From Trichococcus pasteurii (GTDB lineage: Bacteria; Bacillota; Bacilli; Lactobacillales; Aerococcaceae): a stretch of DNA of 36,226 nt. Position 1 is the stretch's first letter, and every line of letters begins with the position of its first letter. The notes below the pieces were generated by a model. The model made no database searches. It was given only the letters and a program-made list of their open reading frames with translations, and was not told the origin of the DNA. The stretch covers positions 1-36,226 of the forward strand of contig NZ_FONM01000023.1 of the NCBI RefSeq assembly GCF_900112935.1, in the 5' to 3' direction. Below, one piece after another: positions 1 to 36,226 of the stretch. The translations under genes were made by a program, and so were the position numbers.

Positions 1-181
1 CTTTTTCGATCAAGGGCAGTTCATCGATCTTTAGCTTCTGGTAATTTAAATTGTCCGGTGCAGTTAACTGAGGCATGCGGGAGTTTCGCGTCAACAGGAG
101 TACTAACTTCATCAACGCAAGAATAATCATTCGTTGACGCTTGATAATATCAACTAAATAGGTTAATAATAGAGGTAGCAA
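1..181 (-). CDS. Possible partial reading frame running off the left edge, unknown function
   Basis: An open minus-strand frame runs uninterrupted from the window edge to at least position 230. A plausible start is TTG at 181-179, placed 8 nt after a purine-rich ribosome site (AAGGAAG). It would give 60 residues before leaving the window, with a hydrophobic, leucine-rich first 30 residues and then a polar segment ending ELPLIEK. I do not recognise the family. A fragment of a transposase or small membrane protein are both possible. No promoter was identified. The frame could be chance, so confidence is low. Confidence 0.3.
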   Translation of the reverse strand, partial: MLPLLLTYLVDIIKRQRMIILALMKLVLLLTRNSRMPQLTAPDNLNYQKLKIDELPLIEK

Positions 182-363
182 CTTGTCATCTTCCTTTCTT
201 TTGGGGAAATAGTGCGGTGTCGTTACCATCACTATTGACCAAAAATTGGGGGGTGGCAAGTTGTTTTTGTCGTTAACCCCGTTAAATCAACGAAAAAATA
301 CAAAATTGAACGTCTGGCAGAGCTAAACTTTGACAGTACGAAAGTGGATAGGGAGGTACAAAA
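182..363. other. Intergenic stretch before nudF
   Basis: Non-coding by eye. The only clear signal is the nudF ribosome site GGGAGGT at 351-357. A TTGACA hexamer at 330-335 has no -10 box at the right distance, so I do not call a promoter. Just to the left, GCGTCAAC near 88-95 and GTTGACGC near 133-140 form an 8-bp inverted repeat inside the possible edge gene. Confidence 0.4.
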
Positions 364-924
364 ATGGAATTTGAAGAAAAAACATTGAAAAGCGAAAAAA
401 TATTTGATGGTGTCTTGCTGCATTTGGTGAGGGAAGAGGTGCTGTTGCCCAACGGAAAAACTTCAGTCAGGGAGATGATCAGGCATCCTGGTGCTGTTGC
501 GATGATCCCCTTTACCTCTGACGGCAAAATGGTCATGGTCAGACAGTTCCGGAAACCGTTGGATCGTACTGTGGTCGAGATTCCGGCAGGCAAATTGGAG
601 ACTTCCGATACGGAGCCTTTGCTGGCAGCAATCCGTGAGCTGGAGGAAGAGACCGATTATCGCGCGGAAAAATGGTCAGAATTGACGGTTTTTTACCCAA
701 CACCGGCTTATTTGGATGAACGCATCACAATCTATTTGGCGGAAGGCTTGACGAAAGTCGAAAATTCTTTGCCGATGGACGAAGATGAATTCATTGAAAT
801 CCTGGAATTGACATTCGAAGAAGCGAAAGCTTTGCAGGAATCCGGAGAAATCTGCGATTCGAAAACAATCTATGCCATGCTGTATTGGGAGATGCGTCTT
901 TTGCGGGAAAGAATAGAGGGATAG
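364..924 (+). CDS. nudF: ADP-ribose pyrophosphatase, Nudix family
   Basis: A 186-residue Nudix hydrolase. The family hydrolyses ADP-ribose to AMP and ribose-5-phosphate in the cytoplasm, limiting free ADP-ribose. The Nudix box lies at about residues 77-99 and carries the metal-binding RELEEET core. The glycine usual near its end is replaced by aspartate (Asp98). The upstream IPAGKLE segment is typical of the NudF/YqkG type. The start ATG follows GGGAGGT by 6 nt. It is the first gene of an operon: the next gene begins 1 nt after this stop, and mtnN follows. The same trio is found in streptococci. The length fits the family. Confidence 0.88.
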   Translation: MEFEEKTLKSEKIFDGVLLHLVREEVLLPNGKTSVREMIRHPGAVAMIPFTSDGKMVMVRQFRKPLDRTVVEIPAGKLETSDTEPLLAAIRELEEETDYRAEKWSELTVFYPTPAYLDERITIYLAEGLTKVENSLPMDEDEFIEILELTFEEAKALQESGEICDSKTIYAMLYWEMRLLRERIEG

Positions 925-925
925 C

Positions 926-1333
926 ATGCCAGAACCGAAGAAACCGCTGATCACCAGGGAACGGTATCGTCAGTACAAAAGGGACCAGACAACAACACCG
1001 GTGACCGACGAAAAGAAAACCGCTCCGCGTTCAAAAGATGCAGAGCGTTCCGCTCCGGCAACGGAAAAAAACAACAAGCAGCCTGCAGCCTCTGCAGGGG
1101 AGAAAAGCAGTATGCCGACCGAAAAGAAAAGGTCGGAGAACGGCAAGCAGGACAAGACCGCCAAGCCAAAAGCAAAGTTGTTCCGAAAGGCCGACAAACC
1201 GGCACCTACCACAAAGGTGCAACGTTTGACGGACAAGGAAAGAGGCAGAAAATTGGACAACTATCTGAACAAAGCCATCCTGATCGTAATCCTGTTGATC
1301 ATTTTGGTTTTTGCGATAGCCTTCGTCCTATGA
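926..1333 (+). CDS. macP: MacP-like membrane-anchored cell wall synthase accessory protein
   Basis: A 135-residue protein with a short conserved-looking N-terminus (KPLITRERYRQYKRD, residues 6-20), a lysine-, proline- and threonine-rich disordered middle, and one hydrophobic segment at about residues 115-134 that ends the protein. This makes it a tail-anchored cytoplasmic protein. In Streptococcus pneumoniae the gene between the nudix hydrolase and pfs/mtnN is macP. Its product is a phosphoprotein that activates the class A penicillin-binding protein PBP2a after phosphorylation by StkP. Position, topology and the KPL(I/L)T start match, so I infer a MacP homologue. The low-complexity middle would evolve fast and gives no further support. 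It lies 1 nt after nudF and 33 nt before mtnN. Confidence 0.65.
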   Translation: MPEPKKPLITRERYRQYKRDQTTTPVTDEKKTAPRSKDAERSAPATEKNNKQPAASAGEKSSMPTEKKRSENGKQDKTAKPKAKLFRKADKPAPTTKVQRLTDKERGRKLDNYLNKAILIVILLIILVFAIAFVL

Positions 1334-1366
1334 CATAACAAAGCAGCTACAGGGAAGGAAACACTC

Positions 1367-2059
1367 ATGATCGGAATTATTGGTGCAATGGAAGAAGAAA
1401 ACCGTATTTTATTGGAAAATATGACAGAAAAAAAAGAGGAAACACATTTCCACCTCGCTTTTACAAGAGGAAAAATCGAAAATCAGGATGTGGTATTGGT
1501 GCAGTCCGGCATCGGTAAAGTCAACTCGGCCATAGCCACCGCCTTCATCATCGATCGTTATCATCCCGAATTCGTCATCAACACCGGTTCAGCCGGGGGA
1601 TTAAACGCAGCTTTGCATGTGGGCGACGTCGTTGTAGCGGATAAGGTTGCCTATCATGATGTCGACGCTACCGCATTCGGCTATTCTGTGGGACAAGTGC
1701 CTCAGATGCCGCATTATTATACGGCTGATGAAAAAGTTGTGGAAAAGATCAAGCGGGCAGCTGAAAAAGTCGGCTTGCATGCTGTCCAAGGGACGATTGT
1801 GTCAAGCGATTCCTTCATCGCATCAGAAAGCGGCACTAGCCGCATCAAGGAACATTTCCCGGATGCCTATGCAACCGAAATGGAGGGCGCATCAATTGCC
1901 CAGGCTTGCTACGTATTGGGAATACCCTTCGCCATCATTCGTGCCATTTCGGACGGAGCAAGCGATGGTGCGGCGCTGACGTTCGACGAATTCATCGTCG
2001 AAGCCGGGAAGAAATCCGCGGAAATGGTCATCGAATTACTGAAAAATAGCGGAGAATAG
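1367..2059 (+). CDS. mtnN: 5'-methylthioadenosine/S-adenosylhomocysteine nucleosidase
   Basis: A 230-residue cytoplasmic MTAN (Pfs). It cleaves adenine from methylthioadenosine and S-adenosylhomocysteine, feeding methionine salvage and giving S-ribosylhomocysteine, the LuxS substrate. The N-terminal IGIIGAMEEE motif holds the catalytic glutamate (Glu11). The NTGSAGG purine-site loop lies at residues 72-78, the ribose-binding EMEG at 171-174, and the catalytic aspartate at Asp196 in AISDGA. The ATG follows GGGAAGGAA. It is the last gene of the nudF-macP-mtnN operon and is followed by a terminator 11 nt after the stop. Confidence 0.95.
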   Translation: MIGIIGAMEEENRILLENMTEKKEETHFHLAFTRGKIENQDVVLVQSGIGKVNSAIATAFIIDRYHPEFVINTGSAGGLNAALHVGDVVVADKVAYHDVDATAFGYSVGQVPQMPHYYTADEKVVEKIKRAAEKVGLHAVQGTIVSSDSFIASESGTSRIKEHFPDAYATEMEGASIAQACYVLGIPFAIIRAISDGASDGAALTFDEFIVEAGKKSAEMVIELLKNSGE

Positions 2060-2069
2060 TCCGGAATTG

Positions 2070-2104
2070 AACCACTCACCCGATAATGGCTGAGTGGTTT
2101 TTTT
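2070..2104 (+). terminator. Rho-independent terminator after mtnN
   Basis: A 9-bp perfect stem AACCACTCA / TGAGTGGTT with a 12-nt loop is followed by a run of T residues. It closes the nudF-macP-mtnN operon. Confidence 0.85.
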
Positions 2105-2157
2105 ACTGTCCGCAGAAATTTTGAGGGCTGTTACTTCAGGAAAGGAAGGGTTTAATG

Positions 2158-2187
2158 TTGTAAGGGTTTTTCAAAATACTGTACAAT
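2158..2187 (+). promoter_or_regulatory. Sigma-A-type promoter for the HerA-like gene
   Basis: TTGTAA at 2158-2163 and TACAAT at 2182-2187 are separated by 18 nt. They lie about 35 nt before the start codon, with a strong ribosome site (AAGGAGGGG) in between. Confidence 0.6.
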
Positions 2188-2222
2188 AAGGATGAAATGT
2201 CAGGCTAAGGAGGGGTTTTTGA

Positions 2223-3731
2223 ATGCGCCAAGAACTGGTGATCGGACAAGGGGACAACCCGGCAATCATCCATTTGGATAAGCTGAACCGGCACGGCTTG
2301 ATCGCCGGAGCGACCGGAACGGGGAAAACGGTGACTTTGAAGGTGATAGCGGAACAATTGAGCAAAGCCGGTATTCCGGTATTCCTCGCGGACGTCAAAG
2401 GTGACCTGGCGAGCATTGCGGAACCGGGTGAGTTGAGCGAAAAAATAATGGAGCGAGTAACAAAACTGCAGCCGGAGGATTTTGAGCCGCGCGCATACCC
2501 CGTTGAGCTCCTGGATATCTTCGGAGCGAACGGTGTACCGGTGCGGACAACCATTTCCGATATGGGGCCGATCCTTTTGTCGCGTCTGTTGGGACTCAAT
2601 GAAACGCAGGAAGGAATCATGAACATCGCGTTCAAAGTGGCGGATGAGAAACAACTCTTGCTCATCGACATCAAAGATTTGCGGGCGATCCTGAATTTCG
2701 TCGGAGACAACGCTACAGAGCTGCGCCGCGAATACGGGAATATTTCAAAGCAATCCATCGGTGCAATCTTAAGAGGTTTATTGGTGATCGAGGAGCAGGG
2801 CGGCGACCTTTTCTTCGGAGAGCCGATGTTCGATATCCAGGATTTATTGAAAACAGATGCAGCAGGGCGCGGTTATGTGAACATTCTGATGGCGAACCGC
2901 CTGTTCATGTCGCCAAAACTCTACTCGACCTTCCTGCTGTGGTTCCTTTCGGAGCTGTACGAGCAATTGCCGGAAGTCGGGGATCTTGATAAACCAAAGA
3001 TTGTGTTCTTTTTTGATGAGGCGCATGTCCTTTTTCAGGACGTTCCGGATGTGCTTGAGGAAAAAATCGAACTCATTGTCCGGCTGATCCGTTCCAAGGG
3101 GGTCGGGGTCTATTTTGTGACGCAAAATCCTACGGACCTGCCGAATGACATCTTGAGCCAATTGGGCAACAAAGTTCAGCATGCCTTACGAGCCTTTACG
3201 CCCAAGGAACAGAAGACCGTCAAAGCGGTAGCCGAAACTTTCCGCCAGCAGGAAGGGGAAGAATTGGAAAAGAAATTGACGGAGCTCAAGGTCGGCGAAG
3301 CGCTGGTTTCCTTTCTCGACCCGGAAGGAATTCCCGGCTATGTCCAGCAGGTCATGATCTATCCTCCTGAGAGCAAAATGGGCATCCTGGATCCGCTCGT
3401 CAAGGAAGAAAAAATCAACCGATCTTTGCTGTATTACAAATACAGCGAGGCAATCGACAGGGAATCCTCCTACGAGCAACTGCAGCGACTGTCGGAAATC
3501 AAAGCGATTGAGCTGGAGGAAAATGAAGAGCTTGCCGCTAGGGACAGGGAAAAAGCCGAACAGTTGAAGCAACTGGAAAAAGAGCGGCAAAAAGAACAAA
3601 CCCAGCCCAAACGGTCGAGCAGTCCCCGCGATTCGACAATGGACAGATTCACCAAAAATTTGATGTCACAAGTGGGCAGGGAAGTCGGCCGCGTCATCTC
3701 CCGCGGTATTTTGGGCATCCTGAAAAAATGA
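2223..3731 (+). CDS. HerA/YjgR-type P-loop ATPase (DUF853 helicase-like)
   Basis: A 502-residue HerA-FtsK superfamily ATPase of the DUF853/YjgR type. Walker A is GATGTGKT at residues 29-36. Walker B lies in the IVFFFDEAH stretch at about residues 259-267, followed by a conserved VTQNPTDLP segment (about 299-307), as in the family. The C-terminus is a charged, probably coiled-coil tail (about residues 405-465) and a short basic segment. The cellular role of DUF853 proteins is not established. HerA relatives are DNA translocases, but no NurA-like nuclease partner is nearby. It is a monocistronic unit with its own promoter and terminator. The ATG is 7 nt after AAGGAGGGG. Confidence 0.85.
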   Translation: MRQELVIGQGDNPAIIHLDKLNRHGLIAGATGTGKTVTLKVIAEQLSKAGIPVFLADVKGDLASIAEPGELSEKIMERVTKLQPEDFEPRAYPVELLDIFGANGVPVRTTISDMGPILLSRLLGLNETQEGIMNIAFKVADEKQLLLIDIKDLRAILNFVGDNATELRREYGNISKQSIGAILRGLLVIEEQGGDLFFGEPMFDIQDLLKTDAAGRGYVNILMANRLFMSPKLYSTFLLWFLSELYEQLPEVGDLDKPKIVFFFDEAHVLFQDVPDVLEEKIELIVRLIRSKGVGVYFVTQNPTDLPNDILSQLGNKVQHALRAFTPKEQKTVKAVAETFRQQEGEELEKKLTELKVGEALVSFLDPEGIPGYVQQVMIYPPESKMGILDPLVKEEKINRSLLYYKYSEAIDRESSYEQLQRLSEIKAIELEENEELAARDREKAEQLKQLEKERQKEQTQPKRSSSPRDSTMDRFTKNLMSQVGREVGRVISRGILGILKK

Positions 3732-3743
3732 AGCCAGAACGAA

Positions 3744-3773
3744 AAGACCAGTCCCACAAGGGCTGGCCTTTTT
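3744..3773 (+). terminator. Terminator after the HerA-like gene
   Basis: CCAGTCC pairs with GGGCTGG (one G-U pair, loop CACAA). The stem is extended outward by AAG/CTT across a mismatch and followed by a T-rich tail. Confidence 0.75.
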
Positions 3774-3860
3774 GCTTTCGTTTTTTTCAGATGATCCGAA
3801 AGCATGGTGGCGCTTTCCTTAAAGTTACTTACTTTTTTCATGGAAATCTCATATTTGGTA

Positions 3861-3889
3861 TTGTGTTTTATTTCCGCATCCAGTAGAAT
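3861..3889 (+). promoter_or_regulatory. Promoter of the siderophore transporter operon
   Basis: TTGTGT at 3861-3866 and TAGAAT at 3884-3889 have 17-nt spacing. The predicted start of transcription is at about 3896, just upstream of the Fur box, so bound Fur would block initiation or clearance. Confidence 0.6.
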
Positions 3890-3907
3890 AGCACCTATAC
3901 CATTAAA

Positions 3908-3940
3908 TGAGAATGATTCTCAATTAGAATCGTTATCATT
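3908..3940 (+). promoter_or_regulatory. Fur box, iron-responsive operator
   Basis: TGAGAAT-G-ATTCTCA at 3908-3922 is a perfect 7-1-7 inverted repeat of the Fur type (consensus TGATAATNATTATCA). A second, imperfect unit (TTAGAATCGTTATCA, 3924-3938) abuts it. This is the arrangement expected for two Fur dimers. The site sits between the promoter and the first transporter gene, so the operon is predicted to be repressed when iron is sufficient. Confidence 0.85.
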
Positions 3941-3970
3941 AAGGAGTTGCTTTTGGAAGATGGTGAATAG

Positions 3971-4924
3971 ATGTTGAAGAAATTACTGCTCGTTCTGATT
4001 GTGATGGGAGCGATCGTGCTTTCCCTTGGTGTGGGGACCGCTGTGTTTTCGGTGGAACAGTTTCTGGTCGGGAGCAACACGGACCGTCTGATACTGTTGT
4101 CTTCACGTCTGCCGAGGACTATTACGGTTCTCTTGGCTGGAGCGGGCTTGTCCTTATCCGGGCTGATCATGCAATCATTGACGCAGAACCGATTTGCAGC
4201 CCCTGATACAGTCGGCACGGTGGATGCGGCGAGAGTGGGCATGCTGTGCGGCATGATTTTCTTTCCGGGTTTGTCGGTTGTGGGGAAGATGACGCTTTCC
4301 TTCCTCTTTGCTGCGGCGGGGACGTTCCTGTTTTTGCTGGTCGTGAATCGCTTGCCTTTCAAGAGCCAGATGACGATCCCTTTGCTGGGGCTGATGTATG
4401 GAAATATTTTGGGAGGGGTCGCCAATTTTTTTGCCTTCCGCTTCAATGTCACGCAAAATCTTTCTGCCTGGATGCAGGGGGATTTTTCGTTGGTCATCAA
4501 AGGACAATATGAGGGGATGTACCTCATATTCCTGCTGTTTTTGGCACTTTATTTTTTTGCCGACCATTTTACGATTGCGCGCTTCGGGAAAGACGCGGCC
4601 AAAAACCTCGGTCTGCCTTTCGAAGCGGTCCTGTTCATCGGGACGCTGTTCGTATCCTTGACTGTTGCCATCATCCTGAGCACGGTCGGTAACCTGCCGT
4701 TTTTGGGAGTGATCATCCCGAATCTCGTCTCATTGCGCTTCGGCGATAACATCCGCAATACCCACGGCAAGGTTGCGCTTTTCGGAGCGGGTTTCTTGTT
4801 GCTGTGCGACGTCTTTTCGCGCTCGGTCATCCCACCGTACGAAATACCGGTGGAAACGGTGCTGGGTGTTTTCGGCGGCGGCTTGTTCTTGTGGCTGTTG
4901 TTGAAGGGAGGGAGGCCGGCATGA
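3971..4924 (+). CDS. yclN: Iron-siderophore ABC transporter permease 1 (FecCD family)
   Basis: A 317-residue, strongly hydrophobic integral membrane protein with roughly eight to nine transmembrane segments. It carries the FecCD-family signature PRTITVLLAGAGLSLSG at about residues 49-65. Together with the next gene it forms the heteromeric channel that moves ferric siderophore through the membrane. The gene order permease-permease-ATPase-binding protein and the lengths (317/320/253/322) match Bacillus subtilis yclNOPQ, the petrobactin importer. The actual siderophore cannot be read from the sequence. The stop overlaps the next start (ATGA), indicating translational coupling. Its regulation is by the Fur box upstream. 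Confidence 0.88.
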   Translation: MLKKLLLVLIVMGAIVLSLGVGTAVFSVEQFLVGSNTDRLILLSSRLPRTITVLLAGAGLSLSGLIMQSLTQNRFAAPDTVGTVDAARVGMLCGMIFFPGLSVVGKMTLSFLFAAAGTFLFLLVVNRLPFKSQMTIPLLGLMYGNILGGVANFFAFRFNVTQNLSAWMQGDFSLVIKGQYEGMYLIFLLFLALYFFADHFTIARFGKDAAKNLGLPFEAVLFIGTLFVSLTVAIILSTVGNLPFLGVIIPNLVSLRFGDNIRNTHGKVALFGAGFLLLCDVFSRSVIPPYEIPVETVLGVFGGGLFLWLLLKGGRPA

Positions 4925-5883
4925 AAAACGTGTTGAAAAACCGCATCATCATGAAGCGGTTGGCTGTGATGGCAGTGGCTTTGGCTTTGGTTTATTTTTT
5001 TTGGAACCAGGGTATCGGCAATATGTTCATCCTGAAGTTGCGGAGCACGAAGCTTTTGACATTCGCGGTCATCAGCATCAGTACTGCTTTTGCGACGGTC
5101 AGCTTTCAGACGGTCGTGCACAGCAACTTTTTGACCCCCAGCATTCTAGGGGTCGAATCCTTCTACCGCCTGCTGCAGACAGTGCTGATGTTCTTCAGTT
5201 TCTCGCTGTTGGGCAGCCAACTGAATGCGGAATGGCAGTTCATTTTCCTGCTGTTCCTGATGCTGGGAAGTTATTTCTTGCTGTACCGGCTGTCCTGGAA
5301 CCGGAAAAATTACGATATGCAGGTCATCCTGATGATCGGCCTCGTAATGGGGACCTTCTTCAACAGCATCAGCTCCTTTATGCAAGTGCTGATGGACCCG
5401 AATGAGTACGACAAACTTCAGACGAAACTGTATGCCAGTTTTCAGAACATCAATGATTCCGTGCTTGTTTTGGCTGTTCCGCTCGCCATATATTCGATCA
5501 TCAGCTTGTGGCGCAAGCGGAAGGTATTGGAAGTTTTGGGACTGGGGGCGCAAACGGCCAAAAATTTGGGGGTCGCTGTCGAAATGGAGACGAAACTTAC
5601 CTTCATGCATGTCATCCTGTTGATGACAGTCTCCGCAGCGCTCGTCGGACCGATGATGTTTCTCGGTTTTGTGGCGGCGAACATCGCATATCGGCTGTTC
5701 AGGACGTATTGCCTGAACTACCTGTTGCCAGGCGCGAGTCTGCTCAGTTTCGTGATGGTCGTGGCCGGACAATTCCTGGCGGAGGAAGTCTTCAAGTTGC
5801 AAACGAATTTAAGCATTCTGGTCGAACTGTTCGGGGGAATCTATTTCTTTTGGTTGTTATGGAAGGAAAGGGGCAAATTATGA
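4921..5883 (+). CDS. yclO: Iron-siderophore ABC transporter permease 2 (FecCD family)
   Basis: A 320-residue polytopic membrane protein, the second permease of the importer. I start it at ATG 4921, which overlaps the preceding stop as ATGA. The frame is open further upstream, but that extension lies inside the first permease gene and would add non-membrane sequence. Typical FecCD features include the N-terminal helix, the ILGVESFY stretch and the GPMMFLGFVAAN segment near the ATPase-coupling region. The stop again overlaps the ATPase start, so three genes are translated in tight coupling. Confidence 0.87.
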   Translation: MKNVLKNRIIMKRLAVMAVALALVYFFWNQGIGNMFILKLRSTKLLTFAVISISTAFATVSFQTVVHSNFLTPSILGVESFYRLLQTVLMFFSFSLLGSQLNAEWQFIFLLFLMLGSYFLLYRLSWNRKNYDMQVILMIGLVMGTFFNSISSFMQVLMDPNEYDKLQTKLYASFQNINDSVLVLAVPLAIYSIISLWRKRKVLEVLGLGAQTAKNLGVAVEMETKLTFMHVILLMTVSAALVGPMMFLGFVAANIAYRLFRTYCLNYLLPGASLLSFVMVVAGQFLAEEVFKLQTNLSILVELFGGIYFFWLLWKERGKL

Positions 5884-6641
5884 GAATCAGTAACGTCAGC
5901 AAAGCCTATGAAGATGAAAAAGTATTGGATGACATCTCATTGGCGATCGAGAAAGGGAAAATAACGGCTTTCATCGGTCCGAACGGGGCAGGCAAAAGCA
6001 CACTCCTTTCGGTCATCAGCCGTCTGTTGACAAAGGACGAAGGCATCTTGACGATACACGGGAAAGAAATCGAAGCCTGGCAGTCCGACGAATTGGCGAA
6101 GGAACTTTCGATCCTGAAACAACAGAATGCCTATCAAGTGCGCATGACGGTCCGCGAATTGGTCTCGTTCGGCAGGTTCCCCTATACGAAGGGCAGGCTG
6201 AATGATGAGGATCATGCGATGATCGACAAGGTTTTGGGTTATCTGAATTTGGAGGGATTCGCCAACCGCTATTTGGATACCTTATCTGGCGGCCAGCTCC
6301 AGCGGGCCGCGATTGCGATGATTTTGGTGCAGGATACGGAATACATCTTATTGGATGAGCCACTGAACAATCTTGATTTGAAACAGAGCATCGTTACGAT
6401 GCAGACCATCCGGAATTTGGCTGATGAACTGGGTAAAACGATTCTGGTCGTCATCCACGATGTCAACTTCGCATCCGTTTTTTCGGACAACATCATCGCC
6501 ATGAAAAACGGAAAGGTCTTCCGGAGCGGCACGGTCGAGGAAGTCATCCGGACACAAGTTTTGCAGGAATTATATGAAGTACCATTGGAAGTCATCACGA
6601 CTGCGGATGGAAAAAAACATTGCACGTATCAAGCATTTTGA
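5880..6641 (+). CDS. yclP: Iron-siderophore ABC transporter ATP-binding protein
   Basis: A 253-residue cytoplasmic ATPase that powers the FecCD permeases. Walker A is GPNGAGKS at residues 33-40, the ABC signature LSGGQ starts at about residue 135, and Walker B is YILLDEP at about 155-161, followed by the D-loop NNLD and the switch histidine in VVIHDVN. I start at ATG 5880 (ATGA overlap with the permease stop), because the longer open frame upstream lacks ABC sequence. Length and order match YclP. Confidence 0.92.
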   Translation: MRISNVSKAYEDEKVLDDISLAIEKGKITAFIGPNGAGKSTLLSVISRLLTKDEGILTIHGKEIEAWQSDELAKELSILKQQNAYQVRMTVRELVSFGRFPYTKGRLNDEDHAMIDKVLGYLNLEGFANRYLDTLSGGQLQRAAIAMILVQDTEYILLDEPLNNLDLKQSIVTMQTIRNLADELGKTILVVIHDVNFASVFSDNIIAMKNGKVFRSGTVEEVIRTQVLQELYEVPLEVITTADGKKHCTYQAF

Positions 6642-6659
6642 CATAGAGGAGAATGTAAA

Positions 6660-7628
6660 ATGAAAAAATGGCAAAAGACAATCTTAAGTTTGGCTTCAAT
6701 CTTCACCTTGGCGGCTTGCGGCAACCAAGAAGGGAGTGCTGATGCGGCAGACTCAACAACAGCGACTTCGACTGCGGAAACCGGAGCAACGGTGATCATC
6801 GAGGATACACGCGGCTCTGTAGAAGTGCCTAAAGACCCTCAAAACGTGGCTGTTTTGGATTTTGGCCATTTGGATACAGTAATTGCATTGGGCAAGGAGG
6901 ATGCCGTCACCGGGACAGCGACCGAAAACATGCCGGCTTATTTGGCGGATAAGGCTGATCAATTCGAGAACGTGGGTACGCTTAAAGAACCGAATGTTGA
7001 AGCGCTGGCGAACCTGGCGCCGGAGCTCATCATCATTTCGAACCGGTTGGTGGACTTCGCGGAAGAATTGGAGGAAATCGCTCCTGTAGTCGTGCTCAGT
7101 GTCGATTACACGGACTATTGGGGATCGGTCCAAAAGAACATCACTGCTTTAGGGACCATCTTTGCTGAAGAGGAAGCAGCTGAAGAGGCCATCGCAACCT
7201 TGAACGAGGAGATTGAGGCCGTCCAAGCAACGACAGCCGGAATCAGCGAAAAAACATTGACGCTGCTACTGAACGATGGCAGCATGTCCGCTTTCAGCAC
7301 AGGTTCGCGCTTCGGGTTCATTTATGATACGTTGGGCTTCAAGCCTGTCGATGCCGCGATCGAGGATTCCACGCATGGGCAGTCCGTCGGCTATGAAGGG
7401 TTGCTGGAAATCAATCCGCAAATTTTGTTCGTCGTCGACCGCACGGCGGCTGTCGGGACAGCTTCTGACGAAAACGCCGCGTTGTTGGAGAATGATTTCG
7501 TCTATCAAACGGATGCTTATAAAAATAATAAAATCATCAACCTGTCCTCCGACTTGTGGTATCTCTCAGGCGGCGGGATAGAATCGATCCATTTGATGGT
7601 CGAAGAGATCGCAACGGAACTCCAGTAA
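6660..7628 (+). CDS. yclQ: Siderophore-binding lipoprotein of the ABC transporter
   Basis: A 322-residue class III substrate-binding lipoprotein. A signal peptide (KKWQKTILSLASIFTLAAC) ends in the lipobox LAAC, with Cys at about residue 20, so it is anchored outside the membrane. The mature part starts with a low-complexity Ala/Thr/Ser linker and then the TroA/FhuD-like fold, including DTRGSVEVPKDPQNVAVLDFG. The ATG follows GAGGAGAA, 18 nt after the ATPase stop. It captures ferric siderophore for the YclNOP-like permease. I see no clear terminator between it and the next promoter. Confidence 0.9.
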   Translation: MKKWQKTILSLASIFTLAACGNQEGSADAADSTTATSTAETGATVIIEDTRGSVEVPKDPQNVAVLDFGHLDTVIALGKEDAVTGTATENMPAYLADKADQFENVGTLKEPNVEALANLAPELIIISNRLVDFAEELEEIAPVVVLSVDYTDYWGSVQKNITALGTIFAEEEAAEEAIATLNEEIEAVQATTAGISEKTLTLLLNDGSMSAFSTGSRFGFIYDTLGFKPVDAAIEDSTHGQSVGYEGLLEINPQILFVVDRTAAVGTASDENAALLENDFVYQTDAYKNNKIINLSSDLWYLSGGGIESIHLMVEEIATELQ

Positions 7629-7636
7629 GCAAAAGA

Positions 7637-7666
7637 TTGTCGCTCTTCCGGTTTTTTCTCTATAAT
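7637..7666 (+). promoter_or_regulatory. Promoter of yktB
   Basis: TTGTCG at 7637-7642 and TATAAT at 7661-7666 are spaced by 18 nt. The in-frame ATG at 7668 directly abuts the -10 box and so would lie upstream of the transcript start. This supports the downstream TTG start for yktB. Confidence 0.7.
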
Positions 7667-7697
7667 AATGGAAGGAAATCAGAAAGAGGTGCACGGT

Positions 7698-8324
7698 TTG
7701 GAAGGTTATCACTTCAATAAGGAAGACTTCAACGTTTTTGACATTCAGGGACTCGATGAAAGGATGGCACGCATCCGCGAACGGATCCAGCCCAAATTCC
7801 GGCATTTCGCGGAAGCGGGGGCCCGCCTCATCGTTTCGGAAGAGGTGGCTGAGGCGGTTCCCGTGCATGTCGCCAAGCACCTGCGCCGCACGAAATATGC
7901 GCCCGAGAATACTTGGTGCGCCATCGGTGGGGATGCGAGGGGCTACAAGAAATATCCGCATTTCCAGATCGGGATTGCGAAAGAGGGGGTCAGCTTCTAC
8001 CTTTGCCTGATCGATCAACCCGTCAAAGAAAAAGAGATGGCTGCTGCTTTATTGGAGCGGATTCCGGAATTGGAGCAGTTGCCGCGTGATTACGTCGTTT
8101 CGGTCGATCATACCGTCCCGGCTGTGCTTCCGATAGAAGCGGTCGATTGGGAGCCTGTCCTGATCCGGCTGCGGGATGTGAAGAAGGCTGAACTGTTGGT
8201 CGGCCGCAAGTTGGCGCCTGCCGATCCGCGCCTGGAGACTGAAGAAGGCACACTCGCGGTTATGGAGGAGACTCTCCGTGAACTGTTGCCGATCTACCGC
8301 GCTTGTATGGAACAGTATCGATAG
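7698..8324 (+). CDS. yktB: UPF0637 (DUF1054) protein YktB
   Basis: About 208 residues of a conserved Firmicutes family of unknown function. I choose TTG 7698, 7 nt after AAAGAGGTG, over the in-frame ATG 7668. The latter overlaps the promoter, and family members begin close to the (Y/F)xFxxxDFxxF motif seen here as YHFNKEDFNVF. The next segment (GLDERMARIRERIQPKF) is also typical. The protein is soluble with no signal peptide. It is monocistronic, between its own promoter and a strong terminator. Confidence 0.82.
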   Translation: MEGYHFNKEDFNVFDIQGLDERMARIRERIQPKFRHFAEAGARLIVSEEVAEAVPVHVAKHLRRTKYAPENTWCAIGGDARGYKKYPHFQIGIAKEGVSFYLCLIDQPVKEKEMAAALLERIPELEQLPRDYVVSVDHTVPAVLPIEAVDWEPVLIRLRDVKKAELLVGRKLAPADPRLETEEGTLAVMEETLRELLPIYRACMEQYR

Positions 8325-8343
8325 GTGCGGAACCCAATACAAA

Positions 8344-8387
8344 CCAAAAAGGACCGAACGGCGTGAACGCTGTTCGGTCCTTTTTGG
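8344..8387 (+). terminator. Strong, symmetrical terminator after yktB
   Basis: A 20-bp stem, CCAAAAAGGACCGAAC continuing into GGCG, pairs with the mirrored strand around a TGAA loop. The A and T runs lie in the stem arms, so it may stop transcription from both directions. Confidence 0.85.
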
Positions 8388-8497
8388 CTTGGAAAATATT
8401 TTGAGCGTCCAAAACGTTGGCTAGCTTCACGGGTTAGCCCTTCGGAAAAAAGAATAAGGAACCCCTTGTCTCTGCGAGCCAAGACATACTGTTCGAC

Positions 8498-8571
8498 TTG
8501 TCATGGTTCTTGCCATCTTTGATGGCTTAGAAACATGATACAACTGACCGGTACGGTCACGTTGATTCCTT
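8498..8571. repeat. Structured repeat unit A
   Basis: Hairpin 1 is GCCATC 8512-8517 with GATGGC 8521-8526. The outer pairing is TTGTCATG with CATGATACAA. Hairpin 2 is CAAC-TGACCG 8541-8550 with CGGTCA-C-GTTG 8554-8564. CAAC/GTTG of hairpin 2 competes with the outer pairing TTG/CAA, so the unit could switch between two folds. Confidence 0.6.
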
Positions 8572-8613
8572 TGTTTCGGAAGTCTCTCAGCAATTGCGCT
8601 CTACGATGCTCAA

Positions 8614-8686
8614 TTGCATGGGAGTCTTAGGGATTCATCCCTTAGAGTCCCAGTACAAGGTGACCGTAGGGAACGTTGCGAGGCCA
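8614..8686. repeat. Structured repeat unit C, diverged
   Basis: It aligns to units A and B with a TTGCATG start, TCTT, hairpin AGGGAT 8629-8634 / ATCCCT 8637-8642, TAGAG, AGTACAAG, TGACCG and an ACGTTG end. Hairpin 1 is intact with different bases. Hairpin 2 is no longer well paired. Confidence 0.45.
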
Positions 8687-8697
8687 GATTTCCTAAA

Positions 8698-8770
8698 TTG
8701 TCATGACTCTTGCGATTTCAATCGCTTAGAGGCATGATACACTTGACCGATTAGGTCACAGTGTTTCCTT
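8698..8770. repeat. Structured repeat unit B
   Basis: Hairpin 1 is GCGATT 8712-8717 with AATCGC 8720-8725. Hairpin 2 is CACT-TGACC 8740-8748 with GGTCA-C-AGTG 8754-8763. It is offset from unit A by exactly 200 nt and differs from it by compensatory changes in both hairpins. Confidence 0.6.
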
Positions 8771-8809
8771 AAAGAAGGGCTGAACGAACCCGTTCCGCTT
8801 TTCCTGTAC

Positions 8810-8838
8810 AAAAAAAACGGCAAATTGCTTTGCCGTTT
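8810..8838 (-). terminator. Terminator of rpsD
   Basis: On the minus strand, AACGGCAAA pairs with TTTGCCGTT around a 4-nt loop, followed by a run of T residues about 25 nt after the rpsD stop codon. Confidence 0.88.
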
Positions 8839-8862
8839 CCTTGATGCTGCTCTCCGGGGAGA

Positions 8863-9474
8863 TTAGCCTAATTTGTTGTAGTATTCTACTACGAATGACT
8901 CATCGATTTCAGCTGGCAATTCTTCGCGAACTGGCAGACGGTTCAATGAACCTTCTAATTTTTCTTCGTCGAAAGTAATGAAGTCAGGACGTCCGAACAA
9001 AGCTTCAGCAGCTGCTTTAACAACTACCAAGTTTTTAGATTTTTCGCGCAAGCCGATTACTTGGCCGACTGATACTTCGTATGAAGGGATGTCAACACGT
9101 TTGCCATCGACAGTTACGTGACCGTGGTTAACTAATTGACGTGCTTGACGACGAGTAGAAGCCAAACCTAGACGGTAAACTACGTTATCCAAACGTTGTT
9201 CCAATAAGATCATGAAGTTAACACCTTGTTTACCTTCTTTGATTTTACCAGCTTTTTTGAATAAAGTTGCGAATTGACGTTCGTTCATACCGTACATGTG
9301 ACGCAATTTTTGTTTTTCTTGCAATTGCATAGCATATTCAGATAATTTTTTACGGTTGTTAGGGCCGTGTTGACCTGGAACGTATGGACGACGCTCCAAT
9401 TCTTTACCTGTTCCCAAAAGGGAGATTCCTAGACGACGAGCTTGTTTCCAACTTGGTCCTGTATAACGTGACAT
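8863..9474 (-). CDS. rpsD: 30S ribosomal protein S4
   Basis: A 203-residue primary assembly protein of the 30S subunit that binds the 5' domain of 16S rRNA. The N-terminus [19 protein letters not shown] is typical. The S4 RNA-binding domain spans about residues 93-155 ([31 protein letters not shown]). ATG is at 9474 with GGAGGAATTT upstream. The gene is monocistronic and divergent from ezrA. The 180-nt leader upstream has the features of the autoregulatory S4 leader, so expression is probably under S4 feedback. Codon use is that of a highly expressed gene. Confidence 0.98.
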
Positions 9475-9566
9475 AATAAAATTCCTCCAATAAATGTTTG
9501 ATTTTTGGAGTAAAATAAGAATGATAAGTCAGCAATGCGTGCAGTTGATCCTTCAATCTTCACCTT

Positions 9567-9646
9567 ATGCAGCCGCAAGGGTACGCAATTGAACCATCTT
9601 TCGATGGCGATGAACTGTTGACGCGGGTGCTTCTTTCTCGCTGCAT
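9567..9646 (-). ncRNA. Probable S4 autoregulatory mRNA leader of rpsD
   Basis: In the roughly 180-nt untranslated leader, ATGCAGC (9646-9640) pairs with GCTGCAT (9573-9567) as a long-range stem. The stem encloses a CCATC-GAAA-GATGG hairpin and single-stranded segments able to form a further helix. Bacillus rpsD is known to be repressed by S4 binding to a structured leader, and this position and architecture fit. The identification is by inference, not alignment. Confidence 0.6.
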
Positions 9647-9663
9647 TATTTTACACGAAGATT

Positions 9664-9692
9664 ATTGTACCAAACAAAAGAAGTTAATGCAA
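9664..9692 (-). promoter_or_regulatory. rpsD promoter
   Basis: On the minus strand, TTGCAT (9692-9687) and TACAAT (9669-9664) have 17-nt spacing. Transcription would start at about 9657, giving the long leader. Confidence 0.75.
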
Positions 9693-9782
9693 TGGAAAAG
9701 TGATGTTTTTCGGGCTTTGGTCAGTGCCGGAAGGCTTTCGCGATTCCAAGGCAAGGAATTAAGTTTCCATATAATTTTCTGG

Positions 9783-9811
9783 TTTCTGATTGGTTCTTTC
9801 TATGTTATACT
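9783..9811 (+). promoter_or_regulatory. Probable ezrA promoter
   Basis: TATACT at 9806-9811 has a weak -35 (TTTCTG, 9783-9788) at 17 nt, about 80 nt before the ezrA start. It is divergent from the rpsD promoter. Confidence 0.45.
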
Positions 9812-9889
9812 AAAAAATGAGATATATTGGGCGTTTTCAATTTTCAGATCAAATAAACGAAATTGTCGGAATAGGTGGAGGATTTATTG

Positions 9890-11608
9890 ATGGAGTTTAT
9901 ATATTGGTTAGTAGCGATAATATTGTTAGTGTTGATCGGGTACGGTGCGATCATGTACTTGACGAGGCAACAAGCGAATCGGATCAAAGAAATCGATGAG
10001 AAGAAACAAAAAGCGATGGCCATACCGGTGGCCGATAACCTGTTCACGTTGAAAAATATGAATTTGACAGGGCAAACGAAGCGCACGTATGAAAGTTGGC
10101 AAGCTACATGGCAGACCATCACGCGTTTTCAGTATCCGGAAATCGAGGCGGCGTTGGTCAGTGCGGAACAGTACATCCAACGCATGAATTTCATCAAGGC
10201 AAAGCAAGCCATTTCGCAAGCGGATCAATTGATCGACGAAACGAAAAACAGCGTTGAAAAAGTGAACAAGGCACTCGAAAAATTATTGGAAAGTGCGCAG
10301 GAAAACCGCAAAGAGTTGGAAGAAATCCAGGAACGCTACAATAAAATCCGCAAACAATTATTGGCGCACAGCTTTACATTCGGTCCGGCCATCGAAACGT
10401 TGGAAAAGAACCTGAATTACATGGAGTTGGATTTCACGAAATTCAACTCGTTGACGAACGAGGGCGACCATATGGAAGCCAAAGAAATCTTGTCGCGCAT
10501 CGAGCAGGATCTGCTGGTGATGGAAGAAGTCGTTGAAAAGATCCCTGAGCTGAACGAAAAAATCAAAACAGAGTATGAAGAACAAGTGAATGATCTGAAA
10601 GACGGCTACCAACGCTTGTTGGATGAGAAGTACATTTTCGAAGGTGTGGATGTCTCCGCTGAGATCGCTGCTGTCGAAAAAGAGATCCAGGAAGCAAAAG
10701 ATTCCATCGGCCTTGCCGACATCAATGAAGCCGGCAAGAAGATGGATAAGGTCGAACGCGACATCGAAGCGGTCTATGCCATCATGGAGAAAGAAATGGA
10801 AGCCAAGGATTTTGTGGGCCGTCATACAGCGAATCTGCAGAAGAAAATGGATCATGTCCTGCAGAGCAATCGCTATGTGCTGCTTGAAATCGACCGCGTC
10901 TCCCAGAATTACTTCTTGAATAAGAATGAATTGGGCCGCGCGCAAGAGTTCGAAGAGCAGCTGCTGAAGGAAAATGAAGCCTTGCGTTACTACGATAAGA
11001 TGATGAAGGAACATGAAATTTCCTACTCGGTTGTCCGCGAATATTACGAAAAAATCAGCCAACGCCTTTCGGAAATCGACAAGGAACAGTCTGAATTGGT
11101 CAGCAACCTCAGTGATTTGCGCAACCGCGAAAAGGAAATCAAGGACAGCATCGATCTTTACGAGTTGGATATGCGCAACATGAAACGGACCATCGAAAAA
11201 TACCATTTGCCTGGATTGCCGAAAGTCTATTTGGATCTTTTCTTCTCGGTCACGGACCGCATCGAGGATCTGGCTTCCAAATTGAACCGCGTGAAGATCG
11301 ATATGGACGAAATTGATGCGATTTCCAAGATGTGCGAAGAGGACATCGAAATGTTGGATAACCAAACCCAAGCGATTGTGGACAATGCAATGCTGACGGA
11401 GTATATGATCCAGTACGCAAACCGTTTCCGTCATTCGCATGTGGAGATCGAAAATGCCATCAACAAAGCGTTGGTGCTTTTCCATCGCGAATATGACTAC
11501 GAAGGTGCGTTGGAAGCCATCAAAATTCCGCTGAATCGCGTCGAAGCAGGGGCTGCCCGCAAAGTGGAAGAATCATACCAGGAAGAAAAAAATCGCCGCT
11601 ACTACTAA
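9890..11608 (+). CDS. ezrA: Septation ring formation regulator EzrA
   Basis: A 572-residue membrane protein with one N-terminal transmembrane helix (about residues 4-24) followed by a long, highly charged, spectrin-like coiled-coil cytoplasmic domain. EzrA binds FtsZ, prevents extra polar rings and links division to cell wall synthesis. I choose ATG 9890 because AGGTGGAG lies 8-9 nt before it. A GTG at 9875 falls inside that ribosome site. The length is close to Bacillus EzrA (562). In Bacillus the ezrA-nifZ-thiI neighbourhood near rpsD is the same, which supports the call. A terminator follows. Confidence 0.96.
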   Translation: MEFIYWLVAIILLVLIGYGAIMYLTRQQANRIKEIDEKKQKAMAIPVADNLFTLKNMNLTGQTKRTYESWQATWQTITRFQYPEIEAALVSAEQYIQRMNFIKAKQAISQADQLIDETKNSVEKVNKALEKLLESAQENRKELEEIQERYNKIRKQLLAHSFTFGPAIETLEKNLNYMELDFTKFNSLTNEGDHMEAKEILSRIEQDLLVMEEVVEKIPELNEKIKTEYEEQVNDLKDGYQRLLDEKYIFEGVDVSAEIAAVEKEIQEAKDSIGLADINEAGKKMDKVERDIEAVYAIMEKEMEAKDFVGRHTANLQKKMDHVLQSNRYVLLEIDRVSQNYFLNKNELGRAQEFEEQLLKENEALRYYDKMMKEHEISYSVVREYYEKISQRLSEIDKEQSELVSNLSDLRNREKEIKDSIDLYELDMRNMKRTIEKYHLPGLPKVYLDLFFSVTDRIEDLASKLNRVKIDMDEIDAISKMCEEDIEMLDNQTQAIVDNAMLTEYMIQYANRFRHSHVEIENAINKALVLFHREYDYEGALEAIKIPLNRVEAGAARKVEESYQEEKNRRYY

Positions 11609-11630
11609 ACACATAACCAATAAAAATGCA

Positions 11631-11659
11631 GGGGTCGGGACATTGTCTCGGCCCCTTTT
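11631..11659 (+). terminator. Terminator after ezrA
   Basis: GGGGTCGGGAC pairs with GTCTCGGCCCC (with G-U pairs) around ATT, followed by TTTT. Its core closely resembles the terminator after the cold-shock gene at 20940. Confidence 0.85.
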
Positions 11660-11703
11660 CCGATGCTGTCGGATGCGAACGGAAGAAATTTATGCCGGAT
11701 GCT

Positions 11704-11731
11704 TTTAATGGTCGGGCATTTTCTATATAAT
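11704..11731 (+). promoter_or_regulatory. Probable nifZ-thiI promoter
   Basis: A perfect -10 box TATAAT at 11726-11731 has a weak -35 (TTTAAT, 11704-11709) at 16 nt, about 50 nt before the nifZ start. Confidence 0.5.
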
Positions 11732-11783
11732 GGATAGGATGTCCCGAAGAGAGTGCAAAGTTATTAAGGAAGTGTAGATAAAG

Positions 11784-12920
11784 ATGATTTATTTTGACAA
11801 CAGTGCAACAACAAAAATGTATCCGGAGGTTTTGGATACTTACCGGAAGGTGAATGAACAATTTTTTGGCAATCCTTCCAGTCTGCACAGATTAGGCAAT
11901 GAAGCGGATGCTTTGCTTCAGCAATCGCGCAAACAGATTGCCCAATTGCTGGGTGCCCAGCCGGATGAAATTTTCTTCACCAGCGGTGGTACAGAGAGCG
12001 ACAACTGGGCAATCAAAGGCACCGCGATGGAGAAATTCGCTGCAGGGAAGCACATGATCGCTTCTTCGGTCGAACATCCTGCAGTCACCAAATCATTGGA
12101 GCAGTTGGAAAAGTTAGGGTTTGAAATCAGCTATTTGCCTGTCGACGCGAACGGAATTGTGTCCATCGAGGAGCTTGAGAAAGCGATAAGAAAAGATACG
12201 GTCCTGCTGAGCGTCATGGCCATCAATAATGAAGTCGGCAGCATCCAACCGATCGAAGCTATCGGCGAGTTGCTGGAAAATTATCCTTGGGTCCATTTCC
12301 ATGTTGATGCCGTGCAGGCTGTCGGTGAATGCGAGCCGCTGATCCGACATCCCCGTGTGGATCTCTTGTCGCTTTCAGCGCACAAATTCAACGGTCCCAA
12401 AGGCGTAGGCATCCTTTACAAGAAACATGGCAAACGGATCGCACCGCTGTTGACGGGAGGCGGGCAAGAATCGGGCATGCGCAGCACGACAGAGAATGTC
12501 GCAGGAGTCGCAGCGATGGCGAAAGCCTTGCGCATGACGCTTGAAAACAGCGCCTCAAGCCGTAAACAAGAACAGTTGGTTCGGAATAAGTTGGTTGCGG
12601 CCATTTCGGAATATGAGGATGTCCAAATCTTTTCGCCTGAAGATGGCGCCGGCCATATCCTCTGTTTTGCCATGAAAGGCGTCAGGGGAGAAGTGATGGT
12701 CCATGCTTTCGAAAGCCAAGGCATTTTCATTTCAACCACCAGCGCCTGCTCAAGCAGAAAGAAAGGCACTCCCTATACGTTGGGATCGATGGGCGTGCCG
12801 GTTTCCTGGAGCCAGTGTGCGGTCAGGATAAGCCTTTCCGGCGAGAATACGGAAGCGGAAGCGGAATCCTTCATTGAACATTTCCGGACGCTGCATGAAC
12901 AGTTCCAAAAGATACAATAG
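11784..12920 (+). CDS. nifZ: Cysteine desulfurase for tRNA thiolation (NifS/IscS family)
   Basis: A 378-residue PLP enzyme that takes sulfur from L-cysteine and passes it on as persulfide. The N-terminus YFDNSATT is typical. The PLP lysine is Lys201 in SAHKFNGPKG. The mobile catalytic cysteine is Cys322 in STTSACSSRKKG. It lies 29 nt upstream of thiI, as in Bacillus, where NifZ (YtbJ) serves ThiI in making 4-thiouridine in tRNA, so I infer this dedicated role over general Fe-S assembly. No isc or suf scaffold gene is nearby. The ATG follows AAGGAAGTG. Confidence 0.92.
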   Translation: MIYFDNSATTKMYPEVLDTYRKVNEQFFGNPSSLHRLGNEADALLQQSRKQIAQLLGAQPDEIFFTSGGTESDNWAIKGTAMEKFAAGKHMIASSVEHPAVTKSLEQLEKLGFEISYLPVDANGIVSIEELEKAIRKDTVLLSVMAINNEVGSIQPIEAIGELLENYPWVHFHVDAVQAVGECEPLIRHPRVDLLSLSAHKFNGPKGVGILYKKHGKRIAPLLTGGGQESGMRSTTENVAGVAAMAKALRMTLENSASSRKQEQLVRNKLVAAISEYEDVQIFSPEDGAGHILCFAMKGVRGEVMVHAFESQGIFISTTSACSSRKKGTPYTLGSMGVPVSWSQCAVRISLSGENTEAEAESFIEHFRTLHEQFQKIQ

Positions 12921-12949
12921 AATAACTCACTGATTGGAAGAGAATATAA

Positions 12950-14164
12950 ATGGAAACGCACATTCAAATCCGCTTTGGCGAATTGTCGACCAAAGGGAAA
13001 AATAAAAAACGTTTTGTCCAGCAATTGGCGCAAAATGTCAGGATGGTCACAAAGGATCATCCGGAGATCAAAATCAAACCCGAGCATGATTTTATGTTGT
13101 TGGAATTGAACGGAGCTGATGAGGCAGTCATTATCGACCGCTTAAAGCATGTGTTCGGCATCCAAAACTACTCGCCGGTCTATCTCGTTTCGCGTGATCT
13201 CAATGAAGTGAAAAGGGTTTTGGTGGAGTTGCTTGCCAAAATGGAGACGGCCGGAAAGACATTCAAAATAGCCACGCGCCGTTCGGATCATGACTATGAG
13301 CATGACACGACCTTCATGAATGCCGAGCTGGGGGCAACCGTACTGGGTGCATTTCCTGGCATTTCGGTCAAGATGAAGCAACCGGACATCCTTGTGCGGG
13401 TAGACATCAAGACCAGCGGCATCATGCTCAGCACGCAAACCTACCAGGGTGCTGGCGGTTTGCCTGTCGGTTCCAGCGGCAGAGGCATGCTCATGCTTTC
13501 CGGTGGCATCGATTCGCCAGTGGCTGGGTATCTTGCCATGAAACGCGGCGTAAAGATTGAGGCGATCCACTTCCACAGTCCGCCTTACACAAGTCCGCAA
13601 GCCTTGCAGAAAGCCAAAGATCTGGCTGCCAAATTGACTAAATTCGGCGGTGAAATCCAGTTCATCGAAGTTCCGTTCACAGAAATCCAGGAAGAAATCA
13701 AAGAGAAAGTGCCGGCGGATTATCTGATGACGATCACGCGCCGGATGATGATGCGGATCACGGATGCCATCAGAGCGGAACGCAAAGGGCTGGCTATCTT
13801 TAATGGAGAATCTTTGGCCCAAGTCGCTTCCCAGACGCTGGAGAGTATGATTGCCATCAATGATGTCACAACGACGCCGATCATTCGTCCTGTCGCAACG
13901 ATGGACAAACTGGAAATCATCGAATTGGCGCAGAAAATCGATACCTTTGATTTGTCGGTGCAACCGTTCGAAGACTGCTGCACGATTTTTGCGCCGCCGT
14001 CACCAAAAACGAAACCGCATTTGGGTAAGGCCAGACGTTTTGAAGCGCTCCTTGATGTTGAACCGCTCGTGGCACGTGCGGTTGCGGGCATTGTAGTGTC
14101 GAGCATAACCGGCCGGGAGGACACCGCCAGCCAGGACGAGGCACTCTTTTCGGATTTGCTGTAA
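12950..14164 (+). CDS. thiI: tRNA 4-thiouridine synthase ThiI
   Basis: A 404-residue enzyme that adenylates U8 of tRNA and inserts sulfur. It has an N-terminal ferredoxin-like region and THUMP RNA-binding domain (about residues 60-165), then the PP-loop ATPase domain with SGGIDS at residues 184-189. It ends after the PP-loop domain and lacks the C-terminal rhodanese domain of the E. coli enzyme. This is usual in Firmicutes, where sulfur comes directly from the partner desulfurase encoded just upstream. The [17 protein letters not shown] stretch is conserved in the family. The start follows GGAAGAG. Confidence 0.96.
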
Positions 14165-14186
14165 TCCGCTTTGCATGAGCGTATCC

Positions 14187-14216
14187 TTACCATAAATCAC
14201 TGCTTATCTGTATAAT
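14187..14216 (+). promoter_or_regulatory. tpx promoter
   Basis: TTACCA at 14187-14192 and TATAAT at 14211-14216 are spaced 18 nt, with a TG directly before the -10 region (extended type). Confidence 0.65.
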
Positions 14217-14248
14217 GAAAGTACTATCGGATTAGGGGGAATGTTTTC

Positions 14249-14743
14249 ATGCAAGTGACATTAAAAGGTGAAATTGTTGAAGTTTTAGGGAATCAGCCCG
14301 TAGTCGGGGAGAAGGCGCCGGCATTTTCGTTGTACAACACAGAAGACGAAAAGGTATCCTTGTATGATTTGCGCGGTTCGGTTGTCTTGATCAGCGTATT
14401 CCCGGACATCAACACAAGCGTTTGCGACAAACAAACACGCAAATTCAACGAGACGGCAGCAAACATCGAAGGTTTGACACTGTTGTCGGTTTCGAAAAAT
14501 ACAAAAGAAGAATTGATCAACTGGTGCTCGGCAAACGGCATCGATATGCAGATGCTGCATGACGATGCAGGCGAGTTTGGGGAAGCTTATGGACTGAAAG
14601 TTCCCAAATTAGGCAACAAGTTGGCCCGCAGCGTATTCGTCATCGACAAGGAAGGCGTCCTTTCCTATATGGAGATCGTCCCTGAAATCGCGACGGAGCC
14701 GGATGAGGAAGCAGCATTGGCAGCTGCCAAAAAATTACTTTAA
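14249..14743 (+). CDS. tpx: Thiol peroxidase, atypical 2-Cys peroxiredoxin
   Basis: A 164-residue peroxiredoxin that reduces hydroperoxides using thioredoxin. The peroxidatic cysteine is Cys59 in TSVCDKQTRKF and the resolving cysteine is Cys93 in NWCSANG, the pair that marks the Tpx subgroup. The ATG follows AGGGGGA. It is monocistronic with its own promoter. No PerR-like operator is obvious. Confidence 0.96.
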   Translation: MQVTLKGEIVEVLGNQPVVGEKAPAFSLYNTEDEKVSLYDLRGSVVLISVFPDINTSVCDKQTRKFNETAANIEGLTLLSVSKNTKEELINWCSANGIDMQMLHDDAGEFGEAYGLKVPKLGNKLARSVFVIDKEGVLSYMEIVPEIATEPDEEAALAAAKKLL

Positions 14744-14748
14744 TCGCA

Positions 14749-14777
14749 TTGAGATTTCAATGAAAAGGTGCTAAACT
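14749..14777 (+). promoter_or_regulatory. Promoter of the valS T-box transcript
   Basis: TTGAGA at 14749-14754 and TAAACT at 14772-14777 have 17-nt spacing, immediately upstream of the T-box leader. Confidence 0.55.
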
Positions 14778-14794
14778 AGTGAAGTATAAATAAA

Positions 14795-15038
14795 GCATCG
14801 ATCAAGAAGAGTAGCTTACCCGGAACCACACAAGAGAGAAAAGCGTTTGGTGAAAGCTTTTTTGGGGAAGGAAAGTGAAGTAGCTTGTGAGCAAGTTGTG
14901 TGAAGGTCTGTGGACTGGGTAGCGCAGCTCGGAGTATTCTCCGTTATCAAAAAGAGAGACAGGAATCAGATTCCTGTAATTTAGGTGGTACCGCGATTCA
15001 TATCGTCCTGCATATTCATATGCAGGGCGTTTTTTTTC
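14795..15038 (+). ncRNA. T-box leader of valS, valine specifier GUC
   Basis: The T-box sequence AATTTAGGTGGTACCGCG lies at 14978-14995. It is followed by the terminator stem CGTCCTGCATA / TATGCAGGGCG and eight T residues (15004-15038). Stem I is anchored by GCTTACCC with GGGTAGC and CACACAA with TTGTGTG. On its 3' side the segment GAAG-GTC places GUC, a valine codon, in the specifier position, matching the downstream gene. Uncharged tRNA-Val is expected to stabilise the antiterminator and switch valS on. Confidence 0.92.
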
Positions 15039-15075
15039 GCAACAAATCAATGAAAAAGAGAGAGGGAGTGGCTGA

Positions 15076-17724
15076 ATGTCTAAAGCAGACGCAATGCCGA
15101 CAAAGTATCAACCCCAGCAAGTAGAATCTGGGAAATATCAACAATGGGTGGAAGCGGGGCTGTTCAAGCCTAGCGGAGACAAGAGCAAAAAACCTTATTC
15201 GATCGTGATTCCGCCTCCCAACGTAACCGGCAGACTGCACTTGGGCCATGCCTGGGATGTGACGCTGCAGGATATGCTGATCCGCCAAAAACGCATGCAA
15301 GGATTCGATACGTTGTGGTTGCCGGGTATGGACCACGCCGGCATCGCCACCCAAGCCAAAGTTGAAGCAAAACTGGCCGAGGACGGGCTTACCCGTTATG
15401 ACTTGGGCCGCGAAGCCTTTGTCGACAAGGTTTGGGAATGGAAAGAGGACTACGCAAGCGTCATCCGCGAGCAATGGGGAAAAATGGGCATTTCCGTTGA
15501 TTATGACCGTGAGCGATTCACTCTGGACGACGGTTTATCGGATGCAGTCCGCAAAGTCTTCGTCGGCTTGTACGAAAAAGGCTTGATCTACCGAGGCGCT
15601 TACATCATCAACTGGGATCCCAAAGCGAAAACGGCCTTATCCGATATTGAAGTCATCCACAAGGACGTTCAGGGCGCCTTCTATCACTTCCGCTATCCGA
15701 TGACAGATGGTTCTGGCTACTTGGAGTTGGCGACTACCCGTCCGGAAACCATGTTGGGAGATACTGCCATTGCGGTTCATCCGGAAGATGAAAGATATCA
15801 GCAGTTCATCGGCAAGACAGTGACGTTGCCGCTTGTGAATCGGGAAATCCCGGTCATTGCGGATGATTATGTCGAGATGGACTTTGGGACTGGTGTCGTA
15901 AAAATCACACCGGCCCATGACCCGAACGACTTCGAAGTCGGTTTGCGCCATGATTTGCCGCAAGTGAACGTCATGAACGATGATGCGACGATGAACGAAG
16001 CAGCCGGAAAATATGCAGGCATGGACCGTTTCGCAGCGCGCAAAGCGATCGTAAAAGATATGGAAGAACTGGGCTATTTGGTCAAAATTGAGGAAATGAC
16101 CCACAGTGTCGGACATTCGGAACGCACAAACGTTGTTGTGGAACCACGCATCTCGACACAATGGTTCGTCAAAATGCAACCGTTGGCTGAAAGGGCAGTC
16201 GGAAACCAATCCACAGAAGAAAAAGTTTCCTTCTATCCGGAACGTTTTGAAAATACTTTCCTGACTTGGATGGGCAACGTCCATGATTGGGTCATTTCTC
16301 GTCAATTATGGTGGGGACATCAAATCCCGGCTTGGTACCATAAGGAAACCGGCGAAATGTACGTAGGTATGGAGGCTCCAAGCGACAGCGAAAACTGGAC
16401 GCAGGATGAGGATGTCCTGGATACATGGTTCAGTTCAGCGCTTTGGCCGTTCTCGACGATGGGATGGCCGGATGAAGAGGCGGAAGATTTCAAACGGTAT
16501 TTCCCTACCAGCACTTTGGTGACCGGATATGACATCATCTTCTTCTGGGTAAGCCGGATGATCTTCCAGAGTCTGGAGTTCACGGAAAAGCGTCCGTTTG
16601 AGAATGTGCTGATCCATGGTCTGATCCGTGATGAGCAAGGCCGCAAGATGAGCAAATCGCTCGGAAACGGAATCGACCCGATGGATGTGGTCGAAAAATA
16701 CGGGGCGGATGCCTTGCGTTGGTTCCTGGCGAACGGTTCCGCACCCGGTCAGGATGTCCGCTTCAGCTATGAGAAGATGGATGCATCCTGGAACTTCATC
16801 AACAAAATCTGGAATGCCAGCCGTTATGTGCTGCTTAATTTGGAAGATCTGACTTTCGACGATATCGACATTTCAGGGGAAAAGACAATCGCAGATAAAT
16901 GGATCCTTTCCAGCCTGAACAAGACCATCACAAAAGTGACGGACCTGTTCGAGAAGTTTGAATTCGGGGAAGCCGGCCGCTTGCTGTACCGTTTCATCTG
17001 GGATGATTACTGCGACTGGTATATCGAAATGTCCAAAGAAGTTCTGCAAGGTGAAAACGAAGCGGCAAAACAGACAACCCGCAGCATTTTGGCTTATGTT
17101 TTGGATAACGTGTTGCGCTTGTTGCATCCGGTTATGCCGTTCGTCACCGAGGAAATCTGGCAAAATGTACCGCATCAAGGCGCTTCCATCGTGACGGCAG
17201 CCTATCCGGTAGCGGATGACAGCTATATCGATGAAGCCGCTGAAGAAGCGATGGAAAAACTGATCGAACTGATCCGCGGCGTCCGCAATGTCCGCGCTGA
17301 AATGAACACACCGCTGTCCAAGAAAGTTCCGATGCAGCTGAAAGTGAATGACGATGCGACCGAAGCGATTTTCCGCGCCAACGAATCGTACATCTTCCGC
17401 TTCTGCAATCCGGATACACTGGAAATCAGCCAACATATCCAGGCTGCCAGCGACGCTGTAACCGCAGTTTTCTCAGGCGGAGAGGTATACATGCCGTTGG
17501 CCGGTCTGATCAAATTGGAAGATGAGATTTCCCGTCTCGAAAAGGAAGCGGAGAAATTGACCAAAGAAGTCGACCGTGTGGAAAGCAAATTGAATAACGA
17601 AAAATTCGTCAGCAAAGCCCCGCAGGCTGTAATCGACGGGGAGAAACAAAAAGGGACGGAATACCGCGAAAAATTGGCGGCCGTTGAAGAACGCATCGCT
17701 GCCCTGAAAGAACAGTTAGCTTGA
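15076..17724 (+). CDS. valS: Valyl-tRNA synthetase
   Basis: An 882-residue class Ia synthetase that charges tRNA-Val, with an editing domain that removes misactivated threonine. HIGH-type HLGH is at residues 55-58 within [14 protein letters not shown]. The CP1 editing insertion spans about residues 190-390. KMSKS is at 524-528. An anticodon-binding helical domain follows, and a C-terminal coiled-coil arm lies at about 815-882, typical of ValRS. The start is ATG 15076 after AGAGGGAG. It is controlled by the T-box upstream and has its own terminator, so it is not coupled to folC by a shared operon unless read-through occurs. Confidence 0.98.
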
Positions 17725-17746
17725 TGAGTGAATCAAATTGAACAGG

Positions 17747-17790
17747 AAGAACCCTATTAGCAAGTTCCTTTGTAGATAGGGTTCTTCTTA
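17747..17790 (+). terminator. Terminator-like hairpin after valS
   Basis: AAGAACCCTAT pairs perfectly with ATAGGGTTCTT across an 18-nt loop. The T run after it is short and interrupted (CTTAAAT), so termination may be partial and allow folC expression. Confidence 0.65.
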
Positions 17791-17814
17791 AATAGAAATG
17801 GAGTGAAGAGGTAG

Positions 17815-19125
17815 ATGTTTGCAACTTATGAAGAAGCGATGGAATGGATCCATACCCGCAAAGGCATGGGCCCTAAACCCGGAATAGTCCGGATGAAATG
17901 GTTGATGGAAAAACTGGATCACCCGGAACGTAAATTCAGATCCATCCATATTGCCGGAACAAACGGAAAAGGATCGAATGTTGCTTACTTAAGAAGCCTG
18001 TTCATGGCGGCTGGCTATACGGTGGGCACCTTCACCTCGCCGCATATCGTCAGTTTCAATGAAAGGATCGGGGTGAACGGGGAGAACATTCCGGATGAGG
18101 ACGTGCTGGAGCAAGCGAACATCCTGCATGCACTCTATGAGGAAATCAGCCTGACGGATATGGGTCCGCTGACGGAATTCGAAGTGGTGACCGCCATGAT
18201 GTTCTCCTATTTTGGATCCCACCCTTGCGATGTCGTATTGTTGGAAGTCGGCCTGGGCGGGCTTTACGACAGCACGAATGTTGCCGAGCCGGATTTGTCG
18301 CTCATCACGACGATAGGCAAAGACCACAGCAATATCCTCGGGGACACCCTTGCGGAGATTGCCTATCAGAAAGCTGGCATCATCAAGCAAGGGACACCGG
18401 TTGTCATCGGAAGATTGCCTGAAGATGCTTTGTCGGTGATGCGGGACACTGCGGAAAAACAGGCTGCACCTTTGTATGCATTCGGCATGGACTTCAGCAT
18501 CTCCAATTGGCATGAGGGTTCTGATTACCATGAAGTCTTTGATTTCGCCTCTCCGTTGGGAACCTTCGAAAACCTTGAAATCGCACTGATGGGGGGCCAT
18601 CAAGTCGACAATGCGGCTACTGCGCTGCAAACTTTCTTGCTGTTCTGCAAAAAATACGCTTTAAATTACTCGGAAACGACGATCAAATCAGGGCTTCTGG
18701 GGACGGCTTGGCCGGTCCGGATGGAGATCGTTTCGCAAGAACCGTTTGTCATGCTGGATGGCGCCCACAATATCCCGGCTATGGAAGTGCTGACTGAAGC
18801 GGTCAAAAAGAAGTTTTCTGATAAGGATATCACCATTCTGTTGGCGGCGTTGGCGGATAAGGACCTGGAGGAAATGGGCCAGTTGATCAAGTCGATTCCC
18901 GGCAGCAAGCTGCACGTGACCAGTTTCGATTTCCCAAGGGCTGCATCAGTCAAGGAACTGTGCGAGCGGATGGGCGTATCGGAAGCTGAAGCCTACGAAG
19001 ATTGGCGCTTTGCGATCGATGATCTGAAGGCGAAACAATCCGAAGAGGGCATGTTATTGATTACGGGTTCGCTGTATTTTCTTTCCGAAGTAAGACATTA
19101 TTTATTGATGAATAAGGAGTTTTGA
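17815..19125 (+). CDS. folC: Folylpolyglutamate synthase / dihydrofolate synthase
   Basis: A 436-residue Mur-ligase-family enzyme that adds glutamate to folates, and possibly to dihydropteroate. The P-loop is GTNGKGSN at residues 48-55. The TSPH loop follows at about 75, and the omega-loop region and C-terminal DGAHN motif (about 319-323) are typical. The ATG follows GAAGAGGT. valS-folC is a conserved Firmicutes order. The next gene starts 1 nt after its stop, so they are probably co-translated. Confidence 0.95.
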   Translation: MFATYEEAMEWIHTRKGMGPKPGIVRMKWLMEKLDHPERKFRSIHIAGTNGKGSNVAYLRSLFMAAGYTVGTFTSPHIVSFNERIGVNGENIPDEDVLEQANILHALYEEISLTDMGPLTEFEVVTAMMFSYFGSHPCDVVLLEVGLGGLYDSTNVAEPDLSLITTIGKDHSNILGDTLAEIAYQKAGIIKQGTPVVIGRLPEDALSVMRDTAEKQAAPLYAFGMDFSISNWHEGSDYHEVFDFASPLGTFENLEIALMGGHQVDNAATALQTFLLFCKKYALNYSETTIKSGLLGTAWPVRMEIVSQEPFVMLDGAHNIPAMEVLTEAVKKKFSDKDITILLAALADKDLEEMGQLIKSIPGSKLHVTSFDFPRAASVKELCERMGVSEAEAYEDWRFAIDDLKAKQSEEGMLLITGSLYFLSEVRHYLLMNKEF

Positions 19126-19126
19126 G

Positions 19127-19786
19127 ATGCGTAAAAAAGCGGTCATTTTTGATATGGATGGATTGATGTTCGATACCGAAACGTTGGGATATCAGGCACA
19201 AGGCGAATTGGCTGAAGAAATGGCTTTGCCGATAGCGTTCGACTTCGACTATTACCTGAAACAAGTAGGGCGATCCGATAAAGATGTGATGCCTGAATTG
19301 GCTTCCGACTTCGGCGATGCTGAGCTGGCGGAACGGTTCTTGAGAAAAATGAAGAAGAGGCAGACGGACATCGCCTCCGAGCAGGGCCTTCCGATCAAAA
19401 AAGGCCTTTATGATCTGCTGGCCTTTCTGAAGGAGGAAGGCGTGGTGTGCGTCGTTGCTTCCAGCAGCCGGAGGAGAGAGGTCAGCTTTTACCTCGAATT
19501 GGCTGATATTTCGCAGTACTTCCGCTACCAAGTCTGCGGGGATGAAGTGTCCTTCGCCAAACCGGATCCGGAAATTTTCCTGAGTGCCTGGAAACCCCTC
19601 GACATTCCGAAAGAAGACTGTCTGATCCTGGAAGATTCGCTTAATGGCATCCGTGCGGCCTACGATGCGGGCATTGAAGTGATCATGATCCCGGATCTGA
19701 TCGTTCCTGATGACGAAGCGAAAGCGAAAACGATAGCCATTTTGCCGGACCTGCATGCGGTCATGGATTGGCTGAAAGAGAAATAA
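19127..19786 (+). CDS. HAD-superfamily phosphatase (beta-phosphoglucomutase-like)
   Basis: A 219-residue cytoplasmic HAD hydrolase, subfamily IA. Motif I is DMDGLMFDTE (nucleophile Asp9, acid Asp11). Motif II is ASSSRR. Motif III is the lysine in FAKPDPEIF, and motif IV is EDSLNG. The cap is the helical C1 type. The substrate cannot be read from the sequence; sugar phosphate or nucleotide phosphatases are likely. It starts 1 nt after the folC stop with AAGGAG inside the folC end. Confidence 0.85.
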   Translation: MRKKAVIFDMDGLMFDTETLGYQAQGELAEEMALPIAFDFDYYLKQVGRSDKDVMPELASDFGDAELAERFLRKMKKRQTDIASEQGLPIKKGLYDLLAFLKEEGVVCVVASSSRRREVSFYLELADISQYFRYQVCGDEVSFAKPDPEIFLSAWKPLDIPKEDCLILEDSLNGIRAAYDAGIEVIMIPDLIVPDDEAKAKTIAILPDLHAVMDWLKEK

Positions 19787-19845
19787 CCTGTTCCGCTCCT
19801 TCCTGCGTATCTATTGAGTAGACGGAAGGAAAGGGGTAAAACAGG

Positions 19846-20535
19846 ATGGTGCAAGAAACAAATCTGCTGATGGAGGTTCCGAAAGCCTCGCGCCCGCGTG
19901 AAAGATTGGATCAATTCGGAGAAAAAGCCCTGGCGACGCATGAATTATTGGCGATCATTCTGCGGACAGGGCCCAGAGACAGCAATGTCATGCAGTTGGC
20001 GTTACGGGTGCTGAATGAGTTCGAGGATCTGCATTCCTTGAAGATGGCTTCACTGGAAGAGTTGACTGCGATCAATGGAATCGGCCGAACCAAAGCGATC
20101 GAAATCAAGGCCTGTGTCGAATTGGGAGTCCGCGTAGCCAATGCCACGCAATTGAAGAGCGGAACGATCACCTCGACGCAAAGCGCCGGGACACTTCTGC
20201 AGAAAGAGATGCGCGATCTCCAGCAGGAGCATGTGGTGGCTGTCTATCTGAACACAAAGAACGAAATCATCAAGAAAAAGACGATCTTTATCGGCAGTCT
20301 GAACAGTTCGGTCGCGCATCCGCGCGAGATTTTCCGTGAGGCGGTAAGGTTTGCGGCGGCGCGGATCATCCTCGCGCACAATCATCCTTCCGGGAATCCC
20401 GATCCCTCGGAAGCCGATCTGGTATTCACCCGCAGGATGGTGGAATGCGGGGAAATGATGGGGATCGAGATCCTCGATCATTTCATCATCGGGGTCGATG
20501 ACTATCTCAGCCTGCGCGAATACGGCATCATTTAG
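19846..20535 (+). CDS. radC: RadC family JAB-domain protein
   Basis: A 229-residue protein with an N-terminal UPF0758 part, a helix-hairpin-helix (INGIG, about residues 71-85) and a C-terminal JAB/MPN metalloprotease-like domain, with HNHPSGNPDPSEAD at 178-191. A former link to DNA repair is not supported in later work, and the true role is unclear. The order folC ... radC ... mreB is conserved in Bacillus. The start ATG is preceded by GGAAAGGGG. Confidence 0.93.
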   Translation: MVQETNLLMEVPKASRPRERLDQFGEKALATHELLAIILRTGPRDSNVMQLALRVLNEFEDLHSLKMASLEELTAINGIGRTKAIEIKACVELGVRVANATQLKSGTITSTQSAGTLLQKEMRDLQQEHVVAVYLNTKNEIIKKKTIFIGSLNSSVAHPREIFREAVRFAAARIILAHNHPSGNPDPSEADLVFTRRMVECGEMMGIEILDHFIIGVDDYLSLREYGII

Positions 20536-20579
20536 GATCCGGATCCGCAGGGGAAAATGAAAATCTGATGGCAAAAAAC

Positions 20580-20608
20580 TTGCAATATCGGAAAACCTGA
20601 TATATCAT
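20580..20608 (+). promoter_or_regulatory. Promoter of the cold-shock gene with a ~100-nt leader
   Basis: TTGCAA at 20580-20585 and TATCAT at 20603-20608 have 17-nt spacing. The start of transcription at about 20615 gives a 100-nt untranslated leader, as is usual for temperature-responsive csp mRNAs. Confidence 0.7.
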
Positions 20609-20714
20609 TATGTTAGTGTTTTTGTTTGGTAAAGAAAAGATTGTCGTGAACATTCCTATCGTACCAAAAGCAAGAATAACAATTTTGAGTGCTTTGCACG
20701 AGGAGGAATTTTTC

Positions 20715-20915
20715 ATGGAAAAAGGAACAGTAAAATGGTTTAACGCAGAAAAAGGCTTTGGATTTATCGAACGCGAAAGCGGAGATGACGTATTCGTACA
20801 TTTCTCAGCTATCTTGGGCGACGGATTCAAATCATTAGAAGAAGGACAAGCAGTTTCATTCGAAATCGTTGATGGAAACCGTGGACCGCAAGCTTCTAAC
20901 GTAGAAAAAATCTAA
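20715..20915 (+). CDS. Cold-shock protein, CspA family
   Basis: A 66-residue single-stranded nucleic-acid-binding protein that acts as an RNA chaperone. RNP1 KGFGFI is at residues 13-18 and RNP2 VFVHF at 26-30. I use ATG 20715, which follows GAGGAGGAAT. An open frame further upstream covers only the leader. Codon use looks like that of a highly expressed gene. It is inserted between radC and mreB with its own promoter and terminator. Confidence 0.97.
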
Positions 20916-20939
20916 TTTTCCTTAAATTAAGCGATCAAA

Positions 20940-20970
20940 GGGTCCGGGACACTGTCTCGGGCCCTTTTTA
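20940..20970 (+). terminator. Terminator after the cold-shock gene
   Basis: GGGTCCGGGAC pairs with GTCTCGGGCCC around ACT, followed by TTTTT. It has the same GGGAC...GTCTCGG core as the ezrA terminator. Confidence 0.88.
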
Positions 20971-21242
20971 AATGCTTGGCGAATGGGTTTGCCGCTTACC
21001 TGATGTTCATCAGGGAACGCCGCCCTGCTGGAGGTTTCACTGTGGTCCGTGTAGACATATTATGTCAATTAGGGCAGATTATTGACGACAGTATTACCGA
21101 TCAACGGCATTCCTGTCAAATTGATTAATTCTTTCTTTTGTTTGTTACATTGATGTTTTTCTTGTTCCGGTTTGTGGTAAAATAGAAAAGAATTTGTTTG
21201 TGGGAGAGTTTGTAGTCAATCAGACGGAAGGATGAGAAGTAC
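20971..21242. other. Intergenic stretch before mreB
   Basis: No gene is seen. Small hairpins are present: CCTGATG/CATCAGG at 20999-21014, and GTCAAT 21064-21069 with ATTGAC 21081-21086. An extended -10 (TGG-TAAAAT, 21175-21183) is the likely mreB promoter, with no good -35. Confidence 0.45.
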
Positions 21243-22265
21243 TTGGTAAGTTTGAATTTTAAAGGAAAAAACATCGGAATTGATTTAGGTACGGCCAATA
21301 CGATCGTCTTCATAGCCGGCAAGGGCATCGTGATCAGAGAACCTTCTGTCGTAGCAAAAAATATCCACACGGGAGAGATTCTGTCCGTTGGGGAAGAGGC
21401 TTTCCAGATGCTTGGCAGGACACCCGGCACCATTGTGGCATCCCGCCCGATGAAAGAAGGCGTCATTGCGGATTATGATACAACTGTCGCAATGATGAAA
21501 TATTTCATCAAAAAAGCGACTGGAAATGCATTCATCAAACCATACGTGATGGTCTGCGTACCGAGTGGCGTAACGGAAGTGGAGAAACGGGCAGTTCTTG
21601 ATGCTACCCGGACAGCCGGTGCCAAAGAAGCTTTCATCATAGAGGAGCCTTTCGCTGCCGCTGTGGGTGCGGGTCTTCCGGTGCACGCGCCTACAGGCAA
21701 TATGGTGGTGGACATCGGTGGCGGGACGACGGATGTTGCGACGATTTCACTTGGAGGAATCGTTACAAGCCGTTCCAGTACAGCCGGCGGCGATCGTATG
21801 GATGAGGCGATCATTCAATTCATACGCAAAAAGTACGGTCTGTTGATCGGTGAAAGGACTGCCGAGAACATCAAAATAACGATCGGCTGTGCCGATATCG
21901 AAAAGGCGGCTTCATACGGGTCCATGGAAATAAGAGGCCGGGATATGGTGAACGGCCTGCCCAAGACTTTGGAGATCCATGCCGAGGATGTAGCGGTTGC
22001 GATTCATGATGTGGTCGAGAATATCATCCTTTCCGTGAGGGAAGTTCTGGAAGAGACACCTCCCGAAATATCTGCTGACGTCATTGACCATGGCATCGTT
22101 TTGACAGGCGGTGGGGCTTTGTTGAAGAACATTGCTGAAGTCATTTCGGCGGAAGCGGAAGTTCCTGTATTTATCGCCAACGATCCATTGGACTGCGTTT
22201 CCATCGGAACAGGCGAAACATTGAAGAATATTAACGTGTACAAGCGTAAAAGTTTAAGGCATTAA
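21243..22265 (+). CDS. mreB: Rod-shape-determining actin-like protein MreB
   Basis: A 340-residue bacterial actin that forms membrane-bound filaments directing lateral cell wall synthesis. The phosphate-1 motif GIDLGTANT is near residues 11-19, phosphate-2 is DIGGGTTD at about 158-165, and the adenosine motif LTGGGA is at about 285-290. The start is TTG 21243, preceded by GGAAGGATGAG. A paralogue such as Mbl is possible, but mreC and mreD directly follow, which favours MreB. Presence of mreBCD indicates an elongated (rod or ovoid) cell. Confidence 0.94.
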
Positions 22266-22311
22266 GCACAATGAATGTAATTGAAAGTGATGTACGAAAT
22301 GAGGTGTCAAT

Positions 22312-23166
22312 GTGAATCAGTTTTTTAACAATAAAAAATTGATTATCCTATTGATCAGTGTGATCACCTTTATCAGCTTGATAGCATATTCTCTTACCAA
22401 CAACAGAGAAGATACATCGATACCGCAACAAGTAGGGAACGATGTGACAGGCTCTATTGCGAGAATATTTTCTAAGCCAGCGGAAGTAGTGGCGAATTTT
22501 GTTGATTCAGTCGATAACCTGATGAATACGTATGAAGAAAATCAATCTTTAAAAAGTAAAATTGATACCGTTTATGAGCTGCAAGTGAAAGTCTATAATC
22601 TGGAGCAAGAAAATGCACGGATGCAGGAAGAACTTGAACTGAAAAGTACTTTATCAGAATATGAACAGATCAATGCTTCTGTGGTATCCCGCAATCCGGA
22701 CAGTTGGCTGAACCAAATCGTCATCGACAAAGGTTCCCAGGACGGGGTAGAGGTCGATATGTCGGTGATGGCCGGAAACGGTCTGATCGGCCGTGTATCC
22801 GAAGTCAATTCAACCAGCGCGAAAGTCCTGCTTTTGACCACTTCTAACGATACGACTAACCGCGTGTCAGCTGAAATCCAAACTGAATCCGGACCTGTCC
22901 ATGGCATCGTCAATGGCTATGATGAGGATACGAAGATGCTTTCCATGTCCCAGATTGCCCCTGATGCAGTGATCAATCCGGGCGACAGCGTGATCACATC
23001 GGGATTGGGAGGCGTTTCGCCAAGCGCCTTGTTGATCGGTACCGTCAAAGAAGTATCCATGGACAGCTACGGCCTGTTCAAGCAGGTGACGATCGAGCCT
23101 GCCGGAGAGGTTTACAATATCCGCTTCGTGACGGTCATCAAACGGCTGAGCGGGAGTGGTGAGTGA
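22312..23166 (+). CDS. mreC: Rod-shape-determining protein MreC
   Basis: A 284-residue bitopic membrane protein. A short N-terminus is followed by a transmembrane helix (about residues 10-28), a coiled coil (about 70-110) and an extracytoplasmic beta-rich domain. It scaffolds PBPs and links them with MreB and MreD. The start is GTG 22312 after TGAGGTG. The stop overlaps the mreD start region, so the two are translationally coupled. Confidence 0.94.
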   Translation: MNQFFNNKKLIILLISVITFISLIAYSLTNNREDTSIPQQVGNDVTGSIARIFSKPAEVVANFVDSVDNLMNTYEENQSLKSKIDTVYELQVKVYNLEQENARMQEELELKSTLSEYEQINASVVSRNPDSWLNQIVIDKGSQDGVEVDMSVMAGNGLIGRVSEVNSTSAKVLLLTTSNDTTNRVSAEIQTESGPVHGIVNGYDEDTKMLSMSQIAPDAVINPGDSVITSGLGGVSPSALLIGTVKEVSMDSYGLFKQVTIEPAGEVYNIRFVTVIKRLSGSGE

Positions 23167-23690
23167 TGGTGCAGAACAGATCTTTGCATCACACTTATTT
23201 CATCCCCGTGATGCTTTACTTGCTTTTGATATTGGATGGCTTTTTGATCAATGCCTTCCCGGGCCAGTTTGTCAGTGAAGAGTATATCCTCGTGCCCCAC
23301 TTGGCGCTGTTCGGGTTCGTGCTTTTTTCCTACTATTTCCCCAAGCAGCCGATGCAGTTGTATGCGGTTTTGTTCGGGCTTTTGTTCGACAGTTATTACA
23401 GCGGCATTTTGGGCGTTTACGCAGTCGCTTTTGCGGTGATCGTGTACTTCGTGAAGAAAATGCAGAAATACCTGACGGAAAACGTCTTTGTGTTGGCGTT
23501 GTTGTTCATCCTCGCGATCGTTATGGTGGATTCATTCGTTTTTGGTTTTTACAGCTTGATGGACATTACGCAGCTTGATTTCAGCGCATTCGCTTCCGAG
23601 CGATTAGGGCCAACTATCGTGTTGAACATTGTGTTGTTCATTGTGATATATTATCCATTGTTCAAGCTTGTGGGCTGGATGTATGATTAA
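23166..23690 (+). CDS. mreD: Rod-shape-determining membrane protein MreD
   Basis: A 174-residue protein with about five to six transmembrane helices, the MreD component of the elongation machinery. ATG 23166 shares a base with the mreC stop (TGATG). GTG 23163 and GTG 23169 are in-frame alternatives, and GGGAGTGG just upstream serves any of them. It is the last gene of mreBCD. No minCD follows, unlike Bacillus. Confidence 0.92.
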   Translation: MVQNRSLHHTYFIPVMLYLLLILDGFLINAFPGQFVSEEYILVPHLALFGFVLFSYYFPKQPMQLYAVLFGLLFDSYYSGILGVYAVAFAVIVYFVKKMQKYLTENVFVLALLFILAIVMVDSFVFGFYSLMDITQLDFSAFASERLGPTIVLNIVLFIVIYYPLFKLVGWMYD

Positions 23691-23730
23691 TCATGATGAG
23701 AAATGAATGAGACCTTTTTTAATGAAATAC

Positions 23731-23758
23731 TTGCATTTCCCGGACGCTGTGGTATCAT
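23731..23758 (+). promoter_or_regulatory. Promoter of the T-box-amino acid transporter transcript
   Basis: TTGCAT at 23731-23736 and TATCAT at 23753-23758 have 16-nt spacing, directly before the T-box leader. Confidence 0.6.
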
Positions 23759-23771
23759 TGTCTTAAATTCT

Positions 23772-24050
23772 AAATGCAATGAAGAGAAAAAGTAACTTTT
23801 GCCTATTTCCAGAGAGTTTGCGGGTGGTGCGAGCAAACAATAGAAATCAGTGAAATCACGTCTCTGAGCAAGGATGCCGAAAAGACAGCGCCTGTTGTCC
23901 TCAGTAGGCTGACTCGGTTGTGCCCGTTACAGCACTGACGTTTCAAACGGAACGTTATGAGGCGGTTTCTGTGAAGATGCCGCAAAAAAAGGTGGAACCA
24001 CGACTTCAATCGTCCTTTAACTTTCAGCAGGAAGTTAGAGGGCTTTTTTT
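23772..24050 (+). ncRNA. T-box leader of an amino acid ABC transporter operon
   Basis: The T-box-like AAAGGTGGAACCACGA lies at 23988-24003. It is followed by a terminator stem (CGTCCTTTAACTT with AAGTTAGAGGGC) and seven T residues (24011-24050). Stem I has the AGTA/GAA loop-E pair, a base helix AGAGA/TCTCT, and the apical element AGAGAG...GGTGGTGCGAG common in T-boxes. The specifier strand reads GAA-ATCACG before the base helix. Candidates are AUC (Ile), UCA (Ser) and CAC (His). The register used in the valS leader would give UCA, but I cannot decide. It controls import of an amino acid by its tRNA charging level. Confidence 0.85.
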
Positions 24051-24124
24051 ATTGGAACCGGCGTGATGGGGGACCACCACAAAAACAGGGTAGTAAAAAA
24101 TACACACATATGGAGGAGAAGAAT

Positions 24125-24922
24125 ATGAAAAAATTAGCATTAATGTTGTTGGCATCTACAAGTTTATTGGCTGCATGCGGTGGAGGAGCTGCTGAGGATT
24201 CTTCTGCAACCGGATCGGAAGATTCAGGAATCAAAGAAACATTGGTGATGGGGTTGGACGATACTTTTGCACCGATGGGCTTTAAGGATGAAAGCGGCGA
24301 AATCGTCGGTTTCGATGTCGACTTGGCGAAAGAGGTTGCGGAACGCTTGGATGTGGAAATCACTTTCCAACCAATCGATTGGGCAATGAAGGAAACCGAA
24401 TTGGCTTCCGGTAACATCGACATGATCTGGAATGGCTATACCATCACGGAAGAGCGCAAAGAGAAAGTACTTTTCACAGAACCTTATCTGAACAACAGCC
24501 AAATCATCGTCACGATGGCAGACAGTGATATCAAGACCAAAGCCGATTTGGCCGGAAAAGTAGTCGCGACGCAACAAGGATCTGCTGCATTCGATGCCAT
24601 CATTGCCGATGAAACAGGAATTGCTGCTGAGTTTGATGGAGGAGCGCCGATTTTGTACCCTACTTTCAATGATGTGTTCAACGACCTGGAAAGCGGCCGC
24701 AGTGATGCAATCGTCGTTGACGAAGTGTTGGGCCGTTACACAATGAAACTAAAAGGTGAGGAAAAGTATACCGTTCTTACCGATAATTTTGGCGAGGAAG
24801 AGTATGGTGTGGGTGTACGCAAGGAAGATGTGGCGCTGAAAGAAGCGATTGACGAAACGATGAATGAAATGCGTGAAGATGGAACATACGATGAAATCTA
24901 CGCAACTTGGTTCGCTGAATAA
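24125..24922 (+). CDS. Polar amino acid ABC transporter binding lipoprotein 1
   Basis: A 265-residue family 3 extracellular solute-binding protein. A signal peptide ends in the lipobox LAAC (Cys about residue 18), followed by a Gly/Ser/Ala linker and the two-lobe fold. The start is ATG 24125, 6 nt after GGAGGAG; an ATG at 24110 overlaps that site. The family binds polar amino acids or cystine and delivers them to a HisM-type permease. Residues around TFAPMGF and IDMIWNGY are at the ligand cleft in the family. It is more than half identical by eye to the next gene, so the two are tandem duplicates. Confidence 0.9.
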   Translation: MKKLALMLLASTSLLAACGGGAAEDSSATGSEDSGIKETLVMGLDDTFAPMGFKDESGEIVGFDVDLAKEVAERLDVEITFQPIDWAMKETELASGNIDMIWNGYTITEERKEKVLFTEPYLNNSQIIVTMADSDIKTKADLAGKVVATQQGSAAFDAIIADETGIAAEFDGGAPILYPTFNDVFNDLESGRSDAIVVDEVLGRYTMKLKGEEKYTVLTDNFGEEEYGVGVRKEDVALKEAIDETMNEMREDGTYDEIYATWFAE

Positions 24923-24951
24923 TAAAATTGTTTGTTGAGGGGGAAAGCTGC

Positions 24952-25752
24952 ATGTTGGATAAACTGAAAAGAGCTGCCTTGATCGGAACGGGTTTGTTGT
25001 TGTTGGCTGGATGCAGCGGTGGGGCTTCGGATGATGCTTCCGCCAGTTCGGAAGCTGTTGCTGAGGAAACGTTGACCGTGGGTTTGGATGACACTTTTGC
25101 GCCGATGGGATTCCGTGATGACAACAATGAAATCATCGGATTCGATGTCGATCTGGCGAAAGAGGTCGGTGAACGGATCGGGGCCGAAATGGTTTTTCAG
25201 CCGATTGATTGGGCTATGAAGGAAACTGAATTGGATTCCGGTAACATCGATATGATCTGGAATGGCTATGCCATCACGCCGGAAAGGGCTGAAAAAGTCC
25301 TTTTGAGCGAACCCTACATCGTGGATGCGCAATCCATCATCGTTTTGAAGGACAGCGATATCCAAACGAAAGCTGATTTGGAAGGGAAGTTGGTTTCGAC
25401 ACAACAATCCTCCAGCTCAGTGGATAAGATCATGGAAGATGAGTCAGGGATATTTGGAAAATTGGGCGGGGATCTGGTGCTCTATCCCTCCAATAATAAT
25501 TCCTTCAGCGACCTGGAATCAGGCCGTGTGGATGCCATCGTCGTCGGTGAAGTCTACGGGCGCTACTACATGAAGCAGTCCGGGAAAGACATCTACCGTG
25601 TCCTGGAGGATAACTTCGGGGAAGACGAAATGGCGGTTGCCTTCAAAAAGGACAACACGGAACTGCAGGAGCGTGTCGATGCAGCATTGGCCGACATGAA
25701 GGAAGACGGAACCTTCGATGAAATTTACGACAAATGGTTCTATAGTGAATAA
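24952..25752 (+). CDS. Polar amino acid ABC transporter binding lipoprotein 2
   Basis: A 266-residue paralogue of the preceding protein with its own signal peptide and lipobox LAGC. The start is ATG 24952 after GAGGGGGAAAG. An upstream TTG at 24928 lies before this ribosome site. Cleft segments DDTFAPMGF and DWAMKETEL are kept, while the region after EKVL (SEPYIVDAQSIIV versus TEPYLNNSQIIVT) and the TQQ loop differ. The two receptors may therefore widen specificity for a single permease. Confidence 0.9.
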   Translation: MLDKLKRAALIGTGLLLLAGCSGGASDDASASSEAVAEETLTVGLDDTFAPMGFRDDNNEIIGFDVDLAKEVGERIGAEMVFQPIDWAMKETELDSGNIDMIWNGYAITPERAEKVLLSEPYIVDAQSIIVLKDSDIQTKADLEGKLVSTQQSSSSVDKIMEDESGIFGKLGGDLVLYPSNNNSFSDLESGRVDAIVVGEVYGRYYMKQSGKDIYRVLEDNFGEDEMAVAFKKDNTELQERVDAALADMKEDGTFDEIYDKWFYSE

Positions 25753-25784
25753 CGAAAATAAAAGGTAAGAAAGAGGTTTATGAA

Positions 25785-26420
25785 ATGGACTTGATACAGA
25801 CGATACTGCCATCATTGCTTGACGGCTTGAAGATGACACTTACGTTATTCTTCATCATAGGGATCTCCAGCATTCCGTTAGGATTTCTGATCGCCGTCAT
25901 CCGGGTTTACGGACCGAAGTGGCTGGGTTTTCTGATCCAGATATATGTCTTCATCATGAGAGGGACACCATTGCTTTTGCAATTGATGTTTGTTTTCTTC
26001 GGTTTGCCGCTGATAGGCATCACATTGGATCGTTTTTCGGCAGCAATTTTGGCATATATGATCAACTACGCTGCCTATTATGCGGAAATCTTCCGTGGAG
26101 GTATCACTGCTGTTCCGAAAGGACAGTTCGAGGCCATTTCGGTGTTGGGTATCGGTAAGGTCAGAGGATTTTTCAAAATCATCATTCCTCAGGTCACTAA
26201 GATCGTATTGCCATCTGTAGGGAATGAAGTGATTGCGCTAGTAAAAGATACATCTTTGGTTTATGTCATCGGTCTCGGGGAACTGTTGCGCGCAGGTCAG
26301 ATTGCTGCGAATACGTATGCCTCGTTGGTGCCTTTCCTGGCAGTCGGTATCGTCTATTTATCCGTTACGGCTGTCATTACGGTGCTGCTGAATAAACTTG
26401 AATCCAAAGGGAACTTTTAG
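25785..26420 (+). CDS. Amino acid ABC transporter permease (HisM/GlnP type)
   Basis: A 211-residue membrane protein with about five transmembrane helices and the polar amino acid permease signature (RGTPLLLQL near residue 60, and the EAA-type loop around GQFEAISVLGIGKVRGF at about 115). It is likely to act as a homodimer. The start ATG follows AAGAGGT. It is the only permease in the operon, so both lipoproteins probably share it. Confidence 0.92.
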   Translation: MDLIQTILPSLLDGLKMTLTLFFIIGISSIPLGFLIAVIRVYGPKWLGFLIQIYVFIMRGTPLLLQLMFVFFGLPLIGITLDRFSAAILAYMINYAAYYAEIFRGGITAVPKGQFEAISVLGIGKVRGFFKIIIPQVTKIVLPSVGNEVIALVKDTSLVYVIGLGELLRAGQIAANTYASLVPFLAVGIVYLSVTAVITVLLNKLESKGNF

Positions 26421-26435
26421 GGGGGAGCGGCAATC

Positions 26436-27116
26436 ATGTTATTAAATGCGATGAATCTAAAAAAGTCTTATCATGACATAACCGTAATCGATGATTTTTC
26501 ATTCCACATCGATTCCAGTGAGATCGTTGTGCTTGTGGGTCGTTCCGGAACGGGCAAAACGACCTTGATGCGCTTGCTCAACAATCTGGAAAAAGCAGAC
26601 CAAGGCACCATTTCGATCGAGGATGCCGTCTTGTGCAAACAAGGTTTGAAGGGCGCAGAATATGTGGACCGCAAAAAAAGGCGCCTTTACCAAAACAAAA
26701 TCGGCATGGTGTTTCAGGACTATGCTCTGTTCCCGAACCTTTCTGTGCTGGATAATCTGCTGGAAGCGCCGCTTGCCCAAAAACTGGGCAGCCGCGAAGA
26801 ACTGGCAGCGAAAGCAGCCGGATTATTGGAGCAAATGGGATTGGACGACAAACTGGAGGCGATGCCGTCAACATTGTCCGGAGGCCAGAAGCAAAGGGTC
26901 GCGATCGCTCGGGCAATGATGCTGAATCCGCGCGTCCTTTGTTTTGATGAACCGACTTCTGCGCTCGACCGCGAATCTTCCGACAGCATCGGCAAGCTGA
27001 TCCAGGAAATTGCTGCTGGAGGAACCGGCATCCTGATCGTTACGCATGATACCGAGTTCGGGCAACAATACGGCACTCGGATCGTGTCCTCAAGCGAATT
27101 CGTCAAGAACCGTTAA
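26436..27116 (+). CDS. Amino acid ABC transporter ATP-binding protein
   Basis: A 226-residue ATPase. Walker A is GRSGTGKT at residues 35-42, the Q-loop glutamine is Q94, the signature LSGGQ is at 147-151, and Walker B is VLCFDEP at 167-173 with D-loop SALD and switch histidine in IVTHD. It is the last gene of the operon and is followed by a strong terminator. It is slightly short at the C-terminus (EFVKNR end), which is within the family range. Confidence 0.93.
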   Translation: MLLNAMNLKKSYHDITVIDDFSFHIDSSEIVVLVGRSGTGKTTLMRLLNNLEKADQGTISIEDAVLCKQGLKGAEYVDRKKRRLYQNKIGMVFQDYALFPNLSVLDNLLEAPLAQKLGSREELAAKAAGLLEQMGLDDKLEAMPSTLSGGQKQRVAIARAMMLNPRVLCFDEPTSALDRESSDSIGKLIQEIAAGGTGILIVTHDTEFGQQYGTRIVSSSEFVKNR

Positions 27117-27143
27117 GGATAGGGCAAGGGCTGACAGTCCGGC

Positions 27144-27173
27144 AAAAAAACAGGGCAATTGCCCTGTTTTTTT
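27144..27173 (+). terminator. Terminator of the amino acid transporter operon
   Basis: CAGGGCAATTGCCCTG is palindromic, flanked by seven A residues on the left and seven T residues on the right. Confidence 0.9.
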
Positions 27174-27235
27174 GTTATATTTTTTTGTCGTCAGTGAAAG
27201 AATGGCAGTTTATTTCAACAATGTTTTCATTTAGG

Positions 27236-27264
27236 TTGACGGGAGCTTTTGTTTTTGGTAGACT
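27236..27264 (+). promoter_or_regulatory. Promoter of the rplU-prp-rpmA operon
   Basis: TTGACG at 27236-27241 and TAGACT at 27259-27264 have the ideal 17-nt spacing. Confidence 0.75.
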
Positions 27265-27270
27265 ATTAAT

Positions 27271-27360
27271 GTTGTAAATGTGCGCACCACAGCTACAACC
27301 GCACGAATAGGAGTCATGAGACCTGCAAGGGCACTCCGTTTGGCGAGTCTAAGTAAAATA
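27271..27360 (+). ncRNA. Probable L21 leader of rplU
   Basis: A roughly 100-nt untranslated leader with GC-rich paired segments precedes rplU (for example GACTC...GAGTC-type pairing around GGAGTC near 27311 and GGCGAGTC near 27341). An L21 leader RNA is known at this position in Bacillus and relatives. The assignment is from position and structure only. Confidence 0.55.
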
Positions 27361-27376
27361 AGGAGGTGCAGAGAAT

Positions 27377-27685
27377 ATGTACGCAATTATCAAAACTGGT
27401 GGTAAACAATTAAAAGTTGAAGTTGGTCAAGCAATCTACATTGAAAAATTAGATGCTGAAGCTGGTGATAAAGTAACTTTTGATGAAATCGTATTTGTAG
27501 GCGGAGAAGAAACTAAAATTGGCGCTCCATTCGTAACAGGTGCTTCTGTAGAAGGCACTGTTGAAAAACAGGGCAAAGAAAAGAAAGTAACTACTTTCAA
27601 ATACAAGAGAAGAAAAGATACACACCGCAAGCAAGGTCATCGTCAACCTTATACAAAAGTAATCATTGACGCAATCAACGCATAA
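27377..27685 (+). CDS. rplU: 50S ribosomal protein L21
   Basis: A 102-residue large-subunit protein that binds 23S rRNA. It has the canonical N-terminus [11 protein letters not shown] and C-terminal [19 protein letters not shown] signature. ATG follows AAGGAGGTG. It is the first gene of the conserved rplU-prp-rpmA operon. Codon use is that of a highly expressed gene. Confidence 0.98.
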
Positions 27686-27699
27686 GAGTGTGAATAACC

Positions 27700-28035
27700 A
27701 TGATTGAAGTGAAATTTAAAGAAGATGACCATGGCAACCTGCTTTCTTTCGAGATTAAGGGACATGCCGGGTATGGAGTAGAAGGTGAAGATATTATCTG
27801 TGCCGCTGTTTCTGTACTGGCCATCGAAACTGTGAATAGCGTTGAACGTTTAGCCGGCTATCAGATGCTTGTTGATGAAGCGGATGACGAAGGCGGGTAT
27901 CTCTATGCGGAAATACTTTCCGAAAGGGAAGCGGAACAGCAATACATTACGCAGATTTTACTGAAGCATCTATTCTATTCGCTGGAAGATGTCGCTCAGA
28001 CATATCCAGATTATGTGACCATAAAAATGCAATAA
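27700..28035 (+). CDS. prp: Ribosomal-processing cysteine protease Prp
   Basis: A 111-residue cysteine protease that removes the N-terminal extension of L27 in Firmicutes. The catalytic dyad is His22 (GHAGYG) and Cys34 (DIICAAVS). It lies between rplU and rpmA, 14 nt after the first and 34 nt before the second. The L27 encoded next carries the matching cleavable extension, so enzyme and substrate are encoded side by side. Confidence 0.95.
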   Translation: MIEVKFKEDDHGNLLSFEIKGHAGYGVEGEDIICAAVSVLAIETVNSVERLAGYQMLVDEADDEGGYLYAEILSEREAEQQYITQILLKHLFYSLEDVAQTYPDYVTIKMQ

Positions 28036-28069
28036 AAACTGTACTACTTAATAAGGAGGTGCAAACCAC

Positions 28070-28354
28070 ATGTTGAAATTGAATCTACAATTGTTCGCCC
28101 ACAAAAAAGGGGGCGGATCTACTACCAACGGACGTGAGTCCCAATCCAAACGTTTAGGCGCTAAACGTGCAGACGGACAAACAGTAACTGGCGGATCAAT
28201 TTTGTACCGTCAACGCGGAACAAAAATCCATCCAGGTACTAACGTCGGTATCGGTGGAGATGACACTCTATTTGCAAAAGTTGACGGTGTCGTTCGTTTC
28301 GAACGTTTAGGCCGTGACAAAAAACAAGTTTCTGTATACCCTACAGCTAAATAA
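28070..28354 (+). CDS. rpmA: 50S ribosomal protein L27 (with cleavable N-terminal extension)
   Basis: A 94-residue protein near the peptidyl transferase centre. The first nine residues, MLKLNLQLF, form the Firmicutes extension that Prp cleaves before AHKKG, freeing the N-terminus that reaches the tRNA ends. The rest ([24 protein letters not shown]) is typical. ATG follows AAGGAGGTG. A terminator follows at 28393. Confidence 0.98.
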
Positions 28355-28392
28355 TACTTGTACTTTTGCCGATCAACCAATTACATACACAC

Positions 28393-28446
28393 AAAAAACC
28401 TTGCGGGGGCAAATGATCAGTCACTTCCTTCGCAGGTTTTTTTGTA
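28393..28446 (+). terminator. Terminator after rpmA
   Basis: AAAAAACCTTGCG pairs with CGCAGGTTTTTT (one bulged base) across a 25-nt loop that runs into a T tract. Confidence 0.7.
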
Positions 28447-28484
28447 TTTTACAGAACAACAAAAAGTAAGGGACGGTGAACGAC

Positions 28485-29498
28485 TTGAAAGCAACAAATG
28501 TTGAGAGTCTTTTCGGATTATTGGATGAAGCCATCAAACTACTTCAAACGGAAGCTGAACTTTCATATATAGAAGCGTTATCCGAAACGCTGGAAAATCT
28601 TTCCTTTGAAGGAAAAGCACAACAAGTGGAAGGGTTGCCTTCAAACGAGGCAGTCGAACGCTTGAACAGCCTCTACAAAAAGATGAATTTGGATGCATTG
28701 GATAAGGAAATCATCCGCAAGAGCATACAATTGACTTTCATCAAGGCAACGAAAGAAGACAAGCTCCAGATGAATCATCAAATGACACCGGACACGATTG
28801 CATATCTGATCGCTTATTTCATCGGAGAAATAAAAAAAGATAAGACAGAAAAACTGCATGTTTCAGATCTGACTGCAGGGACAGGGAATCTTCTTAATAT
28901 CGTTGTGACGCATTTGGCCAACAGGGGAAATGAAGTGACTGCGGAAGCAGTTGACAACGATGACCTGTTGATCAGTGTCGCGGCCAACAGCGGATCCTTG
29001 CTGGGATTGTCGGAAAAAATCCATTACACCCATTCAGACAGCCTGCAGGAACTGCTGATCGCACCTTCTGATATCGTGGTATCGGATTTTCCGATCGGAT
29101 ATTATCCAGTAAATGAGCGCGCAAAAAACTACCAAACAGCTTTTTCAGAAGGGAATTCTTTTGCACATTTCTTAATGTTTGAACAAAATGTGAACTATCT
29201 GAAAGAATCCGGTTGGGGGATTTTTATCGTTCCTTCCGACATTTTTGAAACAGATAAAAGTTCTGTGTTAATGGGGTGGTTGAAAGAAAACGTTCATATA
29301 CAGGCTTTTTTGAGCCTTCCGGCGGATCTGTTCCATAAAAATGGGATGAAAAAATCAATCATTATTGTTCAAAAAAATGGTGAAAAATCGATTCAAGCTG
29401 AACAAGTGCTTTTGGGGGAAATTCCAGATCTTAAAAACGCACAAAAGATGCAATCTTTCCTGGATATTTTCCACAATTGGAGCGCAAAGATGATATAA
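28485..29498 (+). CDS. ytxK: YtxK-like class I SAM-dependent methyltransferase
   Basis: About 337 residues of an N6-DNA-methyltransferase-like fold. The SAM motif DLTAGTGNL is at residues 128-136. The catalytic NPPY-type motif IV is replaced by SDFPIGYYP at about 200-208, as in YtxK proteins, so DNA methylation activity is doubtful. No target-recognition or restriction gene is near. In Bacillus ytxK also precedes ackA. I prefer TTG 28485 because AAGGGA lies 11 nt upstream; GTG 28476 is only 2 nt from it and remains an alternative. Homologues begin close to the [16 protein letters not shown] stretch. Confidence 0.8.
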
Positions 29499-29499
29499 T
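29491..29499 (+). promoter_or_regulatory. Extended -10 promoter of ackA
   Basis: TGA-TATAAT at 29491-29499 is a perfect extended -10. It overlaps the end of ytxK, 50 nt before the ackA start, so ackA can be expressed independently of ytxK. Confidence 0.65.
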
Positions 29500-29548
29500 A
29501 TTTATTAGAGATATAAGAAAAATCAGTCAATTTAAAGGAGAGAAAAAA

Positions 29549-30748
29549 ATGTCAAAAATCATCGCTATCAATGCTGGTAGCTCAAGCTTGAAATTTACAT
29601 TATATGCAATGCCTGAAAAGGATGTTCTCGCAAACGGTATTATCGAAAGAATCGGTTTGAACGATTCCGTCTTCACAATCAAACACGGAGAAGGCGAAAA
29701 ATTCCAGGTAACCGAAGATATTGCGAACCATGAAATCGCAGTACAGAAATTGCTTGATCAATTATTGGCATTAAACATCATTTCAAGCTATGATGAAATC
29801 ACGGGCGTTGGCCACCGCGTCGTTGCCGGCGGAGAAATCTTCAAAGATTCCGCGCTTGTGGATGACCTTGTTTTGGAACAAATCGAGGAATTGGGCGAAT
29901 TGGCGCCGCTGCATAATCCAGCGAACGCTACCGGAATCCGCGCATTCAAAAAATTGTTGCCTGAGATCACAAGTGTGGCCGTATTCGACACTTCTTTCCA
30001 CACAACAATGCCGAAAGTGAACTACTTGTACAGCATTCCGATGGAATACTACGAAAAATATGCTGCCAGAAAATACGGCGCGCACGGAACAAGCCACAAA
30101 TACGTTGCGGAACGCGCTGCTGAAATGCTGGGCAGACCGATCGAGGAACTGAAAATCGTAACATGCCATATCGGTAACGGCGGTTCCATCACTGCTGTCC
30201 AAGGCGGAAAATCAATCGATACATCCATGGGCTTCACGCCATTGGCAGGTATCACGATGGGAACGCGTTCAGGGGACATCGATGCATCTTTGATCGCTTA
30301 CCTGATGGGCAAACTGGGCATCACGGACATCAACGAATTCGTTGAGATCCTGAACAAAAAATCAGGTTTGTTGGGTCTATCCGGCGTTTCAAGCGACATG
30401 CGCGATGTTGAGACAGCAGCAGAAAACGGCAATGAGGACGCTCAAATCGCTTTGGATATCTTCCATAACCGTATCATAAAATACATCGGACAATATGTTG
30501 CAATCATGAACGGTGTGGATGCGATCGTCTTCACTGCCGGCGTCGGCGAAAATTCTGCGCCTACCCGCAAAATCATCATCGATGGCATTTCTTGGTTCGG
30601 TTGCGAAATCGACGAGGAGAAGAACAATGTCCGCGGTGTTGAGAGAATCATTTCGACTGACGATTCAAAAGTGAAAGTACTGTTGATCCCTACTGATGAA
30701 GAATTGATGATCGCTCGCGACGTCGTTCGTTTCAGCGAAAAACACTAA
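29549..30748 (+). CDS. ackA: Acetate kinase
   Basis: A 399-residue enzyme that makes ATP and acetate from acetyl phosphate, and so a main ATP source in fermentative Firmicutes. The ASKHA N-terminus [13 protein letters not shown], the VGHRVVAGG motif (about residue 90), HGTSHKYV (about 180) and [18 protein letters not shown] (about 225-245) are diagnostic. I start at ATG 29549, which has AAAGGAGAG upstream. An open upstream frame overlaps ytxK and lacks family sequence. A strong terminator follows. Confidence 0.98.
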
Positions 30749-30756
30749 TTTTAAAT

Positions 30757-30802
30757 AAAAAAATTCCGGTACACCATCGAATGGTGTACCGGAATTTTTT
30801 TT
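30757..30802 (+). terminator. Bidirectional terminator between ackA and usp
   Basis: AAATTCCGGTACACCAT pairs perfectly with ATGGTGTACCGGAATTT around CGA, with A and T tracts on the two sides. It can end both the plus-strand ackA and the minus-strand usp transcripts. Confidence 0.9.
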
Positions 30803-30842
30803 GAATTGTTTTTGAGACAGAGGAGATTAGCGCCTCTGTCTG

Positions 30843-31310
30843 TCATTTTTTAGGTTTTGGTTTATTCTCGAGGTCGGTCCGGACGACAAGCACATCGCAT
30901 GGTGCGTTGCGGATGACGTATTCGGATACGGAGCCGATGAACAGCCTCTCGACGGCATTAAGGCCAGTCGCACCGATCATAATCAGATCAACGCCGTACT
31001 CGGTAGGCAAATCTTTTGCGATGATGGCTTTTGGTGAACCATATTCGATGACGGTGTGGACATCGGTTATGCCTTCATTCGTAGCATAGGTTTTGTACTC
31101 TTCCATCAACGTTTTGGATTGGCGGACGATTTCATCCGTAAAGCTGCCCTCAAAACCTGTAGGGGTCTGTATGGCTCTTGTATCGATAATATGAGTGATG
31201 ATGATGGCTGCTTTATTCCGTTTGGCCACTTCCACTGCTTTACGGAAGGATAATTCTGATTCTCTGGATCCGTCAACCGGTATCAAAATCTTCTTATACT
31301 CTTGAAACAT
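30843..31310 (-). CDS. Universal stress protein, UspA family, ATP-binding type
   Basis: A 155-residue USP-domain protein. The N-terminal strand KKILIPVDGS and the motif G-2x-G-9x-G-S (GATGLNAVERLFIGS, residues 113-127) mark the ATP-binding class. I choose ATG 31310, 8 nt after AAAGGAG, over GTG 31319. Such proteins act in stress survival and their exact partners are unknown. It is convergent with ackA and shares its terminator. A 6S RNA gene lies upstream beyond a small membrane protein gene. Confidence 0.9.
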   Translation of the reverse strand: MFQEYKKILIPVDGSRESELSFRKAVEVAKRNKAAIIITHIIDTRAIQTPTGFEGSFTDEIVRQSKTLMEEYKTYATNEGITDVHTVIEYGSPKAIIAKDLPTEYGVDLIMIGATGLNAVERLFIGSVSEYVIRNAPCDVLVVRTDLENKPKPKK

Positions 31311-31408
31311 ATTAACCACTCCTTTAAACTAGTATCGCTTACAAGTTTATTTTACTTCACTTTCCATAAAAATGAAAGCGTATGCGGTTGTTTCCGGGAA
31401 TTTAATGG

Positions 31409-31711
31409 TCAGCGGCCCTGATCTTTCATCATGCCGGCCAGTCGGATACTGAAGAGTGCTGTATACCCTGAAGCAATCACTACGGCAAATGCATAAAGCA
31501 GGGTACTCCTAAAGAAAATCGTCAGCAAGCAGAGGAATCCGATCAACATGTACAGGGCTCCGCCATTACGGAAAAAGAGCCAGATCTGATTGCGTTGTTG
31601 CTCGGTGATCCGGTCCGGAGCCAACACAAAAACAGTGGGGCCTTTCAATGTCATGAAAAGGCCGGTCGAAACCAGCAATAATGAAAAAAGGGCAATCAAC
31701 AATTCTACCAA
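31409..31711 (-). CDS. Small three-helix membrane protein, unknown function
   Basis: A 100-residue hydrophobic protein with predicted membrane segments at about residues 3-23, 50-68 and 70-92, a polar loop with PDRITEQQRNQIW in between, and a basic C-terminus (KDQGR). I do not recognise the family. The start is TTG 31711, 7 nt after a strong GAGGAGG. The gene lies between the 6S RNA terminator and usp on the same strand. No promoter of its own was found, so read-through from 6S or a weak promoter near 31730-31780 is possible. Confidence 0.7.
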   Translation of the reverse strand: MVELLIALFSLLLVSTGLFMTLKGPTVFVLAPDRITEQQRNQIWLFFRNGGALYMLIGFLCLLTIFFRSTLLYAFAVVIASGYTALFSIRLAGMMKDQGR

Positions 31712-31780
31712 TGTGCGTCCTCCTCAAAGGAATTGCAGAAAAAATGCTCAAGAAGCGCTTTTCCGTGCTTTCCAGTCTGC

Positions 31781-31806
31781 AAAAAAAGCTGCTCAAAGAG
31801 CAGCTC
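31781..31806 (-). terminator. Terminator of the 6S RNA transcript
   Basis: On the minus strand, AGCTGCTC pairs with GAGCAGCT around TTT, followed by seven T residues. Confidence 0.9.
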
Positions 31807-31825
31807 CAAAAGTATAAAACTTTAT

Positions 31826-32012
31826 TAGAAATCCGATGGTGCCGGTGAGTATATTCTACTAGTTTTGAACCCGCATATAAGCAGGTGGGCTCCAATATCC
31901 AGTCTCTAACTACCAAATGATAAGGCGTGTTATCCACCGAAATAAACAGGATCCCAAGGTAGTAATAAATTGTTCGGTCAACACATTGAGAATATGTCGA
32001 ACACCTCAGAAA
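31826..32012 (-). ncRNA. ssrS: 6S RNA
   Basis: A minus-strand RNA of about 185 nt that should sequester sigma-A RNA polymerase. The 5' end TTTCTGAGGTGTTCG closely resembles the start of E. coli 6S (TTTCTCTGAGATGTTCG). It closes with the 3' segment CACC-A-TCGGA to form the terminal stem. A long double helix with a central bubble is plausible, and the 3' half contains GGGTTCAA as in 6S. It has its own promoter and terminator. The position next to rarA and upstream of a usp gene is the usual one in Bacilli and Lactobacillales. Ends are approximate. Confidence 0.85.
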
Positions 32013-32014
32013 TC

Positions 32015-32042
32015 TATATACGTATAGTAGCATACTAATCAA
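32015..32042 (-). promoter_or_regulatory. 6S RNA promoter
   Basis: On the minus strand, TTGATT (32042-32037) and TATATA (32020-32015) have 16-nt spacing. The predicted start of transcription is at about 32010. Confidence 0.7.
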
Positions 32043-32119
32043 TCGTTGGCAAGCAAAACACACGAGTTTCAATCCAGAAACATAACAGCAGCAACAGGTT
32101 AAACGCTACCAATCAATCC

Positions 32120-33391
32120 TCAGGAATCTTTATTGAAGCGGTGTTGCAATTGGTTGGCCAAGGCCTGCTCGTATTTGCCCGTTGCAGCCGGCTCGTAGTA
32201 GCGGCGATTCTTCAGCGAGTCCGGCAAATACTGCTGTTTGACCCAGTGATCCGGGAAATCGTGAGGGTATTGGTAACCTATGCCGCGGCCCAACTTATTT
32301 GCTCCGCTGTAATGGGCATCACGCAAGCTATCCGGTATGTCGCCGGATTTTCCGGCGCGCACGTCCGCCAGGGCGCTGTCCAAGGCAAGGTAAGCCGAAT
32401 TGGATTTCGGCGAAAGGGCCAGATCGACGACAGCGTTGGCCAAGGGAATGCGTGCTTCCGGCAAGCCCAACTTTTCGGCTGCCTGAACGGCCAAAACGGT
32501 ACGGGACACAGCTTGCGGATTTCCTAAGCCGATGTCTTCATAGGCACAAACCATCAAACGTCTGCAGGCGATCAGCAATTCGCCGGCTTCCAGCAGCCTG
32601 GCCAAATAATGCATGGCCGCATCGACGTCGCTGCCGCGGATCGATTTTTGGAATGCCGATATGACATCATAATGGGCATCGCCGTTCTTATCGTGGACCA
32701 GCGCCTTCTTTTGGACACACTCCTCGGCGATGTCCAAGGTGATGTGGATGGTGCCGTCCGCATCCGGTTTGGTGGATAGGGCAGCCAATTCCAAGGCGTT
32801 CAGTGAGCCACGCACGTCACCCATCGTGCTCCTGGCGAAATGAAGCAAGGCATCTTCTTCGATCACAATCTTTTCTTTCCCCAAACCGCGCTTTTCATCG
32901 GCAATGGCCCGTTCCAGCGCCAATATGACGTCCTTTGTGGTAAGTGGCTTCAATTCGAAAATTTGGGTCCGGCTCCGGATTGCGGGACTGATGCTGATGT
33001 ATGGATTTTCAGTGGTGGCGCCGATCAGGATGACTTGGCCGCTTTCAAGGTGCGGCAAGAGAAAATCCTGCTTGGGTTTGTCCAATCGATGCACCTCATC
33101 CAACAAGAGGATGACCTGGCCGGAAAATTTGGCCTCCTCCACGACAATCTGAAGGTCTTTTTTTGTGTCGGTGGCGGCGTTCAGTTGCCGAAAAGCGGAA
33201 TGTGTCGATCCGGCAATGGCGCTCGCGATGCTGGTTTTGCCGATTCCCGGTGGGCCGTACAATATCATGGAAGAAAGCATCTTGGCATCGACCATGCGGC
33301 GGATGATCTTATTTTCACCCACCAGATGGCTCTGGCCGATGACTTCATCGATGTGTACGGGACGCATACGGTATGCTAAAGGTTGTTTCAT
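32120..33391 (-). CDS. rarA: Replication-associated recombination protein A (MgsA/RarA)
   Basis: A 423-residue AAA+ ATPase of the RarA/WRNIP1 family that acts at stalled replication forks. Walker A is GPPGIGKTS at residues 46-54, Walker B is VILLLDEVH at 92-100, sensor 1 is in LIGATTENP, and a clamp-loader-like C-terminal domain follows. The start ATG follows AAGGAG. It has its own promoter (33418-33446) and is divergent from gshF. The 6S RNA gene starts about 110 nt downstream. I see no clear terminator directly after rarA. Confidence 0.96.
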   Translation of the reverse strand: MKQPLAYRMRPVHIDEVIGQSHLVGENKIIRRMVDAKMLSSMILYGPPGIGKTSIASAIAGSTHSAFRQLNAATDTKKDLQIVVEEAKFSGQVILLLDEVHRLDKPKQDFLLPHLESGQVILIGATTENPYISISPAIRSRTQIFELKPLTTKDVILALERAIADEKRGLGKEKIVIEEDALLHFARSTMGDVRGSLNALELAALSTKPDADGTIHITLDIAEECVQKKALVHDKNGDAHYDVISAFQKSIRGSDVDAAMHYLARLLEAGELLIACRRLMVCAYEDIGLGNPQAVSRTVLAVQAAEKLGLPEARIPLANAVVDLALSPKSNSAYLALDSALADVRAGKSGDIPDSLRDAHYSGANKLGRGIGYQYPHDFPDHWVKQQYLPDSLKNRRYYEPAATGKYEQALANQLQHRFNKDS

Positions 33392-33417
33392 TATTCTCCG
33401 CTCCTTTTTCTCTATCC

Positions 33418-33446
33418 ATTATATGCCATCTGTTAAAAAAGAACAA
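33418..33446 (-). promoter_or_regulatory. rarA promoter
   Basis: On the minus strand, TTGTTC (33446-33441) and a perfect TATAAT (33423-33418) have 17-nt spacing. Confidence 0.75.
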
Positions 33447-33514
33447 ACATTCGCCAGCGTATTTCTTTTTTCAGGTTCGTGAAAATTGATTGAAAAGAAA
33501 GGCAGGCAACATCT

Positions 33515-33543
33515 TTACTATTTACAAGCATAAAAGCTATAAT
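33515..33543 (+). promoter_or_regulatory. gshF promoter
   Basis: TATAAT at 33538-33543 has a weak -35 (TTACTA, 33515-33520) at 17 nt, about 35 nt before the start codon. Confidence 0.55.
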
Positions 33544-33583
33544 GAATACATTGAAAATTGAAAGCAGAAAGTGAGCGTACATA

Positions 33584-35875
33584 ATGACGGATTTCAAAGA
33601 GATCATTTTAACACATAAATTATCGACATTATTTTCGAAAGCCTCTTTTGGAATCGAAAAAGAAAGCCAACGGATAACGGGTGAGGGCACAATCGCCAAG
33701 ACAAACCACCCGACGGTATTCGGGAATCGCAGTTTCCATCCTTACATACAGACTGACTTTGCGGAAAGCCAACCGGAATTGATCACACCACCGATGCAAT
33801 CGATCGAGGAAATGCATGAATGGCTGACGGCTATCCACGATGTGGTGCTGCGTTCATTACCCGAAGATGAATATCTGTTGCCTTGCAGCATCCCGCCGAC
33901 CATGCCAGCAAGTGAAGAAATCAAGGTAGCCAAATTGGATAATGCGGATGATGTCGCTTATCGGGAATATCTGGTATCGGTATACGGAAACAAGAAGCAG
34001 ATGGTCAGCGGCATTCATTTCAACTTCGAATTGAATCCTGCCCTCATCAAAGAGCTTCATCAGCTTTCCGGTTCTGCCGGGACGCTTAAGGAGTTCCAAT
34101 CGGATGTCTACTTGAAGATGGCGCATAACTTCATCCGTCACCAATGGATCATGACCTATCTTATGGGCGGATCCATATCAGCTGACAGCTCCTACTTTGA
34201 AAAAGAATCACAGCATAATCTGCCATTGGACCGGTATACAAGAAGCATCCGCAGCAGCAAGTACGGATACGTCAATAAAGCGGACGTGCATGTTTCGTTT
34301 GAATCGATTGATGCTTACGTGCAGGATATCGAAGAAATGGTGACAAGCGGCAAACTCATTGCCGAAAAAGAATTTTATTCGACTGTCCGTTTCAGGGGTG
34401 CCAATAAAGCGCGTGATTTGCTGACAAACGGAATCGCCTATCTCGAATTCAGGTTGTTCGATCTGAATCCATTTGCTGAGTTCGGCATGCATAAAGAGGA
34501 CATGTACTTCATCCATTATTTCATGCTCTATTTATTGTGGATCGAGAAGGATGCCAGCGAAGAAGAGATGAAAATCGGGAAAGAAATGAACTACAGCACC
34601 GCTTTGGAGAATCCTTTGCAGCCATCCGCATTCCAATCGGAAGGGCTATCCTTCCTCGAAGGAATGCTGGATATGCTGGAAGCGATTGGCGCTGAAGAGA
34701 AGATAAGCGCAATCGTCAAAGATAAAATCGAAGCATTCCACAATCCGGAAAAGACAGTGGCTGGACAGATGGTCAAAGCAGTGGACGCGGCAGAAGACAA
34801 AGCGGTTTGGGCCGCATCCTTGGCCAAAAAATACAAAGAGGCTGCCTGGAAACGGCCGTATGCCTTGAGAGGCTTTGAGGATATGGAACTCTCCACTCAG
34901 ATTCTGCTTTTCGACGCCATCCAAAAGGGTTTGAAGATCAACATGCTCGACCGATATGACCAATTCATCTCGCTGACTTACAAAAACCATCGCGAATACG
35001 TGAAGAACGGCAATATGACGGCAAAGGACAGCTATATCGGCCCGCTTATCATGGAAAATAAGGTTGTCACCAAAAAAATATTGGCGGAGAACGGATTTGC
35101 GGTTCCGGACAGCGGAGAGTACCACTCTGTGGAAGCCGCCTTGCGCGACTATCCTATCTTTGCCGGGAAAGGCATCGTCGTCAAACCTAAGTCCACGAAC
35201 TACGGTCTAGGGATTTCCATTTTCAAAGACGGTGCTTCCTTTGAGAATTATGAGAAAGCCATCCATATGGCATTTGAAGAAGATGAAGATGTGCTTGTGG
35301 AAGATTACTTGTCCGGCACCGAATACCGTTTCTTTGTCATCGGCAATGAGACGAAGGCCGTATTGCTGCGTGTACCCGCCAATGTTGTAGGCGATGGCAG
35401 CCTGACTATCCGTCAATTGGTCGAGGAAAAGAATAAAGACAGCTTGCGCGGAAAAAATCATCGTACGCCGCTGGCATTGATCGGGACCGGGGAACTCGAG
35501 AAGTTGACGATCCAAGGTCAAGGGTATACTTTCGACAGTATTCCGCCTGCAGGAGAGACTGTACGATTGAGGGATAATTCCAATATCAGCACTGGTGGCG
35601 ATTCGATTGATGTTACGGATCAGATGCACGACAGCTATAAAATGCTGGCCGTGCAGATGGCAGCCGCACTGGGTGTAGCGGTCTGCGGAGTGGATATCAT
35701 CATTCCGGATCATTTGGTCCCGGCCTCGCAAGCGGAGCCGAATTATGGAGTGATCGAGGCGAATTTCAACCCGGCCATGCTGATCCACATTTATCCATAC
35801 CAAGGGAAAAGCCGACGTTTGACGATGGAAATCCTGCGCTTATTGTTCCCGGAAATGAAGCTGGAGGAAGGGTAG
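33584..35875 (+). CDS. gshF: Bifunctional glutamate-cysteine ligase / glutathione synthetase
   Basis: A 763-residue fusion enzyme that makes glutathione from Glu, Cys and Gly in two ATP-dependent steps. The N-terminal GshA-type ligase domain (about residues 1-480) opens with FGIEKESQRI and contains PELITPP. The C-terminal ATP-grasp domain (about 490-763) has VVKPKSTNYGLGI, VEDYLSGTEYRFFVIG and the metal-binding EANFNPAM near the end. Full length for GshAB/GshF (about 750-775). The start ATG is preceded by AAAGTGAG. It is a single gene with its own promoter. Found in only some Firmicutes, it complements the nearby thiol defences. Confidence 0.96.
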   Translation: MTDFKEIILTHKLSTLFSKASFGIEKESQRITGEGTIAKTNHPTVFGNRSFHPYIQTDFAESQPELITPPMQSIEEMHEWLTAIHDVVLRSLPEDEYLLPCSIPPTMPASEEIKVAKLDNADDVAYREYLVSVYGNKKQMVSGIHFNFELNPALIKELHQLSGSAGTLKEFQSDVYLKMAHNFIRHQWIMTYLMGGSISADSSYFEKESQHNLPLDRYTRSIRSSKYGYVNKADVHVSFESIDAYVQDIEEMVTSGKLIAEKEFYSTVRFRGANKARDLLTNGIAYLEFRLFDLNPFAEFGMHKEDMYFIHYFMLYLLWIEKDASEEEMKIGKEMNYSTALENPLQPSAFQSEGLSFLEGMLDMLEAIGAEEKISAIVKDKIEAFHNPEKTVAGQMVKAVDAAEDKAVWAASLAKKYKEAAWKRPYALRGFEDMELSTQILLFDAIQKGLKINMLDRYDQFISLTYKNHREYVKNGNMTAKDSYIGPLIMENKVVTKKILAENGFAVPDSGEYHSVEAALRDYPIFAGKGIVVKPKSTNYGLGISIFKDGASFENYEKAIHMAFEEDEDVLVEDYLSGTEYRFFVIGNETKAVLLRVPANVVGDGSLTIRQLVEEKNKDSLRGKNHRTPLALIGTGELEKLTIQGQGYTFDSIPPAGETVRLRDNSNISTGGDSIDVTDQMHDSYKMLAVQMAAALGVAVCGVDIIIPDHLVPASQAEPNYGVIEANFNPAMLIHIYPYQGKSRRLTMEILRLLFPEMKLEEG

Positions 35876-36226
35876 TGCCAAAAATTCTATGGAAACTGCC
35901 CAAAATAACGAGGTGATGTGAAAAACCAAGCCCTGCTATTCAAAGTTAGGTGAAACAAACGCTCTTGACAACCGAGCCAATGGTTTCTTCCTTTGCCGTC
36001 AAGGGCGACGGTATACAAAAGGAGCAGCACAAAGTAGCCCTTGGCTTAGAAAATTCTAAACCATTGGCTTTTCGGATTGTAAAGAGTACGCTCCGCCGTT
36101 TGTTTAGTTTATTGGTTCTCTCTTTTTTAGAGGGCTCCGGTGCCAAAAGTTAAGGGGTTTGGTCCATCAGCCAATCTTGAGATAAAGAGATTAATTTTGT
36201 CCATTTAGCTGGCATGTTGGGAAGTT
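35876..36226. other. Intergenic right edge with a long imperfect inverted repeat
   Basis: No convincing gene. An imperfect inverted repeat spans 35953-36105 and is listed separately. Open frames of about 66 residues on both strands cover the repeat and look like its by-product. The final 70 nt have no recognisable signal. A T-rich stretch at 36121-36127 sits within a CTCT/AGAG hairpin but is not a clear terminator. Confidence 0.5.
35953..36105. repeat. 150-bp imperfect inverted repeat (possible miniature mobile element or structured RNA)
   Basis: Arms pair in the same order: AAACAAACG 35953-35961 with CGTTTGTTT 36097-36105, CTCTT with AAGAG, ACAACCG with CGGATTGT, and a perfect 12-bp AGCCAATGGTTT 35975-35986 with AAACCATTGGCT 36058-36069. 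The centre holds smaller hairpins (CCGTC/GACGG near 35997-36011 and TAGAA/TTCTA). No transposase and no clear target-site duplication is seen. It could be a MITE, the end of an element continuing beyond the window, or a folded RNA. Confidence 0.5.

Follow-up and report, generated by a model that had tools for sequence, protein, structure and literature searches.

What fills the gap between the gene of a DUF1054 protein (7668–8321, + strand) and rpsD (8866–9474, − strand) of Trichococcus pasteurii? The two genes lie in the window, by which we mean the whole analysed stretch of 36,226 nt (assembly GCF_900112935.1, contig NZ_FONM01000023.1), and the preliminary description of the gap, made from its letters, had proposed a new ncRNA or a hairpin element. 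We conclude, with a probability of about 0.82, that the gap contains a single copy of a dispersed hairpin repeat that is mobile, modular and non-autonomous and of the BOX/EFAR kind. The hairpin element and its covariation were borne out, as the dispersed repeat folds as a long hairpin and carries double changes beyond those of shuffled controls. A new ncRNA belonging to this gap was not. The units belong as modules to a genome-wide repeat, the gap is empty in four of the seven relatives readable across it, and no promoter stands out.

Content of the gap and anatomy of the repeat

The whole repeat copy (8385–8803, + strand) is extra DNA relative to four relatives (G002, G003, G005 and G007), against which BLAST placed its junctions at 8384 and 8798, with 5 nt common to both. 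The gap had been described as bounded by terminators, and terminator-like sequences were indeed found on both sides: an inverted repeat behind the DUF1054 gene (8340–8391, + strand, 25-nt arms, 92% complementary), at the end of which the element starts, and a hairpin of rpsD (8811–8840, − strand), recognized by eye; a terminator pattern scan lists neither. A hairpin at the former position is present in the empty and filled relatives read, and the rpsD hairpin was seen in all seven. As expected of a MITE, no ORF of at least 80 aa, the shortest length in the ORF list, overlaps 8343–8862.

The bare core of the repeat, about 125 nt long, is a single long hairpin. Its two ends pair as a closing helix, P1, which encloses inner helices and a conserved apex. 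On the + strand of the window copy, the 5' arm of P1 lies at 8423–8441, with its pairing backed by the covariation of the core, and the 3' arm, which is also a terminator-like hairpin plus TTTTC according to pairing and pattern scan, lies at 8777–8803. The apical segment, ATTGCGCTCT..GATGCTCA (8593–8612, + strand), is mostly invariant or nearly so in an alignment of 65 copies, and core alignment and pairing place the 3' arm of the inner helices P3/P2 at 8684–8698 (+ strand). P1 comes in two versions, alpha and beta, which differ in both arms and keep the same gapless register. The pairing arms of P1 are terminal inverted repeats like those of MITEs, but full-length copies extend beyond these arms on the left by about 90 nt, up to an AT-rich end; the window copy retains only a remnant of this extension. 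At another locus, L207, a near-perfect hairpin of 119 nt (1501–1619, −76 kcal/mol) has the same outer helix and a different interior.

Three modules, M1, M2 and M3, were found inside the core in varying sets. M1 separates the left arm from the apex, M2 occupies the apical loop, and M3 is set into either the right arm or M1. All of them are on the + strand in the window copy. M1 is split into a 5' part (8456–8498) and a 3' part (8578–8591), with a small hairpin of M1 replaced by an M3 of type B (8499–8573); M1 is missing in G001 and G006 and is present in G004 without M3 inside. M2 (8616–8679) is missing in G001 and present in G004 and G006, and an M3 of type A (8699–8772) is absent from the bare core of G001 and present in G006. 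The two M3 modules are the two units reported earlier as 200 nt apart. We confirmed them at starts 8499 and 8699 (TGTCATG...) with lengths of 74–75 nt, and a repeat finder gave 50 nt at 78% identity with a spacing of 199, which fits a 1-nt indel. The third unit described at 8614 is a different module, M2, with a similar TCTT...TTAGA hairpin, and might still be a diverged copy of the same unit.

In the loci searched for it M3 gave 36 matches, fragments included, and 18 distinct copies of it were aligned. At E ≤ 1e-4, type A had 12 matches in the T. pasteurii genome (fragments among them, and spread over 10 places when counted by hand), and M3 was detected in 12 of the 13 Trichococcus genomes, all but G005, and in 13 of 37 genomes overall. 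A genome of another family (G036) had 16 M3 matches and one weak match to the core model, which makes M3 an independent unit that doubles as a module. Two loci have an M3 broken or lengthened by a further hairpin-rich insert (L011, 2079–2149; L012, 2261–2331), and at three others (L025, L026 and L039) M3 or part of it lies outside a core, apparently within other repeat-like sequence.

Occurrence in Trichococcus and beyond

Searching the T. pasteurii genome with the gap returned 97 matching pieces, and searching it with a bare copy returned 59. By hand count, at least 44 places are core-derived, the window included, and three more have M3 or part of it alone; these numbers are a lower bound, because 40 of 54 candidates were scored per search. 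Among the same scored matches to the gap or the bare copy, no longer, coding relative surfaced. Whether the units recur elsewhere had been proposed as a check, and they do: they are dispersed over the genome and not confined to the flank of rpsD. The repeat was found in all 12 other Trichococcus genomes searched, and DNA-level matches outside the genus occurred in 4 of 47 genomes (17 of 60 in all, including its own). The apex pattern was present in at least 106 named stretches, at least 75 titled Trichococcus, at least 13 Sedimentibacter sp. SX930 and at least 18 otherwise. Sedimentibacter was rejected as a distant host, as the MUZD01 records (L083, L107, L109 and others) appear to be Trichococcus, and the five that were read of the 18 titled otherwise (L081, L090, L092, L123 and L137) were chance matches in other sequence.

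The site in the window was compared with eight relatives of the same genus, seven of them readable across; in the eighth, G008, the match was confined to the left side. In the four relatives without the element, the rpsD side directly adjoins the T-tract of the terminator. Of the other three, G001 carries the bare core, G006 the core with M2 and M3, and G004 M1, M2 and a fragment of M3; T. pasteurii itself has M1, M2 and two M3. Such single sites offer a natural series from empty through bare core to core plus modules. The 37 pairs listed for other sites are a mix of true empty sites and short-versus-long variants, and module differences were also seen between orthologous copies elsewhere. Some of the absences are likely to be losses. 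Elsewhere in the window, positions 3802–3825 are probably a decayed copy of the element that is intact in G006 and G012.

The results with a covariance model of the core showed that this very common repeat of the whole genus has relatives in 83 of 295 Lactobacillales genomes at E ≤ 0.001, which belong to 18 of 74 genera, Trichococcus included. Copies per genome ranged from 1 to 140 in 22 genomes picked as matching, with 150 candidates scored in each. In some genera the core is arrayed in tandem at a period of about 122 nt, which may have arisen by tandem duplication or repeated insertion; in five arrays of other genera (L215, L205, L200, L203 and L193), the spacer of about 5–6 nt tends to stay constant inside one array and to vary from array to array. 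Of 84 distinct places in other genera, 19 were flagged as lying directly before a Shine-Dalgarno sequence and start codon, about three of them spurious on reading, and copies so placed could influence expression. Most matching genomes of one genus (f4/g24) have one match, and in the three that were read (L224, L225 and L226) a core-like hairpin lies just before what reads as dnaJ from the translations. It is possibly a domesticated copy; a single match at this place resembles a fixed, useful element and counts against a mobile repeat.

We also searched mobile DNA. A bare Trichococcus copy matched 11 Enterococcus faecium plasmids over 54 nt and the L195 copy matched them over 65 nt, making E. 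faecium a named host outside Trichococcus. Neither the window copy nor an L202-type query matched the plasmids, the window copy and L202 had no match in phages, and one exact pattern had none in viral contigs.

Paired changes and their possible causes

Both M3 units of the window fold beyond shuffled sequences on the + strand (z −4.8 and −6.3, with none of 200 shuffles as stable) and also on the − strand (z −4.2 and −4.3). The five paired substitutions between them, the observation from which the earlier proposal started, are real: in the 18 distinct copies two-sided changes occur at pairs 9–35, 16–27, 20–24, 46–67 and 47–66, and other copies add double changes at 15–28, 50–62 and 51–61. In this alignment 96.5% of cells are paired and 8 of 27 pairs have double changes, a number that none of 500 shuffles reached. 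Further pair types were not above the shuffles (12 vs 12.3). As five of the eight double-changed pairs track one split, that of type A versus type B, the independent events are fewer than the cells.

For the core, 78 sequences were taken, three were removed by a trimming rule, the rest were collapsed to 70, and 65 distinct copies were aligned. Within the genus, 90.5% of the pairings over 42 pairs are standard, and double changes occur at 20 of these pairs against a shuffled mean of 12.2, which none of 500 shuffles reached. Sliding the partners by 1–3 columns destroyed the pairing signal, and further pair types stayed at the shuffled level (31 vs 31.4). Across genera, with 96 matches in 52 loci (82 distinct), 89.8% of the cells are paired and double changes occur at 41 of 42 pairs against 31.7 in shuffles (0 of 500); this alignment was fitted to the model and leans to it.

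Selection on structure had been put forward as the simplest explanation of the paired substitutions. Such selection is one explanation. Another is that the arms of a mobile hairpin stay complementary through its own transposition or through templated repair, and the data fit both. Long imperfect palindromes are known substrates of quasi-palindrome correction, and this hairpin-templated repair rather than structural selection might have written the paired changes; it would be compatible with a mobile repeat. The block-wise differences between the alpha and beta arms of P1, which leave the register unchanged, agree with this possibility, and the near-perfect hairpin of L207 indicates that templated repair may happen at times. 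As the main source of the paired changes we nevertheless think it unlikely: many other-genus copies keep the same asymmetries, with about 6 nt of the P1 3' arm left unpaired and one A in P2, and the internal loop GATAAA/TTTCCTA also recurs in many of them. Such recurrence counts against templated repair because correction would tend toward a perfect palindrome. The repeat shows that mobile hairpins can imitate the covariation of ncRNAs.

Position behind terminators, rival readings and similar known elements

To the left of the elements, windows of 190 nt were scanned for terminators, and to the right windows of 160 nt. The detector found a same-strand intrinsic terminator on the left of 36 of 79 distinct full-length left ends, and in 28 of these its T-tract ended 15–24 nt ahead of model position 1, at about the left end of the element. 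With left ends of any kind, 41 of 129 elements had one, compared with one (+ strand) and three (− strand) of the same 129 on the right side and 28 of 600 random control windows. Over 84 left ends, T accounts for 65–71% of the letters from −27 to −23, and many of the copies read adjoin a gene end. The 43 of 79 full-length copies without a detectable terminator count against the mobile-repeat reading, and so do the shuffled-level number of further pair types in the core and the lack of a longer, coding relative among the scored matches. The orientation of neighboring genes was judged unreliable from longest ORFs, because antisense ORFs compete, and the counts (38 −/−, 30 +/+, 25 +/− and 18 −/+ among 111) were not used. 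Target duplications were absent in a free word test. In a restricted geometry, duplications of at least 4 nt occurred in 16 of 80 copies against 15.7 expected and those of at least 6 nt in 6 of 80 against 2.3, so that at best a few copies have them; the cleanest case is TGATGCC in L037 compared with the empty L100.

On the mobile-repeat reading, copies would spread as DNA, or via an RNA copy, by means of an enzyme supplied in trans. This enzyme may recognize a hairpin plus T-tract, and the right end of the element (hairpin plus TTTTC) would resemble such a target. Nested insertion, or recombination between copies, may supply the modules, and the hairpin would be maintained because mobilization requires it. 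Transcripts across a copy would be expected to fold there and may be terminated or processed. The enzyme that places hairpins behind terminators is thereby turned into a testable question. Two candidates were rejected: Y1 transposase (RAYT) genes occur in 23 of 41 genomes and reverse transcriptase genes in 21 of 41, neither tracking the repeat. Copies stand in G009, which gave no Y1 match, and no copy was found in G024, which gave seven. More speculatively, and with low odds in our estimation, the repeat might stand for a Lactobacillales-wide class of terminator-homing hairpins, with a 3' hairpin plus T-tract of their own, same-direction insertion behind the T-tract of another terminator, a possible RNA intermediate ending there (like a bacterial SINE), and nested modules traded between copies.

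A multi-copy structured regulatory RNA, either an sRNA or a cis-acting attenuator, would be selected for its RNA function and would have spread secondarily. The strong covariation of the core and M3 is in keeping with it, as are the copies directly before Shine-Dalgarno sequences and the place before dnaJ; the terminator-like hairpin plus T-tract of the right end could also compete with P1. Such a switch would need two local hairpins as the alternative to P1, and these showed no covariation beyond shuffles, although G-U replacements are frequent in the terminator-like hairpin. Many left ends carry a TATAAT-like word, yet no conserved −35 box was detected and swapped upstream DNA gave much the same promoter scores, and an own promoter was rejected. 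Non-standard pairs clearly favor neither strand. Together with the site in the window, empty in most readable relatives and variable in modules, these results make a regulatory RNA quite improbable as the general reading; it is possible above all in genera with copies in leaders. Still further from the evidence is a bidirectional terminator or insulator retained between genes to stop read-through. The position behind terminators and next to gene ends would suit it, but the empty relatives also have terminator-like hairpins on both sides of the site, and other-genus copies lie before start codons, so that we give this idea very little credence.

The preliminary description could assign no known RNA family, and a search against Rfam agreed with it: no Rfam 15 family matched the gap at gathering, and all five matches at E ≤ 10 were far below it. 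In 20 loci from other genera no family matched the element, the only hits there being two T-boxes, and no group II intron domain matched the gap or these loci. The scan of the window recovered ordinary RNAs outside the gap, namely two T-box leaders, an L21 leader and 6S RNA (14789–15013, 23770–24020, 27287–27360 and 31826–32015).

Our search of the open-licence literature found no description of the repeat family, which is no proof that none is in print. Group IIC introns insert behind terminator stem-loops. Their terminator-side insertion is alike, but the Trichococcus repeat has no Rfam group II match and its window copy no ORF of at least 80 aa. EFAR are miniature insertion sequences of 42–650 bp in 16 sequence types, which target stem-loops. 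The related description of Efa-1 of Enterococcus faecalis, in the part of the source available to us, gives a length of 163, 65(18) members, type I, and two adjacent stem-loops (PMC2267715). Compared by description, the Trichococcus repeat differs from EFAR/Efa-1 in being one long hairpin, not two; it and EFAR may form one superfamily. A review of prokaryotic MITEs names BOX, RUP and SPRITE; its accessible part does not use the term EFAR (PMC10969869).

BOX of Streptococcus pneumoniae is, according to the available sections of its description, a dispersed boxA-boxB(n)-boxC element whose inner module may be missing or multiple; boxA and boxC make the rest of the fold, and it is commoner than expected between convergent genes (PMC3049150). 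By description, the Trichococcus repeat is likewise dispersed and modular, with an inner module absent or repeated, but it has several kinds of modules at several points of the hairpin and its left end lies behind terminators. YPAL/RU-2 of Yersinia (168 bp) has internal inverted repeats, targets at or next to dyad symmetry, duplications of 3–26 bp, and empty and filled sites (PMC2229807, available part). It shares with the Trichococcus repeat the inverted repeats and the empty and filled sites, but it is enterobacterial and modules are not mentioned in that part of the paper. SPRITE of S. pneumoniae, with an 18-bp duplex followed by a uridine-rich stretch, is strongly enriched between convergent genes (PMC3049150, available sections); it differs in having this one duplex, with modules not mentioned in those sections, and is alike in being a terminator-like repeat.
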